From the NCBI GenBank assembly GCA_013350285.1, contig JAAXWG010000004.1:124001-188000 (forward strand): a stretch of DNA of 64,000 nucleotides. Direction: 5' to 3'. The position numbers and the translations under genes were made by a program. Origin of the DNA: Candidatus Altimarinota bacterium (GTDB lineage: Bacteria; Patescibacteriota; Gracilibacteria; BD1-5; UBA6164). Positions 1 through 64,000 of this stretch are shown one piece after another. Position 1 is the stretch's first letter, and the number at the start of each line of letters is the position of its first letter. The notes under the pieces are model-generated. The model was given only the letters and a program-made list of their open reading frames with translations, made no database searches and was not told where the DNA came from.

Positions 1-549
1 TCCATTAATTCATACTTTTTTGGCTTCGTTGATATTTTTCTCTGAATCATCAAAAAATAGAGTTTCTTCAGCTTCAATGCCCTTTTTATTTAAGTAATTT
101 AAAATAAATTCATAAAATTCTTTTTCAGGTTTTTTATAAGCAATCTCAGCAGATGAAAAAACGAAATCAAATAATTCACCAAATTTCATATTTTTCCTCA
201 TAAATTGTGTTCTATATTTTTCTTGATTTGTTGCGATACAGCATTTTATTCCTTTTTTCCTCAATTTTTTTACGATTTCAAGCATTTTTTCATCTGGATT
301 ATTTCCCATTTCAAACCAAAATTCCAAAAATTCATCTGTTGTTTTTTCCCAGTTCCATTTTGGGAGCCATATTTGTAGTATTTCTTTTAGATCAGCTTTT
401 CCAATGATGCAATTTTGAAACTCCCCTTCAAAAAAGGGGAGCATTTCTCCACTTGGGAGATTATATTTTTTTTCATACTGAGTACTAAATATTTCAGAAT
501 TTCTTATTACAACACCATCTGCATCAAAAAGTATACATTTTATTGCCAT
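1..549 (-). CDS. HAD-superfamily hydrolase (3' end beyond window)
   Basis: Haloacid-dehalogenase-like phosphatase of unknown substrate. Seen: motif I FDADGV at residues 8-13 with the two catalytic Asp, motif II region ATNQEK, the KKP lysine of motif III, and the metal-binding FFDDSEKN near residue 166. A TGA after NINEAKKV must be read as Gly (giving KKVGING), so the gene runs off the left edge of the window. The ATG at 549 is the first start. A 3' end outside the window means total length is unknown; the family is usually 190-220 residues. Substrate cannot be told from sequence. Confidence 0.85.
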
Positions 550-557
550 AATGACTC

Positions 558-1028
558 TTATTTCTCAAGATTTACAAATTCTGTGATATCTCCTGCAAGC
601 TCTCATTTGAGTTTGTAGCTTTTTACAGCTTCTTTGTGTTGAGCAAGAGTATTAAAAAATATATCTTTTTCTTCTCCATAGGGAAGTACAAGCTTTGCTT
701 CTATGTTTTCATATATTTTCACTGCATTTTTTGTTCCTGGAAGAATAAGTACATCTACATCTCAAAAAAAACTAAGATTTTCTTCATTAAGTTCAAAACT
801 ATCACTTGTAAGGATAACAATTCTTACCTTTTCAGCATTAAATTTATAAAATAGATTTTCTTGTTTTTCCATTACTTCCAAGAGAATTTCTGACTTTTCG
901 TATTCTCATGGGAAGTTTATATCAAATCCATCAAGAAGGACTGTTTTTTCTTGGAGAAAAAAATTAATTTCTTTTTTATTATCATTAACAATAGCAAGAT
1001 TATCTCATTTATAAAAAAATTCTAACAT
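558..1028 (-). CDS. Degenerate metallo-beta-lactamase-fold protein
   Basis: 156-residue protein starting MLEFFYKGDNLAI. It resembles the short UlaG-like Zn hydrolases of candidate-phyla genomes: it keeps the FPGEYE strand (about residues 39-44) and the GDVDVLILPG ... LVLPYGEEKD pattern that in the family precedes the C-terminal metal His. The usual HxHxDH metal motif is not present, so it is probably non-catalytic or strongly diverged. Three in-frame TGA codons fall at plausible Gly positions. It sits between the Nudix and HAD genes on the same strand with short gaps, suggesting one transcript. The family assignment is an inference from two short motifs. Confidence 0.6.
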
Positions 1029-1040
1029 AAATATAAAAAA

Positions 1041-1493
1041 TTATATAAAATAAACTTTATTTTTATTTACAAGACTTACAATGTCAAACTTTATCTCAAG
1101 ATTTTTTATTTCATCAAGAGAAAACCATTTGTATCAAGTAAATCTTTCTTCTGTTCTCACTTTTGGGGTTTCATTTCAATTATATTTTACCAAAAAAAGA
1201 TACACATCTTTTTCTATCAAAGGATTATCTTGTAAGTGTCATGCAGTAAAAGTATAGCTTAGTTTAGTCATAAATTTTATGATTTCTAGGTCTTTTTCTT
1301 TTAATCCTGTTTCTTCACTTATTTCTCTTACAGCTGTTTCTTTTGCGATTTCTCCTTCTTCTATTTTCCCTTTAGGAAGAACATACTCTTCCTCTTGTCT
1401 TGAATTTGTCCATCTAAGAAGCAAAATTTCTATTTTGTTTCCATTTTTTCTGTAGACGACTCATCACGAGCTTTTTTCATATCTTTTTGCCAT
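1041..1493 (-). CDS. Nudix hydrolase
   Basis: 150-residue Nudix-family pyrophosphohydrolase. Seen: a complete Nudix box (G-x5-E-x7-REIxEETG) at about residues 48-70, preceded by the SSGGVVYR strand that opens these domains; the two glycines of SSGG are TGA codons, which supports the Gly recoding. The start ATG at 1493 gives the usual length. It is the first gene of a minus-strand run with the two genes downstream (15-nt gap to the next). The family hydrolyses nucleoside diphosphates linked to another moiety (NTPs, dinucleoside polyphosphates); the actual substrate is not evident. Confidence 0.92.
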
Positions 1494-1654
1494 AAAAATA
1501 ATTTGAAAATCTAAATGTAGTGAAAAACTTTCTCTAATATAAACAAAAAGATAAAAAAAACAAATCTTTATAATTTTTGAAATATTTTAAAAACTATGTT
1601 ACAATAAATAAGGATACACAAAAACAAAAATAAAATATAAAATAAAAACAAAAA

Positions 1655-2656
1655 ATGGAAGATAAAATTAATGATTGAGATATTCTTGCATCTCTTGATT
1701 TGAATACAGAAAATGAATCAAAAGAAACAAATTATGAAGAAGTTGTTGCTTCTTATAATGAAAACAAAAACTTTGAAGATGTTTTTTGAGTTTCAGATTT
1801 TGCTATAAGTTGAGAAGAACAAGAACAGATATTACAAAATACTTTTTCTTGAGAATGAGAAAATGAGGAAAAGATTTGAGAAAAAAATTTTTTTGAAAAA
1901 CTAAAATCTCTTTTTCATTTTACCACAGGGTATGCTTTTACTTCAGCAATTATATTTGTAGTTTTACTTCTTTTTTCAAATTACAATGCTTATTATAATA
2001 TAGTAAAAAGTTATGTATTTCAATGACAATTTAGAAAAAATGAAGAGCTTCTTATTAATTCTGTAGAAGCCTCAAGTCTTGTCTCAAAAGAACAGGAAAC
2101 CGGTAAAAATACTCTTGAGCTTAATAGTGCTAATCAGCACTCTATAAAGAGACTTATAGCTGAATCTAATAAAGAAGATTTAGAGCTTAATATTGATATA
2201 ACACCTTATGAAAATAGAATTGTTATACCAAAAATTTCAAAAAATATTCCTCTTGTAGATATAAAAAATCAAACGATAGAAGGACAAAATGAGCTTAATA
2301 ATATTTTTATGAAAGAACTTGAAAATGGAGTTATTCGTTATCCTTGAAGCTCAAAACCTTGAAAAGATGGGACAACTTTTATCTTTTGACATTCTTCAAA
2401 TTTTCCTTGGATAAAAGGGGATTACAATGATGTTTTTGCCTTACTTGATAATGTGGTAAAAGATGATATTATTGTTATTTATTATAATCAAGAAAAATAT
2501 ACTTATAAGGTAAAAGAGAAAAAAGTAGTAAAACCATGAGATATTTCCGTTTTAAAAAGAGAAGTAGGGACGAATGAGCTTTCTATAATGACTTGTTGGC
2601 CAGTTGGAACTACTTTTAATAGACTTATTGTTGTTTCTGAATTAGTAAAAGAATAA
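1655..2656 (+). CDS. Sortase, membrane-anchored
   Basis: 333-residue sortase-family transpeptidase. An acidic N-terminal cytoplasmic stretch of about 90 residues (rich in Asp/Glu and TGA-coded Gly) is followed by a single membrane segment (FTSAIIFVVLLLF) and an extracytoplasmic domain. The catalytic His lies in FGHSSNFPW and the catalytic Cys in MTCWPVGTTFNRL with a downstream Arg, the standard His-Cys-Arg set; TCWP is typical of class D/E and candidate-phyla enzymes. The long cytoplasmic N-terminus is unusual. It would attach surface proteins or link pilin-like subunits; no sorting-signal substrate was recognised in this window. Confidence 0.88.
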
Positions 2657-2673
2657 AGATTAATTGAAAAAAA

Positions 2674-2964
2674 ATGAAAGAATATACTTTTTCTATGACA
2701 TTTTCTGATATTATACATCATTTCAAAACCTTTTCTGATTTTGTAATTCTAGATTATATACTTTTTTTATGAGGGCTTTTGTGAATAATTCTTTTTGTTT
2801 TGTATATTTTTCCAATTATGTCGTTTTTTAGAGAAGCTCTTGGTGAGCAAAAAACAAGTAGAAAAAAAAGACAAATGCTTGATCAAATAATGACTCAAAA
2901 GGAAATAGAAGAAGAGATAGAAAGAGAAATTAAGGAGGAAGAAGAAAAAAAATTAGGAATATAA
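2674..2964 (+). CDS. Small single-pass membrane protein
   Basis: 96 residues, starting 17 nt after the sortase stop and so probably co-transcribed. One hydrophobic segment (residues about 28-50, containing two TGA-coded Gly) is followed by a highly charged coiled-coil-like tail rich in Glu and Lys (EIEEEIEREIKEEEEKK). No family was recognised. Its position suggests an accessory role next to the sortase, but nothing in the sequence proves it. Confidence 0.65.
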
Positions 2965-2998
2965 AAAAAGAGGAGAAAAATTTTTCTCCTCTTTTTTT
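2963..2998. terminator. Bidirectional intrinsic terminator
   Basis: Perfect inverted repeat with an 18-nt arm (A-run, GAGGAG, A-run against T-run, CTCCTC, T-run), giving a T-tract on both strands. It lies between the convergent sortase operon and the secreted coiled-coil gene. Confidence 0.85.
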
Positions 2999-3012
2999 AT
3001 ATTTATCAAATT

Positions 3013-3981
3013 TTATCCAAAAAGTGCTTCTAAATCAACTTCATCGTTTATAATAGTTGTTTCATCTATTTTATTTTCAAGAATTTCTTTTAATGCTTCA
3101 AGTTGAGCAAGGATTTTATCTTTGCTTGCTTGAGTTAGTTTCTTATTATTTGTTGTTGTTTGTATCATTGTATTTACTTTTGTGAGAACCTTTTCAAGCT
3201 TATCAGCAGAAATGGTATCAAGCTTTGATTTCAATTTGTTCATAAAAGCTGTTTTATATTTTTCTATAAGCTCTGCTCTTTCTTCTCTCCATTTTTTTCT
3301 TGTATCAAGATTTTCTTGTCTTAGGTCTTTATTTTTGTCCAAAACCTCTATTCTTTTATCTATAAGTCCTACTAAATTTGCATTTTCTCCAACAATTTCT
3401 TTTACTTTTTCTGCATATTTTTTGTGGATTGCATTTATTTCTTCTATAATAAGCTTTCTTGTATCTATATCTTTTTCTTGTCTCAATTTTTCAATAAATG
3501 GTTCTAACTCCTCTTTCATTTGATCATTAAGGGCTTTGATTTTCTCTTTTTGTTCATTTGTAAAAAGAGCTCAAGAGGCAGATTTTAAATCCTTTACATC
3601 ATCTCTAAATTCTTGTCTATTTTTTTTCATTTCTTCTTTATTTTCTTCTATGTTTTCTTTTTTATCTTGTTTTAAAATTTTTAAATCTTCTTTTTTTATA
3701 ATAGATCCACTAACACTTTGAGGAATATATAGTCAACTTTGAGTCATAATAGCTCCACTTAAATTCCTTCATTTATTCATTTTTTTATCAAAATCCTCAT
3801 TTATTTTTTTAAATTTTTCTTGAAAGGATTCACCACTTCAGCTTCTTATTATAGATCAAGTATTATCATCTGAATAGTAAGGAGATTTTATTGTTGAACC
3901 AATTTTTTCATCTGCATATAATCAATTTATAATACAAAAACTTATAAATATTGAAAGTACTAAATATTGTAATTTTTTCAT
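3013..3981 (-). CDS. Secreted coiled-coil protein, unknown
   Basis: 322 residues with an N-terminal signal peptide (MKKLQYLVLSIFISFCIINGLYA, cleavage likely near residue 23). The mature part is Ser/Gly-rich at first, then almost entirely Lys/Glu/Asp-rich helix with heptad character from about residue 125 to the end. No cysteine-based or catalytic motif was seen. Six in-frame TGA codons occur in the first half. It resembles periplasmic or surface-exposed helical spacer proteins; no family is claimed. Confidence 0.75.
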
Positions 3982-4049
3982 AGAAAAAAATTAATAAATA
4001 AAAATTTTGCAAGCTCATTTTATCTTCATCAAAAAATAAAACAAATATT

Positions 4050-5576
4050 TTAGTATTTACTTTCTTTAGTATTTATTTTTTTATAAAATTGAGAAAAACT
4101 TATCTTTTTTTCATACAGATAAGTTGCTAAATCTTTTTCAATGTATCTCCAATGCCAAGGTTCTTTTTCATATCCATCAATTTCAACTCCGTTTTGATAG
4201 CTATTATGAAATCAATAGAGATGGGCATTTTCTTTTAACCAAAGAAAATAAGAATTAAGCTCTTTTTTACTTAAAAATTCTTTTTCTGTTGTTGTTTCCC
4301 AAAGGTCTATAGCGAGACCACTTTGATGCTCTGAGTATCATGGCTTTGAACAAAGAGTATCAGGACAAGCATTTGCTTTTATTTGCATTTGATGAAGATA
4401 ACTTCTATATCCACTTACAACGGCAATTTTAACTCAAAATTTTGTGTAAAAATCTTTACCCATTTCATCAAGAGCAACAAGAGCCTCTTTTCTAAGCATT
4501 TGTCATCATTTTATATCTTTTATATAATTTCCTCGTATTCTTGTAAGAGTATCTGGAATGTAATCAATTTTTTTAAAAGAAGTTCAAATTCATACATATT
4601 TAGTGAGAGAAAAATCACTTATAAAATCAAGTTTTTTGATTTTTTCTAAAGGATCTATTACTTTTTCTTTTTCTATTTCAGGAATTTTTGTATTTTCATC
4701 AATAGAATAATATTTTTTCTCAAATTTTCATTTTTCCAAAAATATTTTTAAAAATCATTTTGTGATATTTTTATATTTTTGGAGTACAAGATTATGTCCA
4801 ATATTTTTTATTTCAAGAAAATAGCTCGTTTCTTTTGGAGCATTTTCATATATTCATTTTCCTTGTTTTAGAGGGATAAGGGGGTCTTTATCTCAATGAA
4901 TTATAAGAAGGGGACTTTTTAAATATTTTATATTTTCCTTATTATTAAATCTTTCAGAAAGAAAAAGATATTTTTGTAAGATAAAACCATACTCTTTTAC
5001 ACTCATTTCAAAAAGAGAAGAGAGAGGAGCTACAAGAATAATTTTATCTACCGTGTGAGATTTACTAAAATTGAGAGCTATTCAGCTTCCTATACTGTAG
5101 GCAAAAATAGTTATATCCGAGTTATCAATCTTTTTTTCTTTTTTTATAAAAGAATAAAAGATTTCTACATATTTTTGTGTATTTTTTCTGTTGGGTGATA
5201 AAGAACTTCATCAAAATCAAGGATAATTTAAGGCCATTACATTATAACCAAAATCTTTTAGGATTTGAATATCATCATAATAATAATTGAGATTTCATCC
5301 ATTTCCTTGAAAATAAAAAATAGTTTTTTCACTTTTATTATCAATAAAAATTCAAGAAATATGTTCTTTTTGAGAAAGAGAGATATCTACATTTTCATAA
5401 TCAAAAGGAGCTGATAATTGTATATTTTCTTCTTTGTCCCATCAAGGAAAAATAAGAGAAGTTTCTATTTTTTCAGCAGATATTATAATGATGAGGTAAG
5501 AAAAAATTATAAGAAAAAGAGGATAGATGAGGTATCTAAATTTTTTATTGCAGATTTTTTTTAAAAGTTTGTTCAT
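4050..5576 (-). CDS. Alpha/beta hydrolase fused to VanY-type D,D-carboxypeptidase
   Basis: 508 residues, membrane-anchored by a segment at residues 14-35. Residues about 40-285 match a BEM46-like alpha/beta hydrolase: an FQGNGGNL oxyanion strand, the serine elbow AYSIGSG, the acid in IHGDKDPLIP and the His in IGHNLVL. Residues about 320-500 match the VanY/LAS peptidase family: SEHQSGLAIDLW (metal His and Asp, about residue 410) and EPWHWRY (metal His, about residue 475). The VanY part would trim peptidoglycan stem peptides outside the membrane. The two activities are normally separate genes. The 5' end overlaps the upstream methyltransferase gene by 32 nt. Confidence 0.85.
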
Positions 5577-6684
5577 ATTTTTTAGAGTAAAAATAACAAA
5601 GTTCATTTCCATTATAGAGTTTTCTATTTTTATATTCCTGAGAATTGAGAATAAAGTTTCATCATTGATATGAGCTAATTATTCATCAAGAAAGTTCATC
5701 ATTGTTTTTTAAGAAATTATCTATTTTTTTATACAGTTCATCAATGTTTTCATCTTTTAGTCTGAGTCAGTAGGGGGGATTTGAGATAATTGTTCATGCT
5801 ATTTTTTCTTTTGAAAAATCTGTAAAATCTTTTTTTTCAAAAATAATTTCATTTTCAAGCCCCGCTTTTATTGCATTGAGTTTTGCTTTTTCAATTATTT
5901 CAGCATCCTTATCATATCAAAATATTTGATATTTTTGAGTATATTCTTTTTTTATTGCTTCTTCTTTTTCTTTTTTCAAAAATTCTTTGTCATACCAAAA
6001 CCATTTCTCAAAAGCAAAATTTCTTTTGGCTCAAGGGGCTTTATTTTTTGCTATCATAAGAGCTTCTATAAGTATTGTCCCACTTCCACAAAAAGGATCA
6101 TAGAGTGCTTCTTGAAATCTCCAATTTGAAAGTAAGACAAGACTTGATGCAAGATTTTCCTTGATAGGAGCTTCTCAAGTCATAATCCTATATCCTCTCT
6201 TATGAAGAGCTTCTCCTGAACTATTGAGAAGTATTTTACAATCATTTTCTTGAAAAAGTATTTGTATTTCACATTTTTCAATAGAATCATCCTCTCGTAT
6301 AAATTTTCAACTTTTATCATTTAATACATCTATAATAGCTTTTTTTCAAATTTTTTGAATTGCTGGTTCTGATGATAAATCTGATTTTATAGTTTTTGCA
6401 TTGACAATGATAGGAGCATTTTTGGGGATATATTTTTTCCAGTCTATATTACTAACGAGGGCATAAAGATTGTCAAAATTTGAAATGGAATCTTTTTCTT
6501 TTAGCACAAGATAAAGCTTATTTCCTATACGACTCCAAAGATTTATTCTTGCAAGTAAAGTATCTTCTCAGGAAAAAAGTATAATTCTATCTTTTACTTC
6601 TATAATTTTTCCTCCTTGTTTTTCTATTTCTTTTTTTGCAAGTGATTCAACTCAAGCAATTGTTGTAAGTGCAAGTTTAAGCAT
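5545..6684 (-). CDS. THUMP-type rRNA/tRNA N-methyltransferase (RlmL-like)
   Basis: 379 residues. The N-terminal half (about 1-160) looks like the THUMP RNA-binding module, opening with LALTTIAGVESLAKKEIEKQGG; the C-terminal half is a Rossmann methyltransferase with YDPFCGSGTILIEA (motif I, about residues 205-218) and the catalytic NPPYG near residue 305, whose Gly is a TGA codon. NPPY is the signature of exocyclic-amine N-methylation, as in RlmL or Trm11/TrmG10. The target nucleotide cannot be decided from sequence. The 3' end overlaps the next gene by 32 nt, suggesting coupled translation. Confidence 0.88.
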
Positions 6685-6926
6685 TTTTTTGTTTTAAAAA
6701 TTAGTTTACTAGAAAGTAGACTAACAGAATTATTTTTTTCTTCAAGTATTTTTTTAAAAATGATTTTGATTTTGATTTTGATTTTTTTACTTTCTCTTTT
6801 TTTTGACAAAAGAATATAAAAAAAGATAATCCTATTATTATTTTTAAATTTATTTTTCTAAAATAATAGAGAAAAGTTAATACTTTATTCATCTTCTCTA
6901 AAATTTTACCTTAAAAACCTTTTTTT
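6685..6926. other. AT-rich spacer upstream of the pilin gene
   Basis: 242 nt with no convincing gene. A minus-strand open frame of 63 codons exists at 6701-6892, but its translation is a hydrophobic stretch plus a KSKSKSK run produced by a tandem GATTTT hexamer (about 6763-6786); this looks like low-complexity DNA. The pilin promoter should lie here, but no clear -35/-10 pair stands out. Confidence 0.4.
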
Positions 6927-8447
6927 ATGAAAAAATTAAAAAATAATAAAAACCAAGCTTTTACCCTCGTAGAACTCATTGTTGTCATCACTATCCTAGC
7001 AATCCTCTGAAGTATAGCCTTTATCTCACTCCAGTGATATTCTGCTGATGCAAGAAACTCTAAAAGAATCAGTGATATTGCTTCTATAGAAGGAGCAATG
7101 AGTAGTCAAATTGCTAAAGGACAAAGTATACTTTCTTTTGCATCCTGAACGACAGAAAATAGACTTAGTAATCCAAGTATAGGGTGAACAAATAGTACTA
7201 CTGGTACTGACTATGATGCTGGAAATGTAAATTATTCTACACTTTCTGTAAAATCAAGTGATTTCCAAGATCCAAGTGGAAATAGATCCTATGTAATAGG
7301 GGTAACAACAAGAAAAAATTGAAAACATGAACTTGTTGCTACTATGGAACAATGAGGAGGCTCTAAAATAGCGAGAGTTATCGGTGATTATTCACAAAGA
7401 ATAATAGCTAATACTACGGTAGCTATACAAACAGGTTCTACTCTTAAATTGCTAACAATAACAAATCCTGCAGATATCAATAAATTTTTTCCTGCAGATA
7501 CAGTAATAACAAATGGAATAAGCCCAATAGCAAGAACTATCACAAAAATATCATCTGATGGAAGAACCATTACCCTGAGTGGTGATGTTCCGACTAATGC
7601 AACAACACTCAGCCTTAATGCAACAGAAACGGAAGGTCTTATCCAATGACAAAATGGAACATCAACAGGGGTAGTAGTTGATGGACAAATATTTCTTGCT
7701 TATAGTTCAAGCTCAAGCAGTAGTTCATCATCATCAAGTTCTTCTTCTTCAAGTTCATCCTCATGAGGATGATATGCGAGCTGTACAAGTACTTGACAAA
7801 TACTTTCAGCTTCAAGTACTTACCCATGATGTGATACTGCAGATATAGTTGTATGTGCTTGAACTGGAATTGGATATACACTATCTGCTTGTAATGTAGG
7901 AGCAACTACCGCTAGTACAGATTGGACAATATCAAGATGACAATACTTCCAATGGGGAAGGAATAAATGATTTACTTATGGAGATACGAGCCAACAACCA
8001 ACGACTATAGCAGGAAGTGTTGGGCTCAATGCAGGAACAGATACATACTGATTTGTATGGAATGTATCACTTCCAAGTCCATACACTTGGGCAAATAGTG
8101 ATATAACTAATAACTGGTGAAATACGACAAATACAGCAATAGCAAGACAATGACCATGTGCAAGTGGCTATCATGTACCAAGTAATCCAGAATGGGTATC
8201 TCTCCACTCAGCATGATGATGGGGAACAAATGGAGCAACTATGCAAACAGCTCTTAAACTTCCTTTCGCAGGCTACCGTGATTGGGGTAATGGTGCTTTC
8301 GGCGATGGAGGTTTTGACGGCTACTACTGGTCTAGCTCACCTAATGGTACTATCGGGTATTACTTGACCTTCTATTCTAGCTATGTTTATCCTAGCGGTA
8401 GTGATCATCGTGCTCTCGGTTTCTCTGTGAGGTGTTTCAAAAACTAG
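6927..8447 (+). CDS. Type IV pilin-like protein with C-terminal FISUMP/C-lectin-like variable domain
   Basis: 506 residues. Residues 1-35 are a class III prepilin leader: a short basic stretch, then A|FTLVELIVVITILAIL with the Glu5 of the mature pilin, processed by the prepilin peptidase encoded at 10548. A globular pilin-like region follows, then a pure 20-Ser linker (7704-7763), then a Cys-containing domain ending LPFAGYRDW ... GYYWSSSP ... GFSVRCFKN. That ending is the hallmark of the FISUMP-type (C-type-lectin-like) domains that act as targets of diversity-generating retroelements. In the last 60 codons all 11 Gly are GGN and none TGA, unlike the rest of the gene, and C-ending codons are enriched. 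No reverse transcriptase lies in this window. Confidence 0.85.
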
Positions 8448-8910
8448 GAAAGATATAACCCCGGGGTTAAAAAGCTCCCAACCCCGGGGTTTAATATTTG
8501 CCTCTTTGTTCTCTTTGATAGTCGTTATAAAAAAGAGAAATCTTTTAAATTGAGTTTATTCTTGGTTTAAAAGATTTTTTCTTATTTTCTAAACGGTTGT
8601 GAAGAAAATAAGGGGGGGTATTTATTAAGATCTAAGACTGGTCTTTATATTTTTTGTTTTATCGTTTCTTAGAATGGAGAATATAAATCTAAGAAATATA
8701 TTTTATTGCTTATTTTAAGACCGGTCTTAGAAAATTGAAAAACTAAATCTTTGTAATTCCTGTACCCCTCTCTGGTATAAATTTCAACAAGAATCTATTA
8801 AAATAGGCAAAATATTATTTAAAAAATAGTTTGATTCATTTAAAATGAATTGATTTTATAAAAGACTTTTTTATAATATTTTTATTATTTTATTTATAAA
8901 CAATTATATT
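8448..8910. repeat. Repeat-rich spacer after the pilin gene
   Basis: No gene seen. It holds a pair of AACCCCGGGGTT palindromes (8457-8468 and 8480-8492), which may also terminate the pilin transcript because they can fold together. It also holds a pair of AAGACYGGTCTT palindromes (about 8633-8647 and 8716-8730) about 70 nt apart. Both palindromes recur inside coding sequence near 14.0-15.6 kb. The frr promoter should be near 8830-8905 but was not resolved. Confidence 0.75.
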
Positions 8911-9456
8911 ATGTTGGAAAAAGCACAAGAATGAGTAAAAAAAGCTCTTCATCATTTAGAAGCAGAATTTTCAAAACTTCAGCTTGGGAGAGCAAATCCA
9001 AATCTTGTAGAAGGAGTTTTGGTAGAACAATATGGTATGACTCAGCCAGTAAAAAATTGTGCGAGTGTAAATATTCTTGATAATCAAACTCTTTCTATAC
9101 AACCTTGGGATAGAGGACTTATTCATAGCATTGCAAAAGCTATTACAGAAGCTTGACTTTGACTTAATCCTCAAACTATGGCAGATAGTGTACTTATAAG
9201 AATTCCTGCTCTTACAGAAGAAAGAAGAAAGGAAACAACAAAGATAGCAAAAAGAATGTCAGAAGATGCAAAAGTGGGAATAAGAAATATGAGGCAAGAA
9301 ACTCTTAAAGATATCAAAAAAGGAGAAGAAAATGATGAGCTTTCAGAAGATGATGTAAAAATGTATGAAAAAGATCTTCAGAAAATGGTAGATGATGCCA
9401 ATAAAAAAATTGATGAAATGACAAAGAAAAAAGAGGAAGATATAATGAGGGTGTAG
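8911..9456 (+). CDS. frr: Ribosome recycling factor
   Basis: 181 residues, standard RRF length. With elongation factor G it splits post-termination ribosomes. Seen: the N-terminal helix with LGRANP (in the family ...RTGRA.P), the domain II strand ending in SIQPWDR, and the C-terminal signature RIPALTEERRKE followed by AKVGIRNMRQE. Gly residues in QEGVKKAL and EAGLGLNP are TGA codons. A strong terminator follows, so it is probably monocistronic. Confidence 0.97.
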
Positions 9457-9488
9457 AAAAATTATAGTTTTATAAATAATCATAAAGT

Positions 9489-9541
9489 AAAAACACAAGA
9501 ATAAATCCAAGTTACAGCTTAGATTTATTCTTGTGTTTTTT
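9489..9541. terminator. Intrinsic terminator after frr
   Basis: 19-bp perfect stem (AAAAACACAAGAATAAATC and its complement) with a 14-nt loop and T-runs on both strands, between the convergent frr and the minus-strand gene ending at 9562. Confidence 0.9.
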
Positions 9542-9561
9542 ATAGATTCAAAATTTATATT

Positions 9562-10129
9562 TTATAATATAGATAAAAAGGAGTATATATATAGTAGAAA
9601 CTATTCCTAATGCTATCCATAAAGTATTTTCAATATTTATACTATCTGTACTTGTTTTATTTTCTTCAATTGTTTTGTTTGTAACTAATTTTACTTTTTG
9701 CTCCTCTTGGGGAATAGAATCTATAAGGTTTCATGTACATCAAGGGAGTTCTTCCCAAATTGATTTTTTTTCAGTATCTATTTTTATAGCAAAATTTTCT
9801 TGAATATAAAATTTTCTAATAGTAAAATAATAAGAAATGTCTTTTAAGAGAGGTATCTTAGAACCTTTAAGACAGGTTTCATGTGTTACAGTAACAGTTT
9901 TACCATCTGGTGATTCATGAAATTTCTGATACATTTCTTTAGGTGTAGCAGTTGTTATATTATAATAATTGTAATAATCATCTCGTACAATCATAAGCCA
10001 ATATTTTTCACATTCCGCCTCACCAATTTTCCATTGATATAATATTTTCCCAAGAATTTTACATTCTACTTTATTCTCTATCCATTCTTCAGGTGGTGGC
10101 ATTGCAGAAACTTGAAAAATAAATTTCAT
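9562..10129 (-). CDS. Unknown protein with C-terminal membrane anchor
   Basis: About 188 residues, starting MKFIFQVSAMPPPEEW and ending in a hydrophobic anchor (ENTLWIALGIVSTIYIYSF). Conserved-looking features are Cys in VECKILG, AECEKYW and HETCLKG, which may pair. No family recognised. The reading frame stays open to a TTG at 10198, with another ATG at 10162, but a possible promoter (TTGAGT then TATACT, about 10170-10198 on the minus strand) overlaps that extension, so the ATG at 10129 is preferred. Confidence 0.65.
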
Positions 10130-10243
10130 ATTATTATTTATAATAAATTTTAAAAAATACATTTTAAGGTATAGTATAGAAAAATTTTTTAAACTCAATT
10201 AAATTTTTAAGAAAAAAAGAAATTAATAATTTTTCAATAAAAC

Positions 10244-10271
10244 TTGCATTTTAGGAAATCATTTATACAAT
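10244..10271 (+). promoter_or_regulatory. Promoter for rpmG
   Basis: TTGCAT, 16-nt spacer, TACAAT, with the start codon 34 nt downstream of the -10 element. Close match to a housekeeping sigma promoter. Confidence 0.6.
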
Positions 10272-10304
10272 AGGGCAGTATTTTAGTATTTTTATACTTT
10301 TTTT

Positions 10305-10484
10305 ATGGCAAAAGGAAAAAGAACTTATGTTGGATTTTATAGCACTGAGACAGGAAATCTAGTACATGTAACAAATATTCAAAAAAAGAATTTTGAAACG
10401 GGGGAAAAACTAAGTCTCAAAAAATATAATAAAAAAACAAGAAAACATGAAGTTTTAAAAATGAAAGAAATAAAAAAAGGGTAA
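10305..10484 (+). CDS. rpmG: Ribosomal protein bL33
   Basis: 59 residues. Recognised from the family pattern: TGNLVHVTNIQKKNFETGEKLSLKKYNKKTRKHEVLKMKEIKKG-type ending in which the conserved KxYNKxTRKHxVxKExK of large-subunit protein L33 is clear. The zinc-ribbon cysteines present in some L33 paralogs are absent, so this is the Cys-minus form. It lies alone between its own promoter and a weak terminator. Confidence 0.93.
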   Translation: MAKGKRTYVGFYSTETGNLVHVTNIQKKNFETGEKLSLKKYNKKTRKHEVLKMKEIKKG

Positions 10485-10502
10485 ATTCTATTCCCTTTTT
10501 TT
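10472..10502 (+). terminator. Terminator after rpmG
   Basis: A-run plus GGG, 11-nt loop, CCC plus T-run overlapping the stop codon of rpmG. The GC core is short, so strength is uncertain. Confidence 0.55.
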
Positions 10503-10547
10503 ATTATTTTTTTATAATACTTGCACTATTTCTTAAATGAAGAATAT

Positions 10548-11564
10548 ATGCAGGTATTTTTTTTACTGAGTTTATTTATTCTTTGACTTCTTTTTTGAAG
10601 TTTTGCCTCTGTTATAATCTATCGTTTACAGTCTTGAGAGAAATGAGTTTTTTTATGAAGAAGTCATTGTCAAAGCTGTAATAAACTTCTTTCTTTTCTT
10701 GATCTTGTTCCTTTATTTTCATATATTTTTCATAAATGAAAATGTGCTTATTGTAAAAAAACAATTTCTTACATATACCCTCTTCTTGAAGTTTCTATGG
10801 GACTTATTTTTATGCTTATAGGAAAATATCTTATAGATTTCCCACTTCTTATAATGGGTGATAAAATAACTCTTATCAAGCTTGGCTTTCTCCTTATAAT
10901 AGCCTTTATTACGATTATATTTGTATTTTATGATATATTATTTCTTGAAATTCCTGAAAGTATATTGTTTATAGGAATATTTATTACTTTTATTTTTCTT
11001 GCATTTAATACACTTTTCTTAGATTTACATTTTTATGATTATTCTTTTGTTATTTGAATAAATAGCTTATCTTATACTTCTCTTTTCTTGTCTTTTTTTA
11101 TTTTAGTTTGATTTTATGTCATTATGCTTGGAGAAATGAAAGAAATTTATGACATTCTTCTTTTGCTGACTCTTGGAGCTATAATTTTTACTTTTAAGAG
11201 ATATTTTTATGATGATATACTTTCTATTCCTCTTTTTTCTTGAATTATAGCAAGTTTACTTGTCTTTACATTTTTCTTTTTACAAATTGTTGTAAGTGGA
11301 GGGAAATGGATGGGAGGAGGAGATTTAAGGATAGCAGTTTTTATGGGGCTTATTCTTTGAATGGAAAAAATTATATATGGTATTTTAGCAACTTATATAC
11401 TTGGAAGTTTTGTTGGTATAGGAATTGTTATTTTTCAAAAAATAAAATATCCTCATAAAAAAGTAAATACAATGATTCCTTTTTGACCATTTTTGGGTTT
11501 AGCTACTTTTTTAACCCTTTTTTATACTCCAGAGATACAAAAAATATTTTCTTTTTATTTATAA
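10548..11564 (+). CDS. pilD: Prepilin peptidase (leader peptidase / N-methyltransferase)
   Basis: 338-residue polytopic membrane aspartyl protease that cleaves and methylates type IV prepilins such as the one at 6927. Seen: the N-terminal GLLFGSFASVIIYRL, a cytoplasmic zinc-binding loop with CQSC and CAYC (about residues 40-73), the first catalytic Asp in FYDILFLEIPES, and the GGGD motif (second catalytic Asp) in WMGGGDLRIAVFMG. About eight hydrophobic segments. Six or more conserved Gly are TGA. Slightly longer than typical enzymes because of an extra hydrophobic stretch between the two Asp motifs. Confidence 0.95.
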
Positions 11565-11654
11565 TCAAAGCAAATAAAAAGTAAATGTGATTTTATTTAC
11601 AAAAAAGCTTATTTTTAGTACAATAAGTAAAATTATTAAATAAAAACAAAATAT

Positions 11655-12194
11655 ATGGAAAAGAAAAAAATCCAAGCAATAAAAGATTTTATAGAATCTG
11701 CTGAAAAATCTATCAAGAGTGCAAAGAAAATTCTCAAAGATATATTAGAAGAAAATAATATTGATATAGAATCATCTATAGATTTGGATACAGAAGGTCT
11801 TCATACTTATAAAAGTGGTGCAGATAAAATAGTAGAATGAGTTTTTACTGGTGAAGAAATGCTTGGTTCAGATAATCATAAATATCCTGTTCCTGTGAAC
11901 TATGCTTCAAAATCAAAGCTTGTTCAATGAGATAGATTGAAACTCACTATAGATAATTCGGGAAGAATGACTTATAAACAAATTCAACCAATAGAAAGAG
12001 AAACAAAAGTAGGACTTCTTACAAAAGAACAAGGAAGATTTCAAGTAATAGCAGAATGAACAACTTATAATGTATTAACTGCTGCTGTAACTCATTTTAA
12101 AGCAGAAATAGGAGATAGTATCAGTATCATTGTTCCAGCTGGGAAACAAGCAACTTTCGCTGCAATAGAAGCAGTAATTCCAAAAGAAGGATAA
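11655..12194 (+). CDS. Conserved hypothetical protein of candidate-phyla bacteria
   Basis: 179 residues. Residues 1-45 form a Lys/Glu-rich helix; the rest is a compact beta-rich domain with GEEMLGSDNHKYPVPVNYASKSKLV, GDRLKLTI and GDSISIIVP. I recall this arrangement (short charged helix plus a YPVPxNYASKSKLVxGDxLKLTI domain) as a widespread but functionally unnamed protein in candidate-phyla genomes. The beta domain resembles nucleic-acid-binding barrels, but that is inference. Soluble, no cysteines, probably monocistronic. Confidence 0.75.
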
Positions 12195-12208
12195 AAAATA
12201 AAAATTAT

Positions 12209-12253
12209 TTGACAAAGATGATATAATATATACTATAAACTATATTATATCAT
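12209..12253 (+). promoter_or_regulatory. Promoter overlapped by a 13-bp inverted repeat
   Basis: TTGACA at 12209-12214 with TACTAT 16 nt further on. The -10 region sits in the loop of a perfect inverted repeat (ATGATATAATATA, 10-nt loop, complement; 12218-12253), placed like an operator for the gene starting at 12268. Confidence 0.6.
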
Positions 12254-12267
12254 TATTTATCATAAAT

Positions 12268-12486
12268 ATGGCATTAGAAGAAGAAAAACATTGAGAACAA
12301 CCAGAAATTTCTTGAGAACAATTAGAAATTTTAGAGATTCTTAAAGAAGCATGAATTACAACTCCAGAAAAAGTAATAGAACTTTTAGAAATTAGAAAAA
12401 GAATTGTTAATCAAAATCTTGATGAAAAAAGATTATATGAAAGATTAGTTATAGCATGATGAGATAATTGAATTAATTGTTCATAA
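12268..12486 (+). CDS. Small acidic helical protein
   Basis: 72 residues, MALEEEKHGEQPEISG onward, Glu-rich and predicted helical, with ITTPEKVIELLEIRKRI in the middle. Five TGA-coded Gly, a dense use consistent with real coding. It has its own promoter with an inverted repeat and its own terminator, so it is a self-contained transcription unit. No family recognised; a short DNA- or protein-binding helical protein is possible. Confidence 0.7.
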
Positions 12487-12513
12487 AAAAAGAAGTGTTA
12501 AACTTCTTTTTTT
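12485..12513. terminator. Bidirectional terminator
   Basis: 12-bp stem (A-run plus GAAGT against ACTTC plus T-run) with a 5-nt loop. It overlaps the stop codons of both convergent genes. Confidence 0.8.
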
Positions 12514-13016
12514 ATTGCTTCAAATTCTTTTTCTTCTCACTCAAATTTAAAAAAAATTGTAGGATTCTTGAGATTTTCATAAATTTTTCTTAGTTTACTC
12601 GTTTCTATTTGGATACTTTTTTGAGCATTTCAAGGATTAAAAATAAAATATTTAAAATCAAATATTTCTTTATCTACAAAAAAAGGAATTTCTTCATTTG
12701 TAAATCAAAAGGGAGGAATACATCCGATAGTTCATCAAATTTCTTTTGTAATTTCTTCTCCTGTCGCAAAACGAATATCTTTTGTTCCAAACTGACTTTT
12801 GAAATTTCTTGCTTTTATATCTTTATCTCCAAGAGTTGTTACAAGATAGTATTTTCCTTTTGCATGAAAAACTATATTTTTACTTCCTATTCATTCCAAT
12901 CATTGTTTTTCTCTCAATTCTTTTGAATGTTCGCAACTTGTTGATGCTTCATGATTTATTTCTTGATAAGAAATATCAAGTGTAACAAGGATTTTTTTTA
13001 TATTTTCGTAAAGCAT
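12498..13016 (-). CDS. YbaK/ProX-type aminoacyl-tRNA deacylase
   Basis: 172 residues. Members hydrolyse mischarged tRNAs (Cys- or Ala-tRNA-Pro) in trans. Seen: the strand KNIVFHAKGKYYLVTTLGDKDIK with the substrate-pocket Lys, the RFATGEEI segment, and the signature EIGGTIGCIPPFGF (the family GxVxPFG), followed by FVDKEIF and FNPGNAQKSIQIE. Gly codons of GGTIG and PPFG include TGA. The zinc-free YbaK fold and length fit well. Which amino acid is edited is not evident. Confidence 0.88.
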
Positions 13017-13059
13017 AATTTTTATTTTAGAGAATAATTTTTAAAAATACTTAAAAAAT

Positions 13060-13788
13060 TTAAACGATTTGTATATTTTTAAATATATCTTGAAAAACTT
13101 GTATTGCAAGAGTTTGATTGATAAAAAAAGGAGAGCTTGCAACAGTGAGAAAATCTACATTTTCAAAATGTCTCAAAATAAACTCTTTCTTTTTATTATA
13201 TTCTATATAATCAAGTTCTGGAGCAAAAAAATCAAGATCAAGATTGAGAATATTAGCATTATAATTTTTTTCTAAACTTTTGTCATCTCGTATTTGTATA
13301 ATATCTTGTATAAGTCATAATTCTCTTGCTGGAAAAATATAATTCCCGACATTGAGTTCAAAATTGGTATAATGAAAAATTTTTTCTAAATCATTTTTAT
13401 TATTTGAAGAAAGGATATTTATAGGAATTCGCATATCTGAATGTGCATCAATATGAAGAAGGATATTTCAATTTTCTGTAATAATTTTTTCTTTTTTCGC
13501 AAGAAACCAAAAGAAAAAAGCATGATTGTGATTATCAAAAAGATAACATTTTTTTATTTTTCATTTATATAAAAAATCCATTTCATAAAAATTTTTAAGT
13601 CCTGTTGCACTTATGAGTACATCATCAAAATCAAAATCTTCAAAGACTATTTGATTTCCAAGCTTAATTTCTTGAAGTGAATGAATTTTTTTTAAACTTG
13701 GAACAAAAAGTTTTTTATTTGTTTTTTGTTCATAAGAAAAAGCATTATTACCAAGAGGATTTTCAATATAAAAAGGAGTTTTATACAT
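13060..13788 (-). CDS. UPF0489-family protein
   Basis: 242 residues. Seen: DNHNHAFFFW, then LLHIDAHSDMRIP and later ILNLDLDFFAPE; His and Asp clusters of this form (HIDAHSD, DLDFF) match the arginase-like metal-binding pattern of the UPF0489 family. It is probably a metal-dependent hydrolase of unknown substrate. The N-terminus (about 75 residues) holds NPLGNNAFSYEQ and is less typical. Single gene, divergent from the zinc-ribbon gene that follows. Confidence 0.75.
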
Positions 13789-13902
13789 AAGCTATTTATT
13801 TAATTTTTTTTATATTAATAAATCTTTTCTAATTTCAAAAATATAATTTCTCTTTTTTATAAATTATCTATAATAAATGAGTTTATAATAAATAAATTTA
13901 TT

Positions 13903-15981
13903 ATGTTTCAAAACGAAAGAGTCATACAAACAAAAATTTGTAAACATTGTGGATCAAGTTTTGATATCACAGATAAAGATTTGGAATTTTATGAAAAAGT
14001 AAGCCCAGTATTCCCAAACCCCGGGGTTTCTTTTTCAACCCCGGGGTTAAAACAAGCTTTCCCCCCAAGGGAGAAAGAAGTGGAAGAAAATATCACCCTC
14101 AATTGAGGGGGAATAAAAGAGGGAGCTGTCATTCCTGCGAAGGCAGGAATCTATGAAAATGAAAAAATACCTTCTAATGATTCTGAAACATCCCCCAGAG
14201 GATACTCTCTTGCTTCGCAATTCACCTTAAGTTCAGAATGACAATTTTTAGATCAAAGACCGGTCTCTTCAAAAGAGACTAGTCTTAAAGACCTATGAAA
14301 CGAAAAAGTAAGACATCTCATACCTTCTCCTACACTTTGTCCAGATTGCAGACAACAAAGAAGACTTAGTTTTCGTAATGAAAGAAAACTTTACAAAAGA
14401 AAATGTGATGCAACTGAAAAAAATATTATTACTATGTTTTCTCCTGATAAGCCTTATAAAGTGTATGGTCAAGATGCTTGGTGGAGTGATAATTGGGATG
14501 TCTTAGATTATGGTCGTGATTTTGATTTTAATCGTCCATTTTTTGAGCAATTTAATGATATATTAAAAGAAATTCCTCATTTTCATAATGCAGTTGCAAA
14601 AAATATTAATAGTGATTATGTAAATTATTCAGCAAATACTGCAGACTCTTATCTTATATTTGCTTCAAGCCAAAATAAGTCTTGTTATTATTGTCGTTGG
14701 GTAATGAATAGCGAAAAACTTATGGATTCAAATAATACAATCAATTCTGAGGAGTGTTATTATTGTATAGATGTTAATAATAGTGTTTGAGATTTTTATT
14801 GTATTTCATGTAAAGATACAGCTTTTTGTTATAGCTCTTATGATTTAATAGGATGCCAAAATTGTATTGCTTGTTCTAACTTGAGAAATAAACAATATTG
14901 TATCTTTAACGAAGAATATTCAAAAGAAAAGTATAATGAAGAAAAAGAAAAATATAAAAATTATGAAACCCTTTTGAAACAAGTTCTAAAAAAATCAATT
15001 CATAAAAATGTTAATCTTACAAATACACAAAATTCTTTTTGAGATTATCTTATAAATTCAAAAGATTGTAATCAATGTTTTGATGGAGAGAAGCTTGAAA
15101 ATTGTAAGTATGTTTCTAACACACTTGATATGGATAGTGCTCAAGATATGGATTTTCAAGCATTTGATACACATTTTTGTTATGAATGTCTTTGAACTGA
15201 ATATACAAGTAATGCTTTATTTTCCTATGCTACTCTTGAAGGTTCTTCAAAAGTTCTTTATTCATTTTGAACTTTTTCTTCTTCAAATATTTTTGGGTGT
15301 GTATATGTAAAAAATAAATCCTATTGCATCCTCAATAAACAATATACGAAAAGTGAATATGAAGCTCTTGTTCCAAAAATTATTTCTCATATGATGAAAA
15401 CATGAGAATGGTGAGAATTCTTTCCAAGTTCTCTTTCTCCTTTCTGATATAATGAAACAGTTGCTCAAGAGTATTTTCCAATTAATCCCCCAGTCCTTAC
15501 GGACATCCCCCTTATTAAGGGGGACAGACAAAACGGAGTTGAGGCAGGGGGATTTTATTATATTGATAGAAAATGAAATACTTATAAAACTTTACAAGAA
15601 GCTGGAGAGAGACCGGTCTTTAAATACAGCACCTACGAAACTCCTTTTCCTAAGGTAGAAAAAATAATTCCTGCAAGTAAGCTTCCTGAAAATATTACAG
15701 ATATTCCTGATGATATTTTGAATTGGGCTATTGAATGTGAAATTACTAAAAAGCCTTTTAAAATTATTCCTCAAGAATTAGATTTTTATAGAAAACATAA
15801 TCTTCCCATACCAAGAAGACATCCAGACCAAAGACATCTTGATAGAATGAGTTTAAGAAATCCAAGACATCTTTATTCAAGGAATTGTGATAAATGTGGA
15901 AAAGAAATACAAACAACTTATGCTCCTGAGAGACCTGAGATAGTCTATTGTGAAGAGTGTTATAATAAGGAGATGTATTAA
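13903..15981 (+). CDS. Cys-rich zinc-ribbon protein, paralog 1, with in-frame palindromic insertions
   Basis: 692 residues. Order: N-terminal ribbon half CKHCG (residues 14-18), an anomalous Pro/Ser-rich stretch (about 38-135), ribbon half CPDC with RQQRRLSFRNERKLYKRKC, a long middle rich in CxxC pairs with a repeated LRNKxYCIxNxxYxKxxYE motif, and a C-terminal ribbon CDKCGKE ... YCEEC. The anomalous stretch is encoded by palindromic repeats that keep the frame open (CCCCGGGG pair, CCCTCAATTGAGGG, ATTCCTGCGAAGGCAGGAAT, AGACCGGTCT); another cluster lies at about 15485-15620. Paralog 2 at 18969 lacks most of these. A structural or nucleic-acid-binding role is possible; function unknown. Confidence 0.85.
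14016..14048. repeat. CCCCGGGG palindrome pair inside coding sequence
   Basis: AAACCCCGGGGTTT at 14016-14029 and AACCCCGGGGTT at 14037-14048, read in frame as NPGVSFSTPGL. The same pair occurs in paralog 2 (19073-19105) and, with a slightly longer gap, outside genes at 8457-8492. Confidence 0.9.
14096..14154. repeat. Two palindromic repeats inside coding sequence
   Basis: CCCTCAATTGAGGG (14096-14109; a longer copy at 20248-20265) followed by ATTCCTGCGAAGGCAGGAAT within 14128-14154, a REP-like repeat also found at 48113-48138 and, as a variant on the other strand, at 51869-51893. Both are translated in frame here (NGGG and VIPAKAGIY). Confidence 0.85.
14257..14285. repeat. AGACCGGTCT / AGACTAGTCT pair inside coding sequence
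   Basis: AGACCGGTCT at 14257-14266 and AGACTAGTCT at 14276-14285, also at 15608-15617 in the same gene and as a pair in the spacer at 8633-8730. Read in frame as RPVSSKETSL. Confidence 0.75.
15485..15617. repeat. Second repeat cluster inside paralog 1
   Basis: CCCCCTTATTAAGGGGG at 15507-15523 sits inside a G/C-rich block (ATCCCCC to GGGGGATTT, about 15485-15553), followed by AGACCGGTCT at 15608-15617. The block is translated without interruption. At the same place paralog 2 carries an unrelated G/C-rich block (about 20380-20485). Confidence 0.75.
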
Positions 15982-16186
15982 GAGTGAAGAGTGAAAAAGA
16001 TTAAAAGTATAAAAGACTTGTAGAGATAAATTTGTGAATTGTATGAAAATAAAAAAATAGCAGAGAATAAAAACTTTTATTTAAAAAAATTATTATTTAA
16101 TTATTCAAAAATATTTATACTTTTTTATTTGATAAAAAGTAAAAAAGATTACAATTAAATTACTTTAATTTTTTAGCTAAGAATCT
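15982..16186. other. Spacer between paralog 1 and the protease gene
   Basis: 205 nt without a gene. The first 40 nt (GTGAAAAAGATTAAAAGT core) resemble the sequence just after paralog 2 (about 20855-20900), so the duplication that made the paralogs seems to have included the 3' flank. Confidence 0.5.
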
Positions 16187-18901
16187 ATGAATAATTTTAA
16201 AAAGATGAGTTTTTTCTTGGTATTAATTTTAGGATTTTTACCTATTGTAAAGGCAAGTGAATCTAAAATTAATATTTCACCTATTGTACAAGTGGTATCT
16301 TACTATGATATTTATGGAAAATATCCGAGGATGATGGGGCGGGGATCTGCTTCCATAATAAATAATAATGGAGTAATAATATCAAATGATCATGTAGTAG
16401 ATGATGGAAAATGAGCTTTATCAAGTGCTTTTTCTATTTGTATCACAAAAGAAATAAATCAAAAACCAGTATGTGACTATACAGCAAGTTTAATTGCGAG
16501 AGATGATAAACTTGATATATCTATATTAAAAATAGATCCAATAGATATTTATGGTAACAAAGTAGATTATTCAAAATTTGCAACAATAGATATAGATTTT
16601 GATTATGAACCAAAAAATCAAGATGAAACCATTGCCATAGGCTATCCTTGGATTGGAGCTGATACAATAAGTGAAACAAAAGGAATAGTGAGTGGAATAA
16701 GTGAATATAATGGGTACAAATATATAAAAACAGACACTTTAATCGCTTGAGGAAATTCATGAGGAGCATTTGTGAAAAATGGAAAATTGATAGGAATTCC
16801 TACTTTTTGAATAGGATGGGGAGATAGTATGTGATATGCTCTCAGTATCAAGGAGGCAAAAAGTTTTATACAAGAAAATATAAATGGCGAAGTAAAACAA
16901 AATATGATGACAAAGATGATAGATTTCAATAAATATAGAAGTATGATTGAAGATATTAATACATCCCTTGTTTTAAAGGATGATATTTTCAATATAAAAT
17001 TTCCAAGTGATTATCAGGTTTCAGATTATACAAAAAATAATTATTTTTCACTTACTTTAAAAAAACAAAAAGATATAGGAGTAAATTACCTCACTATATA
17101 TGTAGAAAAAACACCAAGTCTTGATACAGAAAGAAAAAAATTTTATTATCTTGAGCAATCATGATTTTATTATAAAGATTGGCAAAAATTACTCAAAAAA
17201 ACTATTGGAGGAGTTGAATTTTTTTATCCTGTAGAAAAAACAGATTTATCAAATGGAGAATCTTCTTGGGGAAAATGGTATAAAGCAATAGTAAATGGTC
17301 ATATTATAACAATAAGTCTAGAAGCCCCTTTTTATGATGAAAAAAGAAATAAAGAAGTAAGATCTGAAGTAGAAAAAATTCTTGCAGGAATACAATTTAA
17401 TACAGCTAATTTATCTAAGGTACAAAAAAGTTTTTCTACAAATATTCCTCAAATAGATGTAAAATATTCTGATAAAGCAATTATTGATACAGGAAAATAT
17501 AAACTTTATTTTGCAAATAATCTTTATGAATACCTTGATATAAATCTCAATGAACTTATAGAATATAATGGAAAATGAAAAACAGTAAGCGAAATTTACG
17601 ATACTTTACTCAAAGATATTGATACAAGTGAAAAGTCTCTTATCAATTTTAAATGATATGATGGATACATTGTTTGTTCTGATAAATATAGTAATTATTA
17701 TAGTTATTATAACTATTATTATTATATGGGATATTATAATTATGGAAATTATTCTAGTGATGAGTATGGGAATCCAGTAAAAACAAAATCATGTCAGATA
17801 AATATTTATTTTTCTCTTAATGAAGAATTAAATAGACAAAATTATCTTAGTATTGATGTAGTTTCAAAAAGTGAGAATATTGAAAAAAATTTAGAAGAAG
17901 TGATAAATTTTCTTAAAAATAATTTAGAACTAGATTCTCTAGTAGACGAAATAAATATTCCTAATATATTTAAAACTCAGGTAAAACTTAAATTTACGGA
18001 TATTAATAAGCAAACAAAAGAGTATAAAAATTTTCTTTCACTTCTTGTTAAATATAAAGCCATAGAAAATACTGATAAATTTGATGGAAATAAGCCTTTA
18101 AAATGGGGAGAATATCTTTCATTGTATACAAAGTGGATTTATAATTTTGATACAAAAACAGATAAATGTACAAATGAAAATTATGCTTGTAGATTTTCAA
18201 AATATAAAGTTACAATTGAAGGGAAAAAAATAAGTCTTGATACAATATTTAAAAATTTAGAAATTGATTATGATGAATATGTTGATTCTTCTATGATATA
18301 TGAATTTGAAAGAATTTTTAAATATACACTTGCTTGAGTATCTATTGGGGGGTTTACAGATAAAAATCTTTACCTTTTTGAAAGCTTAATAGATGATGAA
18401 AAATATAGTAAAGAAAAAAAGAAAATTCAAGATTTTGATAATAAAATATATGGATTAAAAAAGATAACAATAGCTGATTTTTATACAAATTATTCTACTT
18501 ATTTTATTGTAACAAAAGATAATAGATATTATACAATAAAAGATAAACTTGTTTTAACAGATATTTTTAATGATAAAAAAGTTTCTATAGGGCATAAAAA
18601 AACAGATGTATTCAAAATGAATAAAGAACTTTTTGATGCCTGAGAAAAATATAAATGTGAAGAAAAACAAAACTATAAAGATTATATCTCTTGTTATAAA
18701 CAATATAAACAGGCAATAACTGATATTTATTCAAAATATAATAACTACTATTCAGCTTATTTAGAAGATTATAATTTGTCTTATTATACAGTTTTAAACA
18801 AGGCATCAGCTCTTGAACAAATATTTTCTCAGGTTGATTTCTGACTTTTTGACACAGAACTGGCAAAGAAAAAAGATACAATTATAGAAGAAAATAATTA
18901 A
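16187..18901 (+). CDS. Secreted trypsin-like serine protease with long C-terminal extension
   Basis: 904 residues. A signal peptide (residues 1-23, ending VKASE) leads into an S1-type protease domain of about 220 residues. The triad is visible: His69 in ISNDHVV, Asp110 in DKLDISILKID, Ser191 in GGNSGGAFV. The sequence GxNSGGA resembles DegP/trypsin-like enzymes, but no PDZ domain was seen. The remaining 650 residues are Tyr/Asn/Lys/Asp-rich, with a Tyr-dominated stretch (about residues 505-525) and two Cys pairs; they look like an extracellular adhesion or substrate-binding region. It sits between the two Cys-rich paralogs and ends at a strong hairpin. Confidence 0.88.
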
Positions 18902-18922
18902 AAATTTTTGTTTTGAAAATAT

Positions 18923-18964
18923 AAAAAAGGGATTAAACTTACTATTAAATTTAATTCCTTTTTT
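18923..18964 (+). terminator. Strong hairpin immediately before the next start codon
   Basis: 15-bp stem (AAAAAAGGGATTAAA against TTTAATTCCTTTTTT, one G-U) with a T-run. It is a textbook terminator for the protease gene, but its T-run ends only 4 nt before the ATG of paralog 2 at 18969. Confidence 0.85.
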
Positions 18965-18968
18965 TAAT

Positions 18969-20849
18969 ATGGAAAAAATAGTAGAAACTCGTATTTGTAA
19001 ACATTGTGGAGCAAGTTTTGATATTACAGATAAAGACTTGGAATTTTATGAAAAAGTAAGTCCAGTATTCCCAAACCCCGGGGTTTCTTTTTCAACCCCG
19101 GGGTTGAAGTTGCTTGAAAACTGAAAAATAAAATATCTTATTCCTCCTCCAACTCTTTGTCCTGATTGTAGACAACAAAGAAGACTCAGTTTTAGAAATG
19201 AAAGAAAACTCTATAAAAGAAAATGTGATTTTAGTGGGAAAGATATTATTTCTATCTATTCTCCAGATAAACCCTATAAAGTATATCATCAAGGTGCTTG
19301 GTGGAGTGACTGATGGGATGCTCTCAATTATGGTCGTAATTTTGATTTCTCTAAAAGTTTTTTTGAGCAGTTTTGATATTTGATGAAAGAAGTACCTCAA
19401 ATATCAATAATGAATGATAATGGAACAGGAAGTGAAAATTGTGAATATTGTCAAGATTTTTGTTTTGGAAAAAATTGTTATTTTTCTATTGCAACATGGC
19501 ATAGTGAAAATCAATATTATTGTGATCAATGTCTTTATGGAAAGGATTTAGTGGATTGTACTCTCGTAAATAATAATTCTTCTGATGTTTATGAATGAAC
19601 TATATGTGATAGTATAAAAAATTGTTTTTATGTTTATTCTTGTATTGATTGTTTTGAGTGTCATGCTTGTTTTGATTTAATTGGATGTCAATTTTGTTAT
19701 GGATCAAACTCACTCAGAAATAAAAAATATTATTTTCTTAATAAGGCTCTCAGTAAAAAAGAATATGAAGATGAAATGAAAAGAATAAAAAAATCCGACA
19801 CTTCAAAATTATTTTCAAATATAAAAAAGTGAAAAATACTTCCAGCAACTATAATAAAAAATTCTCAAAATTGTATTGGAGATAATATTATCAATTCAAA
19901 AAATGTATTTTACTGATTTGATGTAAGTGATGTACAAGATTCAAAATTTGTTTTTCGTCTTAATTCAAATGCAAGAGATTGTTATGATATTCATCAAAGT
20001 GGGGCGACCACACTTGTTTATGAATGACTTACTCCTGATAAAACTCATCACTGATCTTTTATAAGCTGGTGTTGGGAAGGATGCAAGGATATTTATTATT
20101 GTGATAATTGTCATACTTGCTCAAATTGCTTTTGATGCATTTGACTCCGTAATAAATCCTATTGCATCCTCAATAAACAATATACGAAAAGTGAATATGA
20201 AATACTTGTTCCAAAAATTATAGAACATATGATGACTCCCCCTAAATCCCCCTCAATTGAGGGGGAAAGCTGAGCGATAGTGAAGCAGGGGGAGCAAGAG
20301 TGGTGAGAATTTTTTCCAAGTTCTCTCTCTCCTTTTGGATACAATGAAACAGTTGCAAATGAATATTATCCGATAAATACTCCCCCTATCCCTCACCCTT
20401 TCCCCAAAAAGGAGAAAGGGAATAATTCTTGTCTTTTTTCTTTCTCCCTTGGGGGGAAAGATGCCTGAAAGGCAGATAGGGGGACTTTTAACTGGTCTAC
20501 TTATGAAGCTCCTTTTCCTAAGGTAGAAAAAATTATTCCTGCAAGTAAGCTTCCTGAAAATATTGCAGATATTCCTGATGATATTTTGAACTGGGCTATT
20601 GAGTGTGAAGTAACTAAGAAGCCTTTTAGAATAATAAAAGAAGAACTTGCTTTTTATAGAAAACATAATCTTCCCATACCAAGAAGACATCCAGACCAAA
20701 GACATCTTGATAGGATGAGTTTAAGAAATCCAAGACATCTTTATACAAGGAATTGTGATAAGTGTGGAAAAGAAATACAGACAACTTATGCTCCTGAAAG
20801 ACCAGAAATTGTGTATTGTGAAGAGTGTTATAATAGCGAAATTTATTAG
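18969..20849 (+). CDS. Cys-rich zinc-ribbon protein, paralog 2
   Basis: 626 residues, homologous to the protein at 13903 along its whole length; the last about 120 residues are nearly identical (ASKLPENI, then RKHNLPIPRRHPDQRHLDRM, then CDKCGKE and YCEEC). It keeps the N-terminal CKHCG/CPDC ribbon and the CCCCGGGG-pair insertion, but lacks the about 70-residue repeat-coded stretch of paralog 1. It carries other insertions: a CCCCCTCAATTGAGGGGG block (about 20235-20300) and a Pro/Lys-rich block (about 20380-20485), both in frame. The middle part differs more, with many CxxC pairs (CEYCQDFCFG, CHTCSNCFGC). Function unknown. Confidence 0.85.
20248..20265. repeat. CCCCCTCAATTGAGGGGG palindrome in paralog 2
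   Basis: Perfect 18-nt palindrome within a G/C-rich in-frame insertion (about 20235-20300) that paralog 1 lacks at this position (HMMKTGEWG there, a block of about 17 extra residues here). Confidence 0.85.
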
Positions 20850-20921
20850 AGAAAAGAGAATAGTGAATAGTGAAAAAGATTAAAAGTTGAAAAAAGGAAA
20901 AGAAAAAAAAGAAAAATGTAA

Positions 20922-20941
20922 AGATAATTCACGAATTATCT
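20922..20941. promoter_or_regulatory. Inverted repeat upstream of rnr
   Basis: AGATAATTC-AC-GAATTATCT, a perfect 9-bp inverted repeat 44 nt before the rnr start codon. It could be an operator or an mRNA hairpin. Confidence 0.4.
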
Positions 20942-20984
20942 GATAATAAAAAAAGAAAAAAATTTATTTTTTATAACTGAAAAT

Positions 20985-22868
20985 ATGCAACATACTTGAA
21001 TTTATAGGGAAGGTAAAGGGGATTATGGATTTGTAGATGAAGAAATAAAATGAAAAAAGAAAGGCTATTATGTTCATTATAACAATAAAAAAAATGCTCT
21101 TGATGGAGATGAGGTTTCTTTTATTGTCAAAATTTTTAAAGGAAAAGAAGAAGCAGAAATAGAAGAAATAATAAAAAGAGAAAAAAGAGTACTTGTATGA
21201 AAATTACAAAGAACAAAAAATGGCTATGGATTTGTAGTATTTGAAAATAATCCTTTTTTTAAACAAGATATTTTTATAAAAGAAAAAAATCTTTTAAATG
21301 CTCTTGATTGAGAAAAAGTCGCTGTCTTAGTTGATACTTGGAAAGGGAAAAATCCAGAAGGAAAAATAATAGAAAGATTGGGAACAGAAGAAAGCACAAA
21401 AGTTGATATTATAAGCATTGCTTTTGAGGGAGGAGCAAGAGTAAAATTTCCTATTCGTGTTCTTGATGAAGCAAAAGATATTTTAAAGATTTGAGAACTA
21501 AAAGAAAATAAGAGAATAAATCTGACAAATCTTTTTACTTTTACGATTGATGGAGAAGATGCGAAAGACCTTGATGATGCAATAAGTCTCAAAAAACTAG
21601 ATAATGGAAATTTTAAACTTTTTGTTCATATTGCTGATGTTGCTCATTATGTAAAAGAAAAATCATTTCTTGATGAAGAAGCTTTGAAAAGAGCAACTTC
21701 TATTTACCTTGTGGATAGAGTCATTCCAATGCTTCCTAGTGAAATATCAAATGGAGTATGTAGTCTTAATCCTCATGAAAAAAAGCTTACTCTTACTTGT
21801 GAAATGGATATTGATAAACACGGAAAGACAATTGCCACAAGAGTGTATGAAAGTATTATACAAAGTGATTTTAGACTTTCTTATAAACAAGTAGAAAAAA
21901 TAAGAGAAAATAATTTTCAAGATAAAGAACTCTGAGAAATATTAAAAGAAGCCTATATACTCAAAGAAATTATAGCAAACTATAGAAAGAAAAATGGCTA
22001 TCTTTCTTTTGATTTTGATGAGGTTTTTATAGAAGTGGATGAGAAAGGAAACCCCATCAATATAAAAAAATATGAAAAATTTGAATCCCACAAAGTTATA
22101 GAGCATTTTATGATAAATGCAAATGAAGCGATTGCAAAAAAATTCTCAACTTTTCCATTTTTGTACAGAGTACATCCTGATCCACAAAGAGAAGATATAG
22201 AAAATATGATAAAACAACTTTCAAACTATATTTCACTTGATAAAAATGATACAAGTATAGAAAAAGTTATCCAAAAAGCAGAGGGAAATAATTTTCTCTC
22301 AAGACTGATTTTGAGAAGTCTTCCAAAAGCAATTTATTCTGCAAAAAATGAAGGACACTTTGGTCTTGGTCTTGAATTTTATAGTCATTTTACTTCACCA
22401 ATAAGGAGATATCCTGACTTACAAATCCATAGAATTATCAAAGAAAAACTTGCTGGAAATCTCAGTCCCTCAAGGATTATTCACTACAAAAATATTCTTG
22501 ATCAAGTAGCAGACACTTCTTCAGAAAAAGAAAGACAAGCTGAAAAAATAGAAAGAAGAGTAAATGATTTGATGAAAATAAAATATATGGAAGATAAAAT
22601 ATGACAGGTTTTTATGGGGAAAATCTCAGGAATGATACCCAAAGGTTTCTTTGTAGAGCTAGAAAATACCGTAGAAGGTTTTGTAGATATATTAAATCTT
22701 GATACAAAAAAAACAAAAAAATCTTCTTGGGAGTTTATAGAAAATGCTTTGATGTTTAAAAATACTTTTTCTTGAGAAGTTTTTAAGTTTGGTGATAGTG
22801 TAAAAATTAAACTTATTTCAGTGGATACAAAACTTCTAAGACTTGATTTTAAGTTGATGAGGGAGTAA
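20985..22868 (+). CDS. rnr: Ribonuclease R (RNB-domain 3'-5' exoribonuclease)
   Basis: 627 residues. Degrades structured RNA from the 3' end. Order: N-terminal cold-shock-like domains (GDYGFVDEE, then KNGYGFVVF), the RNB catalytic domain with TIDGEDAKDLDDAISL (the acidic cluster binding Mg, about residues 188-203), the HFTSPIRRYPDLQIHR signature near residue 470, and a C-terminal S1 domain (GKISGMIPKGFFVELENTVEGFV). The ATG at 20985 gives a sensible CSD start. The 3' end overlaps the convergent gene by 20 nt. In reduced genomes RNase R is often the main quality-control exonuclease. Confidence 0.95.
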
Positions 22869-23727
22869 GAAGTTTTTGAGTTATTCATTGAACTCATTGA
22901 CTTAGCTCTAAAATTCTCTTAGTATTTTGTGCTTGTTGTCGTGAATAAATTTTTTGAGGTCAATCTTGTATATTGATTTTAATTTCAGTAACATTAAGAA
23001 GTGGAAAATGAAACCCTCTATATCCCATTGGTAAAATAAAATTGAGTTTTTCCAAATTTTCAAAAGGATTATTTTCATTTAATATTTCTGATAATAGAAT
23101 CAATTTATTATTATTTTGAATATAAACATCTTCTATAATTAATTTTGTAGTTGCATTTTTAAAATCAAGTTCAATTTTGAGATGTTTTCCTTCATAATTA
23201 AATTCATAATATTTTTTTTCACCTTCATAAGTAAAATTTCTATTAATATCACTAAATTCCTTTAATGCTAAATGCCAACCATTTCAATCATAGTCTTGTA
23301 TTAATTTAATAAACCAATTTATTGAAAAATCCATACTTTTTTTATAACTTCTTTTATATTTATCTCAGTAATTTCTAAATAAATCATAAAAATTTGTTAA
23401 ATCCATAGCATCAATAAGTGGTAGTATATTAATTACTTCTTTTTGTGCTAAAAGACTTTCAAAATATGATAAAAAGAAAGCCTGTAAACATATATCATCA
23501 GGAGAAAGTATTTTTTCTTGTGTTTTTTCTGCATAGAAAAGTCATTGAACTTGAGCATTTTTATTTAAACCTATTATTGTATCTAAAGTTTCTTTAAAAT
23601 CCTTACCTCATAATAACTCATTCCATATTTTTCAAACTCAAAAAATATCACAATTTGGCATGAAAAAAGGAAGTTTTTTTATTTCTTGAGGAGTTAAAGT
23701 TGTATTATTACCTGTTAAAGCTAACAT
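22849..23727 (-). CDS. Unknown soluble protein
   Basis: 292 residues, MLALTGNNTTLTPQEIKKLPF onward. Aromatic- and Asn-rich, no membrane segment, no recognised motif. Nine in-frame TGA codons at turn-like positions support the frame. The middle (about residues 180-235) looks beta-rich (YEFNYEGKHLKIELDFKNAT). The 3' end overlaps the rnr 3' end. Function cannot be inferred. Confidence 0.7.
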
Positions 23728-23827
23728 ATAATTTTCAAATTTAAGTAGATAATATATCTATTATTATAAAATTAAAAACAATAAAGTCAATAATGTTTTT
23801 AAAAAATCATAAAAAATTTGACTTACT

Positions 23828-23845
23828 ACTTTATTTGGATAAAGT
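23828..23845. promoter_or_regulatory. Upstream operator of the TrpR-family gene
   Basis: ACTTTATTTGGATAAAGT, an inverted repeat. An almost identical copy lies exactly 30 nt downstream (23858-23875), about three helical turns away. Confidence 0.7.
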
Positions 23846-23857
23846 TTAATTACAATA

Positions 23858-23875
23858 ACTTTATTTAAATAAAGT
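23858..23875. promoter_or_regulatory. Start-proximal operator of the TrpR-family gene
   Basis: ACTTTATTTAAATAAAGT, a perfect 18-nt palindrome ending directly at the ATG (23876). With the upstream copy it would let the encoded repressor block its own transcription. Confidence 0.7.
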
Positions 23876-24196
23876 ATGAAAAAAGAAGAATTACAAGAAA
23901 AATTTTCTGAAATATTAAAAGTACTTTCTCTTCTGCAAGATGAGGCAGATACTTTTGATTTTTTGAGAGATTTGCTGAGTGAAAAAGAAATACTTGAATT
24001 TTCAAGAAGATTTGAGGTGGCAAAAATGCTTCAAAATAAAGTTTCTTATACTGATATAGAAAAGAAAACAGGAATGAGTTCAACAACGATTGCTCGTATC
24101 TGAAAATTTTTAAATTGAGAAAATCAAGGCTATCAAAAAGCTCTTTCTTGTCTCAAATCAATTACTTATAGGCATCAAGAAGGCAATCACTTTTAG
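23876..24196 (+). CDS. TrpR/YerC-family DNA-binding regulator
   Basis: 106 residues. Matches the YerC/YecD branch of the TrpR superfamily: FDFLRDLLSEKEILEFSRRFEVAKML, then the helix-turn-helix VSYTDIEKKTGMSSTTIARIGKFL, close to the family core SYxEIxxxTGxSxATIxRVxRxL. Twin palindromes precede the start, so autoregulation is likely. In other bacteria such regulators sit beside trp or his genes; here the next gene downstream is HisI-like. The effector ligand is unknown. Confidence 0.9.
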
Positions 24197-24215
24197 TGAT
24201 AGCTTTTTCTTTTTT
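24181..24215 (+). terminator. Possible terminator after the TrpR-family gene
   Basis: ATCAC-TTTTA-GTGAT hairpin followed by a T-rich run, overlapping the stop codon. The stem is short; it could attenuate transcription into the HisI-like gene. Confidence 0.45.
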
Positions 24216-24279
24216 TAAGCTGTTATTAGGAGTGAATATCTCTTGGTAGCAGTTTTTTTATACCTTAAAATTAAAATTT

Positions 24280-24876
24280 ATGAAAACAGATAAAATATTT
24301 AAATGCTTATTTTTAGCGAATGCTTGAATAAAAGGGGAACAAATATGATTGAAAGATAATATTTCTTTAAATGATGCTATTCAATATGTAAGAAAGAGTA
24401 TTAATAACTTAAGTTCAATTAAAATAAATTGTAATGAAGATACTTTGCTTATTCCTTGACCTTTTGATAGACAAGAGGGGATAATTCCGATAAATTGGGA
24501 AAAAGCAGACGAGAAAATAATTTTTAGAGAAAAAGATATAATTCCAGTTCTACTCAGGTGATTTGCTTGAAAAATTTATTATATTGCAAATATGAATAAT
24601 GAGGCTTTTGATAACACGATGAAAGAATGAAGTTTATGGGTGTATAGTAAGACAAACGAAAAGATACAAAAAAAATGAGCAACAAGCTGAGATTTTATCA
24701 ATGTAGAAAAGGAAACTTTTATGTTTTGATGGAATCAAGATGGAGATATAGTATGAAAAGTTGATTGTTCTCCTATAAAAAAGTCAGTTTGCCACATAAA
24801 AAATCCTAAAACAGGGAAATGATATGAAACTTGTTTTTTTAGAGGAATAGAAGAGATAATAAATTGAAGAAAATAA
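24280..24876 (+). CDS. HisI-like protein (phosphoribosyl-AMP cyclohydrolase fold)
   Basis: 198 residues. From about residue 68 the sequence follows PR-AMP cyclohydrolase step by step: INWEKAD, MNNEAFDNTMKEGSLWVYSKT, KKGATSGDFINVE, the acidic motif region NQDGD (DCDxD in true HisI), VCHI and TCFFRG at the end. HisI catalyses the third step of histidine synthesis. Here one zinc-ligand Cys of DCDxD is replaced by Gln, although DC appears a little later, so the metal site may be rearranged. The first 67 residues are additional. No other his gene is in the window. It follows the TrpR-like regulator by 83 nt. Confidence 0.72.
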
Positions 24877-24881
24877 ATTTT

Positions 24882-25937
24882 CTAATCAATCACTCCACTT
24901 GCTACCAGCTCATCTCCGAGATAAAAAGCAACGACTTGACCAGAAGTGATAGCTCTTTGTTTTTCATCAAAACGAAAAATATATTTTCCATTTTCAAAAG
25001 AAAGTGTGCAATCTTGGTCTGCTTGTCTGTATCTGATTTTTGCTTTTCACGACTTTGGAAATTCAAATTGTTCTGCGACAAAATGCAAACTTGAGCAAGT
25101 GAGAATATTATTATAAAGCTCTAAATCTTTTTCTGTTCCGACGATAAGAATATTTTTTTCTGCTTGTTTTTCTATGACAAAAAGCGGATCTTTGAGTCCG
25201 CCGATATTGAGTCCTTTTCTTTGTCCGATAGTGTAATAAAAAACTCCTTCATGCTCACCAACTTTTTTTCCACTCGTATCTATGATATTGCCTTTTTGAT
25301 GAGGAATTTTCTTTTCGAGAAATTCTTTGAAATCTACTTTTCCGACAAAACAAAGCCCTTGGCTATCTTTTCTCTCTGCATTGGGAAGTCCGATTTTTTT
25401 TGCTATTTCTCTGACTTCACTTTTTTCAAGATTTCCGATAGGGAAGAGGCTATGCTCAAGCTGAAATTGGTTGAGAAAAGAGAGAAAATAGGATTGGTCT
25501 TTTCCAGAGTCAATTCATTTAAGGAGATGAAATATATTTTTTTCATCTTTTTCTAGTTTTGCATAATGTCCTGTTGCGATATAGTCATATCAGAGCCCAA
25601 GAGCTTCTTCCAGAAAAAGTTTAAATTTTACTTCACTATTACAAAATACATCAGGATTGGGAGTAATTCATTTTTGATATCACTCAAAAATATAATGAAG
25701 AATTTTTTCTTCATATTCTTTGACATAGTCAAAAGTGAAAAAATTGATTCACAAAAAAGAAGCAACTTCTTTTGCGATTTCCAAATCTTTTTTTGTCGTG
25801 CAAGTTGATTCATCTTCAGCAATATAGTTTACCATAAATCCAGCATCTACTTCATATCAAGCTTGTTGCAAGAGATAAGCACTCACAGCACTATCTACTC
25901 ACCCTGAGAGTCAAACAAGTACTTTTTTCTTTATCAT
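24882..25937 (-). CDS. mnmA: tRNA-specific 2-thiouridylase
   Basis: 351 residues. Thiolates U34 of tRNA Lys, Glu and Gln. Seen: PP-loop GLSGGVDSAVSAYLLQ at residues 9-24, the first catalytic Cys in TPNPDVFCN, the second in DSQGLCFVGKVDF, the GHYAKL and GIDSGKDQSYFL segments, and the C-terminal barrel with YTIGQRKGLNIGG. Full length for the family. The tRNA-Lys(UUU) at 36099 is one of its expected substrates. Convergent with the HisI-like gene (5-nt gap). Confidence 0.96.
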
Positions 25938-26003
25938 TGTTATTTTTTATAAAAAATTTCCGTGATTATATTGAAAAGTATAAAAAATGCAAAAAGAGGG
26001 AGA

Positions 26004-26489
26004 TTATGAATTTTTTCTATTTTTTAAGCTTTCATATACTTGTCTACTCGCTTCTTCTTTTATAGCTTTTATTATTAAAGGAGTTCATATTAATTTAGGA
26101 AAAAATCTTAATTTATGTAGAAGGACTCCCCACTTCCTTATATCTTTGATGGAAAATTCTTTATTTTGATCTATAGATATAGGGTTTTTCTTTTTTCCCT
26201 TTAACTTTCATCTAATATCTCTTAAAATTTCACTTATAATTGATTGTATATCTTCATTTTCTAATAAAGAAGAAAGTATTTTTTCTTCATCTGAATCTAT
26301 TCATTCTCAAGCATTTACTTCTGTAAGAAGCCTTTCAAGAGTATCAATATTTTCATTTTTCATATCTGAATTTTTCCTTAACTCTTCTATAAGTGAAGTT
26401 ATTTCATTTTTAAAATTTTCTGAATGAATAACATCATTAGGAGAAGCACATAATTCTATTGGATATTTTTCACTTTGTTGTTTTCCCAT
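26004..26489 (-). CDS. Array gene A, unknown
   Basis: 161 residues, MGKQQSEKYPIELC onward. Charged, helical, no membrane segment; C-terminal half basic (GKLKGKKKNPI ... RKWGVLLHKLRFFPKLIG). Third gene of a minus-strand array. The upstream junction, including the stop of gene B, the spacer and the first codons (CAACAAAGTGAA), is nearly the same as the junction between genes C and B. No family recognised. Confidence 0.65.
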
Positions 26490-26527
26490 ATTTATAATAT
26501 TAAAAATTAATAAAGTTTTTATCCTCA
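26476..26527. repeat. Duplicated gene junction, copy 1
   Basis: About 52 nt: first codons of gene A, spacer TTTTTAATATTATAAAT and the stop end (GGATAAAAACTT) of gene B, nearly identical to the block at 27056-27107. Confidence 0.75.
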
Positions 26528-27070
26528 AAAATAGCTTTTTTGAGGTATTTTTGAAATTAAAGAGTTAATTTTTTTTTCAAATTTACTTTTCCATCTATTA
26601 ACAAAACTAGTTTCTCATTCTATGAGTTTGATAAAATTTGAAAATCCCTCTGAACACAAAAGGATATCAAGTATATTTTCATCTCCTTTATTTTTATTAG
26701 AGGAACTTAAGTAGTCTATCATTTCTTTTGCATAAAGTTGAATATTTTTATTTCATAAGAATTCCTTTAATATTTTTGAATCTCTTCATGATATTTTATA
26801 AATTTTCCTTTCACCTATATTTTTAAAAAGTCATTTTATATATTTTAAGCCATAAGATGTGAAAAAAAGATTTGTCTCAATACTCGGCTTTGTAAAATCC
26901 ACATAATAGGTTATAGTAGATTTTTCTTGAGCTTTTTTCTCTAATATATTAAGAAATTGTTCAAATTTTCAAGAAATAAGAAGAGTATAGATATCTTTAC
27001 AATATTCTATATCAAAATCTTTAAGTTCTTCTTCAGGGAAATCAAGTTCTTCACTTTGTTGATTTACCAT
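26519..27070 (-). CDS. Array gene B, unknown
   Basis: 183 residues, MVNQQSEELDFPEEELKDFD onward, ending SYFGG. Helical and charged, with several Trp (LISGKFEQF ... ISGRDSKILKEFL ... LIEGETSFVNRWKSKFEKK). The body differs from A and C; only the N-terminal MxxQQSE and the flanking DNA are shared with A. No motif points to a function. It is 29 nt from gene C and 29 nt from gene A, so the three are probably one operon. Confidence 0.65.
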
Positions 27071-27107
27071 ATTTATAATATTAAAAATAAATTAAGTTTT
27101 TATCCTC
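27056..27107. repeat. Duplicated gene junction, copy 2
   Basis: Same block as at 26476-26527, here joining the end of gene C to the start of gene B. The leader upstream of gene C (about 28453-28480) has a related but shorter version. Confidence 0.75.
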
Positions 27108-28452
27108 GAAAAAGGTTTACAAGTGAAATAATTTCTCTAACAACTTTTTTAACTTCCTCTATTGGATTTTTGTTTAATTTTTCTAAAAGTTCTTTCAAAT
27201 TATTTTCCCTATTCAAAAATATATTTTCAAAAAGAGCTTTTATAAGAGGATTTTTTGAAACTTCTATATTTTTTATTATTTTTCTGAGAGTTTCTTCATC
27301 TAAATTTGGATTGAGAAATAGAGCTTTTTCTAGTTCAAATTTATTTTTTAATTTTTCCAAAGATTTTATTTGTCTAGTTAATGGTGAAGAATTACCATTG
27401 GGAGAATACAAAGCATCTTTTTTCCTTGTTTTTAATGATTCTATGGTGTTATCAAATACATTCTCCTCAAAAATATTTATATTATTCTTTCTTACCAATT
27501 CATTGTAAAATTTCCTTAAATCAATTCTTATAAAATCACTATTAACAATTATTTCAAATAGAGCATAAATAGTTTTAACTTTTGGATGAGGTATATAAAT
27601 GCTTTCAAGAGAAAGAAAAAGCTCTCGTTTTACATGTTTATCAATTTCACTTTCTTGTAATATATTTTTTATTTCTTTTTTTATTTCTATTATTCCTATG
27701 ATATCATTTTCTAGTATTTTTTCTTCTAATTTCTTATATTGGTCACCAATATTTGTATCATTTATTTCAGATTGATTTAAAATTTTTTCAAAATTATTCA
27801 CTTTAAGTCTTTTTACTAATTCTTCTAGTTTTTTTATGATATTTTTATGTTTATCTTTATCTAGAGTATTAATAAAATTATTTATTCCCTGAAGCATTTT
27901 TCATTTTGTTTTTAAATTATCTGTATTATTTATTCATTGTAATATTTCTCGTGCTATAACATTAAATTTTTCTTTTATACTTCCATCTTCCCCTATGCTA
28001 TTTCTTATATCTTTTATCAAGCTATCAAGAGTTTTTTGAGAATTTTCAAAGGAAGTATTGTTTTCTACTTCTTTTATTTCTTCTCATATTTTTTCTTTAA
28101 TTAGTTCACTTATTTGTAAAAAAGTAGATTCTTCTCATTGTTTTGGTTTCCATTTATTTAATGCTCTTGATATAAGTTCAAAAATTTTTACTCCATTATA
28201 GCTGTAATTTTTTCATACGAGTAATAAATCACGAATAATTTCAAGCCCTCATACATTATCTAATAATTTTTCTAAAAGGGTTGTTTCCTTTCATTTAGGA
28301 ATAGCATTAAATACATCTTTGTTTTCCTTTAAATTAGTTTTCCAAATATCTACCCATTTTCCTAGACCAGCATGTTCTAAAATTGATCAATATTTTTTTA
28401 GAAAATCATTAGGATTCATATTTTCACTATTTGAAGAAGTTTCAATTGTCAT
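27100..28452 (-). CDS. Array gene C, large helical protein, unknown
   Basis: 450 residues, MTIETSSNSENMNPNDFLKK onward, ending LVNLFRG. Almost entirely helical and rich in Lys, Glu, Asn and Ile, with leucine-rich heptads (for example EKLVNNFEKILN, FKNLKELLEKLNKN). No catalytic motif and no membrane segment. The C-terminal Arg-Gly and following DNA match the end of gene B. It could be a structural or adaptor protein; repeat-type helical folds are possible. No family recognised. Confidence 0.65.
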
Positions 28453-28500
28453 ATTTATAATATTTAAAATTAATAAAATTCACTATAAATAAAATAATAA

Positions 28501-28528
28501 AAAAAGCAAGTTTTTTACTTACTTTTTT
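28501..28528 (-). terminator. Weak hairpin after the small membrane-protein gene
   Basis: AAAAAGCAAGT ... ACTTACTTTTTT, an imperfect short stem with flanking A- and T-runs. Confidence 0.35.
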
Positions 28529-28877
28529 AATTTTCATCATCATTTTCTATTTTTTTCATTAATTCTTCTAGTTCTTCTTCGCTTGGATAGAGGGGAATTC
28601 AGCTTATCCATTCAAAAAGTATTTTGACGATAAAAAAGCTGATATTGCTGATAATAAAAAATATCCAAAACCAAGAAAGATTCATTCCAAAAATATGAAG
28701 CTCATAAAAATAAAAATATTTTTGAAATATAAACAAAAACAGGATAAATAAAAGCATTTGGAAAACAATTTGTTTTCCCATATAAATACTTTTATTTTTT
28801 ATTTCAAAGATTCTAAACCCTATAGATATTAATCATTCCAAAACTCCTATCAAATAAGTATATATCAAAAATTCCAT
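28527..28877 (-). CDS. Small polytopic membrane protein
   Basis: 116 residues with three to four hydrophobic segments (MEFLIYTYLIGVLEGLISIG, then QIVFQMLLFILFLFIFQ, then FWIFFIISNISFFIVKILF) and a short acidic cytoplasmic tail (PSEEELEELMKKIENDDEN). The start at 28877 is in frame with the inner ATG at 28781 and gives the longer product. Unknown function. It is followed by a weak hairpin before gene C. Confidence 0.65.
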
Positions 28878-28881
28878 AATT

Positions 28882-29154
28882 TTATTTATTGGGGTTAAAT
28901 ACTATTTTTTTATATTCTTGGCTATTTCCACTTATTATTTCTATATTTTCTTTTTTTATTCAAGAAATTTTACTCAAAAATTGTATAAGTTCAAGATTTG
29001 CTTTTCCATTTTCTCTAGGAGCTTTTATTGCTATTTTCCAAGTTCCGTCTTCTCGTTTTTCAATAATTTTATTTTCTCAAGCAGATGTTTTTATTTTTAC
29101 CGAGAGAATAAGGGGTTCTTTGTTTCAAGAAAATAAATTTTTAAAATCATTCAT
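28882..29154 (-). CDS. DUF167 / YggU-family protein
   Basis: 90 residues. Seen: LSVKIKTSAGENKI near the N-terminus, IAIKAPRENGKANLELIQFLS in the middle and KKENIEIISGNSQEYKKI at the end, the family pattern (VxxxPGAxxxxI ... VxAPPxxGKANxxL ... VxxGxxSRxKxI). Small soluble protein of unknown role conserved in bacteria and eukaryotes. Its ATG overlaps the stop of the upstream HD gene by one base (TAATG), so translation is coupled. Confidence 0.88.
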
Positions 29155-30287
29155 TAGTCAAATTTATGTTTTTCACTAAATTCAATTAAGGCATTATTTA
29201 CTAGATAATCTATTCCAGCAAGTTTTGTAGATACAAGTTTTTTATGCATATGGACAGAAATATCTTCAAATTCTCTTATATTTCAAGAAAGAATTTCTAT
29301 TTTTGCCTCAAAAAGAGCAGAAAGTATATCAGCATACTTTACTATTTTTCCTATTTCTCCTTCAAAAGGATGAAATAAATAAGGAGCAATAAACTTTTTA
29401 TAATCTTTTTCTATATAAGAAAAAAGATAATCATCCAACATATTTTTTTCTACTTCTTCCAAAATTTCAGAAAATCATTTTACTGATCTTTTTGTTGGAG
29501 CAATAATATCTCAAGTAATCGCTTCAGGAATATCATGATAAAGACCTCTGAGCATCAAATCAAGACTTGAAAGAGGATTATTATTGTCTGCTTCTATATG
29601 AGCAATCACATAACTAATAAAACAGACAATGACAAGATGAGACATAACAGATATAGGGAGAAATTTTACTTTTCCATTCCATCGCGTGATATGGGAAAGT
29701 CTCTTTATATTAAAAAGATATTTTTTATAATTTTCATTTTTTAAGAGTATATCAAGACTTTTTACTTTTTTCTTTATTTTTTCAAGACTTGCATTTATTT
29801 GATTCATAGGAACTTCATACACTTCAGAAAATATTTTATGATTTACAGAACATTCAAGAAGTCCACTATATTTTCTTGCAGCCTCTATAATTTCTACTTC
29901 AAGTATTTTTTCTTTTTCTTTGAGGGTAGAGAGAATATCATTTTTTATACTTTCATTTCCCTCAAGCTCAAGTATTTTTTCAAGAGCTTTTTTCTCAACC
30001 TTTGAAAAAATAAGAGGATTAATTGTTTTTATATAATCTTTTGTTCCTGCATTTATATCAGAAAGTACAAGAACAATAAGACTATGAAATAAAATTCTTT
30101 TTATGATAAATTCTTTATCAATACTAACATTTTTTTCTTTTTCTTCAATTTGAGCGAGAAAAAGAGCAATATGAATAACAAAACCAACATTATCAAGATG
30201 GCTTATATATTCTATACGGGGAAAGTTATTCCATCTCTTTATGGAAGTTCCTCTTGTGAGCATAAGTTTAAGTATAGTTCCTATCAT
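29154..30287 (-). CDS. Protein with two HD-type phosphohydrolase-like domains
   Basis: 377 residues. The second half has a plausible HD-domain active site: VMSHLVIVCF (metal His) and RGLYHDIPEAITGDI (the HD pair), as in YfbR-like 5'-nucleotidases or HD_3/HDDC2 proteins. The first half repeats the layout (RIEYISHLDNVGFVIHIA ... FHSLIVLVLSD) but without an intact HD pair, so it looks like a degenerate copy. Substrates of the family are nucleotides; the exact one is unknown. It heads a two-gene operon with the DUF167 protein. Confidence 0.75.
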
Positions 30288-30399
30288 AATTGATATTTTT
30301 TTAAAAATAGGGTATAATTAGATTATAATAAGATAATAAAAAATTGAAATATTTTTTTTTCTATTACAATAAGGGAAATAAAACTTAAAAAAACAAACA

Positions 30400-31476
30400 A
30401 TGAAAATAGGTCTTGATCTCAGATTTTTAAAATCAGATACTTACTACGAAAAATTTGTCTATGATTTTGCTCGTACTCTTGTACACAATGATAATAAAAA
30501 TGATTATACTTTTTATGTTTCTCATAAGCTTGAGATAAGTGCCAAAAATTTAAAAGGAATTATTTATGATAGTTCTCTTGATAATTATTTTGCTCAAAAG
30601 AAATTTGGAGATTTTTTAGAAAAAACAGAAAAAAATGATTTAATGATATTTTTTGATGAAAATGTTCCTCAAAATTACAAATGAAGATTTTTTCTTTTTC
30701 TCTCAAGTCTTGAAGATATGTTTTATAATTATGATAAAAAGCTTCTTAAAAAGTATTTGTATCAAAATATGCTCAAAAAATCCCTCAATCTTGGGGAAAA
30801 AATATTTGTTTTTGATGGAGAAACAAAAGAAGAACTCAATGAAAGATTTAATATAAGTGAAGAAAAAATAGAAGTGATTACTCCTTTTTTCTCATTTCAA
30901 GAAAAAAATAAAGAAGAAGCTCTTATTAATCTTGATGTAAAATCAAAATATGGAATTAAATCAGATTACCTCCTCTATGATGGAGGGGCAGGATGATATA
31001 AAAATCTTGAAAGAACTTTTGAAGTATTTTCATCTCTCATAAATGAATGAAAAGATGTTTCTCTTGTACTTTTTGGTGATGATGTAGCAAAAGATATAAA
31101 CCTAAGACATTTAGTTGTATATAATAATATTCAAGAAAAAGTGTTTTTTATTTGAGATATAAAAAGTTCAGAAGAAAAACATTTTTATACTCAATCTCTT
31201 GGCTGTATTTTCCCAAGTCTTTATGAGCCTTTTCCTTTCTCTCTCGCTAATTCTTTATGCTATGATATACCTCTTATTACGAGTAATATTCTTTCCATAC
31301 AAAATATATTTCAAAAAGATGCTCATTATTTTAATCCACTTTCAAGAGGGGATATGCAAAAATCAATAAGTGATTTTATACGAAAAAACCATAATATAGA
31401 TTATACAGAAATAAAAAAATCCTATACTCCCGAAAATTTTACCAAGAAATTTATAGAATTTCTTGAAAAAGCATAA
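30400..31476 (+). CDS. Glycosyltransferase, GT4-like (GT-B fold)
   Basis: 358 residues. Seen: MKIGLDLRFL at the start, FFDENVPQNYKG in the acceptor-side domain, the linker strand YLLYDGGAGGYKNLERTFEVFSSL (donor side, GGxGxYKN), LVLFGDD, VFFIGDI, and the donor-binding acid in FPSLYEPFPFSLANSLCYDIPLITSN, the E-x7-E pattern of GT4 enzymes. It transfers a hexose from a nucleotide sugar to an unknown acceptor, probably cell-surface glycan. Lone gene with hrcA 58 nt downstream. Confidence 0.87.
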
Positions 31477-31478
31477 AC

Positions 31479-31506
31479 TTGATAATAATAATTTTTTTAT
31501 TATAAT
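31479..31506 (+). promoter_or_regulatory. Promoter for hrcA
   Basis: TTGATA, 16-nt spacer, perfect TATAAT; the start codon is 29 nt after the -10. No CIRCE repeat (TTAGCACTC-N9-GAGTGCTAA) is visible here. Confidence 0.75.
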
Positions 31507-31534
31507 ACTTTCAAGATTATTAAGAAAAAAATAT

Positions 31535-32230
31535 ATGTCTCAACTTAGCCAAAGAAATATAGATATTTTAAAAATTATTGTAGAAGAATATCTTACTACT
31601 TGAGAACTTATTGGAAGCAAGGCCTTACTCAAAAAATACAATCTTTGAGTGAGTCCAGCAACAGTAAGAAATGATATGGCAAGGCTTGAAACCCTCAAAC
31701 TTATTTATCAGCCTTATAATTCAGCATGAAGACTTCCAACCTCAAAAGGAATACGAGCTTTTGTAAATTATTTAATGCAACAGTATCCTGATTATTTTCT
31801 TTGAGAAGAGAGAAAATATGTTAAAGAAAATTATAAAGAGCTTACAGATTATATTCATCAAATTGTTTTTGAATTGGGAAATATGACAGGAGAAATAGCT
31901 TTTTGTATTATTCCAGAAAAATCTATCTTAGAATATATAGGGATAGCACATTTTATTAGTCAAAATTATAAAAGGTTGGGGGACGACATATTAAATATCA
32001 TAAAAATGCTTGAAAATAAAAGAAATTTCACTGATTTTATAGCTCAGTTTCCGATTTCTGAAGGAGTAAATGTTTTTATAGGGGAAGAAAATATTATTCC
32101 TTTTTTAAAGGATTATACGATTATTTTAAAATCAGTACTTATAAATGGAGAAGTTGGATATATTGGGATTATTGGATGAATGAAAATGAATTATAGTTTT
32201 AATATTTCAGCAGTAAGAGGGATTATATAA
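31535..32230 (+). CDS. hrcA: Heat-inducible transcription repressor HrcA, short form
   Basis: 231 residues. The N-terminal winged helix is clear: [49 protein letters not shown], then GRLPTSKGIRAFVNYL. The C-terminal effector domain ends with FIGEENIIPF ... GEVGYIGIIGGMKMNYS, as in HrcA. The protein lacks about 100 residues of the central dimerisation insert of classical HrcA (about 340). It normally represses groE/dnaK through CIRCE; none of those genes is in the window. Confidence 0.9.
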
Positions 32231-32260
32231 AAAAATAAAAATTTTATTTCAAGAATATAA

Positions 32261-32294
32261 AAAAAGAATTATCTTATGCAGATAACTCTTTTTT
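32261..32294. terminator. Bidirectional terminator between hrcA and trxA
   Basis: 14-bp stem with one mismatch (AAAAAGAATTATCT against AGATAACTCTTTTT), 5-nt loop, T-runs on both strands. Confidence 0.85.
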
Positions 32295-32311
32295 GTTAAA
32301 ATTCTAAAACA

Positions 32312-32638
32312 CTAAGCACTATGTTTTGCAACAAGATTTTTAAGTGATTCTACTTGTTGTACCCCCACAACCATTTCTACAGCTTTACCATCTTTGAGGA
32401 GAATAAGAGTAGGAATACTCATAACTCTAAATGTTCAAGCAATAGAAGGATTTTCATCCACATTTACTTTCCCTACTTTTACAGTTCCTTTCATTTCGTC
32501 TGCAAATTGTGAAAGAAGAGGAAGCATCATTTGACAAGGTCCACACCAAGGAGCCCAAAAATCTAATAAAGCAAGTCCTGTACTATTTTGTACTTCAGCT
32601 TCAAAATTTTCTTCTGTAATTATCATTACATTTTCCAT
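32312..32638 (-). CDS. trxA: Thioredoxin
   Basis: 108 residues. Active site FWAPWCGPCQM with Cys32 and Cys35, the buried Asp (LLDFWAPW), cis-Pro in MSIPTLILLKDG, and the KVNVDENPSIAGTFRV strand; the Gly of AGTF is TGA. Reduces protein disulfides in the cytoplasm. Last gene of the gpmI-eno-trxA minus-strand run, 83 nt after eno. Confidence 0.96.
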
Positions 32639-32721
32639 AATCCTTTAAATTAGAGATTTAAAATACATTTCTCATTATATTAAAAAATTTTTTTAAGCAA
32701 ATTTTTTATTTTTAGCTTTTT

Positions 32722-34008
<1,287 letters not shown>

Positions 34009-35508
34009 TTATTGTAGGAGTAAACTCTCTTCCATTCCTTCAGGTTTCTCCAATCCCATAATTTCCAAAATTGTAGGAGCAATATTTGCAAGTCCTCCAT
34101 ACGATTTTGTTGGTATTACTTCATTATTTTTAATATACCAAAATGGAACATCATTTGTTGTATGAGAAGTTTTTGGATTTTCTGGACTTCCCATTTCTTC
34201 ACAGTTTCCATGATCGGCTGTGATAATAAGGTCAATATCATTTTTTTTACAAAAATCTATTATTTTTATCACAATCCTTTCTACTTCTTCTATTGCTTGT
34301 ATTCCTGCTTCTATTTTAGCAGTGTGCCCAACCATATCTCCATTTGCAATATTGACTACACAAAAATCAAAATTTAACACATTTTTTTCATACTCATCAT
34401 AGATTTCAGAAGCAGACATTTGAGGATCAAGATCATAAGTACTGATTTTATGAGAAGGAATGAGAATATCTTTTTCTCATTCAAAAACAATCATTTTTCC
34501 CCCATTGAAAAATTTTGTGGTATGAGCAAATTTTTCTGTTTCTGCTATATGGAGTTGAGTAAGTCAATTTTTTTCAAGTATTTCTCATAAAATATTTTTT
34601 GGTTCCTCATCCTCTACAAATACATCTCATTCGTATTCTTTGTAATATTTTGTCATTGCTACAAAATAAAGATCAGAAAAACCTTTTCTTTCAAAATTAT
34701 CAAAATTTTGCTCTACAAAAGCCTTTGTAATTTGTCTTCCTCTATCTGCACGAAAATTCATAAAAAAGAGAGTATCACCATCCTGCACTTTTTTTCATCA
34801 GCTAAAAAAACAAGGTTCAATAAATTCATCATCTACTCATTTTTCATAGCTTTTTTCTAAATATTCTTCAAGAGAAAGAGAAGTTTCATTATTTCCAAAA
34901 ACCATAGAATCATATCATTTTTTTACTCTTTCCCAGTTATTATCTCTATCCATTCCCCAGTATCTTCCTCCAAGGGAAGAAATAATTATGTTGGGATATT
35001 TTGATAAAGTTTTCTCTTTGAAATGAGTAAATAATTCTATCATAGATTTTGGTCCTACATCTCTTCCATCAGAAAAAAGATGAAGACTTATAGTAATATC
35101 TTGAGGAATGATAGCAAGTATACTTTCTAAGTGTCTTGTATGGCTATGAAGTCATCACGGTCAAAAAATAGTCATAATATGAAGAGGTGTTTTTCTTTCT
35201 CTTACTCTTTGTATTCCTTTTTTAAAAGCTTCTATTTTTTCAAATTCTTTATTTGTAAAAATATCATCAATTTTTATGATATTTTGCATTATAATTTTTC
35301 AAGCTCCTATCGTAATATGTCCAACTTCTGAATTTCCCATTTGTCCCTCAGGAAGTCCAACTGCTCTTCCTGAAGCATCAAGACGAGTGCTTAGATTAGA
35401 AAAAAGTTTATCAAGCTTGGGAGTATGAGCTTGAGCAATACTATTTTCTTCTGGATTTTTTTCGTTTATACCGACACCATCAAGGATAATTAAACTTACT
35501 TTTCTCAT
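34009..35508 (-). CDS. gpmI: 2,3-bisphosphoglycerate-independent phosphoglycerate mutase
   Basis: 499 residues. Alkaline-phosphatase-fold, Mn-dependent. Seen: LIILDGVGI at the start, [13 protein letters not shown] with the phosphoserine, the [10 protein letters not shown] and [11 protein letters not shown] segments, ADRGRQ, and the C-terminal metal sites NGDMVGHT and [11 protein letters not shown]. Interconverts 3- and 2-phosphoglycerate just before enolase; 30 nt separate the two genes. Many conserved Gly are TGA. Confidence 0.97.
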
Positions 35509-35570
35509 ATTTTTTTATTTAGTTTTTATTAATCAGCAGGAGATAGTAATAAAAAATAAAAAAAAGTAAA

Positions 35571-35699
35571 ATGAAAATTTTATGTATTTTTTTATGTTTC
35601 TTCTGTTTTTTGATAATAATATTCCTATTTGCTATTGCTATTACTAAGTATATAATGATGTACTTATTTATTAAATTATATATATGATTATGATTTTAA
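35571..35699 (+). CDS. Possible 42-residue hydrophobic peptide
   Basis: MKILCIFLCFFCFLIIIFLF at the start, a single membrane segment, then IKLYIGLGF. It overlaps the start of the holin-like gene in another frame. An AGGAG lies 30 nt upstream, too far to act as a normal ribosome site. Could be a leader peptide or chance. Confidence 0.3.
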
Positions 35700-36025
35700 A
35701 TATTTTGATATCAGGTATAGCTATTGCTATTGCTTCATATATAACACCAGGAGCACATATTGATTGATATATAACAGCAATCATTGTTGCAGTTGTTCTT
35801 GCCCTTGTAAATAGTAGTATAGGATTTTGCTTGAAACTTATAACATTTCCTATTAATGTATTAACACTTGGACTTATGTCTCTTATTATTAATATACTTA
35901 TGGTGCTATTGGTTGCAAAAATTATTCCATGATTTACAATAGATAGTTTTTTCTCAGCTTTTATATTTGCTGTTATTCTTGCTCTTATTAATATGGTTAT
36001 TGTCTGAAATATAGTAAAAAAATAA
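35684..36025 (+). CDS. Phage-holin-family / YvlD-type membrane protein
   Basis: 113 residues with four membrane segments. The pattern LISGIAIAIASYITPGAHIDGYITAII-like start, LALVNSSIGFCLKLITFPINVLTLGLMSLIINILMVLLVAKIIPGF and VILALINMVIVGNI matches the YvlD (PF04020) family: VNxxxxPxxxxLxLPxxxxTLGLFxLxINAxxxxL. Despite the family name most members are not phage proteins; role in envelope homeostasis is suspected. Start chosen at the first ATG after the in-frame TAA. Confidence 0.85.
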
Positions 36026-36053
36026 AAAGTTTTATTCAAAAAAATCAGTTTTA

Positions 36054-36088
36054 AAAAAATCCCCCAAAATTTATTTGGAGGATTTTTT
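36054..36088 (+). terminator. Terminator after the YvlD-type gene
   Basis: 15-bp stem with one mismatch (AAAAAATCCCCCAAA against TTTGGAGGATTTTTT) and a T-run. Confidence 0.85.
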
Positions 36089-36098
36089 AATATTTTTT

Positions 36099-36174
36099 TG
36101 GTGGGTCAGGCGGGATTCGAACCCACGACCTTCGCCTTAAAAGGGCGCTGCTCTACCGGCTGAGCTACTAACCC
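36099..36174 (-). tRNA. tRNA-Lys (UUU)
   Basis: Full cloverleaf on the minus strand: acceptor GGGTTAG/CTGACCC, D-arm AGCTCAGCCGGTAGAGC, anticodon loop CTTTTAA with anticodon TTT, T-arm GGTTCGAATCC, and an encoded CCA end. Confidence 0.97.
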
Positions 36175-36356
36175 AAAAAATGTATTTGCTTTTTTCAAAG
36201 CTTTGGTATTGTATAAAAGTTTTTTTAAATATCAAATTTTTTTTTGACTTTTTTTAGTTTTTTTAAGAAGTTAAAAAAAATTATAGCTTTCTTCATTTTT
36301 GTACAATGGAAAAAACTAAGTTTTTTTCCTCCTTTTTTAGGGGAGAATAAAAAAAA
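36175..36356. other. Spacer between tRNA-Lys and truB
   Basis: 182 nt, T-rich, no gene seen. It should contain the tRNA-Lys promoter, but no clear element was resolved. Confidence 0.3.
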
Positions 36357-37229
36357 TTATATTTTTCTCAAGGGAATTATAAATGCTCCATCATATTTGA
36401 TAACATTTGTTATAAAATCATTATTTTCTACAAAATAAGGGATATTTTTTTCTAATTTTATATTTTTGTTTTCTATTTTCATTCCATGATTAAGTTTTTC
36501 TAATGATGCAGAATCAAGTTGAATAATTTTTTCTTTCCCAAAAATTTCTTCTTCTTTTAAAAAATTATTTTCCTCTAAAGAATCTAAATTTTTTGCCATA
36601 TTTTTAAGAAGCCTTTCTCAAATTTGAGTTCTTTCAAGGCGAATAACATATCCTCAACATCAGAGAGCTTCTCCTATATCTCTAGCAATACTTCTTACAT
36701 AAGTTCAAGAGCTTACTTTTGCTTCTAATTCAAGAAAAGGATAATCAAAATGAATAATTTCCATTGAATAAATATGTATATTTCTTGCTTTCATTTCAAA
36801 AATTTCTCCATCTCTTACTTTTTCAAGAGCTTTTTTCCCTCCAATTTTTAGGGCAGAATATTTTGGAGGAACTTGCATATGTTCCCCTAAAAAATTATTT
36901 TTTATGAGAGTTTCTATGTCCTTTTTTGATATATTTTTTTTGTAATATGCTTGTTTTTCTTTTGAGATATAATTTACTTCTGTTCCGAGGTCAAAAGAAT
37001 CAGAATTTCCGTCAAGAGCGAGAGTAAAACGATATTTTTTATCAAAATGTTCAAAAAAATGAAGGAGTTTTGTATATTCTCCAACAGCAACAAAAAGCAA
37101 TCAAGAAGCAAGTGGGTCAAGAGTTCACGCATGTCCCATTTTTCTTGTATTAAATTTTTTTCGTAAAATTCGTATGACATCAAAACTTGTTATAGAAAGA
37201 GGCTTATCTATGAGGAAAAATCTATTCAC
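36357..37229 (-). CDS. truB: tRNA pseudouridine-55 synthase
   Basis: 290 residues. Makes pseudouridine 55 in the T-loop of tRNAs. Seen: FLIDKPLSITSFDV, MGHAGTLDPLASGLL with catalytic Asp38 (the Gly35 of HAGTLDP is a TGA codon), QVPPKYSALKIGGKKA, and GTYVRSIARDIGEALGCGGYV. The start is a GTG at 37229 because no in-frame ATG gives the N-terminal NRFFLIDKP. The C-terminal about 80 residues are a family-specific tail. Follows lepB by 11 nt. Confidence 0.96.
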
Positions 37230-37240
37230 AAGTAAAAAAA

Positions 37241-37966
37241 TTATTTATTATAGTCAGCATGACTTGGTGATCAAAGAAAACGAGGAACTGTTTCTATTCA
37301 AAGAGTAGGATGAACAAAACTAAAACTTCTTATATTGAAATAACCAAGATCAATAAATACTTTTCAAATAATATCTTTTTTTCCTATATAATTACTTTTT
37401 CCTTCAATAAGACAACTTGAAAAACAAGTTCTACTATCTGTAGAAGCGAGTCTATTATCACCCATTACAAAATAACTATCTTCAGGAACAGTATATTCAT
37501 ATTCTTCAGAATCACCCCTGACAAAAGTAGAATCTTCATTACTTTCAGAAAGATATACTTCATTAAGCTCATTATATTTTTTTGTATCTTGATTCCAAAG
37601 ATACACTTTACCATCTTTTATTTTGATTTTATCTCAAGCAAGTCAAATAACTCTTTTTATGAAATATTCTCTTTCTTCGCTTACATGGGGTCTAAAAACA
37701 ATAACATCACCCCTATGAGGACTTCATAAAATATAAGAAAATCTATCTACGATAATAAATTCTTTATCATAATAACTATCATACATAGATTGCCCATTTA
37801 TTTGAAAAGGAAGAATCAAAAAAGTTCGTATTATAAGGACAATAATCAAAATAATTCAAAGGTCTTTTATAAAATCAAGACTTTCTTTTTTAAAATCTCT
37901 TTTTTCATTTTCAGTGTTTTGGCTTGTATCCTCATCAGGATTTGGTGTAATTGTCTCTTCTAGCAT
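37241..37966 (-). CDS. lepB: Signal peptidase I
   Basis: 241 residues. Cleaves signal peptides of secreted proteins. An N-terminal acidic tail and one membrane segment (LGIILIIVLIIRTFLI) precede the catalytic Ser in PFQINGQSMYDS; the general-base Lys is in YFIKRVIGLAGDKI, and the box E motif is SYFVMGDNRLASTDSR. A family-typical insertion holds the acidic VYLWNQDTKKYNELNEVY region. Directly upstream of truB. Confidence 0.95.
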
Positions 37967-38127
37967 AAAAAAAAATAGATGTAAAATCTTTAGTTTTTAT
38001 TATATGAGAAGCCACACAAAAATCAAAAAAAATATTTTTTTTATAATTTTTTATAAAATTTTTCTTTACAAACTTTTCAAACTTTATAAACTACTCCTTG
38101 AAAAAATACTTCTTATTCTTTTAAAAT
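37967..38127. other. Divergent promoter region (lepB / ABC ATPase)
   Basis: 161 nt between diverging genes, strongly AT-rich; both promoters must be here but no pair of boxes is convincing. Confidence 0.3.
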
Positions 38128-38829
38128 ATGAGCATTATTGAATTACATAAGGTAAATAAAAGCCTTACAGGAAAAACTATTCTCCATAATCTGAGCTTTG
38201 AAGTAAAACAGGGAGATATTTATGGTTTTTTATGACCAAATGGGGCAGGGAAAACAACAACAATGAAGTGTATTATGGGCTTGATAAAACCAGAATCTTG
38301 AACAATAAAGATTTTTGGAGAAGAATGATTGACGATTAATGCAAGGAAAGAAATAGGATTTATGCCAGAAAATACTTATCTTTATAAGCATCTTACTGGA
38401 AGAGAATTTCTTGAATTTAATGGAAGGTTTTTTTCTTTTGAAAAAGATGAACTTAAAGAAAAAGTAAAAAATTTGCTTAAAAAAGTAGGACTCAAAGATG
38501 CAGGAGATAAGCTTTTGTGAGAATACTCAAAAGGAATGCTTCAAAGAATTGGTCTTGCTCAGGCAATCATTAATGAGCCAAAGCTTCTTTTTCTTGATGA
38601 ACCGATGAGTGGACTTGATCCGATAGGAAGAAAAATGGTAAAAGATTTACTTGTAGAGCTTAACCAAGCAGGAACGACTATATTTTTTAATACTCATATT
38701 TTAGCAGATGTGGAGAGTATTTGTCACAAAGTAAGTATTATAAATAAAGGAGTTTTGGTAGTAGAGAGTAAAAAAATAAAAGATATTGATGGAAGTTTGG
38801 AGGATTTTTTTATTGAAAGTGTTTCTTAG
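38128..38829 (+). CDS. ABC transporter ATP-binding protein
   Basis: 233 residues. Walker [11 protein letters not shown] (its first Gly is TGA), Q-loop region [14 protein letters not shown], signature [17 protein letters not shown], Walker [14 protein letters not shown] and the H-loop NTHILADVE. The closest style is the drug/heavy-metal export or NatA/CcmA class. No permease gene follows; the next gene is convergent, so its partner must be encoded elsewhere. Confidence 0.94.
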
Positions 38830-38837
38830 TTAAAATA

Positions 38838-40025
38838 TTATTCTTCTTCTATTTCTTTGATGACTTTCTCAAGATTTTTTGTAAGGAAGTCATTTTTTTT
38901 GTTTTCTAGGTAATTATAAGTAAGAATAGTTGAAAAAATATCAAAATTAGAAGGATTTTTTAAAAATTCACCATCTTCAATATTTTGTTCTTCATCAATA
39001 TTTATGATTTGTATTCATTTTATTATTTTTATTCAATGTTTTGAAAAAGAGAGATTTTTGAAAAACTCTTTTATAAAGAGATTGTGAGCTCATCATCAAA
39101 TAAGAAGAAACATATGAGGACAAATATCATTTTCTATTATTTCTTCTATTCCACTCACAATACAACTCTCAAATATGGAAAGAAATTCTCTTTTTTCTTC
39201 TTCATACTGAGTATCAAGATTTTTTATTATTTCTACTTGAGTGAGATTATATTTTTCTTTTATTTTTTTGATAAGGTCGCCAATCCCTATATTAATTCTT
39301 GTTGTTCAAACAATGTAATTTTCTCTTTTTATCCCTATATAGGTTTTTGTATTTCCTATATTTATAGCAACAACATTTTCTTCTGGAAGAGTTCTCAAAA
39401 CAGAATATTCAAAGGGAATTATTTTAAATTTTTCTCTTCAAAAAGAAACAAATATTTTCTTTGTTATTTCAAAAAAAGACAGAGGCATAAAAATATTTAC
39501 AAGAGCTATTTTTATATTTTTTCATTTTTTTCCGATAGGAATTTCTGTTTTTTTTCCATCTATTTTCATTTCTCAAATACTGCTAAAAATAAGCTTTAAA
39601 TCCTCTCTATTATAGCCACTTTTCTTTTTTATATTTTCACAAGAGCTGAGAATATATTTTTTTTCAAAATCTTTTAAAATAGAAACAATTTCTTTTTCTG
39701 TTATTTCTTCATTTTCATTTTTTCTTGCAAAATTAATCTGATGAGAATACAAAAAAAATTGAGGAGCCAAAAGATTAACAATAATTTCATCTGCTTCATT
39801 TCCTTTTTCTGATTTTTCAAGAGAGAGTCTTATATTTTCACTAATTGTTTTAAAATCACGAGCCTCACCGAGAAAAAAATTATCATCTTCTTGTCTTTTT
39901 TCATTATATCCTATTATTCCAATTCCATCATAAAAAAACTTACAAGTAACTGTTCTTATCTTGTAAGTTCAGATATCTAAAAGAGAAAAATTTTTAGGAG
40001 AAAGTTCTTGTTTTTTGAAATTCAT
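38838..40025 (-). CDS. FtsA/PilM-like actin-fold protein
   Basis: 395 residues. Actin-fold motifs: phosphate 1 NFSLLDIGTYKIRTV near the start, phosphate 2 VVAINIGNTKTYIGIKR (about residue 220), and the adenosine motif LLIGGGAHNLFIKEFF (about residue 320, three TGA-coded Gly). FtsA tethers FtsZ to the membrane; PilM is its type IV pilus counterpart. The C-terminus lacks an obvious amphipathic membrane helix. The gene upstream (TPR protein) ends 2 nt before this start, so the two are co-translated. Confidence 0.78.
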
Positions 40026-40027
40026 AA

Positions 40028-40546
40028 TTAGGCTTTTGTTTTTTTTCAAATTTTTTTTAAAAGAGTATTTCCTTCATTAATTTCTCCAGCTCCTATGAGA
40101 GCCATTCATAAATCTTCAGTAATAAGTTCATCTCACGGAGAAAGATTGAGAGCTCTTTTCAAAATAGAAATTCATTTTTCGCTTTCTCCTGCCAAAGTAT
40201 AAGCCCATCAAAGATTTCTCAAAACTTCAGAATTATTTCCTATAAGTTGATTTGATTTTTTCAAAAATTCTATTGCCTCTGTCACCTTATCTTTTGAGAG
40301 AAGTATAAAGCCTTTTAAATAATTTCCTGTTGCTGAATTTTGGTTGAGTTCAAGTGAAAAATTTATAGCCTTCAGTGCTTTATCAAGATGTCCTTTATAC
40401 AAAAATATATCAGAAAGCTCTTCATAAAGCCTATAATCTTCACTATAACTTCAAAGATTTTGCTCAATAAGTTTTATTGCTTCCTCAAATTTTTTATCTT
40501 GTTTTAAATCCTCAACTTGGAGTATAATATCTCTTACTTTATCCAT
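40028..40546 (-). CDS. TPR-repeat protein
   Basis: 172 residues with four tetratricopeptide-like repeats (DYRLYEELSDIFLYKGHLDKALKAIN, ATGNYLKGFILLSKDKVTEAIEFL, SEVLRNLGWAYTLAGESEKGISIL, ELITEDLGMALIGAGEINEG). Scaffold for protein-protein contacts. Its coupling to the FtsA/PilM-like gene suggests a role in division or pilus assembly, but that is inference. Confidence 0.85.
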
Positions 40547-40669
40547 ATTTTTAGTTTATTATATAGAACTTATATTAAAAGAAAAAACTTAAAAATCAAA
40601 TAAAATTTTTTTGATTTTTTCTATGTTCTTGTAATATAGAGATAAATTTACTATATTTAAAATAAATTT

Positions 40670-41305
40670 ATGCAAGATATAATACAAAGTCTTAATTGGA
40701 GGTGTGCTGTAAAGCGATTTGATACAAATAAAAAAATATCAGATTCAGATATTGAGACGATTAAAGAAATTCTTCGTCTTACTCCTTCTGCTTATGGGGT
40801 TCAGCCTTGGAAGTTTTTGATTATAAAAAATAAAGAATTAAGAAAAAAGCTTAGAGAAGTATCAAAAAGTAAAGCTCAAGTAGAAGAAAGTGATATATTT
40901 ATTGTTTTTTGTTCTTTAAGAACTCTTGATGAGAAATATATAAATAAGCATCTTTTTAATGTTTCGCAAACAAGAGAAATAGAAAGAGCAACTCTTGATC
41001 CTTATAAAGAAATTATTTTGCAATCTATTTCCTCTCTTCCTCCTCAAGAATATAAAGCTTGGGCTGAAAAACAAGTGTATATTGCTCTTGGAAATCTTCT
41101 TACTTCACTTGCTTGTATGAAAATAGATGCTTGTCCTCTAGAGGCTATAAATAAAGAAAGATATGATGAAATACTTTGATTAAAAGAAAAGAATCTTTCT
41201 TCATCGGTTGCTTGTGCTATCTGATATAGAAGTAAAGAAGATACTTATTCACTTTTGAAAAAAGTAAGATTTGATACAGAAGAGCTTTTTGAAATAATTA
41301 ACTAA
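40670..41305 (+). CDS. Nitroreductase-family FMN oxidoreductase
   Basis: 211 residues. Opens with the FMN-binding pattern LNWRCAVKRFDTNKKIS, then LRLTPSAYGVQPWKFLII, and later VYIALGNLLTSLACMKIDACPLEAI and VACAIGYRS. Uses NAD(P)H to reduce nitroaromatics, quinones or flavin-like compounds. Closest in style to NfsB/YfkO. Followed by dps, which may indicate a shared oxidative or redox-stress role. Confidence 0.93.
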
Positions 41306-41329
41306 AACAAGAATTACTCTCATTTTAGT

Positions 41330-41356
41330 TTGCTTTTTTTAAAATATCATTATAAT
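41330..41356 (+). promoter_or_regulatory. Promoter for dps
   Basis: TTGCTT, 15-nt spacer, perfect TATAAT, 33 nt before the start codon. Confidence 0.6.
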
Positions 41357-41388
41357 GCATTTGTATTTTAATTTTTAATTTTAGTTTT

Positions 41389-41829
41389 ATGGAAACAAAT
41401 AAAAACAATGAAATTGCATTTCTTGAAAAGCTTCTAGCAACAGAATATATAATGAATCTAAAAATAAAAAATTTTCATCGGAATGTAGAAGGGGAGTCTT
41501 TTTATGGATTACATACATTTTTTGAGCAAATGTATACTCTTTCTGCAACAAATATTGATGAAATAGCTGAGAGAATTAGAAAACTTTGAGCATATACAAA
41601 AGGAAGTTATAAAGAATACCTTACTCTTACTATAATAGAAGAATGTTCTCATAGTCATAATGGAAATGCAAATTCTATGCTAAAAGAACTTATTGCAGAT
41701 AGAGAAAAGATGCTTCCATTTATGAATGAAGTATTTGATAGTATGTCTCAATCAACTCAAAATCTTTTGACAGATATGATTGCTCAATATGAAAAGGATG
41801 TTTGGATGATGAAAGCGATGATAAAATAA
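41389..41829 (+). CDS. dps: Dps/ferritin-like protein
   Basis: 146 residues. Matches Dps: LLATEYIMNLKIKNFHRNVEGESFYGLHTFFEQMYTLSATNIDEIAERIRKLG, with the intersubunit ferroxidase ligands of the family (His in NFHRNV and the E-x-x-x-D pattern in the next helix). Stores iron and protects DNA from oxidative damage. The second Gly of KLGAY is TGA. Own promoter and a strong terminator. Confidence 0.92.
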
Positions 41830-41840
41830 TTTTTAAAACA

Positions 41841-41874
41841 AAAAAAAACAAGAGAATTTCTCTTGTTTTTTTTT
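41841..41874. terminator. Bidirectional terminator after dps
   Basis: Near-perfect stem ACAAGAGAA/TTCTCTTGT extended by A- and T-runs, between the convergent dps and the minus-strand gene ending at 41886. Confidence 0.9.
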
Positions 41875-41885
41875 GTTTTCTTTTC

Positions 41886-42197
41886 TTATTTACTTTCTCC
41901 AGAAGCTGTTTCAGCACCACTTGCACTTGATTCAGAATTGAAATCAATAGCAGGAGTTTCTTCTGCTCCCATATTATTTCCCATATCCATCATTTGAGGA
42001 TTTGCTTTGTAATATTCTACAAGTTGTTGGATTTGTTGGAGTTGAAGTTTGTTTAACAAATCATAATTGTCTTTTCCTCCTACTTTACTATATTCTATTT
42101 GCATAAATATAAAGTAAGTTGCAAGAGAGTTAAGTATCACAATTACAAGAACAATAGCGATAGCTACCCAGATTTTTCTGTTTTTATCTTCCTTCAT
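41886..42197 (-). CDS. Single-pass membrane protein, unknown
   Basis: 103 residues: short basic N-terminus (MKEDKNRKIW), one membrane segment (VAIAIVLVIVILNSLATYFIFM), then a Gln- and Ser-rich extracytoplasmic tail ending EETPAIDFNSESSASGAETASGESK. No family recognised. An upstream in-frame ATG at 42239 would add 14 residues but breaks the usual basic-start/membrane layout. Last gene of a minus-strand series with the MFS transporter. Confidence 0.65.
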   Translation of the reverse strand: MKEDKNRKIWVAIAIVLVIVILNSLATYFIFMQIEYSKVGGKDNYDLLNKLQLQQIQQLVEYYKANPQMMDMGNNMGAEETPAIDFNSESSASGAETASGESK

Positions 42198-42276
42198 TTT
42201 TAAGTTTTTAAAAAATAAATATATCTCTATTATCTTCAAAAAAATATTATATCAAATTTTTTTTCAAAAAAATATT

Positions 42277-43527
42277 TTATTCTTTAGAAGAATGAGAATT
42301 TGAAGAGAGTGAGTTTAACCTTTTTTCTTCTAAAAATACAAAAAGAGTACTAAGAAGAGTTGGGATTCAGGCAATTATAATTCCTATTTTTAAATGAATA
42401 GAAAGTTCTTCATTGTTAAAGTAAAAGAATATAATTAGAGTTAAAAGGAAAAAAGCTCTTCAAAGCCACATAAATATTTCTCTTGAAATCATTGTGGCAA
42501 AAAAACTATTATTATTTGGGTTTATTTCAGACATATATTTGAGATCATACACATGCTCACTAACTCTATAGGTAGGAGCAACGATAAGGTCTATAAGAGT
42601 AAAAATAATAAGATTTACAAGAGTAAGATTAAAGCCAAGGACAATAAAATTTAAACATATAAATAAAGCAGAAATAAACATAAGTTTTGCCCTATTATCT
42701 GAGTGTCTTCTGTGAGAAAGGAAAAGTACAAATATCACGGATAAAAATCATACAATTCATTGAAATATTCAGATATTAAGCTCAGTTTTTAAAATATAGA
42801 GACTGACAAGAGAAATAAGAATTCTTGGCATATTTCATGTTTGTGAAGAAAAGAAAAAATAAGCGAGATTATATATTTTATCCATCTCAAAGAAATTTCT
42901 TATATCTTTTTTTGAGATTTTATCAGGAGTAAAATTAGGAAGGTTTTTTATAAAGAAAAAGCTTAATACATAAGTAAGAGGAAGAAAGGCAAATATAATA
43001 CTATAAGCAAGAGTACCTATATTTTTTGTAGCAAAAAATATAAAACTTATCAAAAAAGGAGTCAAAATAGTAAGAGTATTTTCTCAAGCGGTGATGATAG
43101 ATGAGTAAAAATCTCTTTGTTCTTGGCTTGTTTCCTTGAGTTCATAAGTGTGAATAGCACACCGATAATTTCAAAATCAAAATCCATATAAAAAGGCAAA
43201 TAAAAACACCATATAATGAGCATCTCTAAATATAAATAAAACCAAAAAAGAAAGCATAAAGCTTATATAAGAAAGAAAAAAACTTATTTTGATATTTTTT
43301 TGCAAAGCACTGATGACAAATCCCATCAAACTAAATCCAATGAGGGCAGAAGAATATAAAACAAGGTTGTATGCAAGAACAGATATAATATTTTGAAAAA
43401 GTTTAAATACATAAATATTGATAAAAATTCAGGTAATAATATGTCAAAAAAAGTAAATCCACATAAGATAAATAAGACTTTTATTTTTTATATTGAGTTG
43501 TTTGTAGTTTTCTATTATGTGTTTCAT
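42277..43527 (-). CDS. Major-facilitator-type membrane transporter
   Basis: 416 residues, about 11-12 membrane segments. Seen: the first half has YFFGHIITGIFINIYVFKLF and the MFS-like loop GFSLMGFVISALQKN; a central cytoplasmic loop (FIKNLPNFTPDKISKKDIRNFFEMD) splits the two halves; the C-terminus is basic/Ser-rich. The style fits YxiO/unknown MFS permeases of candidate phyla. Substrate unknown. It lies between the GT32 and the small membrane protein on the same strand. Confidence 0.82.
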
Positions 43528-43588
43528 AAAAGTTTTTATTAAATAATGCTGTATTTATAAGGAAAAAAAGGTTTTTGTAAAAAAATTA

Positions 43589-44242
43589 TTATATCCTTAA
43601 AAAAGGAAGTATGTATTTTTTTATCCATCAAGGAAGCCAAGTTCATGTATACCAATGAATAGTATAGCTTTGATTTGTAAGAGCATCTTTTGTAAAAGTT
43701 TCATAATATGCAAATGGATAAAAAAAATAATTTGGATAAATATTTATTCAATTGAGGTTTTGAGTTTTATTATTTTTTTCTAATCAGTATTTTTTTAGTA
43801 TTTTTATTACTAAATAAGGAAGAATTAAATTTCTATTTCATTTATAATTTTTGTAAAAAGAAACCATTTCAGAAAGAAATCTATGATTTCTTTCACTTCA
43901 AATAATACCAGAACCAATATTTTTTTTATCTTGAAATCACATAAAACAATTATCTATTAAAAATGAATCTATACTTTTACATAATTCTACATCAGTATCA
44001 AAATAAACTCCTCCTTCTTTTTCTAGGACTGCAAAACGAACATAATCTACTACAAATGCCCATTTCTTATTTTTATAGGCTTTTTTAGCATATTCACAAT
44101 CATTTATATCAAAATTATTTTCATTCCATTCAATTATTTCATAATCAGGACAATGTTTTTTCCAACTTTCTAGATAACTATTGAAGTTTTTAGGTTTAGG
44201 GTTTCATCAAAACCAACAATAATGAATTTTTTTTGGTATCAT
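43589..44242 (-). CDS. Glycosyltransferase family 32 (capsular/OCH1-like)
   Basis: 217 residues. Start MIPKKIHYCWFGGNPKPKNF, then NDCEYAKKAYKNKKWAFVVDYVRFAVLEKEGGVYFDTDVELCKSI with the DxD sugar-nucleotide motif (FDTDVE), and GFQDKKNIGSGIIGSE. Typical of GT32 enzymes that add hexoses to surface polysaccharide. Three glycines in CWFGGN and SGIIG are TGA. It follows the DedA gene with a 2-nt gap. Confidence 0.92.
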
Positions 44243-44244
44243 TT

Positions 44245-44841
44245 TTAATTTTTTATATCTAAATCATTCTTCTTAAAAACTATATCTATTATTATCTTTC
44301 AAACAATTTTTGTTATAAAATATAGTATTAAAAAAGAAAATAAAATTCATATAATGAGATATTTTATATTATCGGTATTTTTAAAAATATTTCAAAACTT
44401 AAATCAAATAAAGCTAATTATAAGTGAATTAAATAAAGAAAATAAAAAAATATATTTTGTAAAATTCTTTATATCTGTCTTTTTTGTTCATAAATATATA
44501 AGTCAAATACTTGTAATGGGAGGAGTATATTTTATAAAAATAAGTTTATCAAAAAGAGAATGATATACTATTTTCTTTTCAATTTTTTCAAATAAAGTAA
44601 ATTTTTTATTTTTTAAAAAAAATTTTTTAAAAAATCTTCAAATAAAATAATGTAATAAATCTCAAAAAAATTCTCAAATAAAAGCAAATATATAAATCAT
44701 AAAAAATCAGAACCCTAAACGAGGAGCGATTATAGTCAATGTTATTATTGTAATAGGACCTTCAAGGACAATAATTATTATAAGAAGAATATAGAAAATC
44801 AAAGAGTAATTGTTATAAAAACTTATAACATAATCAAGCAT
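44245..44841 (-). CDS. DedA/VTT-family membrane protein
   Basis: 198 residues, four to five membrane segments. The core LEGPITIITLTIIAPRLGFGFFMIYIFAFIGEFFGDLLHYFIGRFF matches DedA: ExxPxxPG...xxGxxxGDxxxYxxGRxxG, with the acidic Glu and Asp retained. Further C-terminal sequence (TPPITSIGLIYLG) resembles the second half-loop. DedA proteins flip lipids (undecaprenyl phosphate, phosphatidylethanolamine). Upstream of the GT32 gene, which fits a surface-glycan operon. Confidence 0.8.
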
Positions 44842-44867
44842 TTAATAAAAATTAAAAAATAAAAGAT

Positions 44868-45608
44868 TTATTTCGTATTTCTCAAAAATCTAAACAGAAG
44901 TTGAAATATTTTTCTCTCAAAATTTGCAAAGATTTGGCTTTCTATTACAAAACACTCTTCTGTGTTGTAGTCAATAATAGCGACCTTGTTGGCATAAATC
45001 AGTTTTGTGATATTATCCTCAAATATATCAAAATCTTTTGGAATGATTACGACTTCTTTTTCTAATTTTTTTTCTTTCAATGAGTTGAGATAATCATTAG
45101 TTATTACCATTCTTTCTAGTTTCTTCTTGTCTCTTAGATTTTTATATTCCTGCCATTGAGTATTGGGAATACTTGTTTTTGTAACATTTCTTCTTGAGCT
45201 ATACCTATAAAAAGTATCTCAAACACTAAGAGTATAAGCAATATCAAGAAAAATATTTTTCATCCCACTTTTTCAACGAAGATGTTTAAATATAGGCTTT
45301 TTAAAATTGTTTCCATACATTTCTTTAATTTCAGGAATAAATACACCAAAATCATTTTTTATCTTGTGAAAATAAGAATTGAATATATCAGGATTTTCAG
45401 CTATATAATATTTTCTTTTTCCTACGAGCATATTTCAAATAAGTCATGATTCTATCATCGCTGGAAGAATAGTATACAATTTTGGTCTATTTATCAGTAA
45501 TTTATTTGATAAATCGCTAATTGTTTGCTTTGGATTTTTTATCAAAAAGAGATAAATCTGAGCTTCTTCTTTTGAAAGCCCAAGTTTTTCTAAAATATGT
45601 TCCTGCAT
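44868..45608 (-). CDS. TrmB-family transcription regulator
   Basis: 246 residues. N-terminal winged helix LEKLGLSKEEAQIYLFLIKNPKQTISDLSNKLLINRPKLYTILPAMIESGLIG, the standard TrmB start, then a KRKYYIAENPDIF linker. The C-terminal effector domain (YKNLRDKKKLERMVITND ... KLIYANKVAIIDYNTEECFVIES) is a PLD-like binding domain as in TrmB, which senses sugars in archaea. First gene of a set with DedA and GT32; it may regulate surface glycan synthesis (inference). Confidence 0.85.
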
Positions 45609-45773
45609 AGGAAAGTGTAAAAAAATATTACATTTTTATTATATCTAAATTTTTCTTTTTCAAAGCAAAAATTTAAAAAACATAAAAGAAATATTTACAA
45701 AAGACTCAATATAAAAAAACATTTTTTATAATCATCTTATTATGAAAATGCTTATTTCTTAATCTATCTTACT

Positions 45774-46703
45774 ATGAAATTTGATATGCATTTTCATTCT
45801 ACATTGTCTGATGGGAGAAATACTCCAAATGAGATATTGGAAAATATTTGAGATTCTTGACTTTCTCTCGTGGCACTTACTGATCATGATACCATTAGTG
45901 GTGATGAGTTTGTCTCAGAAGTAAAACAATCAGGTATTCACTCAAATCCAGCCGTAGAAATCTCAGCGATGGATTATGAGCTTTGAAAAAGCCTTCATCT
46001 TACTTGTTATGCTCAACAATTTGAGCAAGAAGTTTATGATATTTTGAATAATACGGTTGCAAAAAAAAGAGAAATGATTTTGGCTCAAGTTTCAAAACTT
46101 GCTCACAACTGATTTATAATAGATGGAGAGGAATTATATGATTATTTTGAAAAAGGAGGGAGGGATATAAATACCTTGAATAAGTTTAATATAGCAGAGT
46201 ATTTATTTCAAAATCTAGAAAATGAAAAAATTATCCCCACTCTCGTATGAGAAAACTTTTCTTTGGAGGGATTTTATCTTAATTTTTTAAAGGAAGGAGG
46301 AAAATATTATGAAAAATATGGTGAAAGGATAGATGAATATGAACCGTCTATAGAAGTTTGTTGAGCTATGGCTCAAGTGAATAATGCTATTCTTGCTATT
46401 GCTCATCCACAATTTAGTTTTTCAAGATTTTGAATTCATACATTTCAAGATGATATACTTCCGAGGTATGTAGATGCTTGAATAAATGCGATAGAAGTCC
46501 ATTCAAAGACTCCAAAATCTTGGTTAAATGCTATCTATGAAGCCAAAAAAAAGTACAATCTCATCCTTACTGCAGGAAGTGATAATCACTGACTTTGACA
46601 CAGTGATTCCAAGCATACACTTTTGTGAGAGATTAATCCGTATTTATCAGAGGAGCAACAAGAAGAAATATTAAGGGAATATATGAGATTTTTGGAGAGG
46701 TAG
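45774..46703 (+). CDS. PHP-domain phosphoesterase
   Basis: 309 residues. Metal motifs FDMHFHSTLSDG, ALTDHDTISG, the EISAMD acid, and C-terminal IAHPQFSF and TAGSDNHGLGHSDS. This His/Asp set is that of PHP phosphoesterases such as YciV (RNase AM, a 5'-3' exonuclease/3',5'-nucleotide phosphatase). The YciV-like length and N-terminus fit. Sometimes called TrpH because it can sit near trp genes. A GTxxH acid loop is present in the second half (GAMAQVNNAILAIAHP). Confidence 0.87.
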
Positions 46704-46730
46704 GGGAAATATAAAAAGGAATGATTTTTA

Positions 46731-46758
46731 TTGACAAAATAATAAAATTTATTATAAA
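46731..46758 (+). promoter_or_regulatory. Promoter for the nucleotidyltransferase gene
   Basis: Perfect TTGACA, 16-nt spacer, TATAAA. It lies inside the longest possible open frame of the next gene, so it argues for the downstream GTG start. Confidence 0.7.
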
Positions 46759-46795
46759 TACTATAAAATTATTTTACAATAAAATTAATTTTATA

Positions 46796-47290
46796 GTGGA
46801 AGTACCTTGACCAAAAATAATAGATAGAAGTATTGTTCAAAAAAATCTTGAAAAGGCTATTAATAGTACTTGTGAAAGGTTTAGTAATTTTTGTGGTATT
46901 TTAATTTATGGAAGTTTTGTAAGAGAAGAAAAACCTTTTTGAGATATAGATATTATTCCTGTACTTTATAGATACAATGATAATTGGGATTTTAGCTCTT
47001 TGTGTGAGGATTACTCAGAACATAATCAAGATTATTATGATTATCAAAAAATAGAAGAATATTTATGAGGGCAGATGTATCCTTTGCCTCAAGGTTTTGA
47101 TAAACCAATTAAATATAATCTTAAAGATAAGGGATTGCTTCATATTTCTTGAAATCCTTGATTGATAGCTCTTGATAGACCAGATTTAATCAAAGAAAGA
47201 TTAAATGGGTGGAATGTTAATCCAGAAACTTTTATTTGAAAAGAGGAAGTAAGGCTAACAATAGAGAATATATTAAGAAATTCTTACTAA
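46796..47290 (+). CDS. Nucleotidyltransferase-domain protein
   Basis: 164 residues from a GTG start (VEVPGPKIIDRSIV). Seen: ILIYGSFVREEKPFGDIDIIPVLYRY, the G-S-x-x-x-x-x-x-x-G-D-x-D motif of Pol-beta-type nucleotidyltransferases (the G before DID is TGA). The frame is open up to an ATG at 46721, but that would include a promoter and a strange hydrophobic leader. Resembles minimal NTases, often the antitoxin/toxin type (MNT) or a standalone modifier; no HEPN partner is adjacent. Confidence 0.75.
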
Positions 47291-47319
47291 AAAAATTTTA
47301 ATTTTCTTATAATGCTTTT

Positions 47320-48087
47320 ATGTATTCTTTGGGCATACCTGTTAGGAATGAAGAAAAAACTATAGAATCTCTTATTAATAGTATTTTTGAACAATCTCTT
47401 CCTCCCGAAGAAGTTCTAGTCTGTGTAAATAACTCAAGTGATAGGACAATAAATATAGTCGAAAATTTAGCAAATCAATATGATAATCTAAGGGTATTAC
47501 AATCAGCTCCTTGAAAAGCAAGAGGGTGGAATAAAATTATTCAAGAAACAAGAAATAAAGTTAATATATTTTGTGATTGAGATATTCGCTTTTGAAACTC
47601 TGAAACATTAGAGAAATTATTTTATGAATTTCAAGAGGCAGAAGATTTGAAAATGCTTTGAGCTTCTGTAATACAACTACCTTCAAAAAGAATGACTCCT
47701 TATAAATTAACTATCCCATCATGACAACTTTATGTCATAGATAAAGAAAAGATATGAGTTAATGCTTTACCAGAAGATATAATCAATGATGATTGATACA
47801 TTGTATGAATGTGTTATCCTCATATATCTGTCACAGACAAGGCTTTTTTCTACTGTAATAAGCCAAATTTGATAGATGTTTATAAGACACAAATGAGAAT
47901 ATTAAAATGAGTAAGACAATTACTAGATATGTGAATGGAAGAAAAGATGTTATCCATAATAGAAATGTCCAAGAAAAAGACTAAATATAAATTACTGCTT
48001 GAATTAGCAAAAATGTTGAATGTTAAAAATTGAGATAATCTTTGGGAAGAAGCGAGATCAACAAAAAAAGAAGTGGAGCTTAGTTAA
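47320..48087 (+). CDS. Glycosyltransferase family 2
   Basis: 255 residues. Start SLGIPVRNEEKTIESLINSIFEQSLPPEEVLVCVNNSSDRT, then the donor-binding VNIFCDGDIRFGN (DxD) and PEDIINDDGYIVGM. The enzyme adds a sugar from a nucleotide donor; substrate unknown. Its stop codon TAA at 48085-48087 lies inside the left terminal repeat of a MITE-like element, so the C-terminus (KKEVELS) may be shortened or altered by the insertion. Hydrophobic anchor not seen. Confidence 0.88.
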
Positions 48088-48199
48088 GGAAAGTCTGAAA
48101 AACTAACTTTTTGTCATTCCTGCGAAGGCAGGAATCTATTAAATAGACAAAATTCTTTTTTTTAAAATGAATAATTTGACTTTTTCAGAGCTTCCTTAA
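48084..48199. mobile_element. MITE-like element with terminal inverted repeats
   Basis: About 116 nt. Left end TTAAGGAAAGTCTGAAAAAC (48084-48103), right end TTTTTCAGAGCTTCCTTAA (48181-48199); the ends are inverted with a few mismatches and the first 8 bases match. A TTAA at each edge could be the target duplication or part of the repeat. It holds a REP-like palindrome (48113-48138). It overlaps the stop codon of the GT2 gene. No transposase is in the window. Confidence 0.7.
48113..48138. repeat. REP-like palindrome (ATTCCTGCGAAGGCAGGAAT)
   Basis: Same unit as at 14128-14154 and 51869-51893, here inside the MITE-like element. Confidence 0.85.
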
Positions 48200-48234
48200 G
48201 ATTTTTTTAATTGTGGATTTATCTTATTATCATA

Positions 48235-48376
48235 CTTTTGTAACCAAAAGTAGCAAAAGTTTTAGGGGGCTCAAATTTCAGCTGGTAAAATCTTGATGCT
48301 TACGAAAAATACTCACTATTATTTCGCCCCCTAAGACCCCAATATTTCTAAATAATATTAGTTGCTTTTGTAAGAG
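48235..48376. repeat. Spacer with extended inverted-repeat block
   Basis: 142 nt without a gene, with CTTTTGTAACCAAAAG and AGTAGCAAAAG at one side and GTTGCTTTTGTAAG at the other, and AGGGGGC (near 48265) matched by GCCCCCT (near 48326). It resembles the dispersed repeats carrying CCAAAAGTAGCAAAAG seen in many environmental genomes (from memory, not verified). Together with the MITE it fills the gap between the GT2 and the Toprim gene. Confidence 0.5.
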
Positions 48377-48448
48377 AATTAAAAAATAAAAAACTGGAGA
48401 TTTTTTATAAGAAACATATAATAGAAAAGTTTTATAAAAAAATTTAAT

Positions 48449-51400
48449 ATGGAAACAGGATTTATTATAAAATTTAATAAATTTCTAAGGAAAGGAGATT
48501 GGTTAAAAAAAGAAGAAAGCAAAAAGCTTTGTGATTTTTTTGAGTCTGATAAGGAAAATAACGAGTTATTTTTAGTAGAAAGAGCAAGAGAATATTCTAT
48601 AGAAAGCTGAGAAGAAAATAAAATGAAGTTTTATATTCTCTCTGAATTTTTCAAATACCTCTGAGAAGAACATAATTTTTCAAATGATAAGATAATCTCT
48701 ATTTTAAAAGAAAGATTGGAGAAAATTATTGAAAATAATAATTTTAGAGAGTACTCTTACACTTTAGAAGTTCTCTTTTCAATAAATAAAGAAGATATGG
48801 AGTATTATATAAACCAATATGATTTACTTATAAAAAATAATAGTTTATATCATGATATTAATGCTCAATTTTTAACGATTTTTATTAAATTGAAGATTAA
48901 TGATAAATTTATCCGAGCTTTTCAGAAAGTCATTATTGATAATACAAGAGAAGCTTATTTTTACTCTGTAAAAGAATGATTTAAATATCTATTTTCTTTA
49001 AATAACTCAGAATTTAAGAAATATTTTTTGCAGTTATTAGATTTTTTCTCTAAAGAACAAAACAAAGAAAAATTAGTTCATTATCATGAGTATACATCTC
49101 TTATTAGAAGCTATGATAAAAAGGATTTTATAGAAATATTCAAGAATTTTAATAGTAAATTAGATAATGCGAATTTTTCAGAAGAAGAAAGGAAAAAAAT
49201 AAAAGAATTTTTAATTTGAGATATTGATTTTGCAATCAATAAATTTGAAAGAAATTTGACGAATAATTTCTTTATAAATCAGTTATTTTTATATTTTTAT
49301 GAAAAAGATAATATATTTCTTATAGAAATTTTACAGTGATTAAATGCGAAACATTTAATATTTTCTTTAGATAAATTTGTTTCAGAATATTTAAGTGAAG
49401 ACTTCATTGAGGATTTTATACAATTATACAGGGATACAGACAATGTAAATCTTATCTATTTTATTTATGATATTGCAAAAAATTCTTGAAAAGAAATATT
49501 AGTAAAATCTTTTGAAAAATCATCTTTTGAAAAAAAAATTAAAGATAGAAATAAGCAAATAGAAAAAAATAATGAGAAATATGAAAAAGAAAAGAAAGAA
49601 AGAATAGAAAAAGAAAAAAAAGAATTTTTTTCTATGTTAAATCCAGAAAAATGACATTATTATCCTAAAATATTTCAAGATTATCATAATTACATATCAA
49701 ATAAAGAATGATTGTTAGAAAAGACTTTTAGTAAGCAGGAAATACAGGAAATAAATATTTCCATAAGAAAACAAATAAAGACATTATTTGAAATATTGAA
49801 AACAAAAGATTATCAAGATGAAAAAATTGTGCAAATTCTTACTTTTGAGAAAACTTGAGAAAATTCATATTCACATACTTGGTATGCTACTTATTTGTCT
49901 TGGATTATAGATATTGCAAAATATCTTACAATGGATCTTTCTGATTATTATAAGATATTTGTATTATTTTATCCTTTGCTTTGGTGAGGTGAAAATATAG
50001 AAAATATATTGGCTATAATTTCAAAAAAAATAAATAAAGATGATATAGATTATATTTTAAGAGTTTATAGTGAGGATTTGCATGAAAATGCCATTTGATT
50101 ACGATACTATCATATTGATATTTTAACGGATTTTTATAATAAATTTAAAGTGGATTTTAGTCCAACACAAAAGAAAAAACTAGAGGAAATTTGCTTGGAT
50201 GTGATTGATTGAAATGAGGAAAACAATATTTATTACAAGAAGGATTTTTTAAAAATATATTCTGAAATATGATGAGAAAAGAAATTATTAAAACTATGGA
50301 ATAATTGGTGAAAAAATTTTCAGAAATTTAATTATTTCAAAGATTTTTTAGATAACCCAGAAGAAAAAAAAGAGCAAAAAGACAAGATGAAATTTTTTAC
50401 TTTTATTACACAAGAGTTAGCAAAAACTTATTGAAATAAGGAAGCATTGAAATGGTTTATAAATCAATTAAAAAATGGAAAAGTAGAAGCAAAAGAAAGT
50501 TTTAAAATAGAATATCCGAGAACTTCTACTCATATGGCTTGAATATCTGACAAAGAATCTGAATTATGAAAATGGTGAAGTAATGATAATAATTTTTCTT
50601 TTATTTTTAGTGTTATTGCAAAAATAGATATTTTAGATGAGATGTTAGAAATTCTTGATTTATCCTTTCAAATAGTATCGGATTTACAATCTTGAAAATT
50701 AAAGTGAAATTATGAGATGTATGCTGACTATTTAAGAAGAATATTTTATGAATATATTGAAAATTTAGATGAAAGCTTAGTGTATAAAGATTATTATTAT
50801 AAAGTAAAAAAACTTTTAGATAAATATGATTATAAGGTTACTTATAATTTCAATTTAGAACCTCTAAAAAAGAAATTTTGAATTGATGATTTAGAGGAAG
50901 AAGCATTAGAAATTATTGAAAAAGATTGAGTAGAAGGAATAAAAAAATTGTTAAAGGAAAAATATTCGCTTCAAGATGAAAATGCTAGCTTAAAGATGCA
51001 TCCTATTCAAACAAACGATACTAAAGATAAAGATTTTATTTTGTTTGTAGAATGAATTAGTGATATTATCATTCTACAAAATGCTTGGGAAAAATTAAGA
51101 GAAAATAAAGAAATGCCTTTTAGAATAGAAAACTGATATCATAAATATAATATTTGAGAAATGTTTAGAAATAAAGACTACCCTATTATGTATCATAATC
51201 CCAATAAAACTATTATTTGAATGTTAGACTTTGATTCAGCATACAACGAATTTAATTGATTAAACTCTAAAAATAATTGGGAACAAGTCATTTCTAATGA
51301 AAGTAAATGATTATTAAAGAGAAATCAAAAATTTAATAAAGGATATATTTTTTTATTACCAGTACCAAATATTAGAAAGGAATATGCAAGTTCCTTATTT

Positions 51401-51658
51401 TGAGATAAATCAATATTGAGTATAGAAATGTTATTTGAGGACAAAATTATTTTAAATAAAAATAAATATGGAGATTATATTTATGTGGAAGAATTAAAAA
51501 TACCATGAAATCATAAAAATGTTTTATTTTGATTTAAAAATGACAAGAAAAAAGATTTTGCAGATACTACAAATACTTTTTCTAAAGAAGAATTTAAAAA
51601 CTTTGAGCATATTTTTAAACTTATGGAAGATATTATTTCTTGAAAATATGAAAAGTAG
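48449..51658 (+). CDS. Large helical protein with C-terminal Toprim-like domain (candidate defence protein)
   Basis: 1069 residues, many TGA-coded Gly. Residues 1 to about 850 are mostly helical and charged, with HEAT/ARM-like appearance but no recognised motif. From about 860 a Toprim-like fold follows: FILFVEGISDIIIL (Glu868) and TIIGMLDFDSAYNEF (Asp927, Asp929), the E...DxD set of OLD-type nucleases, primases and RNase M5. No ATPase domain as in OLD was seen. It sits alone in a repeat-rich patch beside a tRNA cluster, a common place for accessory and anti-phage genes. A role in defence is inference. Confidence 0.7.
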
Positions 51659-51705
51659 TAAAATACCAAAAGCTCCTTTCTCGTTTCACTTATATTCTGA
51701 TAACT

Positions 51706-51755
51706 AAAAATATCCTCCAAATTATGTATAATTACATAACTTAAAGGATATTTTT
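51706..51755. terminator. Terminator between the Toprim gene and the tRNA cluster
   Basis: 11-bp stem AAAAATATCCT/AGGATATTTTT, with a second palindrome (TTATGTATAATTACATAA) in the loop. T-runs on both strands: it could end both the plus-strand gene and the minus-strand tRNA transcript. Confidence 0.8.
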
Positions 51756-51758
51756 AAA

Positions 51759-51835
51759 TGGTCGGGAACGTGAGACTCGAACTCACAACCCCACGGTCCC
51801 AAACCGTGTGCGCTAGCCAATTGCGCCAGTTCCCG
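51759..51835 (-). tRNA. tRNA-Pro (UGG)
   Basis: Minus strand: acceptor CGGGAAC/GTTCCCG, D-arm GGCGCAATTGGCTAGCGC, anticodon loop TTTGGGA with anticodon TGG, T-arm AGTTCGAGTC, encoded CCA. Confidence 0.95.
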
Positions 51836-51868
51836 AAAATTTTTTATAATGGTCTTTTCTTTTTTTAC

Positions 51869-51893
51869 AGATTCCTGTCTTCACAGGAATGAC
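51869..51893. repeat. REP-like palindrome between tRNAs
   Basis: ATTCCTGTCTTCACAGGAAT, a variant on the opposite strand of the palindrome at 14128 and 48113. Confidence 0.75.
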
Positions 51894-51904
51894 AGTTTTG
51901 TAAA

Positions 51905-51981
51905 TGGTGGGTATAGGTAGACTTGAACTACCGACCTCACGATTATCAGTCGTGCGCTCTAACCAACTGAGCTATACACCC
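51905..51981 (-). tRNA. tRNA-Ile (GAU)
   Basis: Minus strand: acceptor GGGTGTA/TATACCC, D-arm AGCTCAGTTGGTTAGAGC, anticodon loop CTGATAA with anticodon GAT, T-arm AGTTCAAGTCT, encoded CCA. Confidence 0.95.
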
Positions 51982-52093
51982 ACAAAATCAAAGATTAATA
52001 ATTGCTCTCAAAGTATAAAAAAAAGTAGATATATATAGAAAGCACTTTCTTATAATTCTCTTTCTACTTTCTACTTTTTTTGTTTCTTTTAAA

Positions 52094-52170
52094 TGGAGCG
52101 GGTGATGGGACTCGAACCCACAACCCTCTGCTTGGAAGGCAGATGCTCTAGCCAATTGAGCTACACCCGC
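52094..52170 (-). tRNA. tRNA-Gly (UCC)
   Basis: Minus strand: acceptor GCGGGTG/CACCCGC, D-arm AGCTCAATTGGCTAGAGC, anticodon loop CTTCCAA with anticodon TCC, T-arm GGTTCGAGTCC, encoded CCA. It reads GGN codons; the UCA-anticodon tRNA needed for UGA is not in the window. Confidence 0.96.
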
Positions 52171-52263
52171 ATAAAAAATTAATTAATCCTTAATTCTTTA
52201 GCGAAATGTATGATATAAAAAAAAGTTTTAAAGTCAAAAAATTTTTATCAAAAAAAAATTTTT

Positions 52264-52500
52264 TTATTTTGGAAAGCTTATACTTCCAGAAGAATATGCT
52301 TCTCCATTGACCAAAATAATTACTTTTTTACTACTTGAAGTGATATCAAGACTTTTACTTTTTAAATCTAGATTTACAAAATATTGTTCATTTTGTAAAT
52401 TTTTGAGTTTATAATTTTCTTTTGTCAAAGCAAAAAGATAACCAGTATAAAAACTACAGACAATAAGCAGGGAAGAAATAAGAAGTTTTACATTGTTCAT
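52264..52500 (-). CDS. Small secreted or membrane-anchored protein
   Basis: 78 residues: hydrophobic start (MNNVKLLISSLLIVCSFYTGYLFAL), then KNLQNEQYFVNLDLKSKSLDITSSSKKVIILVNGEAYSSGSISFPK. No family recognised. Ends 2 nt downstream of folD on the same strand, so it is probably in the same transcript. Lipoprotein box not present. Confidence 0.6.
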   Translation of the reverse strand: MNNVKLLISSLLIVCSFYTGYLFALTKENYKLKNLQNEQYFVNLDLKSKSLDITSSSKKVIILVNGEAYSSGSISFPK

Positions 52501-52501
52501 A

Positions 52502-53335
52502 CTATTTATTTTGCATATAAAAAGCCTTGAGAGTATTTTTCATTATAAATAATACCGTGAGTCTTCCAACTCATCAAGGAACAGGTGTGATAGGATTTCC
52601 ATTTTCTGAAATCTCTTGAAAACAAGCATCTCAATAAATTTTTTCATCTATTACAGTAAAACCCACATCTATGACAAAAGCCTCTTTTTTTATCATATCT
52701 TTTGTCAAAATTCATGGTTTTCCTGTTGCAAGAACTACTATATCAGCATTTTGAGTATGGCTTTTGAGATCTTTTGTCTTACTATTACAGCAAGTTACCG
52801 TTGCTCATTCATTGATACACATACTGACAAGAGGTTTTCCTACAATATTACTTCTCCCAATAATAGTTACATTTTTTCACTCGAGATCAATAGAATTTAC
52901 TTTACATATATGGATAACTCCAGAAGGAGTACAAGGAGCAAGTCCACTTTCATCTCAAAGGGCAATTTTTCCCATATTGATAGCAGTAAATCCATCAATA
53001 TCTTTGACAGGATATATAGTATTGATAATAGTATTTGTATCTATATGAGAGGGAAGAGGTAGTTGAATAATAATTCCGTGTATAGTCTCATCATTGTTAA
53101 GTTTTTTGATATCTTCTTTAAGTTCTTCTTCTTGTATCCCCCTTTCTCTTTTTATAAGTTTAAATTGTATTCAAACTTCTTTTGCCCATTTTGCTTTTTG
53201 AGAGACATATCGTATACTTGCAGGATTATCTCCTACCAATATGACAGCAAGTCAAGGTTTTTTATCAAGAAGCTTTATTTCTTCTTTGAGTTTTTCATAT
53301 CAAATGAGAGCTATTTCTTTACCATTTGTAATCAT
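52502..53335 (-). CDS. folD: Methylene-tetrahydrofolate dehydrogenase / cyclohydrolase
   Basis: 277 residues. Interconverts 5,10-methylene-THF and 10-formyl-THF, the formyl donor for PurN downstream on the same strand. Seen: [25 protein letters not shown] with the catalytic Lys, [45 protein letters not shown] and the NAD(P)-binding CNSKTKDL. Full length. It lies 9 kb from purN rather than next to it. Confidence 0.96.
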
Positions 53336-53457
53336 TTTTTATCTTTTCAAAATATTAAAACTTAGCTAAAAGATACAAAAAAAAATAAAAAATACAATTG
53401 TTTTTTTATGGAAAAAGATACAATGAAGCTAACATTTGCTTTTTAATTTTTTAAAAT

Positions 53458-54489
53458 ATGTCAAATAAAATCCTTGCTCTTCTTGTTTTAATATTATTTT
53501 TTATCTTTGCTTATTTCCTTTATGCTTACTTTTTTATCTATTACAATGCAACAATCCATTTTTCTAGCAATGTAGATAATTATTCTGTAAAATTGTATGT
53601 ACCAAAGATAGCAAAAAGTTTTACATATGAATGTAGTAAAAAAGAATGTGATATACAAGATATTGCTCCTTTTGAATATAATATGACTCTTTCAAAAAAG
53701 TGATATGAAAATGATTTTCGTGTCATAACTATAAAAAAATCTTCTAAAAATGATGTTTCAGTCAGTTTCAGAAAAATAGTTTCTCTTGAAGAAGTAGAAA
53801 AGGAAAAGAAAAAAGAACTCACAAAAGATGATAAAGTAAATCTTGTGAAGCTCAAAGCTTCATCGTATGCTTTTTTTAATCTTGAAGAAAAAGGAGTATA
53901 TTATTTTACAGAATCTTCAAATGCTGAAATTATTCTTAATTATTTTTCTCAATCATGAGTAAAATCAGAAAATAAAGCAAGTTTTAAAAAGATTTCTCCT
54001 GAAGCTATTTCTTTACAAGCAGTAGTAGGAGAAAGTGATAGTATATTTATAGAAAATGGAGAAGAAAAATATATTTTTTCTCCTGAACTCAATATCTTGA
54101 AAAAAATAGACCTAAAATGAGTCCAAGTTTCATATCTAAAACCTTGAGATAAAGATGAATATCTAATCGTAACAAATATTTGAACTTATGTATATTCTTT
54201 TTTTGATGAAAAATTAACATATTTTCCTCTCTTTTTTGATTTTGTTGCTGGAGAAAAAAAGCTTATAGGCTATATCAAACAAGATGATAATTCGCGACTC
54301 AAAAATTTTTGAATAAGCTGAGAGACTCAAAATATTATACTTGAGTTTGATAGACAAAGTCTTGATAAAAAGATTCTCCTAAAAACTGATGAAGATATCA
54401 CAAAAATATATCTAAAAAAATGAGTTATCTCTGTAGAGGATAAGAGTGGAAAGAATTTTATTTTAAATGGGGTTGAAGGTGGGGAGTAA
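53458..54489 (+). CDS. Membrane-anchored protein with PEGA-like repeat
   Basis: 343 residues. Membrane segment at about 7-28 (LLVLILFFIFAYFLYAYFFIYY), then an extracytoplasmic region opening NATIHFSSNVDNYSVKLYVPKIAKSFTYECSKKECDIQDIAPFEYNMTLSKKGYE, a PEGA-type beta pattern with a Cys pair. The rest is beta-rich with YIFSPELNILKKIDL and LIVTNIGTYVYSFFDEKLTYFP. No catalytic motif. A cell-surface anchoring or scaffolding role is likely; exact function unknown. Confidence 0.65.
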
Positions 54490-54535
54490 AGATTATTTTA
54501 TAATTTTAAAAAAAGAGTCATTCAAAAATTTTAAA

Positions 54536-54691
54536 CTACTTTTTTTCTTCTTCACTATATGTTATTGTTGATTTTCAAATTCAAACTCATTTTAATACTA
54601 TTGCTGAATCTCATTTTTTTCTTTTTTTGACTTCTCAAACTACATTTGCAGTAATTCAAGATTTTTTAGCCTGTGCTAATATTTTTTCTAT
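54536..54691 (-). pseudogene. purM: Frameshifted C-terminal tail of purM
   Basis: 52 codons in the -1 frame immediately after the purM stop: IEKILAQAKKSGITANVVGE, VKKRKKGDSAIVLKGVGIGK, then STITYSEEEKK. Seven in-frame TGA codons read as Gly and the AKKSGIxAxVVGEV pattern fits the end of AIR-synthase proteins. Inserting one A in the AAA at the junction would fuse it to purM (DEIYK-IEKIL). This may be an assembly error, a recent mutation or an unusual frameshift. Confidence 0.6.
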
Positions 54692-55845
54692 TTATAAATT
54701 TCATCTAAATCTGGATGAATTATTATAATTTCATCATTTCATCACTTTTTTGTTTCAGTAACTATTCATCAAATTTTAGCTTTAAAATTATTTTTTGCAC
54801 ATATTTTTATTAGTTTATCAGCATTTACTTGATTTGGTACAGCAACTATCATCCTTTGTCAACCTGGCCAAGTTTTTAACATTTCTTCTGGTCAAAATTT
54901 GACTCCTCATTCAACGAGCCAACTGGCACATTTTTTAGTTATATCTGTTATTGGGAATAAATCATCAAGTGTAGCAGATAGTCATTTTCCTTTTAAAAAT
55001 GGCTCAAAAAATTTAGATTCAAAACTTCATCAAGATAAATGTCATATTGCATGCATTTCAACTTGTTTTTCTAAATCACTATACCAACCATTGGCATCAG
55101 CTAGAGCTAAGGAATAGATTTTTGATGGACTGAGTGCTTCAAGTATTTCTTCTCTTGGAGCATCTTTATACCAGTTTGGTCAATATCTTAACTCAAATGC
55201 TTGTCTAACTTTACTTATTCAATTACATCAAAATCACTCTTGTTCAAAAACAACTAATAAATCTCAAGCCTTTAATTTTTCTCAAGTTATTCGCATATCT
55301 TTATGATTAATTCAATGTGCTGTTCATGACCAATCAAGAGGTAAACTTGCTTGTGGATTTGGACTTGTTAAACAATTATAATGAAAAGCAGTTTCTCATT
55401 CAAGTAGGACTATTTTTTGCTCTTTCGCATATTGTCATAATCCTTCAAATAATTCTATTGCCGCTTTTTCCTGATCATCATTATTTATTCTTGATAATGT
55501 TAATGTATTTGAAAGAGCTAGAGTTATTCCTCAATTTCTTCCAATATCATCTCCACACATTGCTATTAAGTCACTAGCTAATGTATTATAAACTCTTACT
55601 ACATCAGCTAAAATAGGTTTTGTTCACCCTCAATCTGATGATTCTACTCTATAAAATCAATTAGACTCAGGAAAACTAGGTGTGGTAAATCCTCTTTCTC
55701 AACGGAAATGTTCATCTCATTCTTCTATTACTACAAAAGGATTATTTCAATTACTTTCTCTACATATCTTTCATGCTCTTCATGATGATCTATCCTTTGA
55801 TTGATCATAAAATTCTGCTGGGCTAGGTCAAATTAATATTTGCAT
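54688..55845 (-). CDS. purM: Phosphoribosylformylglycinamidine cyclo-ligase (AIR synthetase)
   Basis: 385 residues. Converts FGAM to AIR. Seen: SSDGGGTKPILADVVRVYNTLASDLIAMCGDDIGRNGG (the GxGTK ATP-binding signature and the CxxD region), FEQEGFGCNGISKVRQ, LSGGSFESKFFEPF and KTWPGGQRMIVAVP. The reading frame stops at a TAG that is probably premature (see the tail at 54536). Last gene of the purL-purN-purD-purM minus-strand operon; many Gly are TGA. Confidence 0.88.
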
Positions 55846-55889
55846 ATTTTTTTCTATTAAAAAATTAAAATTAGATTAAATATTACTTC

Positions 55890-57320
<1,431 letters not shown>

Positions 57321-57350
57321 ATATATAATTATTAAAAAATTAAAATTAGA

Positions 57351-58145
57351 TTAAATAAGCCTATTCTCATAAGAAATTCCTCCTTGTAAATCAAGCATTC
57401 CTCAAAATACTGTTCCTTCTAGAAATTTAAAACTTTCAGCTACATCTGTATCTATTTCTATTTTATCATTTTCATTTCATGTCCATTTAATTGCTTCAGA
57501 AATAACCATTTGTGTAATCTTCCACTGAATAATATGTTCCATTTTATTTACTTTATTTTTTACATCATCTTCTGAATTACAATCTTCCAAAGTAACTGGA
57601 ACTTGCACTATAGTAAATTTTGGATCATCAAATTTATCTGTTACATAATGCATTGTCACACAAGTTTGATTAATTTTTCAAGCTTTATAATCTTCCCATA
57701 TTTTTCTATGAACATGCATTCCATACATTCCTTTTCAACCATATCCTTCTTGTGTTGGTCATGGATGAACATTTACTGTTTTATGTGGTTTTAATCAAGC
57801 TACATAGTTAAGTAATCAAGATAAAAATACATATTCAAGATTATTTTCTCTAATTATTTTTTGATATATTTCTCTAATTACTTGAAGATTCTCTTCAGAA
57901 AATTTTCAATTTGATTCTCTTTTTGGAAAACCAGTCATATGATGAAAAGGAATATTAAATTTATCTGCTTTTTCCTTAACTCATCAGTTAGAATAATTAC
58001 TAACTATTAATGCAACTATTGCTTGTATATCTCAACTTTTTACTTTTTCTAATAATTTTTCAATTCCACTTCAACCATGTCAATACTCTTTTTCTCAAGT
58101 TCAGAAAAATCAAACTCTAGGAAGATTAGAAATATTTGAATTCAT
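57351..58145 (-). CDS. purN: Phosphoribosylglycinamide formyltransferase
   Basis: 264 residues. Formylates GAR using 10-formyl-THF. Seen: RVGFFGTGEKEYGHGGSGIEKLLEKV (substrate-binding Gly-rich loop), IVALIVSNYSNGGVKEKA, the LEYVFLSGLLNYVAGLKPHKTVNVHPGPT block with the catalytic Asn/His, and VTMHYVTDKFDDPKFTIVQV, matching the formyl-transfer fold with its D/E acid. About 60 residues longer than typical PurN. 36 nt after purL. Confidence 0.9.
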
Positions 58146-58181
58146 AATTTTTAATTATTAAAATAAAATTTAAAAATTAAT

Positions 58182-61100
58182 TTATAAGTTTTTATAGGTA
58201 CCTACTCCAAATGAATATGCAGCTGATTTAAATATATCAAGCTCATGATCTCATGGAATATTTTGGAATAATTTTTTTCAAGTTCTTTCTGGATGTGGCA
58301 TCAATCAAAGCACTCTTCAATCTGGTGAACAAATTGCCGCTATTCATTCTATTGAACCATTATATTTAGATGTCGGTTTTCATGTTTTTGAATCAATATA
58401 TTGCATCACAACCTGTCAGTTATCAATCAATGTTTGTATTTTTGCTATATATTTCTCATCAATATAAAATCTTCATTCTCAATGAGATACAGGAATAACA
58501 TATTTCTTTCAAATTTCTGATAGACTCATCAGAGGAGACATAACAGAATTTACAATCAATCAAACATTATCAGTTATATGCCTTCTTTGTTTATTATAAG
58601 TAAGTGTGAAATCATCTTTTTCTAAACAATCTGTAATAAGTCATTCCTTAAATATTCCTAGTTTTATCAATGCTTGGAATCAATTACATATTCATACTGT
58701 AAGAGTATCAGGACTTCCCAAAAAAGCATTTACAGCCTCTTTTAGTTGCTTCATTCTGAATACAGATGCGATAAATTTAGCCGATCAATCTGGTTCATCT
58801 CCTCAAGAAAATCAACCTACAAATGATAACATTTGAGCATCTTTCAGTAGTCTTGCAAATTCTTTAGTTGATTCAATAAGTGATTGAGGAGTCAATGTAT
58901 TAAAATAAAATAAAACTGGTTTCATCCCTGCTTTTATTATGGCATGTTGTGTATCTAACTCTGAATTTGTCCCTGGGAAAACTGGTATCAAAACAGTTGG
59001 AGGAGTTCCGATTATATTTGGAGAGTTTTGTATTTCTTCTGTAACTAATGGTTTTCAGTATTGATTATATAATAATGTTCTTGTTTGAGCTTTTGTAGAT
59101 GATTTGATTAAATCAACCTCAGCACCTCAATCATTAGTAGGAAATATTTCTTCAAATGTTTTTTCCCAAGATTTTTTTGTCTCATTAAGATTGATTTCTT
59201 GCTCTCCTATAATTATTTTTTCTTCTTCTAAAGTTTTTCATATAAGAGTGTATCACTCTCAAAGAATATCTCCGATTTCACTTGGTTCTTTATTTAACTC
59301 AAGGACTATTCCTCACATATCTTCATTAAAGACTCAATCTTCCTTATCAAAATGAAATCAAATATCATTTCAAACACACATATTGTGGATTGTAGATGAC
59401 AATCCTCAAGCTCATACTGTACTTGAAGAAGAAACATATCATTTATCTATAAGAGCTGATACTATTTTTAGATTTTTCATATATTCTTCCCAATTTGGAA
59501 CTCCATTTGAGTCTTTTTGAACTGGAAAATGAATTACACTATTTCAAGATTTTTTAAATTCTGCAGATATAGTTTTGTTTATATTTCAGATAGATGTTGC
59601 AAATGAAACTGTTCATGGAGCTACATCAATTCTTGAACTATCAGACTTTTCAAAGGTTCATGATGCACTATCTTTTCATCAAAGAGCTAATCTTAATAAT
59701 TCCATTTGTGCTTTAAATGCTCAAAGCATTGCTTGATAAGCCTTTCCCCATCTTTTTTCTTCAGTTCAAAGTTTTTCAAAATATTCTTGAAGAGATAAAA
59801 AGGTTTTTTCTATATCTCATCCAAGTGCAATACATTTTGAAACCGATTCAATAATTCAATAAATAGCACCTAAAAATGGTGAATTTTCACACAAATATGG
59901 GTTAAATCATAAGGAAGAAATTGTCGTAGTAATTGCATCAATTCAATTATAAGTAGGGATTTTACATACCATTCCATTTTGATGAGTCAGTTGATTTTTT
60001 CAACCAAAAGGAGATATAACCGTTGTTGCTCAAACTGAACTGTCAAAAATAGATCATAATCATTTTTGGCTTGCAACAGGTTTTCTCGAAAGATTATATA
60101 AAAAAGCTTCTTTGATATTTCAATCCATGATTAATTGCTTTAATTTCTCATCATGCACTTCATCAAAGTAATTTTCTTTATTTGCTACAACTTCAGCATT
60201 TGCTTTTTTAGTTGCTCAGGCTTTATCCAAGAAATCTCTACTAATATTTACTACTTTTTCTCATTTATATGTAACATTGAGTCTATCATTTTCTGGGTTT
60301 TCTACTGAATCTGTAACCGTTGCCACATTTCTTCATTCAAGATTATATTCATTAATAATCTTCATTGCTTCCTCATAATCTTCTTCATCTATTACAAATG
60401 CCATCCTTTCTTGAGATTCAGAAATCATTCTCACAAGAGCTCCGATTGGATACTTGGTAAGAATTTGATCAAGATCAATATTAAGTCATCTTGATAATTC
60501 TCATACAGCGACGGCGACTCCTCATGCTCAAAAATCGTTACATTTTTTTATTAATTTTGTAAATCTTGGATCTCTAAGCAATATAGCTATAGCTCTTTCT
60601 GTAATGGCATTTCACTGTTGAACCTCAGCTCAACAAGTTGCAACAGAATTTTTGTTTTGGACTTTTGATGCCCCACTTGCTCATCATGTTCAATCATTTC
60701 CAGTTCTTCCTCAAACCATAAGAACTAAATCTCCATTTTTTGGTTTCTCTCTTCTTATATTTTTAGCAGGAACTCACCCTATAACATATCCAACTTGGAA
60801 ATTTTTCGCTACATATCAAGGATGGAAAAATTCTTGCACAATTCAAGTATGAATTCATATCTGATTTCAATAACTTGAAAATCACTCTGCTGAAAGTCTT
60901 GAAATAAGTGCTTGTGGAAGTTTTCAAGCAATAGTCGCTGAAATTGGTTCCGTAGGATCTGAAGTTCCACTTAATCTCATTCCTCACCAAACCCAAGCTC
61001 TTCATGAGGCAGGATCTCTTATACATCAGCCGATACAAGTTGCAGCTCAACCAAATGGCTCTATTTCAGTAGGATGATTATGAGTTTCGTTTTTATACAT

Positions 61101-62285
61101 TATCAGCCATTCTTCCGTAGTTCCATCTTCCATCTCGACAGTAACTTTAAATGAACAAGCATTTATTTCTTCTGATTCATCAATATCCTTTACACTTGGA
61201 TTTTTTTCTGGATTTTTTTGAAAATACCTTTTTGGAGTAGTAACAACATCCATCAATGTTGTTGGTTTATCTCATCTTCATAAAGAATCTTTTGTTTCTT
61301 TATACTGTTTTTCTGCTTCTTTAATACTTTCTATTAATCATCATTTTTTTCATGTATATTTTACTTCTTCAATATGAGTATTAAATGTTGTATGACGACA
61401 GTGATCTGACCAATAAGTTTCTATTACCTTCATCTCAACATTTGTTGGGTCTCTTTTTTCTTCATCTCTAAAATATTCTTGAACAAGAGATATGTCATCT
61501 ATATCCATTGCAAGATTATATTTTTTTATAAAATCAATTAAGTCATTATTACTTAATGAAGTAAATCAATTCATTACAAACCATTTATCTTCCTCTGGAA
61601 CGAGTCTATCTTCATATTTTCCCATCTGTGTATCACACTTTTTGACAGGATTAATAATCCGATTTCTTATCCTTTTTATATCATCTATACTTAACTCTCA
61701 CTCCAAAACTATGGTCGTTTGAGCACTTACACTATTATTTTCCTCTCAGGTTTGCACCATAAGTAATTTTTGTATGGCATCAACTCTTGCATCGTATTGT
61801 CATGGTAATGACTCAATATTTAAAATAGTTTTATTTCAGTCTATTTTATAATAAATTCATCCAATACTTTCTCATTGTTCTTCACTATAACAATCACTTA
61901 AATTACAGGAGGCAAAAACATTATCAATTTTTACTTCTCAATTATTTTCTGTTTCTCAAGATTTTTTTATATACCCTAAACTAAATTTTTTTCAGCCTAT
62001 GATATTTTGGGAAAAAGATCTATTTGAATGAATTTCATCTACTGGTTTTTCACTAAAAATAGTACCAACAGAATTTTTAAAGTCCTTATTTGATAAACCT
62101 TTTACAAGGTATCTATTATAAACTTTTGCTTTTACTCATAGGATACCTAACTCTTCATTTATAACATGATTTAAAGAGTGTGATATTCAATCAAGCTCAT
62201 CTTTTTTAGTCACAAAAAGTTCTCTAGTAAGTTTTTTCTGTTCTAATAATTCAATTCAATTGTCAATTTTGTTTGGAATATTCAT
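58182..62285 (-). CDS. purL: Phosphoribosylformylglycinamidine synthase, large single-chain form
   Basis: 1367 residues. Converts FGAR plus Gln to FGAM in one polypeptide (no purS or purQ needed). Order: N-terminal PurS-like domain, linker and first AIRS half with WSDHCRHTTFNT (catalytic His), MYKNETHNHPTEIEPFGGAATC (metal-binding and ATP region), a second AIRS half, and a C-terminal glutamine amidotransferase with VGICNGFQALIKLG (nucleophile Cys) and LMPHPERTGKN (catalytic His). Both Gly of GICNG are TGA. Heads the pur operon. Confidence 0.95.
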
Positions 62286-62480
62286 AAAAATAAACTTACA
62301 AAAATAAAATTTTTCTTTTTAATCATAACTTTTTAAAATTTGTTTTTATTTTTGCAATTTTGATAATAAAAATTAATATAGTATTTATTTTACTTATGTC
62401 AAATAATCTTTTTAAATTAAAAATCAAAAAAACTCCTCTAAAAATCTTTAGAGGAGTTTTTTTGATTTTTTCTTTTTTTA
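62286..62480. other. Spacer upstream of purL
   Basis: 195 nt holding the ssb terminator (62426-62463) and, on the minus strand, AT-rich DNA that should carry the purL promoter; no convincing -35/-10 pair or riboswitch fold was seen. Confidence 0.35.
62426..62463 (-). terminator. Terminator after ssb
   Basis: 16-bp stem (AAAAAACTCCTCTAAA against TTTAGAGGAGTTTTTT), 5-nt loop, T-run, directly downstream of ssb. Confidence 0.9.
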
Positions 62481-62930
62481 TTAAAAAGGAATATCTTCTA
62501 TACTTATTTCTTCTTCTTGTTTTGGATTTGTTTTTTTCACTGCAGGTGTAGTATTTGAAGCTTCTTGATTATAAGAACTTGCTCCTCCACTTTCTCCACT
62601 AGCATTTCCATCAAGCATAATCATATTTTCTCCTACGATTTCTGTTTTGTATCTTTTTGTTCCATCTTGAGCCTCCCAGTTTCTTGTTTGGAGTCTTCCT
62701 TCTACATAAATTCTTCTTCCTTTTCCAAGATATTGTCCTGCTATCTCAGCAAGTTTTCCCCATAATACAACATTGTGATATTCCACTTGCTCTTGTTTAA
62801 TTCCACTTCCATCTGTCCAGTTTCTATTGGTTGCAACAGAAAAACTTGTTACACTTTGACCACTTGGAGTTGTCTTGAGTTCAATATCTGAAGTTGTTCT
62901 TCAAATTATTTGTACTTTGTTTAAATCCAT
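62481..62930 (-). CDS. ssb: Single-stranded DNA-binding protein
   Basis: 149 residues. OB-fold: LNKVQIIGRTTSDIELKTTPSGQSVTSFSVATNRNW, VEYHNVVLWGKLAEIAGQYLGKGRRIYVEGRLQTRNW, then a Gly/Asn/Ser-rich flexible tail and the acidic tip EEEISIEDIPF that recruits replication and repair proteins. Standard length. Confidence 0.96.
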
Positions 62931-63159
62931 AATTATAATATTATTTTTAAATTTTTTTGCTCTTTATAAGCAATAGTATTATATAATTTTTTTACTCAAA
63001 TCAAGAAAAAAATATATTTCTTTCTCTTTTTCACTTTCCATTTGATTAATTTTTTAAAAAAGTCAATAAAAATATACATTTCCTATTTGCATATTTTTGC
63101 TATTCATAAAATTTTATGCTAGAATTTAAGGGAAAATATATTTTAAGTGAAAACTTTTT
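62931..63159. other. Divergent spacer (ssb / PKD protein)
   Basis: 229 nt, AT-rich, no gene. It holds the promoter at 63097-63125 for the plus strand; the ssb promoter on the minus strand was not resolved. Confidence 0.4.
63097..63125 (+). promoter_or_regulatory. Promoter with extended -10 for the PKD-like gene
   Basis: TTGCTA, 17-nt spacer ending TGC, TAGAAT (extended -10 TGCTAGAAT), 35 nt before the start codon. Confidence 0.65.
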
Positions 63160-64000
63160 ATGTTAAAAAAATTGATAGCCGTGCTCCTTATATCAGCATC
63201 ACTCCTTTGAAATGGGGGTATTATCTTTGCAGCAAAAGATGATGAAGTTCCTTCTTATACAACATTGAGAGAAATAGATAAAGGAACTTTTAATGAATAT
63301 AGATATAGAATAACAGAGAAGTATTTTTCTCTCAAAGAGAATTTTAATATAGAGGGAACAATTGATAAAGATATTGCTCTTGATATTCAGACTTTGGCAG
63401 AAAAATGATATAAATATCTTCCTGATAATCTTAATAATAAAAATTATTATAATAATCTTGTTACAGAAATAAAAAGAGGTATCAAATACCCAGATAATGA
63501 AACAAATTATACTACTATAGTAAAAGCAATACAAGCATTTTTAGAAAAAACAGATATAAAAACAATTGCTTGAACTATAGAAGCTCTTCCAAAAGAAGGA
63601 AATGCTCCATTGACAGTAACTCTCAGAGCAAAGGTGAGTGACCCAACAGGGACACAAATCCCATCATATAATTATATTTGGTGGATTGATAATGGAGGAA
63701 AAAGACAAGAAATAGGAAGAAAGCTTTCTCTTTCGTATGTACTAAAAGAGGAAGGAAAATATTCTATATTTCTTGATGTTGTTTCCAATCATAAAAATGA
63801 AGCAGGATTTACTGATGTACTTCCTTTTCGTTCAAGAACAGATATAGAAGTAAAAGAAAAAGTAGCTTCTTTGATACTCAGTGTCAATGGAGATAAATTA
63901 AGAAACCAAGATATTCTTAAATTTACTCCCAATGAAGCTTCTTATGGACTTATTTTTGATGCAACATCATCTACTCCGACAGGAGGAGCAAAATTTATCA
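63160..64000 (+). CDS. Secreted protein with PKD-like domain (3' end beyond window)
   Basis: At least 280 residues; runs off the right edge. Signal peptide MLKKLIAVLLISASLLGNGGIIFAAKD, a helical region with Tyr/Asn repeats, then a PKD-type beta domain: APLTVTLRAKVSDPTGTQIPSYNYIWWIDNGGKRQEIGRKLSLSYVLKEEGKYSIFLDVVSNHK. A second such domain seems to start at VASLILSVNGDKL and ends GLIFDATSSTPTGG at the edge. PKD domains mediate surface adhesion. Own promoter. Confidence 0.85.

Follow-up and report, generated by a model that had tools for sequence, protein, structure and literature searches.

A type IV pilin-like gene of a Candidatus Altimarinota bacterium carries a variable repeat of a diversity-generating retroelement and is probably an orphan target

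Introduction

In a Candidatus Altimarinota bacterium, a type IV pilin-like gene ends in 60 codons that form the variable repeat (VR) of a diversity-generating retroelement (DGR), and the gene is probably an orphan target whose core was most likely lost recently, leaving the tip frozen. In a DGR, a complex of Avd and reverse transcriptase (RT) reverse-transcribes the RNA of a template repeat (TR), making errors at adenines, and the resulting cDNA replaces the VR. Since both TR and enzyme are missing from the assembled genome, the pilin gene looks like a stranded target. The kind of element is itself known; the parts that appear to be new are the pilin carrier, the orphan state and the adenine-avoidance footprint that the element leaves in the codon usage of its target.

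In this study, we analysed a stretch of 64,000 nucleotides (the window; positions 124,001 to 188,000 of contig JAAXWG010000004.1), its own genome and the relatives of that genome. An earlier sequence-only reading of the window had proposed the DGR target, and its claims are taken up where the results bear on them.

The pilin-like gene and its C-terminal domain

The DGR target is an open reading frame on the plus strand (6927..8447) that encodes 506 amino acids and is uninterrupted under code 25, in which TGA specifies glycine (19 such codons). A prepilin cleavage/methylation segment (6945..7022, plus strand; residues 7-32) is matched by Pfam N_methyl at E 1.1e-7, and the same N-terminal motif is matched by TIGR02532 at E 6.9e-6, in keeping with the type IV pilin of the earlier reading. 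At 10521-11564, some 2 kb beyond the pilin gene, lies a prepilin peptidase-like gene, named by eye.

The C-terminus of the protein matches the Fib_succ_major profile at E 3e-6 with 28.1 bits, which is below the Pfam cut-off of 33.9 bits; the FISUMP/C-lectin fold claimed earlier thus has a profile match, but one of subthreshold score. The C-type-lectin-like (FISUMP) domain (7779..8444, plus strand) was modelled with AlphaFold2 (pLDDT 82.8) and compared with solved structures. In a second-look aligner, the solved chains with the best Z scores are mostly adhesins and lectins of the C-type-lectin fold (Z 4-7, all Z < 8), among the aligned chains being Legionella Lcl at Z 7.1 and the DGR variable protein 5vf4 at Z 4.3, both likewise under 8. 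A Foldseek search of the domain model against the PDB gave nothing significant, and no solved homologues of the domain were found by sequence search. Support for the C-type-lectin reading therefore comes from the second-look aligner together with the FISUMP profile and the alignment. A linker of 20 serines (7704..7763, plus strand; residues 260-279, counted in the translation) precedes the domain. The last 60 codons had been described as following this linker; they are indeed distinct, but the serine run lies about 170 codons upstream of the VR and is separated from it by the conserved portion of the FISUMP domain.

A codon-usage switch at the border of the variable repeat

The VR (8262..8447, plus strand) is defined by its homology with a TR from a complete DGR, with differences concentrated at the TR adenines, and by a change point in codon usage. 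The region had first been placed at 8268-8447; its 3' part is confirmed as VR, but by homology with the relative's TR it starts at about 8262. Codons ending in A account for 203/446 of the upstream codons and for 4/60 in the last 60 codons (p = 7e-10), and the change point falls 58 codons before the stop (0/500 permutations). Among the glycines of the gene, TGA is used in 19/49 upstream and in 0/11 of the last 60 codons (p = 0.012), all 11 being GGN as had been noted. The GC content rises from 37% upstream to 47% in the tail.

The switch recurs elsewhere. In 9/9 other VR genes tested, including the second VR-like gene of the same genome, A-ending codons drop 58-64 codons before the stop (0/500 permutations each). 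The simplest reading of this footprint is that the template has been selected to keep adenines only where variation is wanted, which would leave conserved residues on A-free codons and, in code 25, glycine without TGA. A switch of this kind suggests a template-free way of finding DGR targets that lack a core, and in code 25 it eliminates the reassigned glycine codon as well.

Adenine-directed differences from the template repeat of a relative

As the genome itself yielded no TR (see below), the DGR system was sought in relatives. The set comprised 194 genomes, the own genome included as the sole member of its genus, and the VR region matches 7/194 of them. One of these, G029, a genome of the same family, carries a complete DGR on its contig 8, consisting of a pilin gene with VR (5571-6992), a TR (from 7771), Avd (8015-8365; NCBIfam DivGenRetAVD, 4.9e-15) and an RT with the motif IGNLTSQ (8368-9594).

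The window VR and the G029 TR share 81% DNA identity over 185 bp. Differences occur at 26/59 of the template adenines and at 10/127 of the other bases (p = 2.6e-8), the latter being expected because the sole available TR comes from another genus. The changed adenines are replaced by G in 12 cases, by T in ten and by C in four. The TR contains 21 AAY codons, and the window VR differs from them at position 1 in 15, at position 2 in seven and at position 3 in one. When the window VR is taken as the template instead, the excess at adenines is gone (1/34 adenines against 34/148 other bases); the bias is seen in one direction only and is therefore directional. Nine TR/VR pairs in relatives, serving as positive controls, show the same adenine bias; in the G030 pair 18/56 adenines differ against 0/129 other bases, and the TR of G029 differs from its own VR at 20/59 adenines and 1/126 other bases. 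The TR on contig 25 of G018 aligned poorly to the window and was left out of the evidence.

These counts support a rewriting of the last 60 codons of the pilin by adenine-directed DGR mutagenesis, and on the strength of the sequence comparisons the tip is taken to be DGR-made. Adenine-directed mutagenesis had been proposed from the window alone, together with an AAY-rich template, and the TR of G029, with its 21 AAY codons, supplies a real template for comparison. The accompanying statement that the region differs only at A is nearly true, but the change of AAC to AGT includes one non-A substitution, and over the whole VR ten of the 127 non-A bases differ.

Absence of a DGR core from the assembled genome

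The genome is represented by a 1.28 Mb draft assembly of eight contigs, about 98% complete. A relative's DGR RT used as query matches 44/194 genomes and found no DGR-type RT in this assembly. A BLAST search with the VR returned the VR itself and short matches, including one to a FISUMP gene of contig 8, and neither this search nor an A-tolerant IUPAC pattern search of the assembly revealed a TR. The TR leader sequence was likewise not found in it. For Avd there was no match in the assembly at E <= 1, a result that carries little weight as it comes from one short query, a relative's Avd, used without a positive control. The earlier reading had observed that neither RT nor TR is in the window, which is borne out and extends to the rest of the assembly; the whole-genome search for both that it had proposed as a check thus had the outcome named in one half of its own condition for refuting a DGR, the other half being invariance in population reads.

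The genome has a single RVT_1 match, an RT on contig 1 that best resembles phage-defence RTs. It was rejected as a DGR RT, having 732 residues, the motif QGVIASD in place of the IGNLTSQ of the relatives and RT_UG21 as its best PADLOC match. This RT and two genes near it, HamA/HamB (Hachiman)-like by eye, are located at L004:8559-10757 and 12765-16280 (contig 1 of G000, the own genome), and the neighbourhood is possibly a defence island.

The downstream flank

Cassette homology continues for about 165 bp beyond the VR and then ends. A remnant of the VR-TR spacer of the cassette (8492..8612, plus strand) aligns over 120 bp with that of the relative G037 at 81% identity (E 6e-22), and the G029 spacer gives a shorter match. 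The remnant is followed by an frr-like gene, named by eye (8911..9456, plus strand), which lies directly downstream and takes the position expected for TR, Avd and RT if the cassette were complete. With the spacer homology stopping and frr coming next, the locus itself is without a core. The frr-like gene is present in 46/48 genomes of the family. Synteny of pilin and frr was considered and rejected, no VR pilin being found beside frr at the loci read in relatives.

An inverted repeat with a 12-bp stem and an 11-nt loop (8457..8491) begins 10 bp after the VR and is not reached in any of 300 shuffles (0/300); it is a candidate target hairpin and/or terminator. Its palindrome, CCCCGGGG, also occurs on other contigs and, within the window, inside other open reading frames at 14019 and 19076; several relatives' VRs lack an inverted repeat. 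This GC-rich hairpin was consequently not taken to prove a DGR target site. The inverted-repeat element AACCCCGGGGTT constitutes a dispersed palindromic repeat (8457-8491, 14019-14047 and 19076-19104, the latter two inside open reading frames, and further copies on other contigs) in a window with a GC content of 27%.

Other variable-repeat genes in the genome and its relatives

The FISUMP gene on contig 8 of the own genome (L005:5385-6263, approximately 201384-202262) encodes a lipoprotein, as judged by eye from its N-terminus, and switches codon usage 59 codons before its stop. Compared with a TR of a different class, it differs at 35/75 adenines against 33/135 other bases (p 9e-4), a bias weaker than that of the pilin, and its tail is probably a second, older orphan VR.

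Pilin-type N-termini are found on VR-type genes in G029, G018, G040 (four genes), G035 and G030 and at the Sandtown loci L080 and L083, so the architecture recurs. The four pilin-type VR genes of G040 lie on contigs 3 and 4 (L014, L018, L021 and L022), and no RT was found in that genome, which is 79% complete. On contig 16 of G018, the TR leader AGAGCGATAGCGATTTGTTACTGGAAGTTAT occurs shortly after a VR gene (L025:7259-7289), with unrelated sequence directly after it and no TR there. This is possibly the scar of a lost DGR core, and the locus suggests that core loss occurs in this bacterial family. The DGR RT on contig 82 of G037 (L024:2224-3591) contains an insertion of approximately 50-60 amino acids that is not in the G029 RT. 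The viral contigs contained no exact match to the pattern of the VR 3' end and no relative of the domain.

Discussion

We propose the following course of events. In an ancestor, or in cells outside the assembly, a DGR RT with Avd would have copied an A-poor template RNA, misreading template adenines at random, and the pilin gene would have had its 3' end overwritten by the cDNA. Carried by the pilin part, the randomised C-type-lectin surface would be displayed on a pilus, where it may bind partner cells or other ligands with changing specificity. The core would later have been lost, leaving a frozen tip that is now passed on like that of any ordinary gene. Loss of the core is somewhat favoured as the explanation of the orphan state. 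The VR of G029, which stands beside an intact core, has 4/60 A-ending codons, equal to the window VR; any loss must then have been recent, and long decay is disfavoured.

Less probable, though a serious competitor, is the alternative that the VR remains active as a target, served in trans by a TR-Avd-RT core that was not assembled or binned and that perhaps acts on the VR-like gene of contig 8 as well. The undecayed codon usage of the window VR agrees with this as well as it does with recent loss. Several DGR contigs of relatives are short (3-12 kb), and given a draft of eight contigs the core could have been missed even at this completeness. The four VR genes of G040 present the same picture, and remote or core-less targets served in trans have been reported in Thiohalocapsa (PMC10907252). 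Against service in trans, an assembly that is 98% complete holds neither TR, Avd, a fragment of a DGR RT nor a TR leader. Moreover, the two VRs of the genome resemble different classes of TR, so that a single missing core may not explain both.

That the orphan pilin is still hypermutated by an RT and template from elsewhere, supplied for instance by a related cell nearby or by a mobile element, seems improbable; if true, one retroelement would serve several genomes of a community. Less likely still, and largely refuted by the TR/VR comparisons and the codon switch, is horizontal acquisition of the gene tail from a bacterium of different codon usage, unconnected with any retroelement in this lineage. 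The step in GC and the lack of TGA codons would agree with such an origin, but the border coincides with the border of TR/VR homology in the relatives and falls inside one protein domain, the codon switch recurs at a similar distance from the stop in nine other genes, the differences from the TR are at adenines, in positions 1 and 2 of AAY with position 3 spared, and the relatives with such a tail possess their own RT and TR and also use code 25. That a lectin-like binding face has simply been under diversifying selection, with no part played by adenine-directed mutagenesis, is disfavoured and the least probable of all: FISUMP and C-type-lectin domains are binding modules whose binding residues can evolve fast, but selection on amino acids would not spare third positions (1/21 changed), nor would it favour adenines in a separate repeat that adjoins an RT in relatives.

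We thus retain the reading of a DGR-made tip on an orphan pilin whose core has probably been lost. In these reduced bacteria with code 25, DGR targets are frequently type IV pilin-like proteins, an architecture that would place the randomised lectin face on a pilus. The locus also indicates that DGR targets can outlive, or exist apart from, their retroelement. Through the codon switch, the fate of lost DGRs, whether frozen, decaying or served in trans, would become testable in draft genomes that are missed by searches starting from the RT.

Comparison with known systems

A search of the open literature, mostly short of full texts and not extending to the key survey of CPR DGRs (Paul et al. 2017), found no report of a DGR with a type IV pilin as target. 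DGRs in Patescibacteria, their C-type-lectin targets and their adenine bias are already known (PMC8144416). With the Patescibacteria/CPR elements of DGR clade 2 (Roux et al. 2021, PMC8144416), to which it is likened by features and not by placement of the RT in a clade, the present system shares adenine-specific change from TR to VR, a target of probable C-type-lectin fold and, in relatives of the same family, Avd and a DGR RT; unlike them, the genome of the window has a target without an assembled core.

The DGR of Bordetella phage BPP-1, from which the requirement for a downstream hairpin is known (PMC3240598), resembles the present case in that the VR forms the 3' end of the target gene and an inverted repeat follows within a few bases, and in the clustering of target, TR and RT, which is seen here in the relatives. 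Its target is a phage tail protein, whereas here it is type IV pilin-like, and its hairpin has 7-10 bp and a 4-nt GRNA loop (PMC3240598), in contrast to the longer stem and loop of the window hairpin, whose palindrome is dispersed. The fimbrial protein BACOVA_04982 of Bacteroides ovatus (PDB 4eps) has a domain that aligns with the pilin model at Z 5.6 (rmsd 3.2, 124 residues); it belongs to a different pilus system, and the likeness is one of structure alone at Z < 8. The incomplete or remote DGR targets of Thiohalocapsa PB-PSB1 are similar in that VR genes occur without a complete core at the locus (PMC10907252). Several of those cases were explained by a matching TR elsewhere or by structural variants with an intact core, neither of which was found here.

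What the first reader, a model, noticed from the sequence alone, without database searches (positions are those of the whole stretch)
48449..51658. Candidate single-gene defence system: giant helical protein with Toprim domain
1069 residues, helical N-terminal 850 residues of no recognised family, C-terminal Toprim with Glu868 and Asp927/Asp929 as in OLD-type nucleases, but no ATPase. Located in a repeat-rich patch ending at a tRNA cluster, between a GT2 and three tRNAs. Could be a new class of Toprim-effector immunity protein or another nucleic-acid enzyme.
Basis: partly seen in the sequence, partly recalled or inferred. Interest (0 to 1): 0.75.

Follow-up and report, generated by a model that had tools for sequence, protein, structure and literature searches.

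The report
Solenoid-Toprim fusion, likely phage-defence nuclease
A rare, patchily distributed protein of recoded Gracilibacteria-type bacteria joins a long helical sensor-like arm to a nuclease domain closely related to the RNA-cutting part of retron Eco2, so it is probably a one-gene immune protein built from parts that other phage-defence systems use separately.

Summary
The open frame at 48449-51658 is real, but only under code 25 (TGA = Gly). It encodes a 1069-residue protein with no curated family. Residues 1 to about 840 model as a HEAT-like alpha-solenoid. Residues 856-1069 are a Toprim domain with complete catalytic residues (E868, D872, D927, D929, E993, K1034). Its nearest solved relative, by profile and by fold, is the Toprim effector of retron Eco2 (Ec67), a published RNase; class 2 OLD, GajA and AriB come next. 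The protein has no Walker A motif, and no reverse transcriptase or ATPase gene was found beside it. Full-length relatives occur in 8 of 353 genomes of the class (one as two adjacent genes), so it is accessory, not core. The same Toprim lineage is fused to OLD-type ATPases, twice beside type I restriction genes. The solenoid half is shared with NACHT-like proteins related to antiphage EruA/HyoA, one of them beside a tRNA and a serine recombinase. Best reading: an autoinhibited single-gene immune protein, analogous to DSR2 but with an Eco2-type nuclease, probably acting on RNA. Defence and substrate are inferred, not shown. The 'repeat-rich' claim was not supported. New variant of a known kind.

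The parts
48449..51658 (+). 1069-aa gene (code 25, TGA=Gly), solenoid-Toprim protein P0001
   Evidence: TGA faces Gly in standard-code relatives
48449..49246 (+). N-terminal solenoid, residues 1-266; among the less conserved parts (51% / 32% identity to the two nearest relatives)
   Evidence: AF2 model; identities
49247..50851 (+). solenoid half shared with NACHT-like proteins, residues about 267-801
   Evidence: HMMER E 3.9e-39 to G676; hhalign 99.4% and 97.9%; reversed-ORF control
51014..51655 (+). Toprim domain, residues 856-1069, retron Ec67/Eco2-like
51050..51064 (+). EGxxD motif: E868 (metal A), G869 (coded by TGA), D872 (metal B)
   Evidence: alignment; Eco2 roles from PMC12405507
51227..51235 (+). 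DxD motif, D927 and D929 (metal A)
51425..51427 (+). E993 (metal B, faces Eco2 E515)
51548..51550 (+). K1034, candidate catalytic lysine
   Evidence: invariant in A6 and in the 6 of 7 members that reach it; faces Eco2 K546 by my count on the alignment, whereas the paper names K562
51705..51756 (.). inverted repeat (24-nt arms, 88%) between this gene and tRNA-Pro, possible two-way terminator
51759..52170 (-). tRNA-Pro, tRNA-Ile, tRNA-Gly; their 3' ends face the gene

Best explanation
An autoinhibited single-gene immune protein. The roughly 840-residue alpha-solenoid holds the C-terminal Toprim nuclease off. When the solenoid binds an invader-derived ligand (most likely a phage protein) its shape changes and frees the nuclease, which uses two metals held by E868/D927/D929 and D872/E993. 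The freed nuclease then cuts nucleic acid, more likely RNA than DNA because its nearest characterised relative (Eco2) is an RNase, and so arrests phage growth, probably at the cost of the cell. It works like DSR2 (large sensor plus effector in one chain, no NTPase) with an Eco2-type nuclease in place of Sir2. Shown here by computation: gene, code, fold of the Toprim, complete active site, helical arm, shared ancestry of both halves with parts of defence-type proteins, sparse distribution. Inferred: autoinhibition, ligand, substrate, defence.
For: Toprim profile to retron Ec67 in the PDB at E 8e-8, and 4e-4 from solenoid-type rows alone, with no other full Toprim recognisable at E<10. Fold: Eco2 Z 11.8, 3.5 A over 178 residues, then OLD 9.7, GajA 8.1, AriB 6.8. 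Two of 7 solenoid-type Toprims hit PADLOC RT-Toprim_I-C, best 1.2e-10. The six residues named for the two metals in Eco2 are matched in the window protein. In Eco2 the isolated Toprim is toxic and an RNase while the full protein is silent (PMC12405507, passages). The solenoid half is shared with NACHT-like proteins whose best curated matches are antiphage EruA/HyoA (9.3e-8, 2.8e-7, far below cut-off), one beside tRNA-Ser and a serine recombinase. The same Toprim sits on OLD-type ATPases, 2 of them beside hsdS. Neighbours of relatives: GmrSD_N (L009); Dam MTase and an AAA_21 gene (L021). Sparse: 8 of 353 genomes.
Against: No defence gene was found among the window's own neighbours. Clear defence-type Pfam neighbours were seen at only 2 of 8 solenoid-type loci, plus a KAP NTPase near a third; no chance rate was computed and not every neighbour was scanned. 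The window's own Toprim, alone, does not hit RT-Toprim in PADLOC; its only hit is a short stretch of a type II enzyme (5.5e-4). The full-length model has low confidence (pLDDT 62.9, Toprim part about 30), so the arrangement of the two halves is not known. Solenoid matches are generic karyopherin/HEAT rows with Z up to 10.5, below the 13 the tool advises for repeats. The metal-B serine is not kept outside the three closest members. An archaeal OLD protein is reported as a cell-cycle factor, not defence (PMC12796447, abstract start in a search listing).
Confidence: 0.6

Rival explanations
1. Defence protein whose Toprim nicks or degrades DNA, as in Gabija GajA or class 2 OLD, with the solenoid as DNA- or protein-binding arm.
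For: OLD and GajA Toprims are the next best fold matches (Z 9.7 and 8.1); the closest Toprim sequences outside the solenoid type (L034, L015, 40% and 37%) sit on OLD-type ATPases; two more distant ones lie in type I restriction loci.
Against: Both profile and fold put Eco2, an RNase, nearest. Substrate cannot be read from sequence.
Confidence: 0.2
2. A non-immune nucleic-acid enzyme: RNA processing, stress RNase or cell-cycle role.
For: No defence neighbours in the window; an archaeal OLD family member is described as a cell-cycle factor (PMC12796447, listing).
Against: 8 of 353 genomes is too sparse for housekeeping; folD next door is in 45 of 48 family genomes; both halves occur in defence-type proteins.
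Confidence: 0.15
3. An inactive or decaying relic acquired by transfer.
For: Low G+C for a long frame in this window (0.22).
Against: 1069 codons open with 33 TGA read as Gly, all catalytic residues kept, full-length relatives at 56% and 39%.
Confidence: 0.05

Closest known systems
Retron Eco2 / Ec67 (type I-C, RT-Toprim)
   Same: Nearest solved Toprim by profile (E 8e-8) and fold (Z 11.8); same E, D, DxD, E active-site residues; one gene carries effector and control part
   Different: No reverse transcriptase in the protein or among the scanned neighbours, no Rfam retron RNA nearby; control part is a solenoid
OLD family nucleases (class 1) and Gabija GajA (class 2)
   Same: C-terminal Toprim with EGxxD and DxD; the nearest non-solenoid Toprims are on OLD-type ATPases
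   Different: No ABC ATPase; no UvrD-like partner among the scanned neighbours
NACHT antiphage proteins of the EruA/HyoA kind (NCBIfam NF058535, NF058534)
   Same: Relatives of these (L030, L067) share part of the solenoid
   Different: No NACHT NTPase; effector is Toprim, not the C-terminal PD-(D/E)xK-like motif that I read in L030
DSR2 (Sir2 plus sensor domain)
   Same: Similar plan: effector plus large sensor domain in one chain (PMC10981675, passages); about 1000 residues and no NTPase (recalled)
   Different: Sir2 NADase at the N-terminus; no sequence relation found
PARIS AriB
   Same: Toprim effector (Z 6.8, 8ux9_A)
   Different: AriB is a separate small protein held by an AriA ATPase (recalled)

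Membership tests
OLD family nuclease | N-terminal ABC/AAA_15 ATPase with Walker A | tested here: not met
   no Walker A; no Pfam family
OLD family nuclease | C-terminal Toprim with E and DxD | tested here: met
Retron type I-C (Eco2) | Toprim of the Ec67 kind | tested here: met
Retron type I-C (Eco2) | reverse transcriptase fused to the Toprim | tested here: not met
   no RVT in P0001 or 8 scanned neighbours; the only RVT_1 match in the genome is on another contig
Retron type I-C (Eco2) | msr/msd non-coding RNA next to the gene | tested here: inconclusive
   Rfam finds only the tRNAs at 44-56 kb; Rfam does not cover all retron RNAs (recalled)
NACHT/STAND antiphage protein | NACHT NTPase with Walker A | tested here: not met
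NACHT/STAND antiphage protein | large helical region; here the stretch shared with L030 and L031 | tested here: met
   to L067 weaker (90.7%)
DSR2-like | Sir2 effector | tested here: not met
   no Pfam Sir2
DSR2-like | solenoid sensor related to that of DSR2 | tested here: inconclusive
   no PDB sequence hit for A3 that is a DSR2 chain; DSR2 is not among the rows shown, which excludes nothing
any antiphage system | protects cells from phage | not testable with these tools
   needs phage challenge

The most novel reading that the evidence does not exclude
A new class of NTPase-free, RT-free immune receptor in which a solenoid shared with NLR-like NACHT proteins directly gates an Eco2-type ribonuclease. 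It would be the meeting point of modules traded among retrons, OLD/type I restriction loci and NACHT receptors, living in bacteria that read TGA as glycine and whose phages must cope with that code.
Probability: 0.35. Interest if true: 0.75.

Novelty: new variant of a known kind. Interest (0 to 1): 0.62.

Why it matters
If right, one short test asks whether a solenoid alone can gate a Toprim nuclease, without the ATPase, reverse transcriptase or msDNA that control every characterised Toprim effector I know of (recalled). It also ties together effector and sensor modules so far described in separate defence systems, and gives a concrete immune candidate for a recoded, uncultured lineage.

Tried and rejected
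Curated families for the whole protein: none in PADLOC, NCBIfam or PHROGs up to E 10, nor in Pfam apart from a chance Tfb5 match at 0.44. phmmer of P0001 against the PDB: none. tblastn of P0001 in phages and plasmids: none; of the L017 Toprim in both: none; viral-contig scans: none. Genome contigs with P0001 alone: none, with A4: 4 loci. These pattern scans may miss recoded genes because Gly may be TGA.

Domain exchange between OLD-type and solenoid-type proteins: in the Toprim tree the window, G008 and G054 domains group with two OLD-type Toprims (94/91), apart from G017/G081/G014 (100/100). Holding the solenoid type as one clade is not rejected (AU p 0.129 with all 14 rows, 0.0555 without G047, G037 and G014). 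Suggestive only.

Repeat-rich mobile patch: not supported. Empty-site comparison: relatives are too diverged (folD about 50%) and the GT2 neighbour is in 1 of 48 family genomes, so insertion at the tRNA cluster could not be shown. Membership in OLD, retron, NACHT and DSR2 families: each fails a defining feature. Weak rows not used as members: G590 (an OLD-like protein), G903 and G701 (E near 4e-4 and 8e-4). TGA in the 6 recoded relatives where their own codon is unambiguous faces D 19, N 16, then S, G and K 12 each, which is no help for the code; only the standard-code relatives decide.

Full report
The gene. The window reads TGA as glycine. With table 11 the reported span holds only fragments; with table 4 or 25 one frame of 1069 codons runs exactly 48449-51658 and has 33 in-frame TGA. 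Where two standard-code relatives (L034, L035) face TGA codons of this gene they have Gly in 14 of 20 cases. The longest stop-free run in 50 shuffles of the window was 180 codons. The gene has a low G+C (0.22) in a window otherwise full of housekeeping genes.

Distribution. P0001 finds one copy in its own genome and matches in 5 of 77 genomes of the order, own included. A five-row profile finds 11 of 353 genomes of the class. Reading each: 8 carry the solenoid-type architecture (G000, G008, G054, G017, G047, G081, G014 as one gene, the G014 copy cut by its contig end; G037 as a 766-aa solenoid gene followed by a 284-aa Toprim gene). G262 and G301 carry OLD-type proteins (AAA_15 plus this Toprim), and G208 a 644-aa protein of other make-up. 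In the family the solenoid type is in 4 of 48 genomes (counted), while folD, next to the window's tRNAs, is in 45 of 48. Within the class the G054 copy, from another family, is nearer to the window's (38%) than the copies of G017 and G014 in the same family (21% and 20%; all), which fits transfer or old paralogy. The named records behind two copies are 'Patescibacteria group bacterium UBA6489' and 'Candidatus Gracilibacteria bacterium isolate STC_113'.

Toprim half. No library names P0001. A profile of 11 Toprim domains finds, in the PDB, the retron Ec67 protein at E 8e-8 over the whole domain; 7 solenoid-type rows alone give 4e-4. Apart from a 118-aa 'putative protein' at about 0.03, no other Toprim-like entry was recognisable at E up to 10. 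Of 7 solenoid-type Toprims scanned singly, 2 hit PADLOC RT-Toprim_I-C (best 1.2e-10) and 2 hit RT-TIR_XII (1.1e-5); the window's own hits neither. A five-row AF2 model of residues 833-1069 has pLDDT 79.4 and pTM 0.80. Foldseek ranks retron Eco2 first (1.3e-5) and VIA-align gives Eco2 Z 11.8 (178 residues, 3.5 A), OLD 9.7, GajA 8.1, AriB 6.8, retron Eco8 6.2. E868, G869, D872, D927, D929 and E993 are kept in all 7 aligned solenoid-type genes, and K1034 in the 6 that reach it; S991 is kept only in the 3 closest. In Eco2 the matching E374, D460, D462 and D378, S513, E515 hold the two metals. Alanine changes there abolish defence, the isolated domain is toxic and an RNase, and the full protein is not toxic by itself; a phage nuclease, DenB, is the likely trigger (PMC12405507, abstract and passages).

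Solenoid half. AF2 with three rows gives alpha-helix after alpha-helix over residues 1-838, with only two short strands (467-475), pLDDT mostly 60-90, but mean 62.9 overall and a Toprim part too poor to place. Matches are generic HEAT/karyopherin rows. The useful link is by sequence: the profile reaches a 1360-aa NACHT-like protein in G676 (E 3.9e-39, residues about 267-790; hhalign 99.4%) and a 996-aa protein in G604 (hhalign 97.9%). In a control with 500 ORFs and their 500 reversals, no reversed sequence passed E 1. The G676 protein has GEPGVGKT and a C-terminal D...EVK motif and sits between a tRNA-Ser and a serine recombinase; a serine-recombinase-like frame (read by eye) also lies near the G604 gene. 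Its best NCBIfam matches are the antiphage NACHT proteins EruA and HyoA, far below cut-off. It has a relative on Arcobacter plasmids (26%, 80% covered), where the shared solenoid is only weakly seen (90.7%).

Context. The same Toprim lineage lies on OLD-type ATPases in G262, G301, G825, G870 and an Aenigmatarchaeota genome; beside it in G301, and a few hundred bases downstream in G825, is hsdS (for G301, read by eye for G825). Among 8 solenoid-type loci, G047 has a GmrSD_N gene next door, G081 a Dam methylase and an AAA_21 gene, G054 a KAP NTPase; I found none in the window, G008, G017, G014 and G037. I scanned 8 neighbours of the window and a selection around G047, G081, G054 and G017; the rest were read by eye. 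No chance rate was computed.

Reading. A solenoid that in NACHT relatives is part of a defence-type protein is fused here directly to a nuclease of the Eco2 kind, with neither NTPase nor reverse transcriptase. The simplest mechanism is direct gating, as in DSR2, where a large sensor domain binds a phage protein and switches on the effector in the same chain (PMC10981675, passages). RNA is the likelier substrate by kinship; DNA is not excluded. Whether Toprims were exchanged between OLD-type and solenoid-type proteins is suggested but not proven.

Literature. Searches for Toprim with HEAT repeat/STAND/NACHT, alpha-solenoid, and HEAT repeats with retron and defense (0 papers) listed no title or abstract start that describes this architecture; a review of shared defence domains (PMC10952713, passages) and one of OLD nucleases (PMC10568477, passages) mention none in the passages seen. 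EruA/HyoA: no paper in the library. Subscription journals and most preprints are outside it.

Noticed in passing
L018 (G301) 345-3264; L070 (G825) 1-3510: OLD-type ATPase-Toprim genes beside or near hsdS of type I restriction loci; in both, the first Toprim motif has lost its Gly (IED / FED instead of VEG), so the nuclease may be altered.
   Followed up: partly
L034 8801-10576 and L015 189-1964: Closely similar OLD-type proteins in an Aenigmatarchaeota bin and a Patescibacteria bin (short branches, 0.08-0.24 in the trees): transfer across domains or a binning error.
   Followed up: no
L030 6157-10239: NACHT-like protein with C-terminal PD-(D/E)xK-like motif between tRNA-Ser and a serine recombinase, related to EruA/HyoA; a relative lies on Arcobacter plasmids (L067 9935-13981).
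   Followed up: partly
L020 6439-9595: In G037 the solenoid and the Toprim are two adjacent genes in different frames (ATG one base after the stop), just 3' of two tRNA-Met genes: a two-gene form or a frameshift.
   Followed up: partly
L023 6708-9819: In G208 a tyrosine-recombinase-like frame (read by eye) overlaps the start of the longest frame of a 644-aa protein that ends in this Toprim (PADLOC RT-Toprim_I-C 2.3e-4) but has no recognised N-terminal domain.
   Followed up: no
G000:C1:9789-10244 (L073): A reverse transcriptase match (RVT_1, 39.5 bits) on another contig of the window's own genome, unlinked to this gene.
   Followed up: no
L021 5453-6577: 374-aa frame between the solenoid-Toprim gene and a Dam methylase; might be a restriction endonuclease by position, no Pfam or PADLOC match.
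   Followed up: partly
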